A DNA stretch of 64,000 bases, taken from positions 1,375,001-1,439,000 of the forward strand of contig NZ_CP116221.1 of assembly GCF_023556315.2 (NCBI RefSeq), in the 5' to 3' direction. The translations under genes and the position numbers were made by a program. The notes beneath the pieces are model-generated. The model ran no database searches. It saw only the letters and a program-made list of their open reading frames with translations, and had not been told where the DNA came from. Positions within the stretch are counted from its first letter, which is position 1. Each line of letters starts with the position of its first letter. Below, in pieces: positions 1 through 64,000 of the stretch. This stretch comes from Psychroserpens ponticola (lineage in GTDB: Bacteria; Bacteroidota; Bacteroidia; Flavobacteriales; Flavobacteriaceae).

Positions 1-120
1 AATGTAAAGGCAAGAATAATTAATGAATTCCAAACTAATGAGTATAGGCAAAATGACCTTCCTAAAGTAAGAACCCAATTTGCACTTTATAATTATTTTA
101 AAGAAAAACTGAATTCCTAA
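1..120 (+). CDS. ppk1: Polyphosphate kinase 1, C-terminal end (partial)
   Basis: This is the last 39 codons of a gene that begins before the window; the TAA is at 118-120. The frame carries VKAR near its start and KVRTQFALYNYFK near its end. This matches the conserved tail of PPK1 as I know it from E. coli (VKAR...KVRAQLAIYDYIK). PPK1 makes polyphosphate from ATP. The exopolyphosphatase gene starts one base after this stop, and ppk-ppx pairing is a common operon. Only the tail is visible, so the call rests on this motif plus the neighbour. Confidence 0.75.
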   Translation, partial: NVKARIINEFQTNEYRQNDLPKVRTQFALYNYFKEKLNS

Positions 121-121
121 T

Positions 122-1027
122 ATGTTAAGCATTAAAAAATACGCAGCTATTGATATAGGATCTAATGCTGTTAGACTTTTAATATCAAGTATTATTGAAC
201 AAAAAGATAGGCCTACTAAGTTCAAAAAAACGTCCTTAGTTCGTGTGCCTATTCGTCTAGGTGCTGACGTGTTTTTGAATGGGGAAATTTCCGAAGAGAA
301 TAAACAGCGTATGCTTGATACTATGGTGGCTTTTAAATTATTAATGAAATCCCATAAAATTGTTAAGTACAAAGCTTGCGCTACATCAGCAATGCGAGAA
401 GCAGATAATGGTAAAGAAATGGTAAAGCTTATTTCTAAAACGGCTAAAATAAATATAGATATCATAAACGGAGAAGAGGAAGCTGCTATTATTGCTGCAA
501 CAGATTTACATTCTTATATTAAAGAAGATAAAACGTATTTATATGTTGATGTTGGTGGAGGAAGTACAGAATTTTCAGTAATTCATCACGGAAATACGGT
601 TGCTTCTAGATCATTTAAAATTGGTACTGTAAGACTTTTAAATGATATTGTTAAAAAAGAGACTTGGTTTGAATTAGAAGAATGGATTAAAAAAAACACG
701 AAAGGTTATGATGCTTTGGATTTAATTGGTTCTGGTGGAAACATTAATAAAATATTTAAAATTTCAGGAAAAACGATGGGTAAACCGTTGACTTATTTTT
801 ACTTAACATCTTATTATAATAAACTTCAAACCTATTCTTATGAAGAACGAATTACCGAATTAGAACTTAACCAAGATAGAGCAGATGTTATTATTCCTGC
901 AACAAGAATTTACCTTTCTGCAATGAAGTGGAGTGGAGCAAAAGACATCTATGTGCCAAAAATCGGACTTTCAGATGGTATCATCAAAAGTGTGTATTAT
1001 GGAACAGTTTCAAGCATAAACCTTTAA
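122..1027 (+). CDS. ppx: Exopolyphosphatase, Ppx/GppA family (short form)
   Basis: Hydrolyses terminal phosphates from polyphosphate (or ppGpp-related substrates in GppA members) in the cytoplasm. ASKHA-fold motifs are visible: IDIGSN at residues 10-15, ATSAMR at 87-92, GEEEA at 117-121 (catalytic Glu region) and DVGGGST at 143-149. At 301 residues it has only the two-lobed ATPase-like core and lacks the C-terminal HD-like domain of the roughly 500-residue enterobacterial enzymes; such short forms are known in the family. It starts one base after the ppk1 stop, so the two are very likely co-transcribed. Whether polyphosphate or pppGpp is preferred cannot be told from sequence. Confidence 0.9.
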   Translation: MLSIKKYAAIDIGSNAVRLLISSIIEQKDRPTKFKKTSLVRVPIRLGADVFLNGEISEENKQRMLDTMVAFKLLMKSHKIVKYKACATSAMREADNGKEMVKLISKTAKINIDIINGEEEAAIIAATDLHSYIKEDKTYLYVDVGGGSTEFSVIHHGNTVASRSFKIGTVRLLNDIVKKETWFELEEWIKKNTKGYDALDLIGSGGNINKIFKISGKTMGKPLTYFYLTSYYNKLQTYSYEERITELELNQDRADVIIPATRIYLSAMKWSGAKDIYVPKIGLSDGIIKSVYYGTVSSINL

Positions 1028-1194
1028 AAATTAAGTTGTTTGACCTCTTTTTTTACGAGATATCCGTTATTTATTTCTTAATTTCAATTTTCATTATATA
1101 TTAGCAGTCTCAAATCTATGCTGTTTTATATAACAACATTTTGAAAATGCTCAATTATAGTAGTTGAGTTAATTTAAAATAAAATATTATAAAA

Positions 1195-1725
1195 ATGAAA
1201 TCACTTATCCTTACTTTATTATTTGTTAGTATTACTACACTATCATTTGCTCAAGGCACTAGTTATGGTGTTAGAGGAGCTTTTAACATCTCAAACTTAG
1301 ATTTTGATCCTGATGCAACTTTTGATAATCAACACAGAAATGGTTTTGCTTTTGGAGGTTTTGTTGATTATGGTATTAGCGATAATTTTTCAATTTTAGC
1401 CGAATTACAGTATTCTGCTGAAGGTGGTAAACATGAAACGTTAAAAGCTGATTATATTCAACTTCCAATTATGGCTCGTTTCGCTATTGGGAATAAATTT
1501 ACTTTTGGTGCAGGACCAATGCTTAGTTTAAAGACTTGGGCTGATCAAGACGGATTTTCAACATTAACATTCTCTGGAGTTGGTGGTTTAGAATACATGA
1601 TTACCGATGAATTATTTATTGATGCTCGTGTACATTACGGACTTAGTAACATCTTAGATAAAGACCTAACAGATGTTGAAGCACAAAACACAACGTTTCA
1701 ATTCGGGTTTGGTATAAAAATTTAA
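1195..1725 (+). CDS. Outer-membrane beta-barrel protein, PorT/OmpX-like
   Basis: 176 residues with a clear signal peptide (hydrophobic stretch to about residue 19, ending SFAQ), then alternating short beta-strand-like segments. It ends in FQFGFGIKI, an aromatic-rich terminal strand typical of outer-membrane barrels. The size suggests a small eight-stranded barrel. It stands alone between ppx and a convergent gene. A terminator hairpin follows directly. Function within the envelope (adhesin, stability, transport) cannot be assigned. Confidence 0.75.
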   Translation: MKSLILTLLFVSITTLSFAQGTSYGVRGAFNISNLDFDPDATFDNQHRNGFAFGGFVDYGISDNFSILAELQYSAEGGKHETLKADYIQLPIMARFAIGNKFTFGAGPMLSLKTWADQDGFSTLTFSGVGGLEYMITDELFIDARVHYGLSNILDKDLTDVEAQNTTFQFGFGIKI

Positions 1726-1746
1726 AACAGATTATTTATATAAATG

Positions 1747-1778
1747 AAAAGCCTCAGTATTTATTGAGGCTTTTTTTA
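1747..1778. terminator. Bidirectional Rho-independent terminator
   Basis: The inverted repeat AGCCTCA/TGAGGCT has a short AT loop, is followed by seven T on the plus strand and preceded by an A-rich run. It lies between the converging barrel-protein gene and the T9SS protein gene, whose stop codon sits on its edge, so it can serve both. Confidence 0.85.
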
Positions 1779-2879
1779 TTGTTTAATAAATTTTATGGTC
1801 TGAACCTGTTGTTCATTATTTGAAAATCGAATAAAATATAATCCAGAATTCAATGTTTCTACATTTATGGAATCTGAATTAAGATGCGCTTCCTTTATAA
1901 GTTTTCCTTCTATGGAATAAATTTGATAATTTAATTTGTTAACAGACTGACTAATCGATAAGTTAATTTCGGAAGCAACAGGGTTCTTTATTAAAGATAT
2001 ATGCAATGCACTTTTTTCATTTTCTAAAATAGAAAGTGGCTCATCACCAAATACTAATCTAGCACCTAATAAGTCTGTCATAGTTAAAGTCATTCCGTTA
2101 TTTGTAATTTCGAATTCAGAGAAATTATTTGAAATCTCACCAACGATACTAAAATATTCGTCTTCATAATCTGAAGTACAAAAAGCTAGTGTAGGTGAGA
2201 AGTCAAGCAATTGAATAGCATTACCATTATTTAAAGTAACTTCATAATCGCTCATAAAAGCATTGCAATCTCCATCACCAAAAGCCATTGTTTTAAAAGT
2301 AAGTGGATTTATATCGTTAGTAATTGTTAATGATGGACTTTCAGTTACTGGAATTTCAATTGTTGGATTTCCAGGAATTTCTATCCTAGACAGATACCAT
2401 GTTTGAGTGAGTTCTTCTAAATTTGGAATTCTACCATAGACAGCTTCATCTCCAGTTACAGGATTTGTAATTGTTAAAATTTGATCATCATTTTCACCAG
2501 TAATTACATATTGAAAATCAAACGGAACACTTTGATTTTCAAATATTGAAAAATAAATAGTTTCAAAAAGCATTTCTGGAGCATTAGAACAAGGTCCTAA
2601 TAATGTGAAATTAAGTCCGCTAAAGGTTATAGTACTTTGACTTGCTGTTGAGATACCTCCAAATGAATCACAAGGTCCTGATCCAAAAAAATCGAATTCA
2701 CCTTCGTTTTCTGAAGACTCAACAAATTCTAATTCAAATTGACTTGTATTATTATAGTAATTTGGGTGAATCACATCATCGACTTCAATTTGGTTTAAAA
2801 ACCATACGCCTAGTAAATCATTTTGTGCAAATGAGATTGAAGTAGTAAACAATAAAGCAATTAAGTAGATGTGTTTCAT
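1776..2879 (-). CDS. Secreted protein with two META-like repeats and T9SS type A sorting domain
   Basis: Signal peptide at residues 1-18 (ending SFAQ). The mature part holds two related halves, each beginning with a L-G/T-x-W-(F/Y)-L-(N/S)-x-I-E segment, a pattern like META/lipocalin-type domains; each half has paired cysteines. The last ~85 residues (from about 285) show the T9SS type A pattern: NPV near the start, YQIYSIEGKLI in the middle, LNSGLYFIRF and a basic end. It is therefore predicted to cross the outer membrane by the type IX system and be attached or released. It is the last gene of a minus-strand run, 39 bp after miaE. Function unknown. Confidence 0.75.
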   Translation of the reverse strand: MKHIYLIALLFTTSISFAQNDLLGVWFLNQIEVDDVIHPNYYNNTSQFELEFVESSENEGEFDFFGSGPCDSFGGISTASQSTITFSGLNFTLLGPCSNAPEMLFETIYFSIFENQSVPFDFQYVITGENDDQILTITNPVTGDEAVYGRIPNLEELTQTWYLSRIEIPGNPTIEIPVTESPSLTITNDINPLTFKTMAFGDGDCNAFMSDYEVTLNNGNAIQLLDFSPTLAFCTSDYEDEYFSIVGEISNNFSEFEITNNGMTLTMTDLLGARLVFGDEPLSILENEKSALHISLIKNPVASEINLSISQSVNKLNYQIYSIEGKLIKEAHLNSDSINVETLNSGLYFIRFSNNEQQVQTIKFIKQ

Positions 2880-2918
2880 AGTGAGTAGATAATTTTCTAT
2901 ATATAAATATAGTGAAAA

Positions 2919-3500
2919 TTATCCATGAATGGTTTGCTGTTTGCCTAAATTTTTCATAATATCTGCCTCATATTCAAGAAGTTGTTCCCATTTTTTGTCA
3001 ACCTCTTTTCGGTCTCCATATTGTCTAGCAAATCCTAAAAACATGGTGTAATGATTAGCTTCACTGACCATTAATTTTCTGTAGAATTCTGCAAGGTCTT
3101 TATCTTCTAATGCTTCAGACAGCAATCTGAAACGTTCACAACTTCGAGCTTCAATTAAAGCGGCATATAATAAACGATGAACTAATTGTGTGGTTCTGCT
3201 TCCGCCTTTTGGGAAAAATTTCAATAACTGAAGTACATACTCGTCTTTTCGGTCTCTGCCTAAAGTCCAACCCTTAGCTAAAATCCGATCATGAACCATT
3301 TTAAAATGGCTGATTTCTTCCTTTACAAGCGCAACCATTTCCTGTACCAATTCGGTATATTCAGGAAAACTAACAATTAAAGAAATTGCAGTGCTTGTCG
3401 CTTTTTGTTCGCAATAGGCATGATCTGTTAAAATATCTTCAATATTTTTCTCAACAATATTTACCCAACGAGGATCAGTTGGTAGTTTTAAACCTAGCAT
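2919..3500 (-). CDS. miaE: tRNA-(ms2io6A)-hydroxylase
   Basis: Ferritin-like di-iron monooxygenase that hydroxylates the isopentenyl side chain of the modified A37 in tRNAs reading UNN codons. Ligand motifs are in place: E31, E62-x-x-H65 (EEISH), E117 (IEARSCERF) and E147-x-x-H150 (EANH). The 193-residue length is normal for the family. The gene starts one base from the stop of the lipoprotein gene upstream and is part of the minus-strand run led by the 6754 gene and dnaX. Its substrate requires MiaA and MiaB, which are not in this window. Confidence 0.9.
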   Translation of the reverse strand: MLGLKLPTDPRWVNIVEKNIEDILTDHAYCEQKATSTAISLIVSFPEYTELVQEMVALVKEEISHFKMVHDRILAKGWTLGRDRKDEYVLQLLKFFPKGGSRTTQLVHRLLYAALIEARSCERFRLLSEALEDKDLAEFYRKLMVSEANHYTMFLGFARQYGDRKEVDKKWEQLLEYEADIMKNLGKQQTIHG

Positions 3501-3501
3501 A

Positions 3502-4062
3502 TTAACTGTGTTCTTCTATTAAATTTAAATCTTGTTTGCCATCAGCAGTTACAACAAGCTCATACAATTTGTAGGCTTTATTTTTTGGATTTAGAAATGA
3601 AATTCCCAAATTAACTTCATTAGTATTTGAAGTTTCTTGATTTACCCAAACATGTTCAAGGGTTGCATTATTCCAAAATTCAGATTGCAATGTGTTTTTA
3701 AAGTCTTCAGCATTAATAGTTGTACTCAGTATATTTTTAGACACTAAAGCGATATTGATTTCAGATTCAAAAATTCGATGGTATTTAATTTTTGTTTTTT
3801 TATCAGTTGTTTCAGAACTCATAAGTATTTGTGCATCCATTCTAGAATAATTCTTTATGCTAACTCTAAATGTATTTGAAATAATAGAATCTGTTTGAAC
3901 TTCTGTATAAGATTCAGGATAATACGTTATGAGATCTAAATCGGTATGTTTTTTATTAAACTCTGAAATTGAATTCTGAAGATGTTCTCTAGCACTGCCT
4001 CGTCTGTCACAGCTAAAGAAACCAATAGCTATAAGTAATATTATTAATGCTGATTTTTTCAT
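3502..4062 (-). CDS. Putative lipoprotein of unknown function
   Basis: 186 residues. A lysine-containing start, a hydrophobic stretch and FFSC at residues 15-18 give a lipobox with Cys18, so it is predicted to be lipid-anchored. The rest is a hydrophilic mixed alpha/beta protein that I do not recognise. It sits 20 bp after dnaX and one base before miaE in the same orientation, suggesting co-transcription, but nothing links it functionally to either. Confidence 0.7.
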   Translation of the reverse strand: MKKSALIILLIAIGFFSCDRRGSAREHLQNSISEFNKKHTDLDLITYYPESYTEVQTDSIISNTFRVSIKNYSRMDAQILMSSETTDKKTKIKYHRIFESEINIALVSKNILSTTINAEDFKNTLQSEFWNNATLEHVWVNQETSNTNEVNLGISFLNPKNKAYKLYELVVTADGKQDLNLIEEHS

Positions 4063-4082
4063 AATCTAAAATTAACTAAAAA

Positions 4083-5804
4083 TTAGTGAATATCTAAACC
4101 AAACGTATTTCTGAGTAATTCAATATTTGGATTCTTTTCTTTTAACTTTTCATATTTATCTTGATCAGTGAAGACATATTTTTTCGAAGCTTCTTCATTA
4201 ACATGAATATCTAGTTTTAAGTCGTAATTTCTTAGTGTCTTACGTAAATATTCCATTAAAGGGTACTGAGCTCTTTCTAATTCTACTTTTAGTGTTTCGT
4301 TAGGAAACGTGATTTCAATGTTGGTGTTGACGAGTTTTGGAGAATCCATCTCCAGAATTGAAGCCATGATTTTTTCTCCTTTTTTATGTAGAATTTTAAT
4401 GTAAGAATTCCATGTTTTTAAAAATGCAGCTTCTGTAACGTCTTCTTTTGGTAAATCATCTTCATCAATTACAACTTCCATTTGTCTGATGAGATGTTCC
4501 TTTTTTGCTTTTATACTTTTTAACGATAGACCTGAAGTTCTTGTATCTTTCTTTAATTCAATTTTCGGTAAAGGTGTATTGGAGTAGGAAGAATCTGCGT
4601 CTTGAGATTTTTCTACTTTGAGATCACTGTCAGTAGAATTTTCAATTGACTTATGTTCTTTAGGAATAACTACAGGAATAGGAGTAATGCCTTTAGCTTT
4701 AAAGTAAGATGCTGGTATTATGTAATGTTTGCTATTTTTTTTTTCTCCATCAAAAGTGATAGAGGCTAATTGCATGATACAGAGTTCAACGAGTAAGCGT
4801 TGATTTCGGCTACTTTTATATTTGAGATCACAATCATTAGCGAGTTCTATACCTTTTATAAGAAATGCATGACTAGATTTTCTTGATTGCTCTTGGTATT
4901 TGAGTTTGGTGTCGTCTCCAACTTCTAAAAGTTCTAAGGTTTGTTCATTTTGACAGACTAATAAATCTCTAAAGTGAGAGGCTAAGCCTGAAATATAATG
5001 ATGACCATCAAAACCTTTCGACAATGTTTCATTAAACTGAATCAGTAACTCTGGAATTTTATTTTCCAGAATTAAGTCGGTACTTTTAAAATAGGTTTCA
5101 TAATCGAGAACATTTAAGTTCTCTGTAACGGCTTGTCTTGTCAAGTTTTTACCTGAAAAACTTACCACACGATCAAAAATAGAAAGTGCATCACGCATGG
5201 CTCCATCAGCTTTTTGCGCAATAATATGAAGCGCATCATCTTCAGCAGTTATACCTTGTTCGTTGGCGATATATTTTAAATACTCTTTGGCATCGGTTAC
5301 TGTAATACGTTTAAAATCAAAAATTTGACAACGCGATAATATGGTTGGTATAATTTTATGTTTTTCAGTAGTGGCAAGAATAAAAATACAATGCTTTGGA
5401 GGTTCTTCTAATGTTTTTAAAAAGGCATTAAAAGCGGCTTGAGATAACATGTGAACCTCATCAATAATATACACTTTGTATTTACCAACTTGAGGAGGAA
5501 TACGAACTTGATCTGTTAAGCTTCTTATGTCGTCTACAGAATTATTAGAAGCTGCATCGAGTTCGAAAATATTAAAGGCAAAATCTTCATCTTCAGTTTC
5601 TGTGCCATCGCTGTTAATCATTTTAGCAAGAATACGAGCGCATGTTGTTTTACCAACACCACGAGGACCTGTAAATAATAATGCTTGAGCTAAGTGATTG
5701 TTTTCAATGGCATTCAATAACGTATTGGTAATCGCTTGCTGACCAACAACGTCCTTAAACGTTTGTGGTCTATACTTTCGAGCCGATACGATGAAATGTT
5801 CCAT
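4083..5804 (-). CDS. dnaX: DNA polymerase III subunit tau (gamma by slippage)
   Basis: Clamp-loader ATPase that loads the sliding clamp at the replication fork. Visible: Walker A GPRGVGKTT (46-54), DEVH box (115-118), LEEPP (132-136) and the SRC sensor motif (157-159). The start MEHFIVSARKYRP is the family's usual N-terminus. The cysteines of the zinc module, usual after Walker A, are absent; residues 60-80 are an acidic linker instead. A ten-A tract at codons 354-357 (4735-4744) lies exactly where the ATPase core (domains I-III) ends; a one-base slip in either direction leads to a stop within a few codons, which would give a gamma-like short product. The tau-specific C-terminal part is 357-573. 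It is followed 20 bp later by the lipoprotein gene. Confidence 0.95.
   Translation of the reverse strand: MEHFIVSARKYRPQTFKDVVGQQAITNTLLNAIENNHLAQALLFTGPRGVGKTTCARILAKMINSDGTETEDEDFAFNIFELDAASNNSVDDIRSLTDQVRIPPQVGKYKVYIIDEVHMLSQAAFNAFLKTLEEPPKHCIFILATTEKHKIIPTILSRCQIFDFKRITVTDAKEYLKYIANEQGITAEDDALHIIAQKADGAMRDALSIFDRVVSFSGKNLTRQAVTENLNVLDYETYFKSTDLILENKIPELLIQFNETLSKGFDGHHYISGLASHFRDLLVCQNEQTLELLEVGDDTKLKYQEQSRKSSHAFLIKGIELANDCDLKYKSSRNQRLLVELCIMQLASITFDGEKKNSKHYIIPASYFKAKGITPIPVVIPKEHKSIENSTDSDLKVEKSQDADSSYSNTPLPKIELKKDTRTSGLSLKSIKAKKEHLIRQMEVVIDEDDLPKEDVTEAAFLKTWNSYIKILHKKGEKIMASILEMDSPKLVNTNIEITFPNETLKVELERAQYPLMEYLRKTLRNYDLKLDIHVNEEASKKYVFTDQDKYEKLKEKNPNIELLRNTFGLDIH
4732..4745 (-). promoter_or_regulatory. 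Candidate slippage/frameshift site in dnaX
   Basis: On the coding (minus) strand G is followed by ten A and then TAGC. In frame it reads GAA AAA AAA AAT AGC. One extra A (or a -1 ribosomal slip on A AAA AAA) gives E-K-K-K followed directly by TAG. One A fewer gives K-K-I-A-N-I-T then TAA. Both products end at about residue 357-361, right after the clamp-loader core. dnaX of E. coli (ribosomal -1 shift) and Thermus thermophilus (transcriptional slippage on an A run) are known precedents. Confidence 0.65.
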
Positions 5805-5821
5805 TGAAATAAAGTTGAATA

Positions 5822-6754
5822 TTACTTAATTTTAAGTAAGTTTTTAATATCTTTTTTTGTTATTTTTTGACGTTCAGATTTAACTTTTATTTGAATACCT
5901 CCTTTTGGTGGATTCAAATCAACTATCATCATGCCATCTTTTGCATCATAAATTCCTTTGCTTATTGATATTATATTTAAGCTTTTAAAAGAAACACTTG
6001 CCGTTAAACCACTACTTCCAGTAACATTGCCAGTCTTTTTCTTAGATGTTGGATTGATGATATATTGAAATCTTAAATAAACGACTTCCTTGTCCTTATC
6101 TACTATTGCTTTATCTATTTCAGAACGATTAACAATTTTATAAGCAAGTTTATAATTTGATTCAAGATCCTTTCTTGCATCTTTTGTTAGGTCTTTTTCA
6201 TCAATTAAAAGAGTTTTTGATTTCAATACTTCAGTCAAACCTGAGCTCTCTTTCATTTTCTTTTTCATTTCCTTCATACTCATTTTCTTATAATCAACTA
6301 GTCCAGTCATATATAAATTTGCTTTGGCTGTACTGAAGATTAAATCACCTAAACTTAATTTGCCGTCATGATCAATGTACTGAAATAATATTACGCTTGT
6401 ATTTTCAAGCAATCCTACTAGTAAAGATTGTGGAGGATAAATGCCGTCTTTTCCTTTTGCAGCATATGAGATATATCCAAAATTATTTCTATTTTTCTTA
6501 TCTTTTTTTAACTCTTTAAATTCAGATTTAGTTACATATTGAATATTAGTATTAAAACTCCATTCGCGATCAATTACTGTTTCAAAGTTAGAATTGAATG
6601 CCTCTTTATTATCTTCGACATCTTCAAGAACAACAAGTAGCGTTCTTTCTTGTAATTTTTTTACGTCTTCTATCATTTTTTTCATTCCCATTTGAGCGAA
6701 AATTGAAGAAGAAAATAAAAATATGAAAGCAAGTACTAAAGTTATTTTTCTCAT
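5822..6754 (-). CDS. Secreted protein of unknown function
   Basis: An upstream ATG at 6781 would add nine residues, but it lies inside the predicted -7 promoter element (6779-6786), so I take the internal ATG at 6754. This start gives a clean signal peptide (MRKITLVLAFIFLF..., cleaved after about SIFAQ) and a 310-residue protein. The mature part is rich in lysine, with KKMSMKEMKKKMKE in the middle and a terminal KITKKDIKNLLKIK, and looks periplasmic or surface-exposed. I do not recognise a family. It is divergent from rnpB and 17 bp upstream of dnaX, so its promoter may also drive dnaX. Confidence 0.7.
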   Translation of the reverse strand: MRKITLVLAFIFLFSSSIFAQMGMKKMIEDVKKLQERTLLVVLEDVEDNKEAFNSNFETVIDREWSFNTNIQYVTKSEFKELKKDKKNRNNFGYISYAAKGKDGIYPPQSLLVGLLENTSVILFQYIDHDGKLSLGDLIFSTAKANLYMTGLVDYKKMSMKEMKKKMKESSGLTEVLKSKTLLIDEKDLTKDARKDLESNYKLAYKIVNRSEIDKAIVDKDKEVVYLRFQYIINPTSKKKTGNVTGSSGLTASVSFKSLNIISISKGIYDAKDGMMIVDLNPPKGGIQIKVKSERQKITKKDIKNLLKIK

Positions 6755-6778
6755 GTTTTTTATAAAAAATTTGGCAAA

Positions 6779-6809
6779 CAAAAATACAGTTTTTATATAC
6801 GTTTCACAA
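6779..6809 (-). promoter_or_regulatory. Promoter for the 6754-dnaX-miaE run
   Basis: On the minus strand TATTTTTG (6779-6786) matches the Bacteroidota -7 consensus TAnnTTTG exactly. A TTG (6807-6809) lies 20 nt further upstream, where the -33 element is expected. The start point would be near 6773, about 19 nt before the ATG at 6754. Confidence 0.55.
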
Positions 6810-6822
6810 GCTAATTAATTGC

Positions 6823-6830
6823 TAACTTTG
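6823..6830 (+). promoter_or_regulatory. rnpB promoter -7 element
   Basis: TAACTTTG is an exact TAnnTTTG match. Its end is six bases before 6837, the first base of the P1 helix of the RNase P RNA, which fits a start at the mature 5' end. No clear -33 TTG was seen. Confidence 0.55.
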
Positions 6831-6836
6831 CTGACT

Positions 6837-7135
6837 AGTAAATCGCCTTATCGCTGTTCGTTTTACGAATGGAGGAAAGTCCGAACACCATAGTGCAATC
6901 ATAGTGGCTAACAGCCATCCATCGCGAGGTGAGGAAAAGTGCAACAGAAAGTATGTACAGGTCATGCTGTAGTGAAACCAGGTAAACTCTATGAGGTGCA
7001 ATGCCATGTAAACTAGTGCTTGAGCGTACACGCGCGATGCTAGAGGGTAGGCAGCTAAAGTTTGCTGGTAACAGTAAACGCAGATAAATGATAAGGGCTC
7101 TTTATAGAGTACAAGATTCGGCTTATAGATTTACT
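6837..7135 (+). ncRNA. rnpB: RNase P RNA, bacterial type A, compact
   Basis: Catalytic RNA of RNase P, which trims tRNA 5' leaders. The 5' conserved block GAGGAAAGTCCGAACACC is at about 6871-6888. The central ACAGAAAGTATG part is near 6945, and the 3' block ACAAGATTCGGCTTATAG is at about 7110-7127. The ends pair perfectly over eight bases (AGTAAATC at 6837-6844 with GATTTACT at 7128-7135), forming P1. About 299 nt is short for the class but consistent with other Bacteroidota. A minus-strand open frame over 6822-7031 is only a by-product of this RNA. A terminator follows. Confidence 0.92.
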
Positions 7136-7142
7136 TAAATAC

Positions 7143-7174
7143 AAAACCTTCTTAATTTTAAGAAGGTTTTTTTT
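7143..7174. terminator. Terminator after rnpB
   Basis: The hairpin AACCTTCTTAA/TTAAGAAGGTT (7145-7155 with 7158-7168) is followed by a run of T on the plus strand. It sits between rnpB and the converging rsmD. Confidence 0.85.
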
Positions 7175-7196
7175 ATTGCTTTAATTTTTAGACGTA

Positions 7197-7733
7197 TTAT
7201 TTATTAAAGAAACTAAACATGTTTCCGCCATAACTCTTTGAGTGCGAATAGTGCTCTAAATGTGATAAATTGGTATGTTTAGAGTGTTCAACAATTAATA
7301 AACCTTCATCTTCTAATAATTCATTTTGAAATACTAACTGCGGAATTTTAGAAAATTCTTCAACAGGAAAGTCATAAGGTGGATCTGCAAAAATGATTGT
7401 AAATTTTTGATTAGCTCTTTCTAGATATTTATATACATCACTTTTAATAGTTGTGATTGGCATTTCAAAATCTTCGGAAGTAGAATTGATAAACTTGATA
7501 CATCCATAATTCTCATCTACAGCAGTTATTTGTTCTGTTCCACGAGAAGCAAATTCATAACTAATATTTCCAGTACCAGCAAACAAATCTAAAACTGAAA
7601 TATCATCAAAGTAAAACTGATTATTTAAAATATTAAATAATGATTCCTTTGCCATATCTGTAGTCGGTCGTACAGGTAGCTTTTTTGGAGCTGTTATTCG
7701 TCTCCCTTTATATTGGCCTGAGATAATTCGCAT
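7197..7733 (-). CDS. rsmD: 16S rRNA (guanine966-N2)-methyltransferase
   Basis: SAM-dependent methyltransferase acting on 16S rRNA during 30S assembly. It has the family N-terminus MRIISGQYKGRRI, a P-T-T-D-M-A-K-E-S-L-F-N signature (23-34), the SAM-binding DLFAGTGN (49-56) and the catalytic DPPY (117-120). 178 residues is the usual length. It shares one base with the DUF3822 gene upstream (7733), so the two are translated from one message. RsmD next to DUF3822 is, from memory, a common flavobacterial arrangement. Confidence 0.93.
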   Translation of the reverse strand: MRIISGQYKGRRITAPKKLPVRPTTDMAKESLFNILNNQFYFDDISVLDLFAGTGNISYEFASRGTEQITAVDENYGCIKFINSTSEDFEMPITTIKSDVYKYLERANQKFTIIFADPPYDFPVEEFSKIPQLVFQNELLEDEGLLIVEHSKHTNLSHLEHYSHSKSYGGNMFSFFNK

Positions 7734-8542
7734 TAATTAAAACTATTTAAGAGAATAAAATTAGTATGTTTTCCTTTCGGCTGTTTTTTAGTACTAAATT
7801 GATAACTGTGTATTGGCTCTAAAAAATCTACAAAACGAACATATTTATAAACTATTTTGAATAGATCATCGTCTTTATCTATTTGACCAGATAAGTGAAT
7901 TTTCACAGTTTCTGGATTGAGTTGAAGTTGTTCTATTGAAAAAAGAATATAGTATATGAAATCTTCTTTAGTGATGTAATCAAAAGTGTTATAGAACTTG
8001 AGATCATTGTCTTTCGCTGCTAACATTTCAAAATGAAGATTTCCAACATTCACATAAAGCTCAATATCTTTGTGCTTTGAAGCATGTTGTAAGACTGAAC
8101 TAATTAAAATTGTTGAAGCATGCTTATAAATAAAACTGCCAAATGTATCAAAAAGGTAATTGTTTACATTAACTAATGGGACATAAACATTAACACTATT
8201 GTTTAAAGAAATCGTATCATAATCAATAAAATCAGTCTTTAAAATCTTAGCATTAAATTTTAAATAATCTGCTAAATGATTGTCATTAAATAATGAATTT
8301 GGAACGAGAGTAGAAAGCTCATTTTGATAAATACATAATACAGAATCAAAGACCTGATTAAAATCGGCATTAGATTCAATAATCGTTTTTAACTGATTTA
8401 GTAATTCAAAAGGTGTTGCCTTTTTCTCAAGTTGAATATGTTGAAGCCTCTCAATTGTATTTGTTGTACGATTTAGAATGCAAAAAGAAAGTCCACTCAA
8501 ACGAATTTGAATGGACAAGTCTTTAATTGTATTTGGTTTCAA
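7733..8542 (-). CDS. DUF3822 family protein
   Basis: 269-residue cytoplasmic protein. Features I associate with DUF3822: the opening L-S-I-Q-I-R-L-S-G-L-S-F-C-I, the D-S-V-L-C-I-Y-Q-N-E-L-S-T-L-V-P segment near residue 85 and N-Y-L-F-D-T-F-G-S-F near 147. It looks like an ASKHA-type fold without clear catalytic residues. Function is unknown; its tight link to rsmD suggests a role near rRNA or tRNA metabolism only by association. Confidence 0.75.
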   Translation of the reverse strand: MKPNTIKDLSIQIRLSGLSFCILNRTTNTIERLQHIQLEKKATPFELLNQLKTIIESNADFNQVFDSVLCIYQNELSTLVPNSLFNDNHLADYLKFNAKILKTDFIDYDTISLNNSVNVYVPLVNVNNYLFDTFGSFIYKHASTILISSVLQHASKHKDIELYVNVGNLHFEMLAAKDNDLKFYNTFDYITKEDFIYYILFSIEQLQLNPETVKIHLSGQIDKDDDLFKIVYKYVRFVDFLEPIHSYQFSTKKQPKGKHTNFILLNSFN

Positions 8543-8548
8543 ACCTAA

Positions 8549-9286
8549 TTATTCTTTTTTGGTGTTATAACTTTTTGGCCAATTACCTTTCGTATAAACT
8601 TCGTCCATAGAACCAACTTTTAAGGTTTCTCCATTAACTCCATCTACAGCTACAACTTGTTTTTCTTTTGCTATTAGGTTTTTATCTTGATCAAAAAGAA
8701 TAACTTCTTTATCTACAGAAGCTTCAAAAACACCAATGTTTTCTTCTGCTAATACTCCAGCTTGAAGTTTAAATTTTGCACCATCTTTTGCTCCAGGAAC
8801 ATTCATCATTGTTTTGTATCTGGTATCTACGCCAAATAAAGAATCTTTAACAGGTACAAAACCTAAAGTATCAATTATTACGATATCAGAAAAAGTTTCA
8901 ACACCACCAAAACGTTTCGTTTTTTCAATATCAAGAACAGTAGAATCTCTTCGTTGCGTTATTGTAAATTTTGCAGTATCTATAAATTTTACAAGTCCAT
9001 CAAAATTATCAGTAAACTTTCCAGTAACAGTTCTATGTGCTAATTGAGCATCTCTAATATCTTTTAAACTTTCAATAACTACCACATAACGCTCCTTTTT
9101 TAGTTTGTTGAATTTAATTTCGCCATAAACAGAATCAAAAGTTAAATAACCCAAAAACACAATGAGTAACCAAAGTAATATGTTAAGAATTGGTTTTAAT
9201 TTTTTTGGTACAAATTTATCGATTAACCATACGATACCAACCGTAAGAATTATTAAACCTACAACTGTAAGAATTGCTGTTAACAT
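8549..9286 (-). CDS. Membrane-anchored protein of unknown function
   Basis: 245 residues with two N-terminal membrane helices (about 4-23 and 32-50) and a long soluble part, probably periplasmic. Residues 70-105 (S-L-K-D-I-R-D-A-Q-L-A-H ... G-K-F-T-D-N) resemble the start of a pseudopilin-like domain, but I would not push that. The C-terminus ends W-P-K-S-Y. It leads the minus-strand run 8549-rsmD, six bases upstream of DUF3822, and has its own predicted promoter. Confidence 0.65.
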   Translation of the reverse strand: MLTAILTVVGLIILTVGIVWLIDKFVPKKLKPILNILLWLLIVFLGYLTFDSVYGEIKFNKLKKERYVVVIESLKDIRDAQLAHRTVTGKFTDNFDGLVKFIDTAKFTITQRRDSTVLDIEKTKRFGGVETFSDIVIIDTLGFVPVKDSLFGVDTRYKTMMNVPGAKDGAKFKLQAGVLAEENIGVFEASVDKEVILFDQDKNLIAKEKQVVAVDGVNGETLKVGSMDEVYTKGNWPKSYNTKKE

Positions 9287-9329
9287 AGTTATTTAATTTA
9301 TTAGTTATTTTTTAGCATGAGGTATTACG

Positions 9330-9337
9330 CAAATCTA
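9330..9337 (-). promoter_or_regulatory. -7 element for the 9286-rsmD run
   Basis: TAGATTTG on the minus strand is an exact TAnnTTTG match, about 44 bp upstream of the ATG at 9286. No good -33 TTG was seen at the usual distance. Confidence 0.45.
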
Positions 9338-9493
9338 CAATTTTTTTTTGTTCGTAAAAACCTTAAAAACAAAAAAGAATTAAAAGCGTAAGATATAAAA
9401 AATGTTCAATATAAATTAAAATTTAAAAACCATTTTAGGTCAGCTCATTTTTAGTTTTATCTTGCATACAAAACGAGATCTACTATAATTTGC

Positions 9494-10921
9494 ATGACAA
9501 CATCTGATTTTTATAAACTACTAAAACAAAAGTTCCCTTTTGAGCCAACTACGAAACAATTAATTGTTTTAGAGCAATTATCTCAATTTGTATATAGTGA
9601 TGTACCTAATAGTTTATACCTTCTTAAAGGGTTTGCAGGAACAGGTAAAACAAGTATCATAGGAACATTAGTTTCTAATTTATGGGAAACTAAACGATGT
9701 GCCGTTTTAATGGCTCCAACGGGTCGTGCAGCAAAAGTGATTTCTAATTACTCAAAAAAAGAAGCCTTTACAATTCATAAAAAAATATATTTCCCGAAGA
9801 AAGATAAAGGAGGAGGTGTTAAATTTATTTTGCAACCTAATAAACATAGAAACACAATTTTTATTGTAGATGAAGCATCAATGATTCCTGATATACCTGC
9901 AGATTCAAAACTTTTTGAAAATGGCTCTTTGCTTGATGATTTAATGCAATATGTGTATTCTGGTCATAAATGCAAACTCTTGTTGATTGGTGATAAGGCC
10001 CAGTTGCCTCCTGTAAAATCAGAGTTAAGTCCTGCACTAAATTCTCACATACTCAGCATGAATTACAACAAAAATGTCACAAGCATTGAATTGGATGAAG
10101 TGGTAAGACAAGAACAAAATTCCGGAATTTTAGAAAATGCAACTCGACTTCGAGAAGTTCTTGATAATGAATTTTATGAATCCTTTACATTTAATGTCAA
10201 CGGATTTAAAGATATTATTCGTTTAATAGATGGTCATGAAATTATGGATGCTATAAATGATGCTTATAGTCAAAAGGGTCATGAAGAAACGGCAATTATT
10301 GTTAGAAGTAATAAACGTGCCAATCAATACAATCAACAAATTCGAAACAGAATTCTTTTTAACGAAAATGAATTAACTGTAGGTGATTTTTTAATGGTGG
10401 TTAAAAACAATTACTTCTGGATCAAACCTACAACCGAAGCTGGTTTTATTGCTAATGGAGATATTATTCAGGTCTTGGAAATTTTTTCAATTACTGATTT
10501 ATACGGATTTCGTTTTGCGGAAGTCAAAGTGCAAATGGTAGATTATCCAAAAATGCGACCTTTTGAAACGGTTTTATTATTAGACACCATTGAAGCAGAA
10601 ACCCCTTCATTACCTTACGAAGAAAGCAATAGATTGTATCAAGAAGTTCAAAAAGATTATGAAGATGAAACCTCAAAATATAAGAAATTCCTTAAAATAA
10701 AAGGGAATAAACATTTTAATGCACTGCAAGTAAAATTCTCTTATGCCATTACGTGTCATAAATCTCAAGGTGGTCAATGGGATACCATTTTTGTTGAGCA
10801 ACCTTATTTACCAAATGGAATTGATAAAGATTATTTAAGGTGGTTGTATACAGCCGTAACAAGAGCAAAAGAAAAATTGTATCTTATTAATTTTAAAGAT
10901 GATTTTTTTGAAGAGATATAG
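9494..10921 (+). CDS. RecD-like ATP-dependent DNA helicase
   Basis: Superfamily 1B helicase related to the RecD/TraA group, likely in DNA repair. Walker A GFAGTGKTS (46-54), motif II VDEASM (125-130), the GDKAQLPPV motif III near 165, and the C-terminal UvrD_C_2 part with CHKSQGGQWD (about 418-427) and YTAVTRAKEKLYL (about 451-463) are all present. At 475 residues it lacks the long N-terminal region of RecD2 and the RecBCD partners. DUF4126 starts two bases after its stop. Confidence 0.88.
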   Translation: MTTSDFYKLLKQKFPFEPTTKQLIVLEQLSQFVYSDVPNSLYLLKGFAGTGKTSIIGTLVSNLWETKRCAVLMAPTGRAAKVISNYSKKEAFTIHKKIYFPKKDKGGGVKFILQPNKHRNTIFIVDEASMIPDIPADSKLFENGSLLDDLMQYVYSGHKCKLLLIGDKAQLPPVKSELSPALNSHILSMNYNKNVTSIELDEVVRQEQNSGILENATRLREVLDNEFYESFTFNVNGFKDIIRLIDGHEIMDAINDAYSQKGHEETAIIVRSNKRANQYNQQIRNRILFNENELTVGDFLMVVKNNYFWIKPTTEAGFIANGDIIQVLEIFSITDLYGFRFAEVKVQMVDYPKMRPFETVLLLDTIEAETPSLPYEESNRLYQEVQKDYEDETSKYKKFLKIKGNKHFNALQVKFSYAITCHKSQGGQWDTIFVEQPYLPNGIDKDYLRWLYTAVTRAKEKLYLINFKDDFFEEI

Positions 10922-10923
10922 AT

Positions 10924-11490
10924 ATGACAACTGAAACAATAATTAGTATATTTTTGGGTATTGGACTTTCAGCTTCTGTTGGTTTTAGAGTTTTTGTACC
11001 ATTGTTTGCTTTGAGTTTGGCTTCTTATTTTAATGTTTGGGAACTCAATGAATCTTGGATGTGGATAGGTAGTTTAACAGCAGTAGTTACACTTGGTGTT
11101 GCAACTTTGGTTGAAATATTTGCGTATTATATTCCATACATTGATAACGTATTAGATGCTATAGCCATTCCTTTAGCAGCAATTGCAGGAACAGCGGTTA
11201 TGGTATCTACAGTTGCCGACTTAAGTCCTGTTATAACTTGGGCTTTGGCTATTATTGCAGGAGGCGGAACAGCTGCTGCAGTAGCAGGAAGCTCAGGTAC
11301 TATTAGATTAGCTTCTACAAGCACAACTGGTGGAATTGCAAATCCTCTGGTTTCTACTATTGAAACTGGGACTTCTGTTGTGATGTCTGCCTTTTCAATT
11401 TTCATTCCAGTTATTGCTTTTATCTTTGTAATTATCATTTTATATGTCATTTTTAGGCTTTATAAAAAGATTAGACCAAGTCAGCCTTAA
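10924..11490 (+). CDS. DUF4126 family membrane protein
   Basis: 188 residues with about five hydrophobic helices and glycine-rich loops. The opening I-F-L-G-I-G-L-S-A-S-V-G-F-R-V-F-V-P and the G-G-G-T-A-A-A-V-A-G-S-S-G-T-I-R stretch are typical of DUF4126. No catalytic residues stand out. It is probably an inner-membrane protein co-transcribed with the helicase (two-base gap). Role unknown. Confidence 0.75.
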   Translation: MTTETIISIFLGIGLSASVGFRVFVPLFALSLASYFNVWELNESWMWIGSLTAVVTLGVATLVEIFAYYIPYIDNVLDAIAIPLAAIAGTAVMVSTVADLSPVITWALAIIAGGGTAAAVAGSSGTIRLASTSTTGGIANPLVSTIETGTSVVMSAFSIFIPVIAFIFVIIILYVIFRLYKKIRPSQP

Positions 11491-11506
11491 ATTACTTTAA
11501 AAGTTT

Positions 11507-11514
11507 TATTTTTG
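11507..11514 (+). promoter_or_regulatory. -7 element upstream of kdsB
   Basis: TATTTTTG is an exact TAnnTTTG match, 22 bp before the kdsB ATG, in the 46 bp gap after DUF4126. This suggests kdsB begins its own transcript. Confidence 0.45.
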
Positions 11515-11536
11515 AGTGAAATCTTTTTAACATTCC

Positions 11537-12268
11537 ATGAAAATAATTTCAATGATTCCTGCACGTTATAGTGCATCACGATTCCCAGGCAAACTCATGC
11601 AGAATTTGGCAGGAAAAAGTGTTATTGTTAGAACTTATGAAGCTACAGTTGCGACACAATTATTTGATGATGTTTATGTCGTTACCGACAGTGAAATCAT
11701 TCTTAATGAAATTATTTCAAATGGAGGAAAGGCGATAATGAGCAAAAAAGAGCATCAATCTGGTAGTGATAGAATTGCTGAAGCTGTTGCAAATCTTGAT
11801 GTCGATATTGTTGTTAATGTACAAGGTGATGAGCCTTTTACTGAGCGTGAAAGTCTTGAGAAAGTGCTTAATGCGTTTAAAAATGATCATAAAAAAGAGA
11901 TTGATTTAGCCTCTTTAATGGTTGAAATTCATGATTGGGATGAAATTAATAATCCTAATACTGTTAAAGTGATCGTAGACCAAAATAATTTTGCGCTCTA
12001 TTTTTCTAGAAATCCAATTCCTTATCCTAGAGATAAAGACGCTGGAGCACGTTATTTTAAACATAAAGGAATTTATGCTTTTAGAAAACAAGCATTGCTT
12101 GATTTTTATAAATTACCAATGCGTTTTATTGAAGCAACAGAAAAGATTGAATGTATTCGATATTTAGAATATGGGAAGCGAATTAAAATGGTTGAAACCA
12201 CTATTGAAGGTGTTGAAATAGATACTCCTGAAGATTTAGAACGTGCAAAAAAACTTTGGAATAATTGA
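11537..12268 (+). CDS. kdsB: 3-deoxy-manno-octulosonate cytidylyltransferase
   Basis: Activates Kdo (or 8-amino-Kdo) to the CMP sugar for the LPS inner core, in the cytoplasm. [13 protein letters not shown] (7-19), SGSDRIAEA (75-83) and NVQGDEPF (94-101) are the nucleotide- and sugar-binding motifs. 243 residues is normal. It overlaps the HAD gene by four bases. The KdnB-like oxidase 1.4 kb downstream raises the possibility that the substrate is the 8-amino form, as in Shewanella. Confidence 0.93.
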
Positions 12269-12969
12269 ATAACGACTATAAAGACATAAAAGTAATAGGG
12301 TTTGATGCAGATGATACGCTTTGGGTTAATGAAACGTATTTTAGAGATGCAGAATTAGCATTCGCAAAACTTATGGCAAAATATGAAACTGCAAATAAAA
12401 TAGACCAAGAGCTATTTAAAATGGAAATGAAAAATCTTCCGCTTTATGGTTATGGCGTCAAAGGTTTTGTATTGTCAATGGTAGAAATGGCATTAGAATT
12501 ATCAAATAATGATGTTTCCAATTCAACAATTAATGCTATTTTGAATATTGGAAAAGATATGTTGAATAAACCTGTTGAATTACTTGATGGAGTTGAAGAA
12601 ACATTAAAGACTCTGTCTTATAAATTTAGGCTGATTTTAGTGACAAAAGGCGATTTGCTAGATCAAGAACGAAAATTAGAAAAATCGGGTTTAACAGATT
12701 ATTTTCATCATATAGAAGTGCTAAGTGATAAGCAGGAGGTTAATTATTCAAAACTGTTAAATCATTTGGATATTAAACCTTCTGAATTTTTAATGATTGG
12801 CAATTCATTAAAGTCAGATATTTTGCCTTTAGTAAGTTTAAAATCAAAAGCAATTCATATTCCTTTTCATACCACATGGTTACATGAACAGGTAAATGAC
12901 GATGAAAAGAAAAATAAAGCCTATAAAACAGTGCATAGTCTATTAGATTTAAAAACACTTTTGAATTAA
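12265..12969 (+). CDS. HAD-superfamily hydrolase (phosphatase-like)
   Basis: 234 residues. Motif I is FDADDTLW with D14-x-D16-x-T18; motif II is LVTKGD near 130; motif III/IV is the IGNS-x-x-S-D-I-L-P segment near 177. A helical cap lies between motifs I and II, so it is a C1-capped enzyme, not a KdsC-type capless phosphatase. The start must be the TTG at 12265, overlapping the kdsB stop: no ATG occurs before motif I. It overlaps the next gene by one base. The substrate is unknown; by context a sugar phosphate is possible. Confidence 0.82.
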
Positions 12970-13589
12970 TGCACATTATAAATATAAATACATGGAATCG
13001 TAAACAGCATTATGAGCATTTTAAAGCTCTTAAAGATCCGTATTTTGCAGTAACAATTCCATTTGATGTGACAAAAGCTTATCATATGGCTAAGACTAAT
13101 AATATTTCTTTCTTCGGAAAGTATTTGCATGACTGTATGAAAGCTATTAATGCAATTGACGAGTTTAAATTGAGAATTGTAGATACTGAAGTGATTCAAT
13201 ATGATACGATTAATGCTTCAGCAACGTTAATGAGAGCCAATAAGACATTTGGTTTTACATATATAGAGTTTGATAATAATTTAAATCAATTTTTAAAAAA
13301 TATTAATGTAGAAAAATCCAGAATTGAAAACTCTAATGATTTATATCCATTGAGAAATGACCAAGCATGCATTCATTGTTCGGCATTACCATGGTTAAAT
13401 TTTACAGGACATAAAGAGCCAGTTTCTGGAGTGTTAGAATCAGTACCTAAACTAGCATTTAGCAAGATTGAACATCAACAGGATGAACGTATTACGTTAA
13501 ATGTGTCTGTTAATGTAAACCATGCGTTAATTGATGGATATCATGTTGGGTTATTTTCTGAAAAATTCCAACATTATTTAAATAAGTAA
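12969..13589 (+). CDS. Chloramphenicol acetyltransferase-fold acyltransferase
   Basis: 206 residues resembling type A CAT: S-A-L-P-W-L-N-F-T-G (138-147) and the catalytic NHALIDG (H185, D189). This is the family that transfers acyl groups from CoA to a hydroxyl. It sits in a core gene cluster with kdsB and a KdnB-like gene, and shares one base with the HAD gene. I see no reason to call it a resistance gene; chromosomal CAT-like proteins are common in this group and their substrates are mostly unknown. Confidence 0.8.
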   Translation: MHIININTWNRKQHYEHFKALKDPYFAVTIPFDVTKAYHMAKTNNISFFGKYLHDCMKAINAIDEFKLRIVDTEVIQYDTINASATLMRANKTFGFTYIEFDNNLNQFLKNINVEKSRIENSNDLYPLRNDQACIHCSALPWLNFTGHKEPVSGVLESVPKLAFSKIEHQQDERITLNVSVNVNHALIDGYHVGLFSEKFQHYLNK

Positions 13590-13610
13590 AGATAAATCCA
13601 ACTATGTTTT

Positions 13611-13618
13611 TATTTTTG
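13611..13618 (+). promoter_or_regulatory. -7 element upstream of the KdnB-like gene
   Basis: TATTTTTG is an exact TAnnTTTG match in the 47 bp gap after the CAT-like gene, 18 bp before the ATG. It suggests a separate transcript for the dehydrogenase and PlsC-like genes. Confidence 0.45.
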
Positions 13619-13636
13619 TTATACGAAGACGAATAA

Positions 13637-14719
13637 ATGAATTATAAAAATTATCCAATGGTGTCCAGAGTAGTATTTGGACGAGGCAGTTTTAACCAAT
13701 TAGGCGATATAATTTCACCTAAAAGGAAAAACATAAAGGCACCATTTATTTTTTTGGTTGATGATGTGTTTAAAGGCAATTCTTGGCTTACGTCTCGAAT
13801 TCCGATTGCATACAATGACCAATTACTTTATATATCTGCTGAAGAAGAACCTAAAACATCTCAGGTTGATGAGTTAGTAGAACAAATTATATTAAGCCAT
13901 AAAGATCGTCCATCTGGTATCATCGGAATTGGAGGTGGTACAATTTTAGACCTTGCCAAAGCAGTCGCTATTCTTTTAACTAATGAAGGTGAAGCAAAAA
14001 ATTATCAAGGATGGGATTTAGTGAAAATGCCTGCAATTTATCATGTTGGAGTTCCTACCATTTCTGGAACAGGAGCAGAAGTTTCTAGAACAACAGTGCT
14101 TACAGGTCCAGATAAAAAATTGGGTATTAATTCAGACTATACGCCTTTTGATCAAGTGATATTAGATCCAGAATTAGCTAAAGATGTACCAAAAAATCAA
14201 TGGTTTTATACAGGAATGGATTGCTATATCCATTGTATTGAATCTTTAAACGGAACATATCTCAATGCATTTAGTCAGAGTTATGGAGAGAAAGCTTATC
14301 AATTATGTCTCGAAATTTTTGTTGAAGACAATTTAACAGAAGAAGAGTCCCAAGATAAACTCATGATGGCATCTTGGCATGGCGGAATGAGTATAGCCTA
14401 TTCTCAAGTTGGTGTTGCTCATGCTATGAGTTACGGATTATCTTATTTATTAGGTACAAAGCATGGTATTGGAAATTGTATTGTTTTTGATCATTTAGAG
14501 GAGTTTTATCCAGATGGTGTAAAGCTGTTTAAGCAAATGAAACAAAAGCATAACATTAAATTACCTCAAGGTTTATGTGATAATTTGAGTGATGAAGAAT
14601 TTGATATTATGATTGATGTTGCTTTAAGTTTAGAACCACTTTGGATAAATGCTGTAGGAAAAAACTGGAAGCAAATTATTACAAGAGATAAGCTCAAAGG
14701 ATTATATCAAAAGATGTAA
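13637..14719 (+). CDS. Iron-containing alcohol dehydrogenase, KdnB-like (Kdo 8-oxidase candidate)
   Basis: Group III Fe-dependent dehydrogenase, 360 residues. It has the NAD-binding GIGGGTILD (97-105), SGTGAE (143-148) and the metal ligands D195, H199 (GMDCYIHCIE), H262 and H276 (KHGIGN). Length and context fit KdnB, which oxidises the C8 of Kdo before amination to 8-amino-Kdo; in Shewanella this works with KdnA and KdsB. kdsB is nearby, but no clear KdnA sits beside it. The specific assignment is inference; the Fe-ADH family is certain. Confidence 0.8.
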   Translation: MNYKNYPMVSRVVFGRGSFNQLGDIISPKRKNIKAPFIFLVDDVFKGNSWLTSRIPIAYNDQLLYISAEEEPKTSQVDELVEQIILSHKDRPSGIIGIGGGTILDLAKAVAILLTNEGEAKNYQGWDLVKMPAIYHVGVPTISGTGAEVSRTTVLTGPDKKLGINSDYTPFDQVILDPELAKDVPKNQWFYTGMDCYIHCIESLNGTYLNAFSQSYGEKAYQLCLEIFVEDNLTEEESQDKLMMASWHGGMSIAYSQVGVAHAMSYGLSYLLGTKHGIGNCIVFDHLEEFYPDGVKLFKQMKQKHNIKLPQGLCDNLSDEEFDIMIDVALSLEPLWINAVGKNWKQIITRDKLKGLYQKM

Positions 14720-14720
14720 T

Positions 14721-15269
14721 ATGCGCTGGCTTGCTAAATTTATCTATTTTAAACTTCTCGGTTGGAAAATCACTGGAAACACAAACTTTTCAAGTAATGT
14801 TCTTAAGAAAGTAGTCATTATTGCTGTGCCACATACCAGTTGGCATGATTTCTACATAGGTTTATTACTGAGAAAAATTACTGGTGTTAAAACTAATTTT
14901 GTTGGAAAAAAAGAATTGTTTAAATGGCCTTTTGGATATTATTTTAGATGGGTTGGAGGAGCGCCTTTAGATCGAACTTCTGGTCAAAATAAAGTACAAG
15001 CGATTGCTAAATTATTTGAAGATAAAGACGAGTTTAGACTTACATTAGCTCCAGAAGGAACCAGGAAAAAAGTAAAGGAATGGAAAACGGGATTCTATTA
15101 TATTGCAAAAGAAGCAAATGTGCCAATCATTATGTTTACGTTAGATTTTAAAAATAAAACAAATACGATTTCTGAGCCTTTTTATCCTACAAATGATTTT
15201 GAAGCCGATTTTAAATTTATGAAAGCCTTTTTTAAAGGTGTAATAGGAAAAAAACTAGAGTACTCTTAG
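14721..15269 (+). CDS. PlsC-like acyltransferase
   Basis: 182 residues of the lysophospholipid acyltransferase fold. The HX4D catalytic motif is HTSWHD (38-43), the substrate-binding GGAPLDR is at 79-85 and APEGTR at 110-115. There is no strong membrane helix, so it is probably peripheral. It starts one base after the KdnB-like stop. It may make phosphatidic acid or acylate another glycerol or envelope lipid; the short length sits at the small end of the family. Confidence 0.8.
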   Translation: MRWLAKFIYFKLLGWKITGNTNFSSNVLKKVVIIAVPHTSWHDFYIGLLLRKITGVKTNFVGKKELFKWPFGYYFRWVGGAPLDRTSGQNKVQAIAKLFEDKDEFRLTLAPEGTRKKVKEWKTGFYYIAKEANVPIIMFTLDFKNKTNTISEPFYPTNDFEADFKFMKAFFKGVIGKKLEYS

Positions 15270-15448
15270 TTTATACAATTGAGATATATTCATCTTCAGT
15301 CTTCCTAATAAATATATTGTTAGTTTGTCTAAAAATCAATGACTTATCGTAGAATGGCATAGAGTTTGAAATACTAAACAGACAATCTTACTGAAACATA
15401 AAGTAAACGTAATCGTCCCTAAAAAGAAACAGTAATGGATAAAAACAT

Positions 15449-15475
15449 AAGCTAGCTCATTAGTTTGAGTTAGCT
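15449..15475 (-). terminator. Terminator of the aroB-15470 unit
   Basis: The hairpin AAGCTAGCTCA/TGAGTTAGCTT (one G-T pair) contains the stop codon of the minus-strand gene. On the minus strand it is followed by ATG and five T. Confidence 0.65.
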
Positions 15476-15937
15476 TTGTTTCTTTTCAAATGTGTCTAAA
15501 AGTCTATTAGTCTGAGCTTTTAACTTATTACTGAAATACATCGTTTTTCCTAAAATAAACCCTTTTAAACCAAGTGCTTGTTTAGACCATTTATGCAAAT
15601 TGAATGTGTCTGTATGTTTAATGATTTTTCCATCTTTAAATTCAAAACTTGCTTCAATGATATTATGGACTTTTCTTCCTGTTTTGCTGAAAGTATAAAA
15701 AGCTTCCCAAGATGCTGAACCTTCATGATTAGTCGCTTTTATGTTAGAAAACTTAACTACGAAATCTTTGTTTTTTTGTGATTTACACAGCATTCTCCAC
15801 ATATTTTTTGCACGCTTTCCTTTTAAAACTCCAAATGCTGGATCTTCAAATATGATGTCGTCATGATAGCAAGATACCATAGTTTCTGCATCAAGATTGT
15901 TGAATGCTTTGTAAAATGTTTCAATGACATCTTTCAT
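15470..15937 (-). CDS. NTF2/SnoaL-like protein
   Basis: 155 residues with the cone-shaped NTF2 fold pattern: an N-terminal helix with F-Y-K-A-F-N-N-L-D-A, then Y-H-D-D-I-I-F-E-D-P-A-F-G-V-L-K-G and a later W-E-A-F-Y-T-F strand. This fold hosts enzymes acting on small hydrophobic substrates as well as non-enzymes. It lies 35 bp after aroB on the same strand, with its terminator overlapping the stop. Function not assignable. Confidence 0.78.
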   Translation of the reverse strand: MKDVIETFYKAFNNLDAETMVSCYHDDIIFEDPAFGVLKGKRAKNMWRMLCKSQKNKDFVVKFSNIKATNHEGSASWEAFYTFSKTGRKVHNIIEASFEFKDGKIIKHTDTFNLHKWSKQALGLKGFILGKTMYFSNKLKAQTNRLLDTFEKKQS

Positions 15938-15972
15938 AATATTTAAAGTTAAGTGATTAGATTCATAATTAA

Positions 15973-17055
15973 TTATGATATTGAATTATTATAGAATTGA
16001 AAAGCTTCTTTTATAAGTTCATTTGATACCAAACAATCAATTTTTGGCTGTCCGATAGCTTCTAATAAAACAAAATTAATATTGCCATTTTCATTTTTCT
16101 TATCGTATTTTAAAAGCTCTATAATGGGAGCATAATCTTCGTCATTAAAATTAACAGGCTTATAAATCGTGTTGAATGCTTTAGTAATACGATCTAAATC
16201 ATCTGATGGAAAATTTAATAATTCAGCAGATAAATAACATTCTAAAATCATACCTATTATAATGGCTTCACCATGTAATAATTGAACCTTATTTACAGAT
16301 TCTAAAAAGTAAGATTCTATGGCATGACCAAGTGTGTGTCCAAAATTTAGATGTTTTCTAATGCCTTCTTCATTTGGATCTTCTGTGACGATATTTTTCT
16401 TAATTTCAACAGATTCATAAATCAACTCATCTAGATCATTAAGTGTTAATTTCGATAAATCTGTTAAGGTTTCAAAATAACGATTGTCTTTTATAAGTCC
16501 GTGTTTAAGCATTTCTGCCAACCCAGATTTTAGTTGATTTTGTGGAAGCGTATCTAAATATGAAGTGTCAATTAAAACCATGTCTCCAGAATTAATAACT
16601 CCAATTTGATTTTTTACAACACCAAGATCGACACCAGTTTTTCCACCAACAGAAGCATCTACCATTGCAAGTAAAGAGGTTGGAATGTTGACGTACTTAA
16701 TTCCTCTTTTAAATGTACTTGCAACAAATCCACCCAGATCTGTAACAACACCACCTCCAAGATTTAAAAGTATACTTTTTCTATCTGCGTTTAGTTCAGA
16801 AAGAGCGTTCCATACACCTACACAAGTGTCGATTGTTTTGAATTGCTCTCCAGCATCTATTTCAATAATTTCAATAGTTGTGCTTGATTGCAGTTGCGAC
16901 ATGAATGCTTGTAAGCAATGTTCATGCGTATTAGAATCTACGAGAATAAAAACCTTTGAAAAGTTATGGTCGTCTATATAACGATTAAGAGCCTCGTAAC
17001 CTGTGGAGTTAAAATGAACTTTATACGTTTTTGTTTCTATGGATTTCATAGCCAT
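15973..17055 (-). CDS. aroB: 3-dehydroquinate synthase
   Basis: Second step of the shikimate pathway (DAHP to dehydroquinate), NAD- and divalent-metal-dependent. GGGVVTDLGGF (100-110) binds the nucleotide; DASVGGKTGVD (133-143) and the metal-binding GLAEMLKHGL and NFGHTLGHAIE segments follow. 360 residues is usual. A start at the third codon (17049) is equally possible. It is divergent from putA by about 90 bp and followed by the NTF2-like gene. Confidence 0.95.
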   Translation of the reverse strand: MAMKSIETKTYKVHFNSTGYEALNRYIDDHNFSKVFILVDSNTHEHCLQAFMSQLQSSTTIEIIEIDAGEQFKTIDTCVGVWNALSELNADRKSILLNLGGGVVTDLGGFVASTFKRGIKYVNIPTSLLAMVDASVGGKTGVDLGVVKNQIGVINSGDMVLIDTSYLDTLPQNQLKSGLAEMLKHGLIKDNRYFETLTDLSKLTLNDLDELIYESVEIKKNIVTEDPNEEGIRKHLNFGHTLGHAIESYFLESVNKVQLLHGEAIIIGMILECYLSAELLNFPSDDLDRITKAFNTIYKPVNFNDEDYAPIIELLKYDKKNENGNINFVLLEAIGQPKIDCLVSNELIKEAFQFYNNSIS

Positions 17056-17118
17056 TAATGTCTTAATAAGAAAGTGGAAAATTAGCGGTTTTTAGTAAAT
17101 TTATAGCTACCAAATAAT

Positions 17119-17126
17119 TATTTTTG
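17119..17126 (+). promoter_or_regulatory. -7 element upstream of putA
   Basis: TATTTTTG is an exact TAnnTTTG match, 17 bp before the ATG at 17144, in the divergent gap with aroB. The leader would be short (about 10 nt). Confidence 0.45.
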
Positions 17127-17143
17127 AGATATATTTTTTTTAG

Positions 17144-18316
17144 ATGAATACAAATACGCTTTTTGATAATACAGAAGTTGCTTTTGCTCTCAAAAATGAT
17201 GCGCAATTAGAACGCGCTTATTTTTTGTTTAAGATGATTTCTCATCAACCATTAGTTAGAATTGGAACTGCAGCAACTAATTTTGCTTTAAAAGCAAATT
17301 TGCCTGTAGAAGGTTTGATACGTTCAACTGTGTTTGATCATTTTTGTGGTGGTGTAAGTGAAGAAGATTGTTTGCCTGTTATTGACAAGATGTTTACAAA
17401 AGGCGTGAGTTCTGTTTTAGATTATTCTGTTGAAGGAAAAGAAGAAGAGGCTACGTTTGATGAAGCTAGAGATAAGATTTTAAAAATTATCAAGTTTGCC
17501 GATGAGAAAGAAGCGATGCCAATTGTTGTATTTAAACCTACAGGTTTTGGTCGCTTTTATTTGTATCAGAAGAAAGGAGAAGGCAAAGAATTTACAACAG
17601 TAGAACAAAAAGAATGGAGTAGGATTGTAGCTCGTTTTGATGCTGTTTGTCGTTTAGCAAAAGAAAAAGATGTAGAGGTTTTAATTGATGGAGAAGAAAG
17701 TTGGATGCAAGATGCAGCAGATGATCTTTGTGAAACCATGATGCGAAAATATAATCAAAACAAGCCTATTGTTTATAATACATTACAGACCTATCGTTGG
17801 GATCGATTTGATTATTTAAAAGGCATTCATGAACGCGCCAAAACACAAAACTTTACAGTTGGTTTTAAAATCGTAAGAGGAGCTTATATGGAAAAAGAAA
17901 GAGATCGAGCTGAAGATAAAGGGTATCCATCACCAATTTGTGAGACTAAAAAAGCTACAGACGATAATTTCAATTCGTGCATGACATATATTTTGAATAA
18001 CCTTAATTCAATTTCATTATTTATTGGGACGCATAATGAGCAAAGTTGTTATTTGGCAATGGATTTAATGTCTCAACTTGGGATTGACAAAAAAGACAAT
18101 AACGTTTGGTTTGGACAGCTTTATGGTATGAGTGATCATCTTAGTTTTAATTTGGCTGAACAAGGCTATAATGTCGCTAAATATGTTCCTTTTGGACCAG
18201 TAAAAGATGTGATGCCTTATTTGATTAGACGTGCTGAAGAAAATACATCTGTTGCTGGGCAAACAAGCAGAGAGCTCAATTTATTAAAATTAGAAAAGGC
18301 ACGCAGGAAATTATAA
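17144..18316 (+). CDS. putA: Proline dehydrogenase
   Basis: FAD enzyme oxidising proline to pyrroline-5-carboxylate. A TIM-barrel of 390 residues with the family signatures KIVRGAYMEKER (about 244-255), THNEQS (about 288-293), GQLYGMSD (about 327-334), YVPFGPVKDVMPYLIRR (about 347-363) and the closing AEENTSVAGQ. It is a monofunctional enzyme: the P5C dehydrogenase half of large PutA proteins is absent. It stands alone, closed by a bidirectional terminator against the polysaccharide locus. Confidence 0.93.
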   Translation: MNTNTLFDNTEVAFALKNDAQLERAYFLFKMISHQPLVRIGTAATNFALKANLPVEGLIRSTVFDHFCGGVSEEDCLPVIDKMFTKGVSSVLDYSVEGKEEEATFDEARDKILKIIKFADEKEAMPIVVFKPTGFGRFYLYQKKGEGKEFTTVEQKEWSRIVARFDAVCRLAKEKDVEVLIDGEESWMQDAADDLCETMMRKYNQNKPIVYNTLQTYRWDRFDYLKGIHERAKTQNFTVGFKIVRGAYMEKERDRAEDKGYPSPICETKKATDDNFNSCMTYILNNLNSISLFIGTHNEQSCYLAMDLMSQLGIDKKDNNVWFGQLYGMSDHLSFNLAEQGYNVAKYVPFGPVKDVMPYLIRRAEENTSVAGQTSRELNLLKLEKARRKL

Positions 18317-18318
18317 TA

Positions 18319-18354
18319 AAAAAAGCCACAAATTAAACATTGTGGCTTTTTTTA
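18319..18354. terminator. Bidirectional terminator between putA and the polysaccharide locus
   Basis: AAAAAAGCCACAA and TTGTGGCTTTTTTT form a strong stem with an AT loop and T runs on both strands. It separates converging transcripts. Confidence 0.88.
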
Positions 18355-20703
18355 TTATATAATTCCGAATTTCTTCTTTTTTCGTTGTGGATTATTTCCG
18401 TAGCCATAACCATAACCTTTCTTCTTAACAGTTCCATTTAAAAGTAAAGCCATATTTGGTAAACGTTTATCGTCATAAAGCGTTTGAGCCACATGCTGTA
18501 ATTCACGTTTATCAATATTATTGGCACTTACGACATATATAAACATGTCTGCATGATCACTAATTAGTAAGGTATCTGTAACCAAGCCAACTGCAGCTGT
18601 ATCTACAAGTATGTAATCATAGTTTTGTTTGGCAATATTAAAAAGTTCGTTGACACGATCACTCATAAGCAGTTCTGCAGGATTTGGTGGAATAGTTCCA
18701 GATGGTATAACATCTAAAAACGCATTGCCTTCAATCTTTACTGTAACATCTGTTATGTTTAAAGATTTATCTGAAATAAAATCAGTTAGACCTTTATCAG
18801 CTTTAATGCTTAGATAATCATTGACTCTTGGCACTCTAATATCTGTCTCTATTAATAATACTTTCTTTTCAGAAAAAGAAAAGGATTTTGCTAAATTAGT
18901 GGTTGTGTGCGATTTACCTTCTTGAGCTTTTGTAGATGTAATAAATAGCGTTTTACAAGCTTCATTTCTCTGAAGCATAAAATTAATATTCGACCTAATA
19001 ATTCTGAATGCTTCAGCTTTAGGGGAATAATCAACTTTTTGAACCATAAGTTTTTTCTTTTCAGATTTTGGAATATCTCCTAAAAATGGAATACTTAAAA
19101 CTTTTGCTAATTCATCTTTGTCATTAATTGTAGTGTCTATAAAATCTCTAGCATAAATAAAAGTTGCAGGTAAAATGAGTCCAATTAAGACAGCTGCCAA
19201 ATACACAATAGACTTTTTAGGAGTAACAGGTAAAATGGTCACATAAGCCTTGTCAACTATTTTTGCATTAGGTGAAGACATGCCTTGAGAAATTGCAGTT
19301 TCCTCTCTTTTTTGTAATAAATATAGGTATAGAGATTCTTTAATGTCTTGTTGACGTTTAACATCTCTAAACTGTCTTGCTTTTCCAGGAGCAGAATATA
19401 TTTGGGCACTTATTCTAGCATCTTCTTTGTTTAAACTTTTTAAAGTAATTGAGTTGGTAGATTTTACGTTATCTAAACTTTGACTTAAATTTTGTTTTAA
19501 AGAATTGATCTGATTGTTAAGATTAACAACTGTTGGATTTTTTTCTGTAGAACTTTTTAAAATACGATCACGTTGCAGTACTAATTCGTTATGATTTTTA
19601 ATAATCTGCATTGAAGAATTATCAGTAATACCAACATCGGCAGGTAATAGATCAGTTTCAGAGCTACCATTTGTTAATTGATCTTTCATATAATCAATTA
19701 ATTGAATTTGATTTGTTGTACTAATTATTCTTGCATCATTTGCCGTTTCACTTTGCAAAAATATATCTGCTTGAGAAGCCAATGCTGTTAACCTATTATT
19801 TTTCTGTAAGGTTTCAGCAGTAAAATCTACTTGTTCAAGTTCATTAGAAACAATATTAAGTCTATTGCTTATAAAATCTGAAGTTGCCTTAACAATCTTG
19901 TTTTTATCCTCAATGACATCATCATTATATTTTTCTACTAGTTTGTCTAATATAAGCGCTGCTTTATCTTTAATGCCTTCCTTAAGACTTAAAGAAATAA
20001 TATTAGATCCTTTGGTAGATGTTACTTTTAGTTTGCCTTTATATTTTTCAACTATAAGATTGGTGTTGTGCATTGCAATTTTCATACTCGTTCCAGGCTC
20101 AACTTCATTTTTACCAACATTTGGTGTAATAACAAAGTCTCCAAAACCAGAATTAATACGATCACCAAAAGAATATTCTTTAGCATTTGCGCTTTCCATA
20201 TCAAAAAAATCATTGCCTTCCTCATTAGAAAGCATAAATTTTGTTGGTGATTTCACTTTAAGATATAGCGTAGTATCTATAGTGTTAATTAAAGAATCGC
20301 TTTCAAAAAAGCTTAGTATTACAGGAGGATTTTTGTAAATCTCTTGTTCTTTAATCTTACCTTTAACATAGTATTGAATGTTTAATTTAAGGTCTTCAAC
20401 AACCTGATTAATTAAATATCTAGATTCTATGATAGAAACTTCATCATTAATATTTGTAAAGTCATTTGAAAACATACCATAATCTTGCAAAGCTGAAAGT
20501 TCAGGAAGTTGCTTCTTCTGGTTTTCATCATTTATTTTTATGGTTGCAGTAGCTTGATATTTATAATTAGCATATCTTAAATAGGTGTAAGCAATTCCTA
20601 ATGCAAGGAGTAAACAAAATAGTAACAACTTCCATTTTGAAACAAATAAATCTACTTTATCTTTCAGTTCATTTTGTAAACTGTTTGTTTTATTGGTATT
20701 CAT
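18355..20703 (-). CDS. Wzc-like polysaccharide copolymerase / tyrosine autokinase
   Basis: Inner-membrane protein that controls chain length and export of surface polysaccharide. It has a Wzz-type N-terminus with a helix at about 26-44, a long periplasmic coiled-coil part (about 230-440), a GNVR-like P-x-x-P region and a second helix near 505-525. The cytoplasmic BY-kinase domain follows: Walker A AQEGKS (593-598), Walker A' IETD (618-621) and Walker B VDT (700-702). The tail carries a GYGYGYG cluster (763-769), a short version of the phospho-tyrosine tail. It is the last gene of the minus-strand locus, ten bases after the Wza-like gene. Confidence 0.92.
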   Translation of the reverse strand: MNTNKTNSLQNELKDKVDLFVSKWKLLLFCLLLALGIAYTYLRYANYKYQATATIKINDENQKKQLPELSALQDYGMFSNDFTNINDEVSIIESRYLINQVVEDLKLNIQYYVKGKIKEQEIYKNPPVILSFFESDSLINTIDTTLYLKVKSPTKFMLSNEEGNDFFDMESANAKEYSFGDRINSGFGDFVITPNVGKNEVEPGTSMKIAMHNTNLIVEKYKGKLKVTSTKGSNIISLSLKEGIKDKAALILDKLVEKYNDDVIEDKNKIVKATSDFISNRLNIVSNELEQVDFTAETLQKNNRLTALASQADIFLQSETANDARIISTTNQIQLIDYMKDQLTNGSSETDLLPADVGITDNSSMQIIKNHNELVLQRDRILKSSTEKNPTVVNLNNQINSLKQNLSQSLDNVKSTNSITLKSLNKEDARISAQIYSAPGKARQFRDVKRQQDIKESLYLYLLQKREETAISQGMSSPNAKIVDKAYVTILPVTPKKSIVYLAAVLIGLILPATFIYARDFIDTTINDKDELAKVLSIPFLGDIPKSEKKKLMVQKVDYSPKAEAFRIIRSNINFMLQRNEACKTLFITSTKAQEGKSHTTTNLAKSFSFSEKKVLLIETDIRVPRVNDYLSIKADKGLTDFISDKSLNITDVTVKIEGNAFLDVIPSGTIPPNPAELLMSDRVNELFNIAKQNYDYILVDTAAVGLVTDTLLISDHADMFIYVVSANNIDKRELQHVAQTLYDDKRLPNMALLLNGTVKKKGYGYGYGNNPQRKKKKFGII

Positions 20704-20712
20704 AAAGTTTGC

Positions 20713-21519
20713 TTAATTAGAATTGATAAGTATTGCAGTTATAGTTGCTAAAGTTGCTACTGCAGAAATAATAACGGAAGTATTTTGGTTGTATGTCGAT
20801 TGACGAACTTGTGCTTTATTTGGTTCTACATATATCACATCATTTTGAGTTAAATAATATACAGGAGAATTCACAACGTTAATCGACGTTAAATCAAGTT
20901 TTGCATATTTCTTTTTGCCATCTACTTCACGAATTAAAAACACATTATCTCTTTTTCCGTAAATGGTTAAATCTCCAGCCAATCCTAAAGCTTCCGATAA
21001 TGAAATTCGTTCATCTTGTATGGTATACGTTCCTGGTCTATTTACTTCACCTAAAACAGTAACAGTAAAGTTAATTAGTCTAATATTTACAATGGCGTCT
21101 TTAACATATTCTCTCAATTTTTCTTTAAGCATTTCGGTAGCCTGAGTTCTTGTAAGTCCACCAACACTTAAAGTTCCAAGAACAGGGAATTCGATATTAC
21201 CATTAGGATCTACCAAATAGGTTTGCCTTAAAAGATTACCATTTGCATTTAAGCTGCTACTATTATTAGTATTTGCATAAGATACAGGTGATAAGTTAAA
21301 TGGCATGACTGCTGCTGGCTCAATAGAAGATACATCAATTGTAAGTATATCATTAGTTTTATATGATAATTCAGACATATTCTCTAATTGACTATCTTCA
21401 TTTAATGGTTCATCTTGAAAATAAACAATATCTTTTCTCGAAGCACAAGATGATGCGATGATGAGAACAAAGATTGATAAAAGTTTAATTGAATGATTTA
21501 GGTTGAGCTTTTTATTCAT
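20713..21519 (-). CDS. Wza-like polysaccharide export lipoprotein
   Basis: Outer-membrane export channel subunit (Poly_export plus SLBB). An upstream ATG at 21543 gives eight extra residues; the ATG at 21519 gives a better lipoprotein signal (MNKKLNLNHS..., lipobox ending SSC, followed by ASRKDIVYFQ, the usual Bacteroidota pattern). The SLBB-type part contains V-L-G-E-V-N-R-P-G-T-Y-T. The C-terminus has one hydrophobic helix, as in Wza. It pairs with the Wzc-like gene ten bases downstream. Confidence 0.88.
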   Translation of the reverse strand: MNKKLNLNHSIKLLSIFVLIIASSCASRKDIVYFQDEPLNEDSQLENMSELSYKTNDILTIDVSSIEPAAVMPFNLSPVSYANTNNSSSLNANGNLLRQTYLVDPNGNIEFPVLGTLSVGGLTRTQATEMLKEKLREYVKDAIVNIRLINFTVTVLGEVNRPGTYTIQDERISLSEALGLAGDLTIYGKRDNVFLIREVDGKKKYAKLDLTSINVVNSPVYYLTQNDVIYVEPNKAQVRQSTYNQNTSVIISAVATLATITAILINSN

Positions 21520-21542
21520 TGTTTTTTGTTTAGGAGCATTCA

Positions 21543-23435
21543 TTATTTTTTCGAATCTAAAACTTCAAATTTTGAATTATTAGAAATGTATTCTGGCAAG
21601 ATATGCTTTATTAGTGATACAACCTCTAGATTTTGAACCTTTGCATTCACCATGCATAAATTTGCTATTTTCTCTGAAACATCATCGGCATCAATTGCAA
21701 TTGTTTTAGCAATCATAATTTTTTCATGATACGTTGGTCTAGTCTTTTCACCATCTGCTAAAAGTTCTTCATATATTTTTTCACCTGGACGTAATCCCGT
21801 TATTTTAATGTCAATATCTTCAGGATAGCGAAGACCAGATAAGATAATCATATTTTTTGCAAGGTCATGAATCTTAACAGATTCTCCCATGTCAAAAACA
21901 AAAATCTCACCACCATTACCCATTGTTGCTGCTTCTAGAACTAATTGACAAGCTTCAGAGATGGTCATAAAATACCTTGTAATATCTTCATGTGTCACAG
22001 TCAAAGGACCACCAGCATCAATTTGTTTTTTAAACAATGGTATGACAGATCCGTTGGAACCTAAAACGTTACCAAAACGCGTAGTGATAAACTTGGTTTG
22101 CCCTTTGCCTTGTAAGCAAGTCGCATAAAGCTCAGCAATACGCTTTGTTGCTCCCATGACATTGGTTGGGTTTACGGCTTTATCAGTCGAAATGAGTACA
22201 AATTTATTAACACCATGTTTAACAGCTAAATTAGCCATATTTCTTGTGCCACCAATATTCACGCTAACGGCTTCATATGGATTGTTCTCCATAAGAGGAA
22301 CATGCTTATAAGCTGCAGCATGAAATACAATTTTTGGACGATAAATATGAAAGAGGCTTTCCATTCGTTTTTTGTCACGAACATCAGCAACAATTGCAAT
22401 AAAATTTTTAATACCATCTCTTATGAATTCTTGTTGAAGTTCATATAATGCTGATTCTGCAGTATCGATAAGTATTAATTTTTTGTATGCATAATTAGTT
22501 GCCTTTCTAGCAATTTCACTTCCAATAGAACCTGCTGCTCCTGTAATAAAAATAATTTGATTTTCATATTCATGAACTAGAGCAGGATTAATAATTGTGA
22601 TGGGTTCTCTTCCTAAAAGATCTTCAATATTCACATCTTTTATTTGACCAACACTTAAATCACCATCAATCCAAGTTTGGACTGGTGGAACAATTTTAAC
22701 TTTTAAACCCAATTCAAAAAGGATGCTTGATATTTCTAAAAGCCTTGAAGGTTCTATATTTTGTATAGAAATAACAACTTCTTCAACACCTAATTTTTCT
22801 ATAAGGTCTGTAGTAATTCTATCTAAATTATAAACATACAATGTGTTTATTTTTTTACCAACTTTACTATCATTGTCATCTATAAACGCAACGATTTGAT
22901 GACTGTTTTTTGGATCATTAGTTATGGCATCATAGGTAAGCATGCCAGAATTTCCAGCTCCATAAATCATTACTCTTTTTTTGTTTTTAAAATCTTGCAT
23001 TAAATGATTATACATAGATTTTATAAAGAGTTTGAACCCTATTAAGAATAGGATATTTAACATTAAGTGAATATAAATTACAGATCCAGAAATATTAAAA
23101 AGACTTTGGTAGTGCAATTTTCTACTAAAAAAGGTAGTAATAATAAGTATGGTTGCTAAAATATTTACTCCAATGATAATATTCACGACATCTTTAAATC
23201 CAGTAAATCGAACAACGCCTTTGTATGAGCCAACAAGTAAGAAACTTATAAATGCCGCAAGAAAAACAAAAGGTATTTGTTTAAACATGACAAGAACATC
23301 AAAATCTATTTTGAAATTAAAACGAATGATATAGGCAATAACAAACGTTAACGCTACCACAATAAGGTCGAATAGCATTACCAACCATCTTGAGGCATAT
23401 TTTTGAGATATGTTATGAAGTTGACGTTTTATCAT
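21543..23435 (-). CDS. PglF/WbpM-like nucleotide-sugar 4,6-dehydratase
   Basis: 630-residue inner-membrane enzyme. Four N-terminal helices (about 15-130), a first Rossmann domain (YGAGNSG near 155), then the catalytic domain with TGAAGSIGSE (near 296), D-V-R-D, and the active-site STDKAVNPTNVMGATKR, in which the usual Tyr of the YxxxK pair is Met, the known mark of this family. It converts UDP-GlcNAc to the 4-keto-6-deoxy sugar. The adjoining aminotransferase (four-base overlap) would add the amino group, giving a diamino- or bacillosamine-type sugar. Confidence 0.9.
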   Translation of the reverse strand: MIKRQLHNISQKYASRWLVMLFDLIVVALTFVIAYIIRFNFKIDFDVLVMFKQIPFVFLAAFISFLLVGSYKGVVRFTGFKDVVNIIIGVNILATILIITTFFSRKLHYQSLFNISGSVIYIHLMLNILFLIGFKLFIKSMYNHLMQDFKNKKRVMIYGAGNSGMLTYDAITNDPKNSHQIVAFIDDNDSKVGKKINTLYVYNLDRITTDLIEKLGVEEVVISIQNIEPSRLLEISSILFELGLKVKIVPPVQTWIDGDLSVGQIKDVNIEDLLGREPITIINPALVHEYENQIIFITGAAGSIGSEIARKATNYAYKKLILIDTAESALYELQQEFIRDGIKNFIAIVADVRDKKRMESLFHIYRPKIVFHAAAYKHVPLMENNPYEAVSVNIGGTRNMANLAVKHGVNKFVLISTDKAVNPTNVMGATKRIAELYATCLQGKGQTKFITTRFGNVLGSNGSVIPLFKKQIDAGGPLTVTHEDITRYFMTISEACQLVLEAATMGNGGEIFVFDMGESVKIHDLAKNMIILSGLRYPEDIDIKITGLRPGEKIYEELLADGEKTRPTYHEKIMIAKTIAIDADDVSEKIANLCMVNAKVQNLEVVSLIKHILPEYISNNSKFEVLDSKK

Positions 23436-24556
23436 GCTCTAAAATACGTTTTTATTGCAGTAATCACTCTATCTAATTCACTTTCAGTTAAATTTGACCC
23501 ACTAGGCAAACATAAGCCTTTTTTAAATAAGTCATCTGAAACACCATTTAAATAGCTTGGACAAGATTTGAAAACGGGTTGCTGATGCATTGGTTTCCAA
23601 AGTGGTCTTGACTCTATATTGTTTTCTAACAGTTTTAATCTAAGGCCTTCTCTTATGGTTTCTGAAGGTGTTAAAATACAACTTAACCATCGATTAGAAT
23701 AGAAGTCTTTAGGTTCATCTAAAAATGTAATTTCCTCAATAGCACTAAGAGTTGCTTTATACGTGTCATAATTTTGTCTTCTAGCATAAACACGATCTTC
23801 TAAAACTTCCATCTGACCTCTACCAATTCCAGCTAAAACATTTGATAATCTGTAATTATAGCCAATTGAAGAGTGTAAATACTCAACGGCATTATCTCTT
23901 GCTTGTGTTGCAAGAAAAATTGCTTTTTCTCTAATAGCTTTATTTTTAGTTACTAAAGCACCACCACCTGAAGTCGTAATTATTTTGTTTCCGTTAAATG
24001 AAAGAATAGCAATATCTCCAAACGTACCACACTTTATGTTTTTATAGGTGCTTCCTAATGCTTCTGCACTATCTTCAATTACAGGAATATGATATGAGTT
24101 CGCTATAGAATGAATTTCAGTTGCTTTATATGGCATTCCGTATAAATGCACAGCAATAATAGCTTTTGGCTTTTTTCCTTTTTTAATTCGGTCTTGAATT
24201 GCTGTTTCTAAAACTTCAGGAGACATATTCCATGTGTCTTCTTCACTATCTATAAAAACAGGAGTTGCACCTTGGTATACAATAGGATTTGCTGAAGCTG
24301 AAAAAGTTTTACTCTGACAAATAACTTCATCTCCTTGTTTAACATTTAAAAGTATAAGTGCAAGATGAAGCGCAGCAGTACCAGAACTTAATGCAGCTAC
24401 TAGACTATCTTCTTTAAGGTAATTTTGTATTTCGTTTTCAAAACCATCAACATGAGGCCCAAGAGGAGCTATCCAGTTAGTGTCAAAAGCATTGTTTACA
24501 TAAGATTGCTCGTTACCACCCATATGAGGTGATGACAACCATATTTTAGATTCCAT
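23432..24556 (-). CDS. PglE-like sugar aminotransferase (DegT/DnrJ/EryC1/StrS)
   Basis: PLP-dependent aminotransferase acting on a nucleotide 4-keto sugar. It shows A-A-L-S-S-G-T-A-A-L-H-L-A-L (near 57-70) and the PLP lysine in S-F-N-G-N-K-I-I-T-T-S-G-G-G, with the family N-terminus K-I-W-L-S-S-P-H-M-G-G-N-E. An ATG two codons upstream (24562) is an alternative start. It overlaps the dehydratase by four bases; together they make the 4-amino-6-deoxy precursor. The N-acetyltransferase normally needed next was not found beside it. Confidence 0.9.
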   Translation of the reverse strand: MESKIWLSSPHMGGNEQSYVNNAFDTNWIAPLGPHVDGFENEIQNYLKEDSLVAALSSGTAALHLALILLNVKQGDEVICQSKTFSASANPIVYQGATPVFIDSEEDTWNMSPEVLETAIQDRIKKGKKPKAIIAVHLYGMPYKATEIHSIANSYHIPVIEDSAEALGSTYKNIKCGTFGDIAILSFNGNKIITTSGGGALVTKNKAIREKAIFLATQARDNAVEYLHSSIGYNYRLSNVLAGIGRGQMEVLEDRVYARRQNYDTYKATLSAIEEITFLDEPKDFYSNRWLSCILTPSETIREGLRLKLLENNIESRPLWKPMHQQPVFKSCPSYLNGVSDDLFKKGLCLPSGSNLTESELDRVITAIKTYFRA

Positions 24557-24728
24557 AATCAAAATTGTTAAGTAAGTTAATTACTATTCAATATTTTAGT
24601 TAAGTGAGGGATTTGGGATTGAAAGTTCCAGCTTAACCAAGAACATTCGATATAAAGATGCAATTTTACGGTTTTACTAACCAAATTATTACGATAAATA
24701 GCAAGTTTTTACGATATACAAGTAAAAA

Positions 24729-25652
24729 TTAGAAGTTAAATGCTTTTAAAGCTAGAGTTATTTGTTTTGAAGCTTCTTCATGACCATAACATGACCAATG
24801 TCCATCACCAGCACTTAAATCCCATGTTTTATTAGCTTTTTCTTGTAAAATGATGGTATTCATTCCTTTTGAGCTAAAGAAATTAATGATTTTATCTGAA
24901 GTATTAGGATGAAACACTAATACAATAGTATCTAAATCATAGTTGTCTTGACAATATATAAATAGTTTATTAAAACGTTCAGCATTAAAAATTTCTTTTT
25001 TGACAGTCGCTTTTTCTTGAACTTCTCCTTTATTTTGCTTGCTCACAAAAAGTGGGAATCTAGAATATAAATAATACAAAAACTTTGTGTTATAAAGGAT
25101 TTTTTTTAAACCTGGAGATTTAAGATTTCCAGGTAAAAGTGTGTTTTTTTCAGTATCAAATTGCATTCGGTCTTCATAGCGAAACGTGTCAGAGAAGCTT
25201 TCTTCAAAATCACCATTACTAACATAGATTAGGTGTTTGTCAAAATTTAAGCTATCTATACGCTTAGTGATTTCCATAGCTTCAATAAATGTAATTCCAG
25301 AGCGTCCAGCTTCAAAAAAATCTATGTTTTTATTTGAATTTTGTAATAAATAACCTTGATTACAGGTAATAGAATTCATAAGGTTTTCAATATATGAATC
25401 ACCAATAACTGACATTCTTTTTGGTCTGTTATTTAGATGGCTTACGCCAATCCATCCAAATTTGTTAACTGTCCAAGGTACTTTTGCACCTTTGTAATAA
25501 CCTGTTTGTCCTGGAATGTATTTTTGAACTCCATAATCATCTACATAGCGTTGTGGAATATCTGAGGTCAACTTATTTGATCTTACAATAATCTCACCAA
25601 CGGCATAGCCAACAATTAGGAATACTATGAATCTTATAATGAATTTTTTCAT
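24729..25652 (-). CDS. SGNH/AlgJ-like protein, partner of the MBOAT gene
   Basis: I take the ATG at 25652 (M-K-K-F-I-I-R-F-I-V-F-L-I-V) rather than 25703, which would overlap the MBOAT gene and add a polar stretch before the membrane anchor. The result is a 307-residue single-pass protein with a periplasmic domain. It carries VIGDSYIEN (SGNH block I, Ser) and DGHWSCYGHEE near the end (block V, Asp and His). Pairing with an MBOAT protein recalls AlgI/AlgJ-type O-acetylation of exopolysaccharide. The fold is inferred from the motifs; overall similarity to AlgJ is weak by eye. Confidence 0.72.
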   Translation of the reverse strand: MKKFIIRFIVFLIVGYAVGEIIVRSNKLTSDIPQRYVDDYGVQKYIPGQTGYYKGAKVPWTVNKFGWIGVSHLNNRPKRMSVIGDSYIENLMNSITCNQGYLLQNSNKNIDFFEAGRSGITFIEAMEITKRIDSLNFDKHLIYVSNGDFEESFSDTFRYEDRMQFDTEKNTLLPGNLKSPGLKKILYNTKFLYYLYSRFPLFVSKQNKGEVQEKATVKKEIFNAERFNKLFIYCQDNYDLDTIVLVFHPNTSDKIINFFSSKGMNTIILQEKANKTWDLSAGDGHWSCYGHEEASKQITLALKAFNF

Positions 25653-25656
25653 AAGT

Positions 25657-27096
25657 CTAAAATTGAAAATATATGAAAGCTTGTTCTTTACCTGTAAATA
25701 CAAACATTAATAATAGTATTGCGAAATAAAAAGACCATCTAAGGTAAACAGGTAATTTATAAATTTTTGAAATAGCAAATTCACCTTCTCTACCAATCCA
25801 TTCAATAGCAGTAAAAATGACGATCAAAATTAAGGTATGATGAGCTCCTTGACTTAATGTTGGAATACTAAAAAGAGTCGTGTCAAATATATTAGATATA
25901 TAGCCTAAAGCGTCTGTAACGGAGTTGGATCTAAAAAATATCCAAGCAAAAACAGTTAATGTAAATGTAATTAAGATGCTTAATAAATCTTTAAGTTTTG
26001 GAAACCATTTGCCTTTTGCAACAATATCTAAATTGCTTCTGTTTTTATTTGTTAGCATTATAGGAAGAAAATATAGAGCATTTAATCCACCCCAAACAAT
26101 AAAGGTCCAGTTTGCGCCATGCCAAAAACCACTAACTAAAAATATGATGAATACATTTCTAATTTTAAATTTTAAAGTTCCTCGACTTCCACCCAATGGA
26201 ATATATAAATAGTCTCTAAACCAAGTGGATAGTGAAATATGCCATCGTCTCCAGAATTCAGCTATATCTCTTGAAAAATACGGGAATGCAAAGTTTTTCA
26301 TTAGGTCAAAACCAAATAAACGAGCTGTACCTATTGCAATATCTGAATAGCCTGAGAAGTCTCCATAAATTTGAAAAGTGAAAAACAAAGCACCTAAAAC
26401 CAATGTGCTTCCAGATTGATCTTCGTAAGAATTAAATATAACATTGGCAAATTCTGCGCAGTTATCAGCGATGACTACTTTTTTAAATAAACCCCAAAGT
26501 ATTTGGCGCATACCATTTATAGCATTTGCATAATCAAATTTTCTTTTTTTATAAAATTGAGGTAGCAAATGCGTAGCTCTTTCAATAGGTCCTGCAACAA
26601 GTTGCGGGAAAAAGCTAACAAAAGCTGTAAATGCAATAAAATCTTTTGTAGGCTCTAATTTCTTTTTGTAAACGTCAATAGTATAACTTAGAGTTTGAAA
26701 TGTATAAAAGCTAATACCAACTGGTAAAACAATATTTAATGAGTTTATTGACATCTCTTTTCCGAAGAATGAGAAGGCACCAACAAAATTGTCTATGAAA
26801 AAATTATAATATTTGAAAAATCCTAAAAAACCAAGATTAACTAGTATGCTAATCCATAGCAGTAAATTTCTTTTTTTAGAATCATTGGTTTGTGCTAAAA
26901 GCCTTCCAACGGTATAATCTACTATAGTACTAAAAAGTATTAGTGATAGAAAACGATAGTCCCAACACCCATAAAAAAAATAGCTGGCTGCAACTATTAA
27001 AAAATTTTGAAGTTTTATAGATTTTGAATTAATAAGCCAATAGAGCGTAAACACTATTGGTAGAAAAATCGCAAAATCTAATGAATTAAAGAACAT
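25657..27096 (-). CDS. MBOAT-family O-acyltransferase, AlgI-like
   Basis: 479-residue polytopic membrane protein with about ten helices. It has S-Y-F-F-Y-G-C-W-D-Y-R-F near the start, W-R-R-W-H-I-S-L-S-T-W-F-R-D-Y-L-Y-I-P-L-G-G in the middle and the catalytic His in S-G-F-W-H-G-A-N-W. It moves acyl groups, usually acetyl, across the inner membrane onto polysaccharide. The SGNH/AlgJ-like gene begins four bases after its stop. A -7 promoter element precedes it, and it starts the downstream half of the minus-strand locus. Confidence 0.9.
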   Translation of the reverse strand: MFFNSLDFAIFLPIVFTLYWLINSKSIKLQNFLIVAASYFFYGCWDYRFLSLILFSTIVDYTVGRLLAQTNDSKKRNLLLWISILVNLGFLGFFKYYNFFIDNFVGAFSFFGKEMSINSLNIVLPVGISFYTFQTLSYTIDVYKKKLEPTKDFIAFTAFVSFFPQLVAGPIERATHLLPQFYKKRKFDYANAINGMRQILWGLFKKVVIADNCAEFANVIFNSYEDQSGSTLVLGALFFTFQIYGDFSGYSDIAIGTARLFGFDLMKNFAFPYFSRDIAEFWRRWHISLSTWFRDYLYIPLGGSRGTLKFKIRNVFIIFLVSGFWHGANWTFIVWGGLNALYFLPIMLTNKNRSNLDIVAKGKWFPKLKDLLSILITFTLTVFAWIFFRSNSVTDALGYISNIFDTTLFSIPTLSQGAHHTLILIVIFTAIEWIGREGEFAISKIYKLPVYLRWSFYFAILLLMFVFTGKEQAFIYFQF

Positions 27097-27137
27097 GAAT
27101 TGGTTGATTTGGTTGCATTAGTAATTTAATATCGTTT

Positions 27138-27145
27138 CAAATGTA
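27138..27145 (-). promoter_or_regulatory. -7 element upstream of the MBOAT gene
   Basis: TACATTTG on the minus strand is an exact TAnnTTTG match about 42 bp before the ATG. A second match (TAAATTTG, 27148-27155) is next to it and could replace it. TTTG at 27160-27163 is too close for a standard -33. Confidence 0.4.
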
Positions 27146-27273
27146 TTCAAATTTATTTACAAATGAATTTTTGAATATTACTTAATATGATGATATGAAA
27201 CTAATAAATACGCTGAATAACAATTTTTTACGTTAATATTCAAATCTTATTTAGGGCTCTAAAAATGTCTTGA

Positions 27274-27302
27274 ATGTTTTTTGAAAAAAAAAACAAAAAA
27301 AA
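27274..27302 (+). repeat. Homopolymer A10-C-A8 at the start of the BioF2-like gene
   Basis: Ten A (27284-27293), one C and eight A (27295-27302) follow ATG-TTT-TTT-G. From the ATG at 27274 the present tract gives a 19-codon dead-end frame. With one A fewer it joins the BioF2-like frame (M-F-F-E-K-K-T-K-K-T-I-Q). This looks like a site for phase variation or transcript slippage, or a sequencing error. Confidence 0.55.
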
Positions 27303-28609
27303 CCATTCAAAATATTACATTTACCGAAAATAAGCACGAGTATTTTTTCGTTTTTATGAATCAAAACCCTTTTACATCTTCAACTTTCGAAAGCATTTGG
27401 TCAAAGCACTTTAATGACAATAATGCATTATTATCTTTTAAATTTATAAATGGAGTGAAATTTATAAAGCACTCAAAATTTGGAACTTATGTTAATGCAG
27501 GTAGAAATTTAACCAAAGGAATCGATTATAGTTTAGATTATAATGAAACAGATTATAAAGGAAAAACGTTCTTAATTTACGATGTGCCAACGTATTTTGG
27601 GATTGAAGAATTTAATCCACCAAAATCTTCAGGATTGAAACTTAAAAAAATGTTTCAGTATCAAGGTTTCTTGATGGATGTTTCAGAATTTAAAGATAAG
27701 GATGAATACATAAACGCACAATTCAGTTCTAAAAACAGAAGAGAGTTTAGGTCTAACCAAAGACGATTAGAAACCTGTTTTAATATCACTTATGAGTTTA
27801 TAAACGAAGCAGTCTCTAGAGATAAATTTGATAAGCTTTTTAAGCAATTTCATACCTTATTAAATGAGCGTTTTGAAGATAAACAAGTTAATTACCATCA
27901 TTTAAGTCATAATAAATGGGCCTATTATACGGAGTTGGTTTTTGAAATGCTGAAAGAAAAAAAAGCATCACTTTTAGTTATTTATAATGAAGAGGAACCT
28001 ATAGGAATTACTTTAAATTTTCATGCAGATACTGTTCTTTTTGAGACTATTACTGTGTTTGATCCTGATTACTATAAATTTAGTATTGGGAAAACTTCGA
28101 TAATTAAGCTATTGGAGTGGTGCTTTGAAAATGGTTTTACCATATCAGATTTTTCAAAAGGAGATTTTGAATATAAGCATAAATGGGGAAATCTAGCTTA
28201 TGATTTTAATTATCATATTTTATATGACTCTAAATCAATTAAATCGATACTGACTTCAAAATATATAGAGTTATTCTATAATTTAAAGCTTTATTTGAGA
28301 AAGAAGAAGGTCAATGAAATCTATAGAAAATATAAATTTTTGTTTTCTGGAAATAAAAGTAAAGAGAATACGCGGCATTCAAACTTTAAAATGTCTAATA
28401 TTAATGAGTTTGATGAAAACGATTACGATTTAATAGATTTTTATAGTGATGACTATAAATTCTTTCTCGTTTTTATATATTCTTATGCGTTTGCAACTTC
28501 AGAACCAATTCAAAACGTAAAAGTCTTTAGGTCAAAAGAAAATTCAACAGAAACATATCTTATTTCTGGTTCAAAAAAGGTACAGCAGGTTGTGTTTAAC
28601 TCGTTTTAA
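27281..28609 (+). CDS. BioF2/FemAB-like GNAT acyltransferase in the polysaccharide locus
   Basis: 442 residues. The central part resembles the CelD/BioF2 (Acetyltransf_6) group: N-R-R-E-F-R-S-N-Q-R-R-L near 151, L-L-V-I-Y-N-E-E-E-P-I-G-I-T-L-N-F near 230 and F-S-K-G-D-F-E-Y-K-H-K-W-G near 293. These proteins transfer acyl or aminoacyl groups in envelope polymers. The C-terminal ~110 residues are a low-complexity unknown extension. It is the only plus-strand gene in the locus and ends 14 bp inside the converging ATP-grasp gene. The frame has only a TTG start at 27281; an ATG at 27274 is one base out of frame across a ten-A tract. The start is uncertain. Confidence 0.7.
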   Translation: MKKKTKKTIQNITFTENKHEYFFVFMNQNPFTSSTFESIWSKHFNDNNALLSFKFINGVKFIKHSKFGTYVNAGRNLTKGIDYSLDYNETDYKGKTFLIYDVPTYFGIEEFNPPKSSGLKLKKMFQYQGFLMDVSEFKDKDEYINAQFSSKNRREFRSNQRRLETCFNITYEFINEAVSRDKFDKLFKQFHTLLNERFEDKQVNYHHLSHNKWAYYTELVFEMLKEKKASLLVIYNEEEPIGITLNFHADTVLFETITVFDPDYYKFSIGKTSIIKLLEWCFENGFTISDFSKGDFEYKHKWGNLAYDFNYHILYDSKSIKSILTSKYIELFYNLKLYLRKKKVNEIYRKYKFLFSGNKSKENTRHSNFKMSNINEFDENDYDLIDFYSDDYKFFLVFIYSYAFATSEPIQNVKVFRSKENSTETYLISGSKKVQQVVFNSF

Positions 28610-29618
28610 TTTCAAGCATCCTATCACATTTTGAAAATAATTTCCCAGCTTTATAATTGTTGAATTCAGATACATTTGTATTACCTTTTAGCCATTCAAT
28701 ATAAATTGCTGTTGTGTCAATTCCTGCTTCATGTGAAAACGGGTAACCTCCTCCAAATCTAGGGTTTAGCTCCAAGACATAAAGTTCGTTGTTTGCAATA
28801 AAGACATCGCAATCTAAACTGCCAATATGCTTTAGGTTTTTTGAAATTTTTTCTCCAATCTCATCAAAACGGTTATCAATAATGGAAACGGCTTTGTCAG
28901 TTTCACCCGAACGCATATTAACTTTCTCTCTCACGAAAGTTCCGTAATAATTACCTTCAAAATCGTTTACGATATCCATACCAAATTCCTTACCATTCAT
29001 TTTTTCTTGAATGAGAATAGCATTTTCAAGATCTTGTTCACTGGCAGTATTTAAAATCGATTTTTTCAATTTTATATGCTGTAGTTTGAAAGCTAAATCT
29101 AATTCTTCTTCAGATTCTGGAAAATCAATTCCAATAGATGCACTTCCCCAACGAGGCTTCACAACGAGAGGAAATTTTAGAATTCCATTAAATATATTGT
29201 CTTTAACCTTATGTAAAGATGTATAGGTTTTAGGTGTTTTTAAGCCAATATCAGACAGGAAATTGAACGTTTTTACCTTATCAAAGGCAATGTCAATAAC
29301 GCTTTCACTTGAAATAAGAACTTTAACACCTGTAGTTTCTAAATTATCTTTATGTTTCGATAGTATTGGCAATTCTAAATCGTTTAAAGAAATTATAGCA
29401 TTGATATCATGCTCTTTTACAATATTTTTTAGTGCTGTAATGTAATTATCATCATAGATACTTGGAACAACAATAGCTACATCTGCATCAACCATAGCAG
29501 GAGCAGAGGAGCTCATATCAGCAGTAAATATTTTGCCTTGGCCTTTGATGGCTTCTTTAAAGTAATTAATCAAATAATTACGTCGTCCTGCACAAGTGAA
29601 TAGTAAATTTAAACTCAT
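28596..29618 (-). CDS. ATP-grasp ligase
   Basis: 340 residues. The opening L-L-F-T-C-A-G-R-R-N-Y-L-I-N is typical of CarB-like ATP-grasp proteins in polysaccharide loci. The core has P-L-V-V-K-P-R-W-G-S-A-S-I-G and the metal-binding L-E-L-N-P-R-F-G-G-G. It joins a carboxylate to an amine or thiol using ATP; in this setting it may attach an amino acid or modify a sugar acid. It shares one base with the sugar transferase upstream, so it belongs to the minus-strand operon. Confidence 0.8.
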   Translation of the reverse strand: MSLNLLFTCAGRRNYLINYFKEAIKGQGKIFTADMSSSAPAMVDADVAIVVPSIYDDNYITALKNIVKEHDINAIISLNDLELPILSKHKDNLETTGVKVLISSESVIDIAFDKVKTFNFLSDIGLKTPKTYTSLHKVKDNIFNGILKFPLVVKPRWGSASIGIDFPESEEELDLAFKLQHIKLKKSILNTASEQDLENAILIQEKMNGKEFGMDIVNDFEGNYYGTFVREKVNMRSGETDKAVSIIDNRFDEIGEKISKNLKHIGSLDCDVFIANNELYVLELNPRFGGGYPFSHEAGIDTTAIYIEWLKGNTNVSEFNNYKAGKLFSKCDRMLEIKTS

Positions 29619-30244
29619 TATTTATTTTGGTTTGATTCTGTACCCATAAAATCTGGAACAATGTCGTTATCTACACTGTAAATTCCGTCTTTTTTAAAGA
29701 CTTTATAGAGGGTTAAAAATAGAATTTTTATGTCTAATGTAAAAGTAAGATTATCGACATACCAAACATCGTATTCAAACTTTTGTTCCCAACTTATTGC
29801 ATTTCTTCCATTTACTTGAGCCCAACCTGTAATTCCAGGTTTGATATGATGTCTTCGTTTTTGAAACTCGTTATATCTCGGTAAATATTTAATTAGTAGT
29901 GGTCTTGGACCTATTAAACTCATGTCTCCTTTAATGACATTTAATAATTGTGGAATTTCATCTAAAGAATATTTTCTAACAAAAATACCAGTTTTAGTAA
30001 GGCGTTCTCCAGGAGGAAGTAGTTCACCATTGGCATCTTTTTTATCATTCATTGTTTTGAATTTGATAATCTTAAAAATACGCTCATTTTTTCCTGGACG
30101 TTCTTGAAAAAAGAAGGCACTACCATTATTTTTAATCATTAAAACTAACCAAGTTATTGCAAAAACAGGAAATAATAAGATGAACCCAATGCTAGCTGCA
30201 ATAAAATCTAATAGACGTTTTATGACGTTTTTATATGGTTTCAT
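29618..30244 (-). CDS. Initiating sugar-phosphate transferase (PglC-like)
   Basis: Small monotopic phosphoglycosyl transferase, 208 residues. It has one N-terminal re-entrant helix (about 10-36), F-K-T-M-N at about 66-70, the catalytic K-Y-S-L-D-E-I-P-Q-L-L-N-V (Asp-Glu) and L-I-G-P-R-P-L followed by K-P-G-I-T-G-W-A-Q-V-N-G. It links the first sugar phosphate, probably the amino sugar made by the PglF/PglE pair, to undecaprenyl phosphate. It is translationally coupled with the neighbours on both sides (one-base overlaps). Confidence 0.93.
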   Translation of the reverse strand: MKPYKNVIKRLLDFIAASIGFILLFPVFAITWLVLMIKNNGSAFFFQERPGKNERIFKIIKFKTMNDKKDANGELLPPGERLTKTGIFVRKYSLDEIPQLLNVIKGDMSLIGPRPLLIKYLPRYNEFQKRRHHIKPGITGWAQVNGRNAISWEQKFEYDVWYVDNLTFTLDIKILFLTLYKVFKKDGIYSVDNDIVPDFMGTESNQNK

Positions 30245-31389
30245 TAGCTTAAAGATTGATAGGTTTTTAGTATTTCAGACCAAACAAATTCTTGCTTGTA
30301 ACGTTTAACGATTCTTGAACGTGTATGAGCTATCATGGCTTGACGTTTTTCGGGAAAGTTAATCATAAATTGCATGGCTTCTTCAATTGCATTAGCATTC
30401 TTTACTGGAATAATTAAACCATTGATATTATGTTCTATTATTTCATTGCATCCATTTATATTTCCAACAATGCAAGGTAATTCCATACAACTGCCTTGTA
30501 AAACAACATTAGGGAAACCTTCTCGATAACTAGGAAACGTAAGTACATTTGATATGGCGACATAAGGTCTAATGTCTTTTTGAAGTCCGACACCTAAAAT
30601 CTGTTGATTACTTTCAATTAAAGCTTCAGTTTCAGGTAATAAAGGGTCTAAATGATTTTCTCTGGGACCAACTAATATGAGTTTGCAATTTTTGTTTTTT
30701 ATAGATAACGTATTAAAAGCAGCTACTAATTCATTAATACCTTTATCTCTAACAATTCGACCAATAAAGATAAATACAACATCCTCTTTAGAGATGTTTA
30801 ATTCGGTTCTTAGATTTGCTTTTACGTTTTCAGAAACTAAAGCAGCATCATAGTGTTCGGTATTTATTCCGTTAGAACTCCCGTTGCCAATGACCTTAAG
30901 TTTGCTAGGTTTAGTAAACTTATGATCTAATATGATTTGTTCTAATCCAAATGAATTCGGAAGAATACCTGTTGCACAACGATAAGTGAATTTTTCAACA
31001 GCATTTAATAATTTACGTTTGTTTCCGGTGGCTTCAAGTAAAGGCAAACCTGCAATGGTATGTAAACGATGCGGAACACCAGCTAATTTAGCAGCTAGCA
31101 TACCTACAGTTCCTGCTTTCGGTGTATGTGTATGTACGATAAAAGGCTTTTCAGCTTTAAAAAATTTATACAATTGAAATACTGCTTTCAAATCTTTAAA
31201 AGGTGTAATAGTACGTGTCATTTCTACGACATGAGTTCTAATGCCTTCATTTTGTTTGACTTCAGTTAAGGCATCTCCATCACCAGAAACTCCGATAACC
31301 TCGAAATGATTGCTCATAAATCGTGACTGTCCTCTTAAGAGTGTTCTTAATGAGGAAGGAACTGTGGTTATGCGGATTAGCTTTTGCAT
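30244..31389 (-). CDS. Glycosyltransferase family 4 (first)
   Basis: GT-B enzyme of 381 residues with the opening L-I-R-I-T-T-V-P-S-S-L, V-H-T-H-T-P-K-A-G near 90, F-I-G-R-I-V-R-D-K-G near 215 and Y-R-E-G-F-P-N-V-V-L-Q near 300. The second Glu of the EX7E motif is Gln, a known variant. It commonly follows the PglC-type gene in capsule and O-antigen operons and is the likely second-sugar transferase. Overlaps on both sides place it in the operon. Confidence 0.88.
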   Translation of the reverse strand: MQKLIRITTVPSSLRTLLRGQSRFMSNHFEVIGVSGDGDALTEVKQNEGIRTHVVEMTRTITPFKDLKAVFQLYKFFKAEKPFIVHTHTPKAGTVGMLAAKLAGVPHRLHTIAGLPLLEATGNKRKLLNAVEKFTYRCATGILPNSFGLEQIILDHKFTKPSKLKVIGNGSSNGINTEHYDAALVSENVKANLRTELNISKEDVVFIFIGRIVRDKGINELVAAFNTLSIKNKNCKLILVGPRENHLDPLLPETEALIESNQQILGVGLQKDIRPYVAISNVLTFPSYREGFPNVVLQGSCMELPCIVGNINGCNEIIEHNINGLIIPVKNANAIEEAMQFMINFPEKRQAMIAHTRSRIVKRYKQEFVWSEILKTYQSLS

Positions 31390-32441
31390 TAGTTAGTTAC
31401 AGATTGGTATAAACTTAAATGTTTTTTATAAACTGAGTTAATATCGAACATGTTTTTATTGTCTTCGAATAATTGATTCGCCTTAGTTTTAGCATTATCG
31501 TAGTTTTCAATTGCCGAAATCATTGCTTCATGAAACGTTTCTATTTGAGGCGTAAAGCAATTGGATGGTTTAAAGAATTTTGGAATGCTGCCCACTGGTG
31601 TTGTTATTATAGGAAGTTTGGTTGCAGAAGCTTCAATCAAGGAGATTGGAAGTCCTTCCCACAGTGAAGGCATAATCATACAATGTGCATCAAATAATTG
31701 TTGTTTTACATCCTTTTGAAAGCCTAATATTTTGATATGTTGTTCTAAATTATTCTTATTAATTAGAGTTTCTAATTCATCTTTCATGTCTCCATTTCCA
31801 GCAACACGAATTTCAAAATTTGAAAAGCCTTTATCTAAAAGTTTTTTTGCTAAATCCGGAAGCACTAATGGGTTTTTTTGTTCTTCGATACGACCTAAAT
31901 AGAGAAATTTAAACGTCTCATTTTTATTAAATGTTCGCTCTTTATTCAGTTTAAATTTTTCAAAGTCGACACCATTTGCAATCACTTGTATTTTTTTTAA
32001 ATACCATTTAGAAGCGTCTTCACTAAAATTGATATCTATTTTTCTAAATGCTTTTGTAAAAAAGAGAAACCATCGTCTGTAAATTTCTTCAACTAAAATA
32101 TTGTGTAGTGTAAATACAATAGGCACTTTTTTTACAAACAATCTAAAGTAGATTCCAATAACAAGCGCATGAAACATATGGCAATGCAGCACGACATCAT
32201 CATAATTAGATAATATGTGTTTCATTTTTTTTATACCATTGAAAAATCCTTTAGGAGATGTAATTCCTAAATAATGGTAGTTTAGTTGGCTTTCTTTGAA
32301 CTTGTATTCAATTTGGTCATTGTCTGTTATGGCAAGAACAACGGTTTCAATTTGATCTTGTTGACTTTTTTTAGCCATTTCAAGAATCATGTGTTCTGCA
32401 CCACCACCTCCTAAACCAACATTTACGTGTACGATAGTCAT
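31389..32441 (-). CDS. Glycosyltransferase family 4 (second)
   Basis: 350-residue GT-B protein. N-terminal G-L-G-G-G-G-A-E-H-M-I-L-E binds acceptor or donor; F-L-Y-L-G-R-I-E-E-Q-K-N-P near 195 and the EX7E motif S-L-W-E-G-L-P-I-S-L-I-E near 282 are intact. It is a clear paralog of the gene at 37423-38490 (same GGGGAE start, same W-E-G-(L/M)-P pattern, same K-H-L-S-x-Y-Q ending). Its sugar is not predictable. Confidence 0.88.
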   Translation of the reverse strand: MTIVHVNVGLGGGGAEHMILEMAKKSQQDQIETVVLAITDNDQIEYKFKESQLNYHYLGITSPKGFFNGIKKMKHILSNYDDVVLHCHMFHALVIGIYFRLFVKKVPIVFTLHNILVEEIYRRWFLFFTKAFRKIDINFSEDASKWYLKKIQVIANGVDFEKFKLNKERTFNKNETFKFLYLGRIEEQKNPLVLPDLAKKLLDKGFSNFEIRVAGNGDMKDELETLINKNNLEQHIKILGFQKDVKQQLFDAHCMIMPSLWEGLPISLIEASATKLPIITTPVGSIPKFFKPSNCFTPQIETFHEAMISAIENYDNAKTKANQLFEDNKNMFDINSVYKKHLSLYQSVTN

Positions 32442-32447
32442 CTTAAA

Positions 32448-33530
32448 TTATTTAGATTGAGCAATATCAGAAAACATGTCTTCATATTTCTTTAAGATTA
32501 TCTTTTTCTCAAATTTATCTGTAATAGATTTACTAACCGAATTAGGATCCCATTTTTTTGAATATAATGCTTGATTAAGATAATTAAGGTATTCTTCTTC
32601 ATCTTTTGCGATGAATCCATTGATACCATTTTGAATAATATCTTTAGTGCCTCCAGGAGCTTCAAAAGCGACTACAGGAGTTCCAACTGCACAACTTTCC
32701 ATGACAGCGTTTGGAAACCCTTCGACATAAGAACCTTGAATAAATATATCACTTTCACTTAAATATTGTGCGACGTGACTTGTATATTTTATATAAGTAA
32801 TCTTATCTTCAAAATGGAGTGCTTTTATTTGCTCCATTAGTTTTTCGTACTGATTACCTTCACCAATTATGGTGTAATGCCAATCTGTATCTAATTTTGA
32901 TAAGATATTTAACACACGTTCATGACCTTTTTCTGGACTAAGTCTGCCAACCGTTATTAATTGTTTTATCTTATTATTTAAAGGTGTTTTAACTTTAGCT
33001 TCTACAGTTAAAGGATTATTGATAAGATGTATTCTTTTTTTAGGAATGCCATGATCTTCATGCATATATGTTGCCATTTGTTCAGATTGACAAACAATTC
33101 GTTTTAAAACTTTTCTATAGTTTTTGAATAGCCAAACAAAACCAGTAATATGAGTACTTCTGTTGTATTGAGACATGATGCTATTGATACTCGCCTCTCT
33201 ACCTATGAATTTTGTTTTCCTTAAAAAGAATGAATAGGCAGCATGAAGTTTATTCACATGACCAATAGATCCCATAACAATATCTGGCTTATGTTTTAAA
33301 AGATATAGGAATAAAGGTCTTGCGACAAGAAGTAAACGATCTTTATCAAAATAATGAACTTTGGCATGTGAGACATCAAAATCTGTAGATTCAGCTTTAG
33401 CTATTACTAAAAGTGTGCAATCAAATTTGTTTTTATCCATGTTTTGAGATAAATACGACATGATTCTTTGTGCTCCACCTGCATTTAAAGCAGGAAGAAC
33501 AAAACATACTTTTGTTTTAGTAGTTTCCAT
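32448..33530 (-). CDS. Glycosyltransferase family 4 (third)
   Basis: 360 residues with F-V-L-P-A-L-N-A-G-G-A-Q-R near the start, V-G-R-L-S-P-E-K-G near 190 and the EX7E motif Y-V-E-G-F-P-N-A-V-M-E near 276, followed by A-P-G-G-T-K-D-I-I. This G-G-A-Q-R type is frequent in O-antigen loci. It begins after a 118 bp gap that contains a possible promoter, and the next gene lies six bases downstream. Confidence 0.88.
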   Translation of the reverse strand: METTKTKVCFVLPALNAGGAQRIMSYLSQNMDKNKFDCTLLVIAKAESTDFDVSHAKVHYFDKDRLLLVARPLFLYLLKHKPDIVMGSIGHVNKLHAAYSFFLRKTKFIGREASINSIMSQYNRSTHITGFVWLFKNYRKVLKRIVCQSEQMATYMHEDHGIPKKRIHLINNPLTVEAKVKTPLNNKIKQLITVGRLSPEKGHERVLNILSKLDTDWHYTIIGEGNQYEKLMEQIKALHFEDKITYIKYTSHVAQYLSESDIFIQGSYVEGFPNAVMESCAVGTPVVAFEAPGGTKDIIQNGINGFIAKDEEEYLNYLNQALYSKKWDPNSVSKSITDKFEKKIILKKYEDMFSDIAQSK

Positions 33531-33620
33531 TTAGTAGTTGGTTTTCTTTATGTTGATTTGGGTTAAAGCATGCATATTAAATAGAATTTTTTAGTATAAG
33601 AAACAATGTCGCTAAAAGGA

Positions 33621-33628
33621 CAAAATTA
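33621..33628 (-). promoter_or_regulatory. Possible internal -7 element in the polysaccharide locus
   Basis: TAATTTTG on the minus strand fits TAnnTTTG and lies in the 118 bp gap between the asparagine-synthase-like gene and the third GT4 gene. No -33 was seen; the leader would be about 85 nt. Confidence 0.3.
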
Positions 33629-33648
33629 TGGTTAGTACGCATAACTCC

Positions 33649-35547
33649 TTAATTATTATAGGTATGTGTGTACCACTTTTGAAAACAAAAATATGTCCAT
33701 ACTTTAAATGTATTATCTTGTTTTCCAGATAAATGGTTACTCACTAAGGTTATCATTGCACTCGTATTAAAAATACTTTGTTGTTTAAGAAAATTAAGAT
33801 CAATATAGCTTTCTAATTCTTTTCTTAAACCATCACGAAGCCAGTCTCCAACAGGGACTCCAAATCCTTGTTTAGACTTTTCTAAAAATCCTTCAGGAAA
33901 ATCGTCTTTAAAAGCTTCTTTTAAAATGTGTTTTTTACTCCATTTTTTGATTAAGTAATCTTCTGGTAAAGTCATCGTAAATTCAAAAAGCTCTCTATTT
34001 AAAAAAGGAGCTCTACATTCTAATGAATTCATCATGCTTGTTCTGTCAACTTTTACGAGCATATCACCTTCTAAACTCATGTGTCTATCGATCGTTCTAA
34101 AATCATTAAGTGATTTAGGAGAACTAATTTGTGTTGCAGCTTTGTAATACTCAAAAACTCCTGGACTTTGAAACTCTGGATTTAAGAATTGATTAATTTC
34201 ATCATTTTGAAATCCTAATGAAATAATTCCCCAATAATAATCATCGTCATAACTAATGGTTTTGATTAATTTATTGAGTTTGTATTTAAATCCACGATTA
34301 TCATCTTTGCGTCTTAAAAATGAATTTGAAAATTTATCAATTTGATTATGAAGCACTTTAGGAACAACATTGGTGTATTTTTGATTTAGTTTGCCAACGT
34401 AATATTTGTTATAACCACCAAACACTTCATCTCCACCATCACCAGTTAAAGCGACAGTAACATTAGATTTCGTCTTATTTGAAACCAAGAAGGTTGGGAG
34501 TGAAGACGAATCTGCAAAAGGTTCATCAAAGTTTAATAAAATGTCATTGACATTATGTTTTAAATCATTTTCATTGATTATAAATTCATGATGATTACTT
34601 CCAATGCGCTCAGCGACAACTCTTGATTTATCAGATTCATCATAAGACGCTTTTTCAAAACCTATTGAAAATGTTTCAATCTTAGAATCTTTCATTTCAG
34701 ATAAACATAAAGAAACCACTGAAGAATCGACACCTCCAGATAAAAAAGTACCTAATGGAACATCAGAAATTGATCGAGATTCTACACTGTCAAAAACACG
34801 TTGTTTCACTTCTTTTTTAGCATCATTAAATGATAAATTAGATTTTGTTTGAGAGTTTTCTTTGTGAATCGTTTCTATTTGATGTTCGAAGGTATTGGTA
34901 TCATAAACGATATACTTGTTTGCTTCAAGCTTATTCACGCCTTCATAAATGGTAAAAGGTGCAGGAATATAAGTGAGTTTAAAATAAAGGTTGATGCCTT
35001 TTTTAGATATTTCGGGTTTGTAATCTAGTTGATTTACTAAAGATTTTAATTCTGAAGCCCAACATATTTTATTGTTGTTTTCAGTGTAATACAATGGTTT
35101 TTCGCCGAAGAAATCACGTGCAATAAATACTTTATTAATAGTGGCATCATAAATACTAAACGCGAACATGCCATCTAACAATTTAAATGCTTCGACTCCT
35201 TTTTGTTCGTAGAGTTTTAATATAACTTCAGTGTCACTATTGGTGTGTAATTGAATGCCATCAGTAATTAATTGTGCTCTAAGCGTTTTGTAATTGTATA
35301 TTTCACCATTAAATACTATAACGATAGACTTGTCATTTGAATACATAGGTTGTTGACCAGAGCTTAAATCTATAATCGATAAACGTCTCATTGCCATTCC
35401 CAAACCAAAATTATCTCCTGTGAAACTATATGTTCCATCTTCATCTGGACCTCTATGAATAATAAGGTCATTCATTTTGGTGAGCGACTGTCTTATGGTT
35501 TGTTCATCTGTTGATGATTTGTATAGTATGCCGTTAATTCCGCACAT
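33649..35547 (-). CDS. Asparagine-synthase-like amidotransferase (first)
   Basis: 632 residues. N-terminal glutaminase with the nucleophile Cys2 (MCGINGI), HRGPDEDG (31-38) and F-N-G-E-I-Y-N-Y (79-86); C-terminal synthetase domain with the PP-loop SGGVDSS (270-276). Complete AsnB architecture. In surface-polysaccharide loci such enzymes often amidate uronic acids rather than make asparagine. A paralog (35566-37416) lies 18 bp upstream. A housekeeping role as AsnB cannot be excluded. Confidence 0.88.
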   Translation of the reverse strand: MCGINGILYKSSTDEQTIRQSLTKMNDLIIHRGPDEDGTYSFTGDNFGLGMAMRRLSIIDLSSGQQPMYSNDKSIVIVFNGEIYNYKTLRAQLITDGIQLHTNSDTEVILKLYEQKGVEAFKLLDGMFAFSIYDATINKVFIARDFFGEKPLYYTENNNKICWASELKSLVNQLDYKPEISKKGINLYFKLTYIPAPFTIYEGVNKLEANKYIVYDTNTFEHQIETIHKENSQTKSNLSFNDAKKEVKQRVFDSVESRSISDVPLGTFLSGGVDSSVVSLCLSEMKDSKIETFSIGFEKASYDESDKSRVVAERIGSNHHEFIINENDLKHNVNDILLNFDEPFADSSSLPTFLVSNKTKSNVTVALTGDGGDEVFGGYNKYYVGKLNQKYTNVVPKVLHNQIDKFSNSFLRRKDDNRGFKYKLNKLIKTISYDDDYYWGIISLGFQNDEINQFLNPEFQSPGVFEYYKAATQISSPKSLNDFRTIDRHMSLEGDMLVKVDRTSMMNSLECRAPFLNRELFEFTMTLPEDYLIKKWSKKHILKEAFKDDFPEGFLEKSKQGFGVPVGDWLRDGLRKELESYIDLNFLKQQSIFNTSAMITLVSNHLSGKQDNTFKVWTYFCFQKWYTHTYNN

Positions 35548-35565
35548 AAATTAGTTTTATGGTAA

Positions 35566-37416
35566 TTATTTTATAGAAATTCCTTTAGCTTCTTTGTTTA
35601 GCCATTGTTTTAATACAATTAATTTCCAAATTAGTGGATATCTGTTCCAAGAGCCATCCATATGTTGTTTAATCATGAATTTTACATTCTCGATATTAAT
35701 ATTTGGAATGTTTTTTAGACTTTCATCATCCAGTTCACTCAATACATAATCTTTTAAATCCTCTCTAAACCAAGTTGCAAAAGGGATTGCAAATCCAGCT
35801 TTCGGTCTATCAAAAATGTGTTCAGGAACATATTGATATAATACATCCTTTAAAATTCGTTTTTGATTGTCCTTCAGAATCTTAAAATCTGTTGGAAGTG
35901 CTCTAGCGAAATCTACAATTCTATGATCTAACAAAGGCGCTCTTGCTTCTAAAGAATACGCCATTGTTGCTCTATCTACTTTGGTATTGATATCCCAATT
36001 TAAATACGTTTTTAGGTCGAAATCTGAAACGCGTTCCAATAAGTTTTTGTTATTATGATCTAAGTATTTAATCTCAGCAACATCTCTAAAATCTTCATCA
36101 GATTGAATGTAATTGAGGTTAATGCCTGTCATAACACTTAAATATGCCGTATTTCTATTTTTTGTTTTTAGAGCTTCAGCGACTACTTTTAATTTGTAAT
36201 TTGGAACATGTTTTAATACAGATGAAGACAGCTTTCTTAGGCTGTAAGGCACATCATACAACTTGCTTTTAGTTGTAGCCCATTTGTAACGTTGATAGCC
36301 AATAAAACTCTCGTCACCACCATCTCCTGAAAGCGCAACTGTAACTTGTTCTCTTGTATGTTTTGCTAGTAGCATTGATGGAATTGCCGAAGAATCTGCA
36401 AACGGTTCATCATAAAAATGACTGAAATTTTCAATGAGGCTCATGCCTTCATTATAGTTGCATTCTATAACATTATGGTCTGTTTTTAGGTGATCTGCAA
36501 CCTGTTGTGCGTAAGCACTTTCGTCAAATTCTGCTTCATTAAATTTTACTGAAAATGTTTTCACTTTAGCATTTGAGCTTTTTGAAGCAACAGCAGCTAC
36601 TAATGAAGAGTCTACACCTCCAGATAAGAATACACCAACTGGAACATCTGCAAAAAGACGAGAAGAAACGGCATCATCAAGAATGTCACTTAATTCATTT
36701 TTAGCATCGTTATAAGTGCCAGTAAACTTTGTTTTTCCTTGGTAATCAATATCCCAATAACAAGAATTATTGAAATCTCCAGTCTTTATGTTATAGGTAA
36801 AACGATGACCAGCTGGTAATTTTTTTATTTCGTTAAAGATAGAATAAGGCTCAGGTACATTTCCCCAAGCAAGATAATAACCAATTGATTTTTGTGAAAC
36901 TGAAAGATTGTCATTGAACATTTGAATAGACGATAACTGACTAGAAAATTCAAAATCGAGTCCGTTATGATAATAGTAAAATGGTTTCTGACCTAAACGA
37001 TCTCTTGCACCAAATAACTCTTGTTTCTTTTCGTCATAAATAACAAATGCAAACATGCCATTGAGGTGATCTACACACTTTTCGCCATATTCTAAATAGG
37101 CAGCACATAAGACTTCTGTATCACTAGTTGTATTAAAAGAATAGCCTTTTTCAGTCAACTCTTTTTTTAATATTCTGAAATTATAAATCTCACCATTAAA
37201 TACAATATGAATGTGATCATAATAGGTAAATGGCTGATCTGACCTTGGATCTAAATCTATAATAGATAATCTATTGTGTCCAAATGTAATGGTCTTTTCC
37301 TCTTTTTTATAAAACTGCCATCCCATTTTGTCAGGACCTCTAAAAGCAGTTCTTTTGAGTTTGTCTTGGACTTGGTGTTCTTCGTATTTTATAGTTGTTC
37401 CGTATATTCCGCACAT
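35566..37416 (-). CDS. Asparagine-synthase-like amidotransferase (second)
   Basis: 616 residues, Cys2 (MCGIYGT), FRGPDK (25-30), F-N-G-E-I-Y-N-F (73-80) and the PP-loop SGGVDSS (265-271). All key residues are present in both copies, and the copies differ widely, so this is not a fresh duplication. Two such genes side by side suggest two amidation steps, or one substrate-specific enzyme plus a general one. It starts six bases from the fourth GT4 gene. Confidence 0.88.
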   Translation of the reverse strand: MCGIYGTTIKYEEHQVQDKLKRTAFRGPDKMGWQFYKKEEKTITFGHNRLSIIDLDPRSDQPFTYYDHIHIVFNGEIYNFRILKKELTEKGYSFNTTSDTEVLCAAYLEYGEKCVDHLNGMFAFVIYDEKKQELFGARDRLGQKPFYYYHNGLDFEFSSQLSSIQMFNDNLSVSQKSIGYYLAWGNVPEPYSIFNEIKKLPAGHRFTYNIKTGDFNNSCYWDIDYQGKTKFTGTYNDAKNELSDILDDAVSSRLFADVPVGVFLSGGVDSSLVAAVASKSSNAKVKTFSVKFNEAEFDESAYAQQVADHLKTDHNVIECNYNEGMSLIENFSHFYDEPFADSSAIPSMLLAKHTREQVTVALSGDGGDESFIGYQRYKWATTKSKLYDVPYSLRKLSSSVLKHVPNYKLKVVAEALKTKNRNTAYLSVMTGINLNYIQSDEDFRDVAEIKYLDHNNKNLLERVSDFDLKTYLNWDINTKVDRATMAYSLEARAPLLDHRIVDFARALPTDFKILKDNQKRILKDVLYQYVPEHIFDRPKAGFAIPFATWFREDLKDYVLSELDDESLKNIPNINIENVKFMIKQHMDGSWNRYPLIWKLIVLKQWLNKEAKGISIK

Positions 37417-37422
37417 AAATTT

Positions 37423-38490
37423 TTAATTTGTTTTTAAGCTTTTTTGATAGACACTTAAATGTTTAGCGAATACGTTTTCTATCTTAAATTGTGATTCAAT
37501 TTCAGTATATAGTTTAGCTGATTTTTGTAGAGCAAGATCATAATCTTCGTAGACGTCTATCATAGATTTATGGAAGGTGTCTAATTCAGTTACATAAGCA
37601 TTGCTGTCATTTAAAAAATCGGGAATACTTCCAACAGGTGTGCTTACAATGGGTAATTTGGCTGCAGCAGCTTCGATGAGTACTACAGGCATTCCTTCCC
37701 ATAAAGACGGAAGCACCAAACAATGTGCTTCAGCTAAAAATGGCTTTATGTCGTTTTGAAATCCCAGAATATTAAAATGTTTACTTAAATTATTGCTTTC
37801 TATACTGTCTACTAATTCGTCATGCATGATACCACCTCCAACAAAATTTATAACAAAATTATTGATGTTATGCTTTAATAATTGTTGAGCGGCAGAAACC
37901 ATCTGTAACGGATTCTTCTCTGTGTTTAATCGCCCTAAATATAAGAATATAAAGACGTCATTAGAATTAAATACTCGTTTTTTTGCTGGTGCAAGTTCAT
38001 CAAAATTAACACCATTAGGAATGACTTCGCTATTCTTTTTTAGATACCACATTTTTGCATTATTACTAAATACAATATCTTGTTTCCTAAAAGGTTTTGT
38101 AAGGTGTAACATTAGTTTTCTTCCAAAATTCTCTATAGCACTAGAATGTAATGTAAAAACAATAGGTATGTTTTTGTAACATAATTTATAAATTAAGCCT
38201 AACAAAAAACCATGGTACATATGACTGTGCAAAACGACTTCATCTTCAGCATCTATAATTTTTTTTAGTTTTTTGAGACCAGAGATTAACGTTGAATTTC
38301 TAAAAGAATTCACGCCTAATAAATGGTATTCAATATTATGATCTTGGAATCTGCTTTCTAGTCCAATATTAGTATCAGATAAGGAGATTACAATTGTTTT
38401 TATATTGGCATTACTTTGTTTGGCTAACTGAAGAACCATTTGTTCTGCACCACCACCTCCTAAAGTACTTGATAAGTGAATTATAACCAT
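37423..38490 (-). CDS. Glycosyltransferase family 4 (fourth)
   Basis: 355 residues; L-G-G-G-G-A-E-Q-M-V-L-Q-L near the start, Y-L-G-R-L-N-T-E-K-N-P near 195 and the EX7E motif L-W-E-G-M-P-V-V-L-I-E. It is a paralog of the second GT4 gene (31389-32441). Both lie in the same operon, so they probably add related sugars or use the same linkage on different acceptors. Confidence 0.88.
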   Translation of the reverse strand: MVIIHLSSTLGGGGAEQMVLQLAKQSNANIKTIVISLSDTNIGLESRFQDHNIEYHLLGVNSFRNSTLISGLKKLKKIIDAEDEVVLHSHMYHGFLLGLIYKLCYKNIPIVFTLHSSAIENFGRKLMLHLTKPFRKQDIVFSNNAKMWYLKKNSEVIPNGVNFDELAPAKKRVFNSNDVFIFLYLGRLNTEKNPLQMVSAAQQLLKHNINNFVINFVGGGIMHDELVDSIESNNLSKHFNILGFQNDIKPFLAEAHCLVLPSLWEGMPVVLIEAAAAKLPIVSTPVGSIPDFLNDSNAYVTELDTFHKSMIDVYEDYDLALQKSAKLYTEIESQFKIENVFAKHLSVYQKSLKTN

Positions 38491-38507
38491 TTGATTTGTT
38501 TTCAGTT

Positions 38508-40175
38508 TTAATTTATTTTTTTTCTACTTATTATGGCATCTATAAATGTAAGATTACCACAATGGTTTAGCGTATGTGTTGATAATACATCCTTGCTCCA
38601 ATCTGGATGGATGGATTGAACAATTTCTTCTTTGTAAGTGTTTTCATTGAGGATTGTAATTTCATTGATTTTCATTCCGTAGCCATAATGAACTGAGCAA
38701 TCTTGAGCAGGTCTGAAAATTTTGCCGTTAAAATTAAAAATGTTTCCTGCTGGACGTGCATTATTATGATTGAGCTCAACAGGGTTTTCAGGATGAGGAA
38801 TCCATATGTCATTTAAAAGGCTGTCTGAATAAAATATATGTAATTCATGTGTTGAACCCATACCTAAATGTTCTTCCACATTAGTAAACATCCAAAACTT
38901 TCCATCTTTTTTGTAAATGGTACTGTCAACAGCTTTTATGTTATTGATGAGTACTTTTTCAAGTTCCCATTGATCTGGAAACGTTATACATTTATAAAGC
39001 TCAATGGTATTGTTTTCGTTTGTTTCTGGCAACATATACAATTCACCTTTGTCTTCTATTAAAAAAGGATAGGAGAGGTGATAAGGCGTTTCTAAGACGA
39101 CTTTTGGTTGTGTGTAGTTTCCCTTTTTATCCATTTCTAAAACTGATATTTTACCTTTATTTTCTGAATATAATAACTCTTCAATAAAAATAAAATAGGT
39201 GTCATTTTTTTTGATAATAAAAGGATCTGCCCAAAACCTATCTTTTGGAGGTAATAGCCTTTCAAAGGTATTGAAAGATTTAGAGCTGGTTTCAGTGTTT
39301 TCTAGTTTGAAAAGTAAAACCCATTGCTCAAAATAAGTACGTCTTTTTATAACTCCTTTAAACGCTGACCAGTAAAGATTACTAATACCTTTAAGGGTGT
39401 CCCAATTAGAAGGGATTTGATATTTCTTGTAATTATATGTTATTGAAATTGCATTGATTCGTTTTAATTTTTGATAAAACTTCGCTTCTCCTAAGCGATG
39501 TAATTCTTCCAATTTTTTGGGAACCATAAATCTAGATTTCCAAAACAAGTTGTCACTATTTCTAGAAAGGTATAAATTGTCAGTTTCGTAAAACGATTCG
39601 TATAATTTAATACACGATTTTGATTCATGAGATAATTGCAATAATGTAACTGCTGTCTCTTTTTGTTTTTTGAGCATTTCCATTACTCCTGGAGGTGCGT
39701 TTTTTTTGGTTTTAGAATCTCCATATTGATAAAGCCAAACACCAAATTTGGAAGATTTTAAAATGTTTCCTTCTAAATTATTGAAGCCAAGTTTAATAAA
39801 AACATCAACATCATGTGTTTTAATTGCGTCAATATCTTTTTCTGATATGGAATCGTTACCTGAATTTGTTTCAGTTTGTACGACTATTTCTGTGCAACCG
39901 ATGATATCTTTTAAATTTTTAAGGTCTAAAGCATTTGGATTAGGTGTAAATGCCTTTTTTTCAAATTTTGTATATAATCTATAAAACAATTCGTTTTTCT
40001 TTTTCCAAAGCTTAGAAGTAAAGGACTCTTTTTTAGTTGAAATGTCTTCTTTTTTAACTAGAAGAATGATTTCAGAATGATTTGAGCCTTGAATAATTTC
40101 AATCATTTTAAATACCCAAAATGGTATTCTATAAGCATCTATAAGTAACCCTATTCTTAATTTTTGATTGGTCAT
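38508..40175 (-). CDS. GINT1-like glycosyltransferase with formyltransferase-like N-terminus
   Basis: 555 residues. The N-terminal ~200 residues resemble a formyltransferase-type Rossmann fold (L-R-I-G-L-L-I-D near the start, an A-P-P-G-V-M-E segment near 173). The C-terminal half looks like the beta-propeller domain I associate with plant glucosamine inositolphosphorylceramide transferase and bacterial relatives: D-R-F-W-A-D-P-F, repeated S-Y-P-F-x-x-E-x-x-G-x-x-Y-M-L-P-E, and F-R-P-A-Q-D-C-S-V-H-Y-G. It may transfer an amino sugar or acyl group. The assignment rests on recalled motifs and should be treated as a family hint. Confidence 0.55.
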   Translation of the reverse strand: MTNQKLRIGLLIDAYRIPFWVFKMIEIIQGSNHSEIILLVKKEDISTKKESFTSKLWKKKNELFYRLYTKFEKKAFTPNPNALDLKNLKDIIGCTEIVVQTETNSGNDSISEKDIDAIKTHDVDVFIKLGFNNLEGNILKSSKFGVWLYQYGDSKTKKNAPPGVMEMLKKQKETAVTLLQLSHESKSCIKLYESFYETDNLYLSRNSDNLFWKSRFMVPKKLEELHRLGEAKFYQKLKRINAISITYNYKKYQIPSNWDTLKGISNLYWSAFKGVIKRRTYFEQWVLLFKLENTETSSKSFNTFERLLPPKDRFWADPFIIKKNDTYFIFIEELLYSENKGKISVLEMDKKGNYTQPKVVLETPYHLSYPFLIEDKGELYMLPETNENNTIELYKCITFPDQWELEKVLINNIKAVDSTIYKKDGKFWMFTNVEEHLGMGSTHELHIFYSDSLLNDIWIPHPENPVELNHNNARPAGNIFNFNGKIFRPAQDCSVHYGYGMKINEITILNENTYKEEIVQSIHPDWSKDVLSTHTLNHCGNLTFIDAIISRKKIN

Positions 40176-40319
40176 AATTGCATTTAGTAATACTAACAGC
40201 TATATAGGCTTTAACAACATTTACTATTGATGTAAAGCAGGAAATTACAGAGTTTGTTTAGGTTTGAATGATAAAAATAAATTAATATTTAAAACTACAA
40301 ATGAGAACACTAATTTAAT

Positions 40320-41042
40320 TTAGTTTTTTCGTTTTAAAAAATACTCATATAGATAGGTGTCTTGAGTTTCTGGTCTAATAATTATAAATATGAAATGCCA
40401 AACAAATAAGCTAAGGACCATCATTTCTCCACCATCCTCAAGAAGTGTTAAGAACAGATCTGAGTATCTATTGTTTCCAAAAAATGAATGTAGCATATCG
40501 ACTCCAACGCCAAAAAACAGGAATAAGGCAAATATGACACCAAGACTTATATTCGTTTTTCTATATTTTTCATCTCCTTTATAATACCCAACAACTAATA
40601 GTATTAATAATAATCCTCCAAAGATTGCAACATAAGCTAGTTCGCCGATATCTTGAGACTTTAATCCTAACATAGGAGAGATATTAAATTTTTCTGAAGC
40701 CCAAGTTCCAAATCGCTCATGGAATGTTAATGCGTCATCCAATAGCATTAAAATAAACAGTAAAAGCCATGATAAATATCCAGTTCTCTTGCGTTTAATA
40801 ATAAGGTAAACTAGTGTTCCAATAATGAAAATAAATTTAAGATACTGAAATATTTCAGGATAACCATCGTCATTATTAACCATAAAAGGTAAGATAGACC
40901 AATCAAAATCTATTCTGATAAAAACGAGAAAAATTAAAAGAGCGTGTAATAGCACTAAAAAAAGATCTAGACTTAATAATATGGCTAGAATCTTATTGGT
41001 TCTTTTAATATTGAAATGTTGTTTAAAAAATTTGAAATTCAT
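40320..41042 (-). CDS. Six-helix membrane protein of unknown function
   Basis: 240 residues with about six helices. Polar residues lie in or next to the helices: D102, D103, H108 and E109 (L-L-D-D-A-L-T-F-H-E), D182 and H185 (V-D-M-L-H), E202, D203, E206 and H216. This Asp/His arrangement recalls metal-dependent membrane hydrolases such as the CREST/ceramidase group, but I do not recognise the family. It lies between the GINT1-like and polymerase genes, with gaps of about 140 bp on each side. It could act on the lipid carrier or on a sphingolipid-like anchor. Confidence 0.6.
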   Translation of the reverse strand: MNFKFFKQHFNIKRTNKILAILLSLDLFLVLLHALLIFLVFIRIDFDWSILPFMVNNDDGYPEIFQYLKFIFIIGTLVYLIIKRKRTGYLSWLLLFILMLLDDALTFHERFGTWASEKFNISPMLGLKSQDIGELAYVAIFGGLLLILLVVGYYKGDEKYRKTNISLGVIFALFLFFGVGVDMLHSFFGNNRYSDLFLTLLEDGGEMMVLSLFVWHFIFIIIRPETQDTYLYEYFLKRKN

Positions 41043-41179
41043 AAGTTCTAAGTTGGTAATACGATAAATGTAAGCTAATTAACAGTAATTGTGTTGTTTC
41101 AGGAATAAATTCGATTAAGTGTTAATTTTTTTCCTTAACACAAAAATTAATTAAAAAATCTTCGTTCAAATAAACCATC

Positions 41180-42310
41180 CTAAATTGAAGTGCTATTTAG
41201 TTCTAACTCTTCTTCATTATTGTCAATTGAGTCAGGGTCATCAGTAATGGTAATTTTAAAATACAGCCATAAAGAGACAATTGTAACATGATAGAGTGTG
41301 TCAAAATTATGATTTGTAAGTCCTAAAGTTAATAGGGATAATGCTAATAATAGCTGATACGGTTTGGTTTTAAAGTTTTGAAGACTTTTAAAGAACATAA
41401 AAAGATAAGTTCCAAGAAAAACTAAAAACGGAAAAAAACCAGCATCACCAAAAACTCTTAAGTAATTATTATGAACTCCAACATCGTATATATAGTCGCT
41501 CATAAAAGATTTATAACCGTTACCTACAAAAGGAGATTCGTAAATTTTATCATAATATAAAGCCCAAGTTTCAGTTCTTGAATCTTCGTCTATAGACTGA
41601 CTGACTTGTCCGTCATCAACTAAGCTATCTAATATTGAAAGTCGTTCTGGGTTTAGCTTTAAACTAGTGGCTACACTTAATAGTAGGAGTATTGCCGCAA
41701 ATCCGCCAACAAAAATCTTAATGTTATTCTTATTCTGAAAAACAGAAATTAGAAGCATGATTAGCCATAATAAGAAGAACGTTCTAGAAAATGTAAGCGC
41801 ACCACAAAATGTGCAAATCGACAAACCAATATATTTTAAGGTATTGTTTTTAATAGCAAATGATAGAGCTATTCCTAATAGACAAGCAAAACCTGCCGAG
41901 TTTGGATCCAGGAAGAAACCACTATAGCGACCATAGTCTAGTGGGAAAGCTACAGCATTAACAAGAATACTCAAAGCAGCAATTAGAAGAATAATGTATA
42001 GTTCAACAATGCTTGTTTTGCGTGCTAATTCACCACCACAAATAATTAAAATAACATATTTAATGAAGTCAATATAGAAATATTTTTCATCAGGAACTTC
42101 AACGACACCTGAGATTAAAAAATAAGAAACCGCAAATATTACAAAAGGCCACGCAAATTGATGTTTCTTATTTATTAGATAAAAGAAGAGTAACAAGGCA
42201 GTAGTAATATAACTTAATAAACTACCCATTGACGCACCATAACTAAATAGTACAACACTTGGAATGTTACATACTAATAGTATTAAGATAACGTATTTAA
42301 ATAATTTCAT
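41180..42310 (-). CDS. O-antigen polymerase/ligase-like membrane protein (Wzy-like)
   Basis: 376 residues with about ten to twelve helices and a large polar loop near 210-260 (S-I-D-E-D-S-R-T-E-T-W). It has G-R-Y-S-G-F-F-L-D-P-N-S-A-G-F and V-G-N-G-Y-K-S-F...G-V-H-N-N-Y-L-R near 270, the pattern of the O-antigen ligase/Wzy family. Next to a flippase, it is best read as the polymerase that joins repeat units at the periplasmic face. Polymerase versus ligase cannot be told by sequence alone. Confidence 0.8.
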   Translation of the reverse strand: MKLFKYVILILLVCNIPSVVLFSYGASMGSLLSYITTALLLFFYLINKKHQFAWPFVIFAVSYFLISGVVEVPDEKYFYIDFIKYVILIICGGELARKTSIVELYIILLIAALSILVNAVAFPLDYGRYSGFFLDPNSAGFACLLGIALSFAIKNNTLKYIGLSICTFCGALTFSRTFFLLWLIMLLISVFQNKNNIKIFVGGFAAILLLLSVATSLKLNPERLSILDSLVDDGQVSQSIDEDSRTETWALYYDKIYESPFVGNGYKSFMSDYIYDVGVHNNYLRVFGDAGFFPFLVFLGTYLFMFFKSLQNFKTKPYQLLLALSLLTLGLTNHNFDTLYHVTIVSLWLYFKITITDDPDSIDNNEEELELNSTSI

Positions 42311-42325
42311 ATTGCTACTTACTTT

Positions 42326-43678
42326 TTAAGTATTAAAAAATTTGGTTTGATTTTTGTTCAAATGTCTAATATAAAAATATAATATAAAACTATTTATTAC
42401 TGCAACAATAGAAGTCGCTAAAGCAAGGCCGTAAACACCCATTGTCTTGCTAAATATAAAGTTTAAAACAATGTTCAATATTAAACAAAAAACAGCAGCA
42501 AAAGCCATGTAGCTGTTTTTATTGATTGATTCAAGAAACCTTACCATAATGATTGTCACGATATAAGCTGGTATTTGCAATAAATATAACTGTTGAATTT
42601 TTGATACTATAATAGTATCGTCTGATGTAAAAGCATTTCTTTCAAAAATGAGCGTTATTAATGGTGTCGAAAGAAGTACAAGTATTAGAGCAATACTTCC
42701 ACTACCAATAACCAGAAACTTTAAAATACGCTGTAGTTCAATAAATGCTCGTTCTCGGTTTTCTGCTACTTTTTTTGAAAAATACGGAAGTAACACGTTT
42801 CCTAATGCTAGAGTGATTATACCAATAGCAAACATAGGAATTTTAACACCATAATTAAGTGCTGCAATCGAACCAATAATTAGTTGTGCTCCAAAATACT
42901 GATCTACTATAGAATTAGCTCCTGTTAGGATATTAGCCGATAATTTAGCTGGTAACTGTTTAAAGACTTCTTTTATGTTTTTTGATAGAAAATCTGGTTT
43001 TTTTAGATGAATTATTTTTCTTCTTAATGCGACTATCAGAAGAAATAAGAAATTTAAAAAACTTCCAATTAGAGTTCCTATAGCCAAGACTAAGCTCCCT
43101 AATTCCTCTTTAAAAAAGTACACACAAGTAATGATGGCGATTGGAGTGAAAATAATACTCATCGAAGAAAAAGTAAATTCATCATCTATGGTGAGAAGAC
43201 CATTAATCATTGAAGAAAGTCCCCAAAATAACAAACACGGAATTAGATAATAAAACTGTGTTTTAATTAAAGCGTAGTATGCTGGTGTATGACCACTAAA
43301 AAAAGTCTCGAGATAAACATCAGTAAATAATGTTGCAATTAGACCAAATAATAATGCAACACCAAGGGTTACTAAAAAACAAGTACTTTGAAAAGCACCT
43401 ATATCTTTATTGCTTCGCAATTCAATAATATAATTAGGAACAAATACACTTTTAAAACCATCTAAAAAGACATTACTCATAAATCCTGGTATCAGTATGG
43501 CTATATAAAAAGTATCTAAAAGTTCAGATAGACCAAAACTATCTGCAATGACAATCTCTTTGAAGAAACCTAAGCCTTTTGCTAGTAACGTAATAACTCC
43601 AACTATAATAACATTTGTTATTGTGGCATTATTAAGGCCTTTTTTAATAAGTTGTTTAAGATTGAATTTAGGATTCAA
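42326..43678 (-). CDS. MurJ-family polysaccharide flippase
   Basis: 450 residues, about 12-14 helices, MOP superfamily. It has K-G-L-G-F-F-K-E-I-V-I-A-D-S-F-G-L-S near 34 and D-T-F-Y-I-A near 55, a region typical of MurJ/MviN. In this locus it probably turns lipid-linked oligosaccharide across the inner membrane (Wzx role). Housekeeping MurJ is an alternative, but the neighbours are all polysaccharide genes. The polymerase gene follows 15 bp later. Confidence 0.85.
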   Translation of the reverse strand: MNPKFNLKQLIKKGLNNATITNVIIVGVITLLAKGLGFFKEIVIADSFGLSELLDTFYIAILIPGFMSNVFLDGFKSVFVPNYIIELRSNKDIGAFQSTCFLVTLGVALLFGLIATLFTDVYLETFFSGHTPAYYALIKTQFYYLIPCLLFWGLSSMINGLLTIDDEFTFSSMSIIFTPIAIITCVYFFKEELGSLVLAIGTLIGSFLNFLFLLIVALRRKIIHLKKPDFLSKNIKEVFKQLPAKLSANILTGANSIVDQYFGAQLIIGSIAALNYGVKIPMFAIGIITLALGNVLLPYFSKKVAENRERAFIELQRILKFLVIGSGSIALILVLLSTPLITLIFERNAFTSDDTIIVSKIQQLYLLQIPAYIVTIIMVRFLESINKNSYMAFAAVFCLILNIVLNFIFSKTMGVYGLALATSIVAVINSFILYFYIRHLNKNQTKFFNT

Positions 43679-43712
43679 GAGTCAATATGATTAGTTAGTT
43701 TCAAAATAGATA

Positions 43713-44252
43713 TTAAGATAAAATATTGTTTATATAACCTAAAGTAGGATTATCTCTATTAATTATTTTAGCAGGATTACCTAAGACAATAGAACCTTCA
43801 GGAACATCAAAATTAACATAAGCATTTGGTGCTATTAAAACATTGTTGGCAATCGTTATGTTGCCAACGATTACTGCTCCTGTTCCAATCCAAACCATAT
43901 CTCCAATAGTTGGGACGCCTTTTAACTTACCTCTGTTGGCTTGTCCAATTGTAATATTATGTGCGATATTGCAATTCTTACCTATTGTCGCTTTTTCATT
44001 GATTACGATGGTGCCAAAATGGCCTATATAGAAACCTTCTCCAATAGAAGTAGACACAGGGATTTGAAAACCATACTTATGACTCAGTCTTCTAACAATA
44101 AAATGAAAGAAAAGTCCTAGAAATGATCTTTTCTTATGTACAGCAGCTTTTCGTAGGAAATACATATACCTAAAACCAGGCTCCTTAAACCCTAAGAGGA
44201 TTGAGGTTTGTTTTCCATATCTATACAAATCAGCTTTTATATTTCTCATCAT
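43713..44252 (-). CDS. CysE-like hexapeptide acetyltransferase
   Basis: 179 residues of the left-handed beta-helix family: E-G-F-Y-I-G-H-F-G-T-I-V-I-N and a serine acetyltransferase-like N-A-H-N-I-T-I-G-Q near 96, ending I-V-L-G-N-P-A-K-I-I. The N-terminal helical domain of true CysE is short here, so it is more likely a sugar O- or N-acetyltransferase. It is the most upstream minus-strand gene of the polysaccharide locus. It may supply the N-acetyl step missing next to PglF/PglE, but that is only inference. Confidence 0.82.
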   Translation of the reverse strand: MMRNIKADLYRYGKQTSILLGFKEPGFRYMYFLRKAAVHKKRSFLGLFFHFIVRRLSHKYGFQIPVSTSIGEGFYIGHFGTIVINEKATIGKNCNIAHNITIGQANRGKLKGVPTIGDMVWIGTGAVIVGNITIANNVLIAPNAYVNFDVPEGSIVLGNPAKIINRDNPTLGYINNILS

Positions 44253-44754
44253 ATATTTTGTCTCTTGTACTTTTAATTGCTGGTTGTAAATATATATAAG
44301 ACACGAATGTAATTAATTTTTCAAACACACTCAACTCTTAACTAATGGATTTGATGAAATGGTTTTTAAAAGGTATGAAATACGTTTTATGATTTTTTTT
44401 GTTTCTATAATTTTATTTATGTGCATCAAATTCAGAGTATCATAATATTCCTTTTATTTTTATTTTTATGTATCTATTTGTTTATCAACATGTTATGTGT
44501 TTTGTTTTTACCTAAAATTCCTACAAGTGTTAAAGTTTGGTATTTAAACGTCTTTTTTACGCCATTCATCGTAATTATATTGTTCTAATATATTTCCCCA
44601 GTTTGTACTTAGTATTTGTATCAATTTTCATATTGTGTAAGAATAAATTTACTAAATATTGCATTTTATCGAATAATTAGTACTTTAAACGTTAAATAAA
44701 ACAATTTTTTTATAGATTGACCAAATAATTTAGTGCCCCAAATATTAATAGCAA
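44253..44754. other. 502 bp divergent intergenic region
   Basis: Very AT-rich, between the divergent acetyltransferase and giant-protein genes, so it should hold promoters for both directions. No exact TAnnTTTG element was found; near matches exist (TATATTTA on the minus strand near 44287-44294). It contains a short hydrophobic frame (44421-44588). No hairpin, repeat or RNA gene was recognised. Confidence 0.4.
44421..44588 (+). CDS. Possible small hydrophobic ORF
   Basis: A 55-codon frame from GTG 44421 (or 32 codons from ATG 44490) with one or two hydrophobic stretches, reading C-V-L-F-L-P-K-I-P-T-S-V-K-V-W-Y near the middle. Codon use is extreme in T and no start signal stands out. It may be a small membrane protein, a remnant or chance in AT-rich DNA. 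Confidence 0.2.
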   Translation: MHQIQSIIIFLLFLFLCIYLFINMLCVLFLPKIPTSVKVWYLNVFFTPFIVIILF

Positions 44755-47700
44755 ATGAAAACCCCAAAATCCCTATGCCAAATTATTGGCAGTAAGAAGT
44801 ATTGCATAAAGTATATATGTACGATCTTATTTTTATTTTTTAGTATTAATTCTTTTTCTCAAACTCTAGCTTTTCCTTCAGTTGAAGGTGGTGGTTCTTA
44901 CACCACAGGCGGAAGAGGAGGTATAGTGGTAAAAGTTACAACGCTTAATGATAGTGGACCTGGTAGTTTAAGAGAAGCTCTTATGATGACTGTTCCAAGA
45001 ATTATTGTTTTTGAAGTAAGTGGAAACATTGTTTTAAATAGTAGAATAGAACTTATTTTAGAGAATTCAAACTTTACTGTTGCTGGGCAATCAGCTCCTG
45101 AAGGAGGAATTACTTTAACCAATGACATCTTTCGAATGGGAGGAGGATGGGGAAGACCTTCTGAACCATGTAATAATGGAATATTTAGACACATTCGATT
45201 TAGAAATGCTAGATATGATGGTTCTTCTGATAATCCACAACATAACGGTTTTCTAAGTCCTGGTGCTGTAGGTCTTGTATTAGACCATTGTTCGTTTAGT
45301 TTTAATGATGATCAAGCAATTGGGATGTCTGGGCATTATGGTGATCTATTAAATGTCACAGTTCAGAATTGTATGTTTTCTGAAAATGCTACAGGAATTA
45401 TCGCTGGACATAGTGAGCCTTACGATCAAGGTAATATGACTTTTGCTAACAACCTTTTTATCGACCAAACTCATAGAACTCCAAATATTAGTGGTAATCT
45501 ACAATATGATGTTATTAATAATGTAATGTTTAATTGGAATTCAAGATTATGCACAGTGAATATAAATAGTCCTGATATTAATTATATCGGTAATTATTTA
45601 AGAGAAGGAGAGCATACGCATACTGGATCGACTAATCAGGTGCAAGTAAATACAGGTACAGTTCCTTCAATTTATACAGCTAATAATTATCATAGTACAT
45701 ATTATACAACACCACAATTAGATGATCGGGATTTATGGCAACTATTTGTTAATACAGGTGCTGTTCCATCAAATATGTTTACAACTACGATGCATCCTTT
45801 ACTTCCAAATACTAATGTGTTATCTGCTGCTGACGCGTATAATGCCGTTTTAGCAGATGTTGGAGCAAATAAATTTCTAAATGCTGATGGTAGTTTTGGT
45901 ACTTACCTGGATAGTTATGACACTTTAAAAATATCTAACGTTCAAAATAATATCAGTAGTAATCCTTATAATAAAAATTGGACACTGCCAACTTTACCAA
46001 ATAACACAAGACCTACTGATTATGATACTGATAATGATGGAATGGCAGATCTTTGGGAGACAAACACTTTTGGTGATTTATCTAGTACATCTAGTGAAGA
46101 TGCTGATAATGATGGTTATACGAATATAGAAGAATTTTTAAATGGAACTGATGCTGTTCAAGGTACAACCGGAATTACAGCTGATGCTGGGAATGATGTA
46201 TCCATCTGCGAAGGAGCATCAACAACACTTACAGCAAGTGGTGGAGATAGTTATCAATGGAGTACTGGTGCAACAACAGAAAGTATTGATGTAAATCCAA
46301 ATTTTACTACAACGTATACTGTGACAGCTTTTGATGTTACAGGATCAAATTCAGATACAGATGATGTGGAAGTGACAGTGAATCCTATTCCAGTTGCTAA
46401 CGCAGGAAATGATGTTGAAACGTGTCAAGGTGTTCCTATAACGTTAACAGCAAATGGTGGTTCAGGTTATTTATGGAATACTGGTGCTACTACACAAAAC
46501 ATAACTGTAAACCCAAATACTACAACTACGTATTCAGTAGAAGTGTCCCAAAATGGATGTACAAGTGAAATAGATGAAGTCATTGTAACGGTAAATCCAT
46601 TACCTTCAGTTGATGCAGGTTTTGATTTGACAATTAATTATGGAGAATCAACGACATTAACTGCAAATGGTGCAGACACATATTTATGGAATACAGGCGA
46701 AACAACTCAAAGCATTATAGTAAATCCAACAATTGAAACCACATATACTGTCACAGGCACAACTAATACCTGCCAAAATACAGATTCCGTAACGGTTTTT
46801 CTAATAGGCAGCGAAGTAGTTGCCAATGCAGGAGAAAATCAAACGATTTGCAATGGATCAGAAACTACATTAATCGCTACAGGAGGAGCTGCTTATGTTT
46901 GGAACACTGGAGAGACGACTGCGAGTATTGATGTTAGTCCATCTAACACTACAATATATACTGTTACTGCTTTTGATAGTACAGGAACTGTTTCAGATAC
47001 AGATGATGTTACTGTAACTGTAAACGAATTACCAATTGCTGATGCAGGAAATGATGTTGAAACCTGTCAAGGCACTTCGGTAGTTTTAACAGCTTCAGGA
47101 GGTACTAGTTATTTATGGAATACAGGTGAAACGACTCAAAGTATAAATGTGACTCTTAATACTACAACTACGTATACAGTAGAAGTGTCCCAAAATGGAT
47201 GTACAAGTGAAATAGATGAAGTCATTGTAACGGTAAATCCATTACCTTCAGTTGATGCAGGTTTTGATTTGACAATTAATTATGGAGAATCAACGACATT
47301 AACTGCAAATGGTGCAGACACATATTTATGGAATACAGGCGAAACAACTCAAAGCATTATAGTAAATCCAACAATTGAAACCACATATACTGTCACAGGC
47401 ACAACTAATACCTGCCAAAATACAGATTCCGTAACGGTTTTTCTAATAGGCAGCGAAGTAGTTGCCAATGCAGGAGAAAATCAAACGATTTGCAATGGAT
47501 CAGAAACTACATTAATCGCTACAGGAGGAGCTGCTTATGTTTGGAACACTGGAGAGACGACTGCGAGTATTGATGTTAGTCCATCTAATACTACAATATA
47601 TACTGTTACTGCTTTTGATAGTACAGGAACGGTTTCAGATACAGATGATGTTACTGTAACTGTAAACGAATTACCAATTGCTGATGCAGGAAATGATGTT

Positions 47701-50700
47701 GAAACCTGTCAAGGCACTTCGGTAGTTTTAACAGCTTCAGGAGGTACTAGTTATTTATGGAATACAGGTGAAACGACTCAAAGTATAAATGTGACTCTTA
47801 ATACTACAACTACGTATTCAGTAGAAGTGACACATAATAATTGTTCAAGTAATGATGACGTTATCGTAACAGTAAATCCTTTGCCAAATATTAATGCAGG
47901 TTTAGATGTCATTATTTCTGAAGGAGAAAGTACAACATTAACAGCAACTGGTGCTGATACGTTTGTATGGAACACTGGAGAAACAACACAAAGTATTATC
48001 GTAAGTCCATCAAGTACTATTACGTATTCAGTAACTGGATTCTCAAATGGTTGTGAAGCCACTGATGACGTTATTGTAATTGTAGAAACAGAAGCCGTAA
48101 ACGCTAATGCAGGAGTTGATGTAAGTATTTGTCAAGGAGAGTCAACAACCCTTACAGCTTCAGGAGGAGCAACCTATTTATGGAATACAGGTGAAACAAC
48201 TTCTAGTATTGATGTAAATCCAAATAATACGTCAACATATAATGTTACAGTTTTTAATACCTTAGGAAACGCTTCAGATACAGATGATGTGACAGTAAGT
48301 GTTTTAGGATTACCAAATATAGATGCAGGATCAAATGTATCGATTAATCAAGGAGATACAATAACACTCACAGCTTCTGGTGCTGCAACGTATTTATGGA
48401 GCACAGGAGACGATACCGCAAGTATTGAAGTGTCACCAGTTTCAGAAACGACATATACAGTAACAGGATATTCAAATGCTGGTTGTGAAGCGACAGATGA
48501 TGTTACAGTATTTATAGAAACAGAAGGTGTAACTGCCAATGCAGGAACAGATGTAAGTATTTGTATAGGAGAAACAACAACCCTTACAGCTTCAGGAGGA
48601 GCAACCTATTTATGGAATACAGGTGAAACAACTTCTAGTATTGATGTAAATCCAAATAATACGTCAACATATAATGTTACAGTTTTTAATACCTTAGGAA
48701 ACGCTTCAGATACAGATGATGTGACAGTAAGTGTTTTAGGATTACCAAATATAGATGCAGGATCAAATGTATCGATTAATCAAGGAGATACAATAACACT
48801 CACAGCTTCTGGTGCTGCAACGTATTTATGGAGCACAGGAGACGATACCGCAAGTATTGAAGTGTCACCAGTTTCAGAAACGACATATACAGTAACAGGA
48901 TATTCAAATGCTGGTTGTGAAGCGACAGATGATGTTACAGTATTTATAGAAACAGAAGGTGTAACTGCCAATGCAGGAACAGATGTAAGTATTTGTATAG
49001 GAGAAACAACAACCCTTACAGCTTCAGGAGGAGCAACCTATTTATGGAATACAGGTGAAACAACTTCTAGTATTGATGTAAATCCAAATAATACGTCAAC
49101 ATATAATGTTACAGTTTTTAATACCTTAGGAAACGCTTCAGATACAGATGATGTGACAGTAAGTGTTTTAGGATTACCAAATATAGATGCAGGATCAAAT
49201 GTATCGATTAATCAAGGAGATACAATAACACTCACAGCTTCTGGTGCTGCAACGTATTTATGGAGCACAGGAGACGATACCGCAAGTATTGAAGTGTCAC
49301 CAGTTTCAGAAACGACATATACAGTAACAGGATATTCAAATGCTGGTTGTGAAGCGACAGATGATCTTACAGTATTTATAGAAACAGAAGGTGTAACTGC
49401 CAATGCAGGAACAGATGTAAGTATTTGTATAGGAGAAACAACAACCCTTACAGCTTCAGGAGGAGCAACCTATTTATGGAATACAGGAGCAACAACTTCT
49501 AGTATTGATGTAAATCCAAATAATACGTCAACATATAGTGTTACAGTTTTTAATACCTTAGGAAACGCTTCAGATACAGATGATGTAACAGTAAGTGTTT
49601 TAGGATTACCAAATATAGATGCAGGATCAAATGTATCGATTAATCAAGGAGATACAATAACACTCACAGCTTCTGGTGCTGCAACGTATTTATGGAGCAC
49701 AGGAGACGATACCGCAAGTATTGAAGTGTCACCAGTTTCAGAAACGACATATACAGTAACAGGATATTCAAATGCTGGTTGTGAAGCGACAGATGATGTT
49801 ACAGTATTTATAGAAACAGAAGGTGTAACTGCCAATGCAGGAACAGATGTAAGTATTTGTATAGGAGAAACAACAACCCTTACAGCTTCAGGAGGAGCAA
49901 CCTATTTATGGAATACAGGAGCAACAACTTCTAGTATTGAGGTTAGCCCTAATTCAACATCAACCTATTCTGTAACGGTTTTTAATACCTTAGGAACCAA
50001 TTCAGATTCAGACGATGTAACTGTTGAGGTAAATGCTATTCCTGTTGCAAATGCAGGTAATGATATTGAGATTTGTCAAAGTTCAACAGTAATATTAACA
50101 GCTTCAGGAGGAACTAGTTATTTATGGAATACTGGTGAAACTACACAAAGTATAAATGTGTCGCCAAATGTTACAACTTCTTATTCTGTAGAAGTCATAC
50201 AAAATAATTGTTCTAGTAATGATGACGTTATTGTAATAGTAAACCCTTTGCCAAATATTGATGCAGGAATAGATCTTACTATTGATGAAGGAGAAAGTAC
50301 AATGTTAACAGCTACAGGTGCAGATACATATTTATGGAACACTGGAGAAACGACGCAAACCATAGAAGTTAATCCGTTAGTAACAACAGCTTATTCTGTC
50401 ACAGGGTTTTTAAATGCTTGTGAAGCCACAGATGAGGTTTTAGTAACTGTAGAGCCATTTGTGTTTACTGCTGATGCTGGTTTAGATCAGTTTATTTGTG
50501 AAGATACATCTACAACACTTACAGCTTCTCAAGGAGATGCTTATTTATGGAATACAGGAGAAACAACTCAAAGTATTGTTGTTAGTCCTTGGGCATCAGA
50601 AACCTTTACTGTTACTGTATTTGAAGGTGATGATCAAGCTCAAGATGATGTAACAGTTTTTGTGAATCTTAATCCAGATGTTGTAATTATGAATGGAGGA

Positions 50701-51390
50701 GAAGTAACAATTCTTGAAGGCGAGTTTATAACGCTTTCTGCAAGTGGAGCAAATACTTACGAATGGAACAATGGTGCAACCCAACCAAACATTGCTGTTA
50801 GTCCAACATTATCAACAACGTTCTCTGTAAGAGGGTATATTAACAATTGTTCTGATGATAAATCAATTACAGTAAATGTGGTAGAACAGGTTATAGCTTA
50901 TGCAGGAGAAGATCAATTTACTTGTGTTAATGAAACGGTAACACTTACTGCCAATGGAGGTGAAGAGTATTTATGGAGTACAGGAGAAACAACTCAAAGT
51001 ATAAATGTAACTCCTGGAATTGATACAGAATATTCAGTTTTAGTGTATAATGCATTATCTTCAGATGAAGCAACAGTTACAGTTTATGTTAATGATTGTA
51101 GTCCTGTAGAAATTCCGCAAACCGAACAAGAATTTAATTTCTTAATTTACCAAGATGTTAATGCAGATGTACTTAAGTTTCACATTTCAGGAATGGATAG
51201 AGTAGATGTTGATCAAATCGAAATATATGATATTACAGGTAAAATTGTTTATAGAGAACAAATAAGAGTTAAAGAGAATATACATTATTTAGAAAAAGAA
51301 ATTAATAGCTCTCAATTATCTAGAGGTATTTATATTGTTCGACTTCTTTATGATGATACAGAACTAGTGAAAAAAATCCCGATAAGATAA
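44755..51390 (+). CDS. Giant T9SS protein: pectate-lyase-like domain plus 23 Ig/PKD-like repeats
   Basis: 2211 residues, exported. Signal peptide to about residue 36 (ending SFSQ). Residues 38-420 resemble a PL1-type parallel beta-helix: A-F-P-S-V-E-G-G-G-S-Y-T-T-G-G-R-G-G, S-G-P-G-S-L-R-E-A-L, V-A-G-Q-S-A-P and a run of N-N beta-helix turns. Calcium-type D-x-D-x-D-G loops lie at 424-436 and about 449-461. From about 476 to 2110 come 23 modules of roughly 71 residues, each with G-x-x-x-x-I-x-x-G-x-x-x-x-L-T-A and Y-x-W-x-T-G-x-T-T-x-S-I-x-V. Some are nearly identical at the DNA level. A T9SS type A sorting domain closes it (about 2125-2211; Y-D-I-T-G-K-I-V, R-G-I-Y-I-V-R-L). It sits beside the polysaccharide locus, divergent from it. 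Confidence 0.85.
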   Translation: MKTPKSLCQIIGSKKYCIKYICTILFLFFSINSFSQTLAFPSVEGGGSYTTGGRGGIVVKVTTLNDSGPGSLREALMMTVPRIIVFEVSGNIVLNSRIELILENSNFTVAGQSAPEGGITLTNDIFRMGGGWGRPSEPCNNGIFRHIRFRNARYDGSSDNPQHNGFLSPGAVGLVLDHCSFSFNDDQAIGMSGHYGDLLNVTVQNCMFSENATGIIAGHSEPYDQGNMTFANNLFIDQTHRTPNISGNLQYDVINNVMFNWNSRLCTVNINSPDINYIGNYLREGEHTHTGSTNQVQVNTGTVPSIYTANNYHSTYYTTPQLDDRDLWQLFVNTGAVPSNMFTTTMHPLLPNTNVLSAADAYNAVLADVGANKFLNADGSFGTYLDSYDTLKISNVQNNISSNPYNKNWTLPTLPNNTRPTDYDTDNDGMADLWETNTFGDLSSTSSEDADNDGYTNIEEFLNGTDAVQGTTGITADAGNDVSICEGASTTLTASGGDSYQWSTGATTESIDVNPNFTTTYTVTAFDVTGSNSDTDDVEVTVNPIPVANAGNDVETCQGVPITLTANGGSGYLWNTGATTQNITVNPNTTTTYSVEVSQNGCTSEIDEVIVTVNPLPSVDAGFDLTINYGESTTLTANGADTYLWNTGETTQSIIVNPTIETTYTVTGTTNTCQNTDSVTVFLIGSEVVANAGENQTICNGSETTLIATGGAAYVWNTGETTASIDVSPSNTTIYTVTAFDSTGTVSDTDDVTVTVNELPIADAGNDVETCQGTSVVLTASGGTSYLWNTGETTQSINVTLNTTTTYTVEVSQNGCTSEIDEVIVTVNPLPSVDAGFDLTINYGESTTLTANGADTYLWNTGETTQSIIVNPTIETTYTVTGTTNTCQNTDSVTVFLIGSEVVANAGENQTICNGSETTLIATGGAAYVWNTGETTASIDVSPSNTTIYTVTAFDSTGTVSDTDDVTVTVNELPIADAGNDVETCQGTSVVLTASGGTSYLWNTGETTQSINVTLNTTTTYSVEVTHNNCSSNDDVIVTVNPLPNINAGLDVIISEGESTTLTATGADTFVWNTGETTQSIIVSPSSTITYSVTGFSNGCEATDDVIVIVETEAVNANAGVDVSICQGESTTLTASGGATYLWNTGETTSSIDVNPNNTSTYNVTVFNTLGNASDTDDVTVSVLGLPNIDAGSNVSINQGDTITLTASGAATYLWSTGDDTASIEVSPVSETTYTVTGYSNAGCEATDDVTVFIETEGVTANAGTDVSICIGETTTLTASGGATYLWNTGETTSSIDVNPNNTSTYNVTVFNTLGNASDTDDVTVSVLGLPNIDAGSNVSINQGDTITLTASGAATYLWSTGDDTASIEVSPVSETTYTVTGYSNAGCEATDDVTVFIETEGVTANAGTDVSICIGETTTLTASGGATYLWNTGETTSSIDVNPNNTSTYNVTVFNTLGNASDTDDVTVSVLGLPNIDAGSNVSINQGDTITLTASGAATYLWSTGDDTASIEVSPVSETTYTVTGYSNAGCEATDDLTVFIETEGVTANAGTDVSICIGETTTLTASGGATYLWNTGATTSSIDVNPNNTSTYSVTVFNTLGNASDTDDVTVSVLGLPNIDAGSNVSINQGDTITLTASGAATYLWSTGDDTASIEVSPVSETTYTVTGYSNAGCEATDDVTVFIETEGVTANAGTDVSICIGETTTLTASGGATYLWNTGATTSSIEVSPNSTSTYSVTVFNTLGTNSDSDDVTVEVNAIPVANAGNDIEICQSSTVILTASGGTSYLWNTGETTQSINVSPNVTTSYSVEVIQNNCSSNDDVIVIVNPLPNIDAGIDLTIDEGESTMLTATGADTYLWNTGETTQTIEVNPLVTTAYSVTGFLNACEATDEVLVTVEPFVFTADAGLDQFICEDTSTTLTASQGDAYLWNTGETTQSIVVSPWASETFTVTVFEGDDQAQDDVTVFVNLNPDVVIMNGGEVTILEGEFITLSASGANTYEWNNGATQPNIAVSPTLSTTFSVRGYINNCSDDKSITVNVVEQVIAYAGEDQFTCVNETVTLTANGGEEYLWSTGETTQSINVTPGIDTEYSVLVYNALSSDEATVTVYVNDCSPVEIPQTEQEFNFLIYQDVNADVLKFHISGMDRVDVDQIEIYDITGKIVYREQIRVKENIHYLEKEINSSQLSRGIYIVRLLYDDTELVKKIPIR
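46519..47802 (+). repeat. Tandem duplication, two 642 bp copies
   Basis: 46519-47160 and 47161-47802 match over 642 bp (214 codons, three modules) with three differences seen by eye, two of them synonymous. A third start (47803 on) follows for about 20 bp, then diverges. Confidence 0.85.
48151..49940 (+). repeat. Tandem array of 432 bp units
   Basis: Four complete units start at 48151, 48583, 49015 and 49447, and a partial fifth at 49879 runs to about 49940. Each is 144 codons (two modules). Units one and two look identical by eye; unit three has one base change (V to L near 49364) and unit four a few (GE to GA near 49488, N to S, one synonymous). Short antisense frames in each copy are artefacts of the repeat. 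Confidence 0.88.
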
Positions 51391-51409
51391 TTTTTATTTT
51401 GTGTTAGTC

Positions 51410-51450
51410 AAAAATACCAATAGATCTTTTTAGTATCTATTGGTATTTTT
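51410..51450. terminator. Bidirectional terminator after the giant protein
   Basis: A perfect 16 bp inverted repeat, AAAAATACCAATAGAT (51410-51425) with ATCTATTGGTATTTTT (51435-51450). It separates the giant gene from the converging small membrane-protein gene. Confidence 0.88.
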
Positions 51451-51468
51451 AATTTAAACTATCATTAA

Positions 51469-51849
51469 TTAATAGCTCTCTACAAATTTAAGAGTTAAAA
51501 CAGTCGCTGTAGAATCACAATTCTTAATGCGTAATTCTACGTCTTTATCTTCAAAAGAGTTTTCGATAAGATAAGTTTTACAACCTTCGGCTTTAGTTTC
51601 ACTTTTTGAAAAGTTAACGTCACCAGTTTTGATAAGATTAGAGATCATCAATGTATCTATGCTATAATTAGTCATAGCTACTTTTGCAACATCAGTATAG
51701 GTTCTCTTTTTTATCATTATATTTTTTATGGTTCTTGCATCAGGACCATAATCGCATGACGTTTTTTTTCCGCTTAAAAAAAAAGCAAGTACAACAAGTC
51801 CAATTGAGAAGCCACCTAAGTAGTAGCCAATTCGGTGTATTAATTTCAT
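51469..51849 (-). CDS. Small membrane-anchored protein, DUF4258-like
   Basis: 126 residues with one N-terminal helix (about 8-27) followed by S-G-K-K-T-S-C-D-Y-G-P-D-A-R and a soluble part ending L-T-L-K-F-V-E-S. I associate this N-terminus with a small flavobacterial protein annotated DUF4258 next to alanine dehydrogenase, but the domain call is from memory. It lies 27 bp after ald on the same strand and is probably co-transcribed. Confidence 0.6.
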   Translation of the reverse strand: MKLIHRIGYYLGGFSIGLVVLAFFLSGKKTSCDYGPDARTIKNIMIKKRTYTDVAKVAMTNYSIDTLMISNLIKTGDVNFSKSETKAEGCKTYLIENSFEDKDVELRIKNCDSTATVLTLKFVESY

Positions 51850-51876
51850 AAATGAAGCTTAAATGTTCTGTATTTA

Positions 51877-53076
51877 TTAGAAGATTAACAAGTTAACATC
51901 GCTACAGTCTAGATCAAACCAATCTGCAACAGATTTGTTAGTTAAAATTCCGTGGTAAAAGTACAACCCATTTTTTAAACCACGATCAAATCGGATGGCA
52001 TTTTCAATTCCTCCATCTTCAGCAATTTTAAGTAAATAAGGTGTAAAAATATTACTAATAGACACAGAAGCTGATCTTGAATAACGTGCAGGAATATTTG
52101 GAACACAATAATGTGTCACGCCATTATATTCAAAAGTTGGTTTATCGTGGTTGGTAACTTCGCTAGTTTCAAAACATCCACCCATATCAATACTCACATC
52201 GATAATTACTGCTCCATTTTTCATGGTATCTACCATAGGCTCAGTAACGATTACAGGAGATCTATTTTTTCCTCTAACTGCTCCAATAGCTACATCACAA
52301 CGTTTTAAGGCTTTAATTAAATTCTTAGGTTGTAATGTAGAGGTGTAAATGGTGCGTCCTAAACTAGATTGGAGGCAGCGTAATTTTGTAATTGAATTGT
52401 CAAATACTTTTACATTTGCGCCTAAGCCAATTGCAGAACGTGCGGCAAATTCACCAACTGTACCTGCACCAATTATAACGACTTCAACAGGTGGAACACC
52501 ACTTATGTTGCCAAACATTAAACCATTACCACCATTAACGTTTGAAAGTAGTTCTGAAGCAATTAAAATAGAAGCTGTACCAGCAATTTCACTTAATGAG
52601 CGCACTGCAGGATAGGCTCCATCTTCATCTTTTATAAATTCGAAAGCCAAAGCTGTAATGCGTTTTGATGCTAAAGCTTCGAAATATTTTTTATGCTGTG
52701 TTTTAAGTTGCAATGCAGAAATAAGTATGGTCTGCGGATTAATGAGTTTTATTTCGTCTAAAGAAGGAGGTTCTACCTTTAGGATTATAGGGCATGAAAA
52801 TACCTTAGCTGTATCTTTAGTGACTTCAGCTCCAGCTTCGCTATAGGTTTTATCTTTAAAATTAGCGCCTTTTCCAGCTCCAGATTCAATCATAACGCGA
52901 TTTCCGTTGGCAACTAATGCAGAAACTGCATCAGGAGTGAGGCAAACACGTTTTTCTTGAAAGTAAGTTTCTTTAGGGATACCAATAAATAAACTGCCTT
53001 TTTGTTTTAAGATTTCTAGGGTTTCTTCCTGTGGAAGTAATTGTGCTTTGGTAAAAGGAGATCTTGATTTACTCAT
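51877..53076 (-). CDS. ald: Alanine dehydrogenase
   Basis: NAD-dependent interconversion of alanine and pyruvate plus ammonia. The N-terminal AlaDh/PNT domain has G-I-P-K-E-T near 33, K-R-V-C-L-T-P near 42 and V-E-S/E-P-P segments. The Rossmann domain has V-I-I-G-A-G-T-V-G-E-F-A (about 209-220) and I-D-V-S-I-D-M-G-G-C-F-E-T near 298. 399 residues with a family-typical N-terminal extension of about 28. From memory it is usually next to tsaE in flavobacteria; here the 53177-55587 block lies between them. Confidence 0.92.
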   Translation of the reverse strand: MSKSRSPFTKAQLLPQEETLEILKQKGSLFIGIPKETYFQEKRVCLTPDAVSALVANGNRVMIESGAGKGANFKDKTYSEAGAEVTKDTAKVFSCPIILKVEPPSLDEIKLINPQTILISALQLKTQHKKYFEALASKRITALAFEFIKDEDGAYPAVRSLSEIAGTASILIASELLSNVNGGNGLMFGNISGVPPVEVVIIGAGTVGEFAARSAIGLGANVKVFDNSITKLRCLQSSLGRTIYTSTLQPKNLIKALKRCDVAIGAVRGKNRSPVIVTEPMVDTMKNGAVIIDVSIDMGGCFETSEVTNHDKPTFEYNGVTHYCVPNIPARYSRSASVSISNIFTPYLLKIAEDGGIENAIRFDRGLKNGLYFYHGILTNKSVADWFDLDCSDVNLLIF

Positions 53077-53176
53077 TTAGCTTTGAATTGAAAATTCAAA
53101 TTACAAATAATAATTGTAATAGTTAACATAAAAATTTATATATTAGATGTAGATAATTTTCTATATTTATAGGTAT

Positions 53177-53776
53177 ATGAAAGATTTTAAGTTAAAGGAT
53201 GTGCTGATTTCGATTTTGATTGTTTCGGTGACATTGCTTTATTTTGGAGATAAGTATTTAGATTTGGAAGGTGTGAAAACTTTTATGTTTTTAGGATTTG
53301 AGATTGATAGTTTTGGGTTTTTAGATATTTCAGATTTAATCTTTTTTTCAAAGATGAAAGTATTAATTTTGGTTTTCTCAATTACTTGGTATTTGACATG
53401 TAGACACTGGTGGAGACCTGTTATTTTAATCATAATCATAATCGAGTTATTCAAACTTGCAAGTATATTTAATTCAAATAATACCATGTTCGATGAAATT
53501 GAGTTTATAATAAGTCTACCTTTTACAATACCTCTTATTATAATACTGCTTTTGTTTTCTTTGAAAATTAATAAGTATAGACTTTATAGTGAGGTTCGCA
53601 ATAATCTAGATGAAGAGATAGATGATGTCTTTTATAATCTAAATAAAGAAAATTATAATGAACTAGAAAAGTTAAAGATAGAAACTATAAATGCTAAAAA
53701 GGCTTATTTTAATAGTGATAAAGAAACATATGTGAAAAAGCTTATAGATATTAGAAATCAGTTTTATAAATTATGA
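53177..53776 (+). CDS. Four-helix membrane protein, paralog A
   Basis: 199 residues: helices at about 9-26, 62-80, 84-104 and 110-130, then a charged C-terminal part of about 65 residues with coiled-coil character. It shares with the genes at 53780-54400 and 54951-55502 a W-x-(L/F)-T-(C/N)-(R/K)-x-x-W motif (here W-Y-L-T-C-R-H-W-W) at the end of helix 2. With 53780 it also shares a Y-(V/L)-K-K-L-I-x-(I/L)-R tail. Not a family I can name. The next gene starts three bases after its stop. Confidence 0.6.
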   Translation: MKDFKLKDVLISILIVSVTLLYFGDKYLDLEGVKTFMFLGFEIDSFGFLDISDLIFFSKMKVLILVFSITWYLTCRHWWRPVILIIIIIELFKLASIFNSNNTMFDEIEFIISLPFTIPLIIILLLFSLKINKYRLYSEVRNNLDEEIDDVFYNLNKENYNELEKLKIETINAKKAYFNSDKETYVKKLIDIRNQFYKL

Positions 53777-53779
53777 GAT

Positions 53780-54400
53780 ATGCGAACATTAAATAATTTT
53801 TTTATTATCAAAAACCTTAAAAAAGATTTAATTATATTATTTGTTATAATTCTTTTGCCATTTGTTTTTTTTGCACATAAGATAGCTCCTCAAACTCAGG
53901 TTTGGAGTAATAGTCTGTTTACAATAGATTTTGGAGATTATTATAATAGCGCCAAATATTTTGTTTGGTTTATTTCTTTGAAAATATTCACTTTATCTAT
54001 GCTTTCTATTTGGTTTTTTACTTGTAAAAATATTTGGAGATACATTTTGTTTATTCCAATGACAGCTGAAATTTATAAATTATATTCTTTAATGAAAATA
54101 TTAGAATTTAACGTTGATTATATACCTGAATTTTCAGTTACTTTACTATTTTCAATTCCTTATTTAATTTTTATATTATTGATATCAAAAACAATAGGCT
54201 ATTATAAACATTCAAGACCATTTACTAAAACAGTAAATAATGAAATAAACATTCAACTTCTCAAAATAGCAAAGTTTGATTCTAAAAATTATAAATCAGT
54301 GAAAAAAGAATTAATAGTTTTGCTTAATAATAAAAATAGTATGCAGAAAAAGGAATATTTAAAAAAATTAATAGCCTTAAGAGATAAAATCACTATATAA
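53780..54400 (+). CDS. Four-helix membrane protein, paralog B
   Basis: 206 residues. Four helices and the shared W-F-F-T-C-K-N-I-W motif. Between helices 1 and 2 it carries A-P-Q-T-Q-V-W-x-x-x-L-F-T, almost the same as V-P-Q-T-Q-V-W-x-x-x-L-F-T in paralog C (54951-55502). The tail ends Y-L-K-K-L-I-A-L-R. It follows paralog A with a three-base gap and converges on the HTH gene. Role unknown. Confidence 0.6.
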   Translation: MRTLNNFFIIKNLKKDLIILFVIILLPFVFFAHKIAPQTQVWSNSLFTIDFGDYYNSAKYFVWFISLKIFTLSMLSIWFFTCKNIWRYILFIPMTAEIYKLYSLMKILEFNVDYIPEFSVTLLFSIPYLIFILLISKTIGYYKHSRPFTKTVNNEINIQLLKIAKFDSKNYKSVKKELIVLLNNKNSMQKKEYLKKLIALRDKITI

Positions 54401-54402
54401 TT

Positions 54403-54759
54403 CTATTTCTTTAAATCTTCAATCTCTTTTAATATCTCATCTAAAAGTGCTTTCTTTTCGTCAGACCATTTAGATTTCAATTTATTATCGATATAAGCTT
54501 CAATTTCTCGATTGGTTCTTACTTTAGGCTTTTGTTGTTCACTAATAAACATGTCGCCTTTACCTGTAATAAGCCAAACAAGATTGACTTGAGGATATTC
54601 TTTGACGATACGTTCTATCACATCACTTCCTACAGAAGCGTTGTTTTTTTGCATTCGTAAAATATAACCATTGGCTGTACCAATAGAAATATCAAATTGT
54701 CGAGCACTTAATTTCAATTCTGAAATTAGATCAATAATACGATGTACTGTTTTACTCAT
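54403..54759 (-). CDS. HTH-type transcriptional regulator
   Basis: 118 residues. An N-terminal helix-turn-helix-like part (R-I-I-D-L-I-S-E-L-K-L-S-A-R-Q-F-D-I-S-I-G-T-A-N-G-Y-I) is followed by the repressor-like L-V-W-L-I-T-G-K-G-D-M-F that often follows Xre/phage-repressor HTH domains. The C-terminus (about 80-118) is a charged helix. It converges on paralog B (two-base gap) and has its own -7 element. A likely controller of the surrounding island, by position. Confidence 0.72.
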   Translation of the reverse strand: MSKTVHRIIDLISELKLSARQFDISIGTANGYILRMQKNNASVGSDVIERIVKEYPQVNLVWLITGKGDMFISEQQKPKVRTNREIEAYIDNKLKSKWSDEKKALLDEILKEIEDLKK

Positions 54760-54806
54760 TGTTATATAGGGATTAATATAGAGTAAATTATAAACTATAA
54801 TTTTTA

Positions 54807-54814
54807 CAAATGTA
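54807..54814 (-). promoter_or_regulatory. -7 element upstream of the HTH gene
   Basis: TACATTTG on the minus strand is an exact TAnnTTTG match about 48 bp before the ATG at 54759. No clear -33 element. Confidence 0.4.
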
Positions 54815-54900
54815 ATTTTTTTATCTGATATATTATATTTGTGTAGTTTTTTTTCTACGTTATGATATTTATTATCAAATGAACTGAATTGATTATAATA

Positions 54901-54930
54901 AAAAACACAGCTAAATTAGAGCTGTGTTTT
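54901..54930 (-). terminator. Terminator after paralog C
   Basis: AAAAACACAGCT (54901-54912) pairs with AGCTGTGTTTTT (54919-54930), with T runs on both strands. It lies 20 bp after the stop of the 54951-55502 gene. Confidence 0.82.
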
Positions 54931-54950
54931 TTTTATATAATTTATTTTTT

Positions 54951-55502
54951 TTAGAAATACTGTTTTATTTTTCCCATAAAAGAGGTAGGCTTAATCATAA
55001 ACTCTTCTTCGAGTTCTTGCATGGTTTTATCCGCATCATTAATTTGATTAAACATTCTTGCTCTTAACAAATAAATTGATGGTATAACAATTGCCATTAC
55101 TGGTACTAAATAAATCAATTCAAATTTATCTATAAATCCAATATTATCATTGAACATACCAATAATTTGAAATACATACATAGCAATCGGAACTAAAAGC
55201 GCATGGTACCACCAATGCCGATTAGTAAAGAACCATATGAAAAGAAGAGATAAAGGGATTAGTTTATTTACTAAAACCCATATTGCAAAATTAGCATCTC
55301 CCCAACTTTTACTATCGTATGTAAACAAGAAAGTGTCCCAAACTTGAGTTTGAGGGACACTTTCATATAAGTAAAATAAATACGGAGTAATACCAATAAA
55401 AGTGGCGATTATACTCCCTACTAAAATAGATTTAGTATCGGTCTTACCCGTTACTTGGAATCGTTTTAGCTTTTTTTGCAATTTCAGTTTTAACTTGTCC
55501 AT
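54951..55502 (-). CDS. Four-helix membrane protein, paralog C
   Basis: 183 residues: a basic N-terminus (about 1-25), helices at about 26-45, 74-92, 98-115 and 125-145, the V-P-Q-T-Q-V-W-x-x-x-L-F-T motif near 50 and W-F-F-T-N-R-H-W-W near 89. The charged tail is shorter than in paralogs A and B. Its ATG lies inside the small secreted-peptide ORF (59 bp overlap in another frame), and no later ATG/GTG/TTG precedes helix 1. It is probably co-transcribed with that ORF. Confidence 0.6.
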   Translation of the reverse strand: MDKLKLKLQKKLKRFQVTGKTDTKSILVGSIIATFIGITPYLFYLYESVPQTQVWDTFLFTYDSKSWGDANFAIWVLVNKLIPLSLLFIWFFTNRHWWYHALLVPIAMYVFQIIGMFNDNIGFIDKFELIYLVPVMAIVIPSIYLLRARMFNQINDADKTMQELEEEFMIKPTSFMGKIKQYF

Positions 55503-55587
55503 CTAAATTGATTAAATCAGTTGCTTGTGCTGTGAACGCAAATCCACCAATAATCGCAATGGCTAATACATACTTTTTTGTTTTCAT
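55444..55587 (-). CDS. Small secreted peptide (47 residues)
   Basis: ATG at 55587, TAA at 55444. Residues 1-22 are a textbook signal peptide (M-K-T-K-K-Y-V-L-A-I ... F-A-F-T-A-Q-A), leaving a mature peptide of about 25 residues beginning T-D-L-I-N-L-D-G and ending T-I-P-S-N-G. An exact -7 element (55616-55623) lies 29 bp upstream. Its 3' end overlaps the start of paralog C by 59 bp. A small exported peptide next to membrane proteins and a HTH regulator could be a signal, inhibitor or pheromone; that is inference. Confidence 0.55.
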   Translation of the reverse strand: MKTKKYVLAIAIIGGFAFTAQATDLINLDGQVKTEIAKKAKTIPSNG

Positions 55588-55615
55588 AATATAAGGGATT
55601 AATTAATTAATAGTT

Positions 55616-55623
55616 CAAAGATA
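55616..55623 (-). promoter_or_regulatory. -7 element upstream of the small peptide
   Basis: TATCTTTG on the minus strand is an exact TAnnTTTG match, 29 bp before the ATG of the 47-residue peptide. Its position supports that ORF as the first gene of the transcript. Confidence 0.45.
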
Positions 55624-55750
55624 CTTCAAGATAGCAGTTTTGAACAGTTAAACGAGTGTTAAAAACAGTTCGATTAATCGCCTTATGGTTACGGTTTTTC
55701 CGTACTTGCCAGTAAATATGCGGTGTAAAGTGGGTTATTTATTTCTGCAT

Positions 55751-56200
55751 TTAGCAGAGCTCATAAGCAGGTTTTTTTGTTAATAATTCGTTTTGGCTCA
55801 ATTTGAGGGTTCTTGAGATCTTATTATTATCTTTTATGGTTATCTCACATACATCTTCTGGAAGTAAGTTTGATACCTTTTCTGGCCATTCTATAAATAA
55901 CCAATTGTTGTCATTATTGAAATAGTCTTCAAAACCAAAATTTAAGGCTTCCATCTCATCTTCTATGCGATACATATCAAAATGAAAAATGCTTCCGTTT
56001 TTAGACTCATATTCGTTAACTATTGAAAATGTTGGACTCGTCACATCATCAGTACTTCCTAATGATTTAACCATAGCTTTGATGAGTGTTGTTTTTCCAA
56101 CACCCATTTCGCCATGAAACAATACAATTCTAGAATTGATTTGCTCTAAAAGCTTAGTCGTTACTGACTCTAACTCAGTTATGTTATAATCTATTTCCAC
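55751..56200 (-). CDS. tsaE: tRNA threonylcarbamoyladenosine biosynthesis ATPase
   Basis: P-loop ATPase needed with TsaB and TsaD for t6A37 of tRNA. Walker A GEMGVGKTT (30-38), the S-P-T-F-S-I-V-N-E-Y segment (about 55-64), F-H-F-D-M-Y-R near 72 and the closing F-I-E-W-P-E-K. 149 residues is typical. It lies 131 bp after porX on the same strand. Confidence 0.93.
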   Translation of the reverse strand: MEIDYNITELESVTTKLLEQINSRIVLFHGEMGVGKTTLIKAMVKSLGSTDDVTSPTFSIVNEYESKNGSIFHFDMYRIEDEMEALNFGFEDYFNNDNNWLFIEWPEKVSNLLPEDVCEITIKDNNKISRTLKLSQNELLTKKPAYELC

Positions 56201-56331
56201 AGTTTATATGCTAAATATTTTACTCAAAGTATGGTTTAAGTAAATTTATATTGGCAATAATACGTATAAATATTGAAAAAAACTAGAAAAAAGTGTATTT
56301 CAACGGATTTATTTGCATTACGTGGATTTTT

Positions 56332-57885
56332 TTACTTTGGATTCATCACCACAAAAGGGATGATCATTTCTTCTAAAGAAACACCTCCATGTTGGTAGGT
56401 ATTTCTATAATAACTTACATAATGATTGTAGTTATTTGGATAAGCCAAAAAGTGATCGCTTTTTGCAAAAATGAAAGAACTACTCATCGTAATGCTAGGT
56501 AAACCAATGCTTTTAGGATCTTGTTCTGCTAAAACTTCCTTATCTTCATAAGTTAAACTTCGTCCTGTTTTGTAACGTAAATTTAAACTTGTATCACGAT
56601 CACCAATAACTTTTGAAGGGTTCTTTACGTTAATCGTGCCATGATCTGTTGTTAAGATTAATTTGAATCCGAGTTGTTGTGCTTGCTGAATCATTTCAAG
56701 TAATGGGGAGTTTTTAAACCAACTCACTGTTAATGAACGATATGCTTTGTCATTAGATGCTAATTCTTTAACAACGTCCATTTCAGTTTTAGAGTGTGAT
56801 AACATATCTACAAAATTGTAAACAATTACAGAAAGATCATTGTCTTTTAGGCTTTTAAAGTTTTCTACTAGTTTTTTTCCAGCTTTAAGATTTGTGATTT
56901 TATGATAAGAAGTTTTTAAATTCTGAAGCCCTAAACGTTTTAATTGCCCTTGTAAAAAATCATTTTCATAAAGGTTTTTCCCTCCTTCATCTGTATCATT
57001 TTTCCAAAGTTTTGGGTGTAGACGTTCCATATCACTTGGCATTAATCCTGAGAAAATGGCATTTCTTGCGTATTGAGTTGCAGTTGGTAAAATGCTGTAA
57101 AAAGGAGCTTCAGAAGTTTTCTTATAATAATTGTTCACTATTGGCTCGAAAGCTTTCCATTGGTCATATCGCAAATTATCAATCACAACTAGAAGTGTTG
57201 GTTGGTTATCACTTAATTCTGGTACAACTTTATCTTTAAATAAGGTGTGAGATAAAGTTGGAGCATCATTTTTGTGATCAAACCAATCTTTATAGTTCTT
57301 TTCGATGAACTTTCCGAATTGATGATTGGCTTCATTTTTCTGAGATTCTAGAATTTCAGTCATACCAACATCCTCAATGTCTTCTAATCTTAATTCCCAG
57401 TACACCAGTTTCTGGTATAAATCACTCCATTCTTCATATGAATTCACCATAGACAAATCCATAGCAATTTTTCTAAACTCTTGCTGATAATTAGAAGTTG
57501 TCTTTTCTGAAACGAGTCTTGAGTGATCTAAATTCTTTTTTAAACTCAATAAAATTTGGTTCGGATTTACAGGTTTTATAAGGTAATCGGCAATTTTATT
57601 ACCAATAGCTTCTTCCATAATATATTCTTCCTCACTTTTTGTAATCATAACAACAGGAAGATTTGCACGCTTTTCTTTAATTTCATTTAGGGTTTCTAAC
57701 CCTGTTAAACCTGGCATGTTTTCATCTAAAAACACAATATCAAAATTGGTGTCATCTATAATTTCAAGAGCTTCAGTGCCACTCTGACAAGTCGTGACGT
57801 TATATTGTTTTTGTTCTAGGAAAAGAATATGAGGTTTTAAAAGATCGATTTCATCGTCAACCCAAAGAATATTTATAGTGTTCAT
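56332..57885 (-). CDS. porX: PorX: response regulator with PglZ/alkaline-phosphatase-like domain (T9SS control)
   Basis: I choose the ATG at 57885 (M-N-T-I-N-I-L-W-V-D-D-E) over 57930, which would overlap the divergent HD gene. The result is 517 residues. N-terminal receiver domain with D10, D11 and phosphoacceptor D54 (F-L-D-E-N-M-P-G) and K-P near 104; a helical linker; then a PglZ-type phosphodiesterase domain with V-V-I-D-N-L-R-Y-D-Q-W, P-T-A-T-Q-Y-A-R-N and T-T-D-H-G. PorX works with the histidine kinase PorY and governs type IX secretion genes; related work shows the PglZ part acts on oligonucleotides. PorY is not in this window. Confidence 0.9.
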   Translation of the reverse strand: MNTINILWVDDEIDLLKPHILFLEQKQYNVTTCQSGTEALEIIDDTNFDIVFLDENMPGLTGLETLNEIKEKRANLPVVMITKSEEEYIMEEAIGNKIADYLIKPVNPNQILLSLKKNLDHSRLVSEKTTSNYQQEFRKIAMDLSMVNSYEEWSDLYQKLVYWELRLEDIEDVGMTEILESQKNEANHQFGKFIEKNYKDWFDHKNDAPTLSHTLFKDKVVPELSDNQPTLLVVIDNLRYDQWKAFEPIVNNYYKKTSEAPFYSILPTATQYARNAIFSGLMPSDMERLHPKLWKNDTDEGGKNLYENDFLQGQLKRLGLQNLKTSYHKITNLKAGKKLVENFKSLKDNDLSVIVYNFVDMLSHSKTEMDVVKELASNDKAYRSLTVSWFKNSPLLEMIQQAQQLGFKLILTTDHGTINVKNPSKVIGDRDTSLNLRYKTGRSLTYEDKEVLAEQDPKSIGLPSITMSSSFIFAKSDHFLAYPNNYNHYVSYYRNTYQHGGVSLEEMIIPFVVMNPK

Positions 57886-57886
57886 G

Positions 57887-57894
57887 TATATTTG
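57887..57894 (+). promoter_or_regulatory. -7 element upstream of the HD gene
   Basis: TATATTTG is an exact TAnnTTTG match, 29 bp before the ATG at 57924, in the 38 bp divergent gap with porX. Confidence 0.42.
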
Positions 57895-57923
57895 TTTAAT
57901 ATTAATGTAAACTTTAATGTTTG

Positions 57924-59144
57924 ATGGCAAGTAACAAACTTAAAATCTTTAACGACCCAATTTACGGATTTATTACAATTCCCAGTTCTCAAATTTTCGA
58001 TTTAATTGAGCATAAATACTTTCAGAGGCTACGTCGAATTACTCAAATGGGTTTGTCATATTTAGTGTATCCTGGTGCTAATCATACACGTTTTCATCAC
58101 GCTATAGGTTGTATGCATTTAATGCAAAAAGCTATTAATGTGCTTCGTTTTAAGGGAGTTACGGTTTCTAATGAAGAGGAACAAGCTTTGTATTCTGCCA
58201 TTTTATTACACGACATTGGTCATGGGCCTTTTTCTCATGCCATGGAACATAGTATCGTAAATGGTGTTTCTCATGAAGAGATTTCATTGTTATTTATGGA
58301 AAAACTCAATAAAGAATTTAACGGAAGTTTAACGCTTGCGATTAAAATTTTTAAAGGTGATTATGAACGACCATTTTTATGTGAGTTAATTTCTAGTCAG
58401 TTAGATATGGATCGTGCAGATTATTTAAAACGCGATAGTTTTTATACTGGAGTTGCTGAAGGTAATGTAAATAGTGAACGTTTAATTACTATGCTTAATG
58501 TAGAAAACGATAGGTTAGTGGTTGAAGAAAAAGGAATTTACAGTGTTGAAAAATTTCTAGTGGCTAGACGTTTTATGTATTGGCAAGTGTATCTTCATAA
58601 AACAGGTTTAGTTGCTGAGCAATTATTAACACGGGTTTTAAAACGTGCAAAAGAACTATCTAATTTAGGAATTGTGCTTCCTTCAAGTAACGCATTGCAT
58701 TATTTTTTAAACAATGAAGTGTCTTTAGAAAACTTTGATGATGAAACTTTAGAAACCTTTTCAAAGCTTGATGATACAGATATTATTGCAGCAATGAAAG
58801 ATTGGCAATATCATGATGATTTTGTACTCAGTCATTTATGTGAAATGATAATTAATAGAAACCTCTTAAAAATCAAACTAAAAAATAAGCCAATAAAGCC
58901 AAAACTTTTAGAGAATCATCTTCAAGAATTAATTGAAAAGTATAATATTACTGAAGAAGAAGCACAATATTTTGTGTTTATCGATAGCATTTCAAATCAG
59001 GCGTATCAATCTAAACTACAAACCATTAAGATTCTTCAAAAATCTGGAAAGGTCGTAGATATTGCCAAAGCTTCTGATCAGTTTAATATAAAAGCACTGT
59101 CGAAGCCTGTCACTAAGTACTATATCTGTTATCCAAAGGCTTAA
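57924..59144 (+). CDS. HD-domain phosphohydrolase (dNTPase-like)
   Basis: 406 residues. A TTG one codon upstream (57921) is possible; the ATG is preferred. HD-superfamily signature: H-T-R-F-H-H-A-I-G near 54-62, L-L-H-D-I-G-H-G-P-F-S-H near 95-106 (metal-binding H and D) and a later Q-L-D-M-D-R-A-D-Y-L-K-R-D-S. This layout matches the SAMHD1/dGTPase-like group. Substrate is probably a nucleotide triphosphate. It is divergent from porX and upstream of lpxD. Confidence 0.87.
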   Translation: MASNKLKIFNDPIYGFITIPSSQIFDLIEHKYFQRLRRITQMGLSYLVYPGANHTRFHHAIGCMHLMQKAINVLRFKGVTVSNEEEQALYSAILLHDIGHGPFSHAMEHSIVNGVSHEEISLLFMEKLNKEFNGSLTLAIKIFKGDYERPFLCELISSQLDMDRADYLKRDSFYTGVAEGNVNSERLITMLNVENDRLVVEEKGIYSVEKFLVARRFMYWQVYLHKTGLVAEQLLTRVLKRAKELSNLGIVLPSSNALHYFLNNEVSLENFDDETLETFSKLDDTDIIAAMKDWQYHDDFVLSHLCEMIINRNLLKIKLKNKPIKPKLLENHLQELIEKYNITEEEAQYFVFIDSISNQAYQSKLQTIKILQKSGKVVDIAKASDQFNIKALSKPVTKYYICYPKA

Positions 59145-59292
59145 TTTTTCTGATTAGAACATTCTAAAACAGCCTTTTTTTATGAATTGTAATAGCTACA
59201 GAAATTAATGTTAATAACAATTTTAGGATTCCTTTTTCTATCGATATAATAAACAACTCAAATTCTAATATAAATATGTGATACATTTTTTC

Positions 59293-59300
59293 TATTTTTG
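59293..59300 (+). promoter_or_regulatory. -7 element directly before lpxD (possible leaderless start)
   Basis: TATTTTTG is an exact TAnnTTTG match whose end is only five bases from the lpxD ATG (59306). A start point about six bases downstream would fall at or next to the ATG, so the message may be leaderless. Confidence 0.45.
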
Positions 59301-59305
59301 CGAGA

Positions 59306-60334
59306 ATGAAGTTTACAGCACAACAAATAGCTGGAATCTTAGAAGGCGACATTGAAGGTAATCCTGATATTGAAGTTTCTAAGCTTTCTAAGATAGAAGA
59401 AGGTATTAAAGGCTCTTTAACCTTTCTTGCCAATCCTAAGTACACATCATACATTTATTCTACTAAAGCTTCTATTACAATTGTTAATAAAACATTTAAG
59501 CCTGAACATGATATTAGTACTACATTAATAAAAGTTGAAGATGCTTATAAATCATTTTCTAAACTTTTAGAATACTATAATCAAGTTAAACTTAATAAGC
59601 AAGGTATAGAACAACCATCGTTTATATCAGAATCTGCTACTTTGGGAACTGATGTTTATGTTGGAGCCTTTACGTATTTAGGCGATAACGTTCGAATAGG
59701 GAATAATGTAAAAATTTTCCCGAATACTTATATAGGTGATAATGTGACAATTGGTAATGATACTATTGTTTTTTCAGGAGCAAAAATATATTCTGAATCA
59801 ATTATTGGAAATAATTGTGTTATTAATTCTGGAGCAATTATTGGAGCAGATGGTTTTGGTTTTGTGCCAGATGAAAATGGAGAGTATAGCAAAGTTCCTC
59901 AAATTGGGAATGTGATTATAGAAGATTATGTAGATATTGGAGCAGCAACTACAATAGATAGAGCAACATTAGGCTCGACAATTATAAGAAAAGGTGTTAA
60001 ACTAGATAACCAAATTCAAATAGCACATAATGTTGAAATAGGTAAAAACACGGTTATTGCTGCACAAACTGGTATTGCAGGTTCTTCAAAAATTGGTGAG
60101 AATTGCCAAATAGGAGGTCAAGTAGGAATTGCTGGTCATATTACTATTGGAAATAATGTTAAAGTTCAAGCTCAATCTGGTATTGGACGTCATGTAAAGG
60201 ACAATGAAGTTCTTCAAGGTTCACCATCATTCAATTATGGAGATTGGAATAAATCTTATGTGTATTTTAAAAACTTACCTAAGATTGTTAAAACAATAAA
60301 TGATTTAGAAAAGAAAGTAGATGCCAATAATTAA
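59306..60334 (+). CDS. lpxD: UDP-3-O-(3-hydroxyacyl)glucosamine N-acyltransferase
   Basis: Third step of lipid A synthesis: adds the N-linked hydroxyacyl chain from ACP. 342 residues: an N-terminal uridine-binding domain (A-N-P-K-Y near 42), a left-handed beta-helix with many hexapeptide repeats (about 100-290), the catalytic H241 in [13 protein letters not shown] and a short C-terminal helix. It overlaps the next gene by 14 bases. A second LpxD-like gene lies 4 kb downstream (63320). Confidence 0.94.
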
Positions 60335-61727
60335 AACAGACGTCAAACAAAGGACAATAGAAAAAGAAATCTCTCTCAGTGGAGTTGGATTACATACTGG
60401 TAAAGATGTAATGCTTACGTTTTGTCCTGCACCAGCAAATAATGGATTTTCTTTTAAGAGAATTGATCTCGAAGGATCTCCAGTTATTGAAGCTGATGCC
60501 AATTATGTAACCAATACGCAACGTGGAACATGCTTAGAAAAAAATGGTGTAACTATTCAAACTTCAGAACATGTATTAGCAGCATTAGTCGGTTTAGATA
60601 TTGATAATGCAATTATTGAGCTTAATGCATCAGAGCCTCCAATTATGGATGGTTCTTCAAAGTTTTTTGTTGAAGCCATTGAAAAAGCTGGTATTACTGA
60701 ACAAGATGACTTTAGAGAAGAATACGTCGTATCAGATGTTATATCATATTCTGATGAAGAATCAGGTAGCGAAATTATTGTCATGCCTGCTAAAGAATAC
60801 CAAATTACTGCAATGGTCGATTTTGGAACTAAAGTTTTAGGAACCCAAAATGCAACTCTAAATCATATTTCAGATTTTAAGAAAAATATTTCAGATTCTA
60901 GAACATTTAGTTTCTTACATGAGCTGGAAACCTTATTAGAAAACGGGTTAATTAAAGGAGGTGATCTTAATAATGCAATTGTTTATGTAGATAAGGAATT
61001 GTCTACTGAAACTATGGAAAAACTGAAAATAGCATTCAAAAAAGATTCGATTGCTATTAAACCTAATGGGATTTTAGATAATCTGACACTTCACCATCCA
61101 AACGAAGCAGCAAGACACAAGTTATTAGATGTCGTTGGAGATCTCGCTTTAGTTGGTACAAGAATTAAAGGAAAAGTTATTGCAAACAAACCAGGACATT
61201 TTATAAATACACAGTTTGCTAAGAAAATTTCTAAAATAATTAAGAACGAACGTCGTAATAATGTTCCTCAAATTGATTTGAATCAAGAGCCATTAATGGA
61301 TATTATTCAAATCATGGACATGTTGCCACATAGACAACCATTTTTGCTGCTTGATAAAGTTTTTGAGCTTTCAGATTCTCACGTGATTGGAATGAAGAAT
61401 GTGACCATGAACGAAGAATTCTTTAAAGGCCATTTTCCGGGAGCTCCTGTAATGCCTGGAGTTCTTATTGTTGAAGCGATGGCTCAAACAGGAGGTATTT
61501 TGGTACTAAGTACAGTTCCAGATCCAGAGAATTATCTAACGTTCTTTATGAAAATTGATAAAGTTAAATTCAAACAAAAAGTTGTTCCTGGTGATACACT
61601 TATATTTAAATGTGATTTAATAACACCTATAAGAAGAGGTATTTGTCATATGCAAGGATACGCTTATGCCAATGGGAAACTATGTGCTGAAGCAGAATTA
61701 ATGGCACAAATTTCAAAAGTTAAATAA
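60321..61727 (+). CDS. lpxC/fabZ: LpxC-FabZ fusion (deacetylase and hydroxyacyl-ACP dehydratase)
   Basis: 468 residues. LpxC part (1-~310): Zn ligands H84 (T-S-E-H), H266 and D270 (A-R-H-K-L-L-D), with the catalytic H293 in K-P-G-H-F. It commits UDP-3-acyl-GlcNAc to lipid A. FabZ part (~330-468): H347 in L-P-H-R-Q-P-F, G-H-F-P-G near 380 and the catalytic E395 in E-A-M-A-Q. The fusion of both activities is a known Bacteroidota trait. It shares 14 bases with lpxD, so translation is coupled. Confidence 0.95.
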
Positions 61728-61817
61728 AATAAACTGAACGTAATTAAATCATAAAAAGAAAAATTAATACTCAAAGCAACCCCTTTTTTTAGCTTTATTT
61801 AAAATAATATTATAAAA

Positions 61818-62603
61818 ATGAACCAACCTTTAGCATACGTACATCCTGGAGCAAAAATAGCTAAGAATGTAGTCATCGAGCCTTTTACAACTATATATAG
61901 TAATGTTACTATCGGTGAAGGTACATGGATTGGAAGTAATGTTACCATTATGGAAGGTGCACGCATTGGGAAAAATTGTAATATATTTCCTGGTTCGGTT
62001 ATTTCGGCAGTTCCTCAGGATTTAAAATATAATGATGAAGACACATTAACGATTATAGGTAACAATGTGACCATTAGAGAATGTGTAACCATTAACAGAG
62101 GAACTACTGATAGAATGAAAACTGTTATTGGAGATAATTGTTTAATTATGGCATATTGCCATGTTGCACATGATTGTATCGTTGGTAACAATTGTATCTT
62201 TTCTAATAATAGTACACTAGCTGGTCATATAAATGTTGGAGACTTTGTTGTCTTAGCAGGTATGACAGCTGTTCATCAGTTTTGTTCTATCGGTAATCAC
62301 GCATTTGTAACTGGAGGTTCTTTGGTAAGAAAAGATGTTCCTCCTTTTGTTAAAGCTGGTCGTGAACCATTATCATATGTAGGAATTAATTCTGTTGGAT
62401 TGCGTCGTCGTGGTTTTTCTACTGAAAAAATTAGAGAGATTCAAGATATTTATAGAATGCTCTATCAAAAAAATTATAATAATACCCAAGCTTCAGATTT
62501 AATTGAAGCAGAAATGGAAGCCACAACTGAACGTGATGAAATTCTTCAATTTATCAAGAATTCTCATCGTGGAATCATGAAAGGGTATTTTAAATCAAAT
62601 TAA
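61818..62603 (+). CDS. lpxA: UDP-N-acetylglucosamine acyltransferase
   Basis: First step of lipid A synthesis. 261 residues of hexapeptide beta-helix (1-~190) plus the usual C-terminal helical domain. The catalytic H118 is in C-H-V-A-H-D-C-I-V-G; Q-D-L-K-Y near 67-71 and the G-L-R-R-R-G-F segment near 194 match the family. It lies 90 bp after the fusion gene, with no strong hairpin between, and is followed by efp. Confidence 0.95.
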   Translation: MNQPLAYVHPGAKIAKNVVIEPFTTIYSNVTIGEGTWIGSNVTIMEGARIGKNCNIFPGSVISAVPQDLKYNDEDTLTIIGNNVTIRECVTINRGTTDRMKTVIGDNCLIMAYCHVAHDCIVGNNCIFSNNSTLAGHINVGDFVVLAGMTAVHQFCSIGNHAFVTGGSLVRKDVPPFVKAGREPLSYVGINSVGLRRRGFSTEKIREIQDIYRMLYQKNYNNTQASDLIEAEMEATTERDEILQFIKNSHRGIMKGYFKSN

Positions 62604-62667
62604 TTTAAAACTTTATATAAAAGCAGTAAAATGCTTATGTGTAAGTAGATATAAAAAAAATAATAGA

Positions 62668-62675
62668 TAAGTTTG
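62668..62675 (+). promoter_or_regulatory. -7 element upstream of efp
   Basis: TAAGTTTG is an exact TAnnTTTG match 78 bp before the efp ATG, in a 150 bp gap. No clear -33 element. Confidence 0.38.
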
Positions 62676-62753
62676 GTTTTGAGTTGTGACTATCATTTGA
62701 AATTTGAACAAACATCTCAATAATTAACAAATCAACAACAAAACAATAAAAGA

Positions 62754-63320
62754 ATGGCAAGTACTTCAGATATAAGAAACGGATTGTGTATAAAATATAA
62801 CAATGATATCTATAAAATCATTGAATTTCTTCACGTTAAACCAGGTAAAGGACCAGCTTTTGTAAGAACAAAAATGAAAAGTGTTACTACTGGAAAAGTG
62901 TTGGATAATACATTTTCAGCAGGACATAAAATTGAAGATGTTCGTGTTGAAACTCATAAATTTCAATACTTATATAATGATGGTGAATTCTATCATTTTA
63001 TGAATGAAGTTGATTATACTCAAATTCGATTGTTAGAAGCTGCATTAGATCGATCAGATTTAATGAAGGAAGGAGAAATAGTAACGATACTTATTAATAC
63101 AGAGGATAATATGCCACTTTCGGTTGATATGCCTGCAACGGTAATTTTAGAAGTTACAGCAACCGAACCTGGTGTTAAAGGAAATACTGCTACTAATGCA
63201 ACGAAACCTGCAACAGTAGAAACAGGTGCTGAAGTTAATGTGCCTTTATTTATTAACGAAGGTGACAAGATTAAAGTAGAAACTGAGAAAGGAACGTATA
63301 AAGAACGTATCAAGGAGTAA
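62754..63320 (+). CDS. efp: Elongation factor P
   Basis: Relieves ribosome stalling at proline runs. 188 residues in the normal three-domain layout. The tip loop K-P-G-K-G-P-A-F-V-R-T-K carries K32, the place of the modified lysine in E. coli (K34). The remaining domains are OB-fold-like with the E-T-E-K-G-T-Y-K-E-R end. The second LpxD-like gene starts at the last base of its stop codon. Confidence 0.95.
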   Translation: MASTSDIRNGLCIKYNNDIYKIIEFLHVKPGKGPAFVRTKMKSVTTGKVLDNTFSAGHKIEDVRVETHKFQYLYNDGEFYHFMNEVDYTQIRLLEAALDRSDLMKEGEIVTILINTEDNMPLSVDMPATVILEVTATEPGVKGNTATNATKPATVETGAEVNVPLFINEGDKIKVETEKGTYKERIKE

Positions 63321-64000
63321 TGAAGTTTCCTAAACCATATTCACTCAAAGATATTGCAGCTATTATTTCTACAGACTATGTAGGAGCAGATGATTTTCCT
63401 GTTAATGGAATGAATGAAATTCACGTCGTAGAATCTGGAGATATCGTTTTTGTAGATCATCCTAAATACTACGACAAGGCTTTAGAATCTGCAGCTACAA
63501 TTGTCTTAATTAACAAACAAGTTAAATGTCCTGAAGGAAAAGCATTGCTTATTAGTGATGATCCTTTTAGAGATTTTAATAAACTTACTCAATACTTTAA
63601 ACCATTTCAGCCTACTACAGCAACTATTTCTCCATTAGCAAAAATCGGAGTGAATACTGTTATTCAACCAAATGCGTTTGTTGGTAATAATGTGGAAATT
63701 GGTGATAATTGCATCATACATGCTAATGTTAGTATTTATGACGATACAATTATTGGTAATAATGTAACTATTCATTCAGGAACTGTTCTAGGCGCTAATG
63801 GATTTTACTATAAAAAACGCCCAGATGGATATGATCAATTATTGTCAGGTGGACGTGTGGTTATTGGAGACCATGTAGATATTGGAGCGTGTTGTACAAT
63901 TGATAAAGGAGTTACTGGAGATACAACAATTGGTGATGGTTCTAAGTTAGATAACCAAATTCAAGTTGGTCATGATACGATTATTGGAAAAAAATGTTTG
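63320..64000 (+). CDS. LpxD-like N-acyltransferase, second copy (cut by window end)
   Basis: The frame starts with the ATG at 63320, sharing one base with the efp stop, and is still open at the window end (227 codons seen). It has the LpxD pattern: M-K-F-P-K-P-Y-S-L-K-D-I-A near the start, a hexapeptide beta-helix and D-N-Q-I-Q-V-G-H-D-T-I-I-G at about 212-224, with the catalytic His in place. It is a paralog of lpxD at 59306. Why flavobacteria keep a second copy here is unclear to me; it may act on a different sugar. Confidence 0.88.
   Translation, partial: MKFPKPYSLKDIAAIISTDYVGADDFPVNGMNEIHVVESGDIVFVDHPKYYDKALESAATIVLINKQVKCPEGKALLISDDPFRDFNKLTQYFKPFQPTTATISPLAKIGVNTVIQPNAFVGNNVEIGDNCIIHANVSIYDDTIIGNNVTIHSGTVLGANGFYYKKRPDGYDQLLSGGRVVIGDHVDIGACCTIDKGVTGDTTIGDGSKLDNQIQVGHDTIIGKKCL

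Follow-up and report, generated by a model that had tools for sequence, protein, structure and literature searches.

A conserved A10 tract with an abutting RNA hairpin as the probable site of programmed transcriptional slippage in dnaX of Bacteroidia

We propose that the dnaX gene described here gives rise to both tau (573 aa) and gamma (~357 aa) through programmed slippage of RNA polymerase on a tract of ten A's, probably stimulated by an RNA hairpin directly upstream. We assign this reading a probability of roughly 0.77. From comparisons of sequences we infer that slippage occurs in the cell, mainly as an act of RNA polymerase and with stimulation by the hairpin, and that the cell uses both proteins. 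The hairpin, the interchange of A9, A10 and A11 tracts and the class-wide reach go beyond the original prediction, which had started from the tract and the stops around it.

Results

The dnaX gene and its A10 tract

The window is the whole stretch of DNA analysed, 64,000 nucleotides from Psychroserpens ponticola, and its features are as follows.

4083..5804, minus strand: dnaX, one open frame for tau, 573 aa (ORF list; families TIGR02397, PF13177, PF22608)
4735..4744, minus strand: putative A10 slippage tract, inside codons 354-357 (E-K-K-N) (sequence and conservation)
4732..4734, minus strand: TAG stop, reached by one nucleotide more or a -1 ribosomal shift; gamma would end at residue 357; frame kept closed in relatives (sequence)
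4718..4720, minus strand: TAA stop, reached by one nucleotide fewer (or two more), giving a predicted gamma-like product of 361 residues; created by a conserved Ile ATA codon (sequence)
4086..4733, minus strand: tau-only part, a variable linker and the C-terminal domain (purifying selection in homologues of relatives with an out-of-frame tau part; AlphaFold2 model)
4745..4764, minus strand: RNA hairpin CUCUAUCA-CUUU-UGAUGGAG, 8 bp with a 4-nt loop, its 3' end touching the first A (folding, covariation, synonymous constraint)

The plus strand reads CTATTTTTTTTTTC at positions 4732-4745, which corresponds to G-A10-TAG on the coding strand. The ten A's are bounded by G4745, where the E354 codon begins, and by T4734, and codons 354-358 are GAA AAA AAA AAT AGC, exactly as the original prediction had read them. 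Its description of the slipped frames is equally accurate. An extra A, or a -1 slip, leads directly into TAG (4734-4732). With one A fewer the frame continues as ATA GCA AAC ATT ACA TAA, and the TAA (4720-4718) follows after five codons, 14 nt past the run. The predicted short products are 357 aa (one A more) and 361 aa (one A fewer).

The tract was also said to lie at the end of the clamp-loader core, and this is borne out by the domain matches. The dnaX_nterm match (TIGR02397) stops at residue 346, and the match to clamp-loader domain III (PF12169), which is weak and under the curated cut-off (E 0.008), stops at residue 348. The tract begins 6-8 residues past these ends, where the variable linker starts. 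In an AlphaFold2 model of DnaX the final helix ahead of the linker stops at residue 347 and pLDDT falls below 50 at residues 351-364; the model is poor overall (pLDDT 60, pTM 0.32; the ATPase part is poor), so that only the end of domain III and the linker were used. Foldseek with this model matched E. coli clamp-loader chains at query TM-scores of ~0.2 and lends no independent support. At the protein level, E354-K355-K356 is unchanged across 20 aligned homologues.

The tract is conserved in relatives

Among 367 scored dnaX rows (the family sample being mostly one row per genus), a run of at least nine A's within 150 nt around the site was found in 22/22 rows of the genus, 116/118 of the family and 79/79 of the named close relatives. 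It was likewise present in 41/47 rows from other families of the order and 51/66 from other orders of the class, and is absent in 23/231 rows of family, order and class together. In other classes of the phylum 15/35 rows have it and 20/35 are without it. As controls we applied the same test to non-overlapping 150-nt windows upstream in the same dnaX genes, which gave 0/132 for the genus, 0/708 for the family, 0/474 for the named relatives, 6/293 for the order, 0/450 for the class and 0/228 for the phylum. All these counts are uncorrected for shared descent, and the named rows overlap in kinship with those of genus and family. The A run, which the original prediction expected to find intact in related flavobacteria, is unbroken in every genus row and, by a model of hairpin plus A run, in 23/23 genus genomes.

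Even dnaX genes with a GC content as high as 0.69 retain the long run, and its first A can fall on any of the three codon positions, so the nucleotides are kept, and not the lysines alone. The Lys codons are AAA in 91/91 and 92/92 rows, where 68 and 69 would be expected. Amino-acid constraint as the sole explanation is ruled out, as the run stays while codon phase and flanking residues change.

Rows cut by contig ends (L129, L341, L224, L178) were dropped before counting, two that were too short (L027, L369) were left out, and the gene of G017, split over contigs, is outside the tables. No usable dnaX match was obtained from G069, G072, G104 and G137 in the family, G149, G153 (partial) and G176 in the class, G212, G232, G244, G248 (partial) and G253 in the order, and G282 and G305 in the phylum; the phylum genomes G278, G283, G286, G292, G296, G300, G303, G306 and G315 lie outside the sample. 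Two rows fit the pattern poorly, L138 (A5, split) and L367 (A8). In L138 (genome G042) dnaX is split and the site holds only a short A run, GAAAAG followed by TAA. In L311 and L362, from genomes of 0.49 Mb and 0.34 Mb, dnaX stops within a few codons of the slippage site; these reduced genomes, of endosymbiont size, would yield the gamma-like product only.

A10 runs elsewhere in the genome

A10 runs are depleted in the window (2, versus a mean of 8.5 in dinucleotide shuffles), and there are 23 in the 4.03 Mb genome. Four of these 23 lie clearly within a long open frame, namely those of dnaX, truA and two ORFs with lipoprotein-like starts. The truA tract (L254, positions 660361-660371 of the genome), which served as a control, is private, with at least nine A's in 1/23 genus genomes. 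This non-conserved tract and the same-gene control windows rule out general A richness as the origin of the dnaX tract. Since at least nine A's are kept just past domain III across genus, family, order and class rows, the dnaX tract is, by this comparison, not due to chance.

Several other runs were observed along the way. The window's second A10 (27284-27293, plus strand) sits right where a 442-aa ORF, called mechanically, begins and is probably part of its leader. In two ORFs with lipoprotein-like starts near 1.99 and 2.04 Mb of the genome (L267 and L269), A12 and A11 runs immediately follow what we presume to be the cysteine of a lipobox. Seven near-identical T10-T12 runs between 1.89 and 2.07 Mb (L262-L266, L268, L270) are flanked by TTCGCGA and GAGGTTAAG, and L261 at 1.85 Mb is a diverged eighth copy; no open frame longer than 59 codons spans the copies of this repeat.

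Stops in the slipped frames

For single-ORF genes, the expected number of stops past the run came from synonymous recoding of the codons there, drawing on the codon usage of the gene itself. In 87/93 family genes each of the two slipped frames meets a stop within 20 nt past the run, against 18.9 expected (sd 3.5). The corresponding figures are 68/68 versus 10.4 for the named relatives, 31/35 versus 9.4 for the class, 14/22 versus 5.4 for the order and 5/10 versus 1.5 for the phylum. Of the 41 rows of family, order and class that have at least nine A's and tau in another frame, 40 meet a stop within 30 nt in each of the two frames that do not encode tau. One frame is stopped by varied sequences (AAT AGC, TCT AAA or TCT AGC), and the other through the Ile codon, which is ATA in 58/71 Ile rows against 18 expected. 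Measured against synonymous recoding, the out-of-frame stops are under selection, and their conservation, on which the original prediction also depended, far exceeds what codon usage would give.

An RNA hairpin abuts the tract

The window hairpin has a folding energy of -9.3 kcal/mol (z -3.76), and none of 200 shuffles was as stable. A scan for synonymous constraint over 347 conserved codon columns in 93 family genes gave its highest value, out of 344 seven-codon windows, just upstream of the run, a peak that we attribute to the hairpin there. The mean folding energy of 24-nt segments is lowest at the 5' edge of the tract. It reaches -6.0 there over 84 distinct family rows, where the profile averages -1.25 (sd 0.61), -5.1 over 51 class rows (mean -1.87, sd 0.57) and -2.9 over 41 order rows (mean -1.29, sd 0.43). 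In 15 phylum rows it is -3.4 (mean -2.12, sd 0.53), which two other offsets equal. A second, weaker dip lies 36-42 nt upstream of the tract in the family rows, averaging -3.3 to -3.4.

Compared with the rest of the same gene, the hairpin site ranks among the top 5% in 22/22 rows of the genus, 86/116 of the family, 77/79 of the named relatives, 21/51 of the class and 10/40 of the order, and in 1/15 rows of the phylum outside the class. By synonymous recoding, p is at most 0.05 in 21/22 genus, 76/116 family, 72/79 named and 13/51 class rows; no excess of note appears in the order (4/40, with 2 expected) or in the phylum outside the class (0/15). Covariation points the same way within the family. 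Fifty rows chosen by eye as being in register, out of 101 distinct family rows, contain 17 double-change cells versus 5.3 in shuffles. With all 101 rows, the paired share is 67.0% versus 60.7, with 70 double changes versus 42.4; 0/500 shuffles reach either value. The signal is weaker than in the 50-row count, since the register differs in several rows.

A covariance model of hairpin plus tract found one strong match per genome in the 23 genus genomes (44.5-48.6 bits), and the next best anywhere, with 150 candidates scored per genome, reached 26.2 bits. Distant class members (L226, L276, L284, L288, L301, L305) form a hairpin at the same place from unrelated sequence. In rows of family f2 such as L235, L331, L334 and L336, which carry A11-A12, the stem is not above the shuffled level. 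Judged by folding and substitution patterns, the hairpin is firm in the family and present in a good part of the class; for most order rows from other families, and for rows from other classes, it is unproven. An intrinsic terminator was considered and rejected, as on the sense strand it is A's that trail the hairpin and on the other strand the T run precedes it. No structure was found in the 60 nt downstream of the tract in the window (z +0.86), nor downstream of the tract in the family (mean z -0.11; z < -1.5 in 4/84 rows).

Tau is kept whichever frame the genome encodes

The genomic frame differs between close relatives. In 3/22 rows of the genus the tract is A11, with the TAG of gamma in frame and tau in another frame. 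Generally, relatives carry A9, A10 or A11 with nearly the same flanks, so that some encode tau in the genomic frame and others a product of gamma length. Across the 208 rows of family, order and class with at least nine A's, tau is in frame 0 in 151, in frame 2 in 35 and in frame 1 in 6, with 16 unassigned. Three Lacinutrix records with near-identical flanks, L162, L165 and L172, have A9, A10 and A11 with tau in frames 2, 0 and 1. A hairpin of -4 kcal/mol or lower is present in 9/9 frame-1 and 14/21 frame-2 family rows.

With 288 rows placed on a quick tree, the frame state changed at least 42 times, and at least 26 times among 207 family rows. The 26 family changes compare with 24-29 in 20 label shuffles. 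The three A11 rows of the genus account for three changes on a quick tree; L025 and the named L179 seem to belong to one species and so are not independent. Scatter of the frame state would be expected from a neutral, labile tract length. Random assembly errors would leave a similar pattern, and they could account for part of the single-base differences among A10 tracts. However, all four scored g120 genomes are split with A10, their frame being set by bases past the run. We also compared each of 30 split genes with its nearest unsplit relative, using a bound where synonymous sites were saturated. The dN/dS of the tau part, or its bound, is at most 0.39 in 28/30 pairs, the other two being 0.51 and 0.61. 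The shared g120 split state and the low dN/dS of the tau part count against assembly error. Given this purifying selection, the split species probably need tau and make it, some of them with one nucleotide less and the rest with one extra.

Discussion

A model of slippage

In the model that we favour, RNA polymerase would copy the T10 template into A10 RNA. Once the tract has been copied, the RNA-DNA hybrid of 9-10 bp would consist entirely of rA:dT, and the RNA leaving the enzyme could fold into the 8-bp hairpin against the hybrid, a geometry like that of an intrinsic terminator with A's in place of U's. The hybrid could then realign, so that the A's in a transcript would number 9, 10, 11 or more. 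A transcript with A10 (or three A's more or fewer) would encode tau of 573 aa, one with an additional A would meet UAG at once and yield gamma of 357 aa, and one with an A fewer would reach UAA five codons later and yield 361 aa. In relatives with A9 or A11 the gamma-length product would come from the genomic frame, and tau through slippage. As each cell would hold a mixture, genomic tract length would matter little. Ribosomes that follow RNA polymerase closely might prevent the hairpin from forming.

The proposal that tau and gamma come from one gene by way of this tract, made in the original prediction, gains support from the A run, the double stops, the interchange of frames and the selection on tau. 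Its further suggestion that the transcript is where the slip occurs is favoured over a ribosomal shift, given the opposite shift directions across species, the lack of downstream structure and the hairpin at the 5' edge of the tract. Making tau from frame-1 and from frame-2 genes would take opposite shifts, which no single ribosomal shift provides and polymerase slippage on a homopolymer can provide. In E. coli, RNA polymerase is reported to slip in both directions on the Thermus dnaX run (PMC6260861), and a 5' stem-loop stimulates it at an adjacent motif in a Roseiflexus insertion sequence (PMC5009743).

Could the ribosome shift instead? The tract contains a slippery A_AAA_AAA with an immediate stop in the -1 frame, so that -1 frameshifting in the style of E. 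coli dnaX could end gamma at UAG, and two relatives of family f60, L352 and L353, resemble genuine -1 sites, with A_AAA_AAG-UAG ahead of a strong hairpin. We nevertheless consider this unlikely. Tau would require the opposite shift in 11/288 tree rows, neither the window nor the family shows downstream structure, and a run of at least nine is kept although seven bases suffice for a -1 frameshift. Moreover, an upstream hairpin next to the slippery site lowers -1 frameshifting in a 70S system, and the GGAG here touches the tract, versus a spacing of 8-11 nt upstream of the slippery site (PMC6321510). As the main route in the window gene, -1 frameshifting is rejected for its wrong direction in frame-1 relatives, the missing downstream structure and the poor Shine-Dalgarno spacing. 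Ribosomes are known to slide on poly(A), and sliding both ways on the A run, behind a faithful polymerase, would also account for both shift directions; so might a +1 shift aided by the upstream hairpin, and upstream hairpins do stimulate +1 shifts in vitro without RF2 (PMC6321510). We hold such sliding to be quite improbable, since there are just two AAA codons in frame and frame-2 genes, the commoner split state, need -1, yet keep the hairpin in 14/21 of the family rows. Transcriptional slippage at nine A's, on the other hand, is documented for Thermus dnaX (PMC5009743, PMC1088944).

Two explanations dispense with programmed slippage. The tract could be a contingency locus, where length changes during replication switch tau on and off in the population, and both the variation in length between close relatives and the scattered state on the tree would suit it. 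This is very improbable, as tau is expected to be essential (truncation of the C terminus of tau was unrecoverable in E. coli; PMC11470591), the tau part of split genes is under purifying selection, and the conserved double stops and hairpin would be given no role. Hardly any weight goes to an ordinary E-K-K stretch in AT-rich DNA with split genes as assembly errors, even though the three residues are conserved as protein and homopolymers are error-prone. Such a stretch would not be expected to persist up to 0.69 GC in all three codon phases, with AAA lysine codons throughout and with selected stops and hairpin; the A10 split state shared by the g120 genomes and the non-conserved truA tract also speak against it.

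Polymerase slippage, if it operates as proposed, may extend well beyond the window gene. At about even odds, dnaX of the Bacteroidia is indifferent to frame. A tract of 9-11 A's, aided by the hairpin in many lineages, would let the polymerase slip both ways and so provide workable amounts of tau and gamma from any DNA frame, and at least one lineage would have swapped to a ribosomal -1 site. Replication slippage would then be nearly neutral, which would explain why A9, A10 and A11 species intermingle.

If this is true, a major bacterial class relies on polymerase stutter, set by a hairpin in many lineages, to decode one of its core replisome genes, and the split dnaX annotations of many genomes are neither pseudogenes nor errors. 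The paired A9/A10/A11 species and the switch to ribosomal frameshifting would also offer a ready system for asking why two recoding mechanisms take each other's place. The literature that we searched, which is incomplete for subscription journals, contained nothing on how Bacteroidota make gamma; nor did it describe for them the hairpin upstream of the tract, the conservation of both stops, the single-ORF form or the reach across the class.

Comparison with known systems

Larsen et al. 2000 reportedly described transcriptional slippage in dnaX of Thermus thermophilus. There it is established that gamma is made by slippage on at least nine A's (PMC5009743, PMC1088944). The window gene resembles this system in having at least nine A's late in dnaX, tau in one ORF and nearby stops in both other frames; its A10 is uninterrupted in the sense strand, with stops 0 nt (TAG) and 14 nt (TAA) past the run. 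Unlike in Thermus, the tract here lies directly past domain III, is abutted by a hairpin, is kept over most of the class sample and is interchangeable with split genes. This comparison was made by description rather than with the Thermus sequence, and the accessible text of both papers does not mention a hairpin for Thermus dnaX (PMC5009743, PMC1088944).

GeneTack identified 17 two-ORF dnaX genes in 12 genera, with gamma in frame 0 and tau elsewhere, nine of them with ten A's, and slippage was proposed (PMC3711429). The split relatives found here, such as L023-L025, L101, L162 and L172, are of this kind, and the window gene, with its one frame, is not. For dnaX the main text names only Chlorobi, while Supplementary Figure S3 may hold Bacteroidetes; a hairpin and conserved double stops are not described in the accessible part of that paper (PMC3711429). 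A stem-loop in the nascent RNA, 5' adjacent to the slippage motif as in our gene, is found in the Roseiflexus IS element (Penno et al. 2015), where it is required for a single-base deletion at a T5C5 motif (PMC5009743). The present case differs in its A9-A11 tract, in lying in a replication gene and in that both directions seem usable.

E. coli gamma stops at residue 431, early in domain IV (PMC11470591), and in the frameshifted dnaX of Blochmannia the shift lies downstream, in the tau-only region (PMC3017870). The two f60 rows mentioned above, L352 and L353 (genomes G228 and G258), come from two genera. The 60 nt downstream of their sites fold at -26.5 and -20.3 kcal/mol, and both rows are without the long run that four other f60 rows (L326, L327, L329, L330) have. 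This is an apparent switch from transcriptional slippage to ribosomal -1 frameshifting.

In E. coli itself, gamma is made from dnaX by -1 ribosomal frameshifting. L352 and L353 resemble that system, but tau rather than gamma would be their shifted product, in the -1 frame. The window gene shares with E. coli the gene and, as predicted, the same two products; it differs in having no AAG heptamer (A10 is followed by T), no downstream stem-loop and a misplaced Shine-Dalgarno motif, the GGAG touching the tract. Slippage in dnaX is already established in Thermus and has been proposed for the two-ORF genes, and the form proposed here would add to these.
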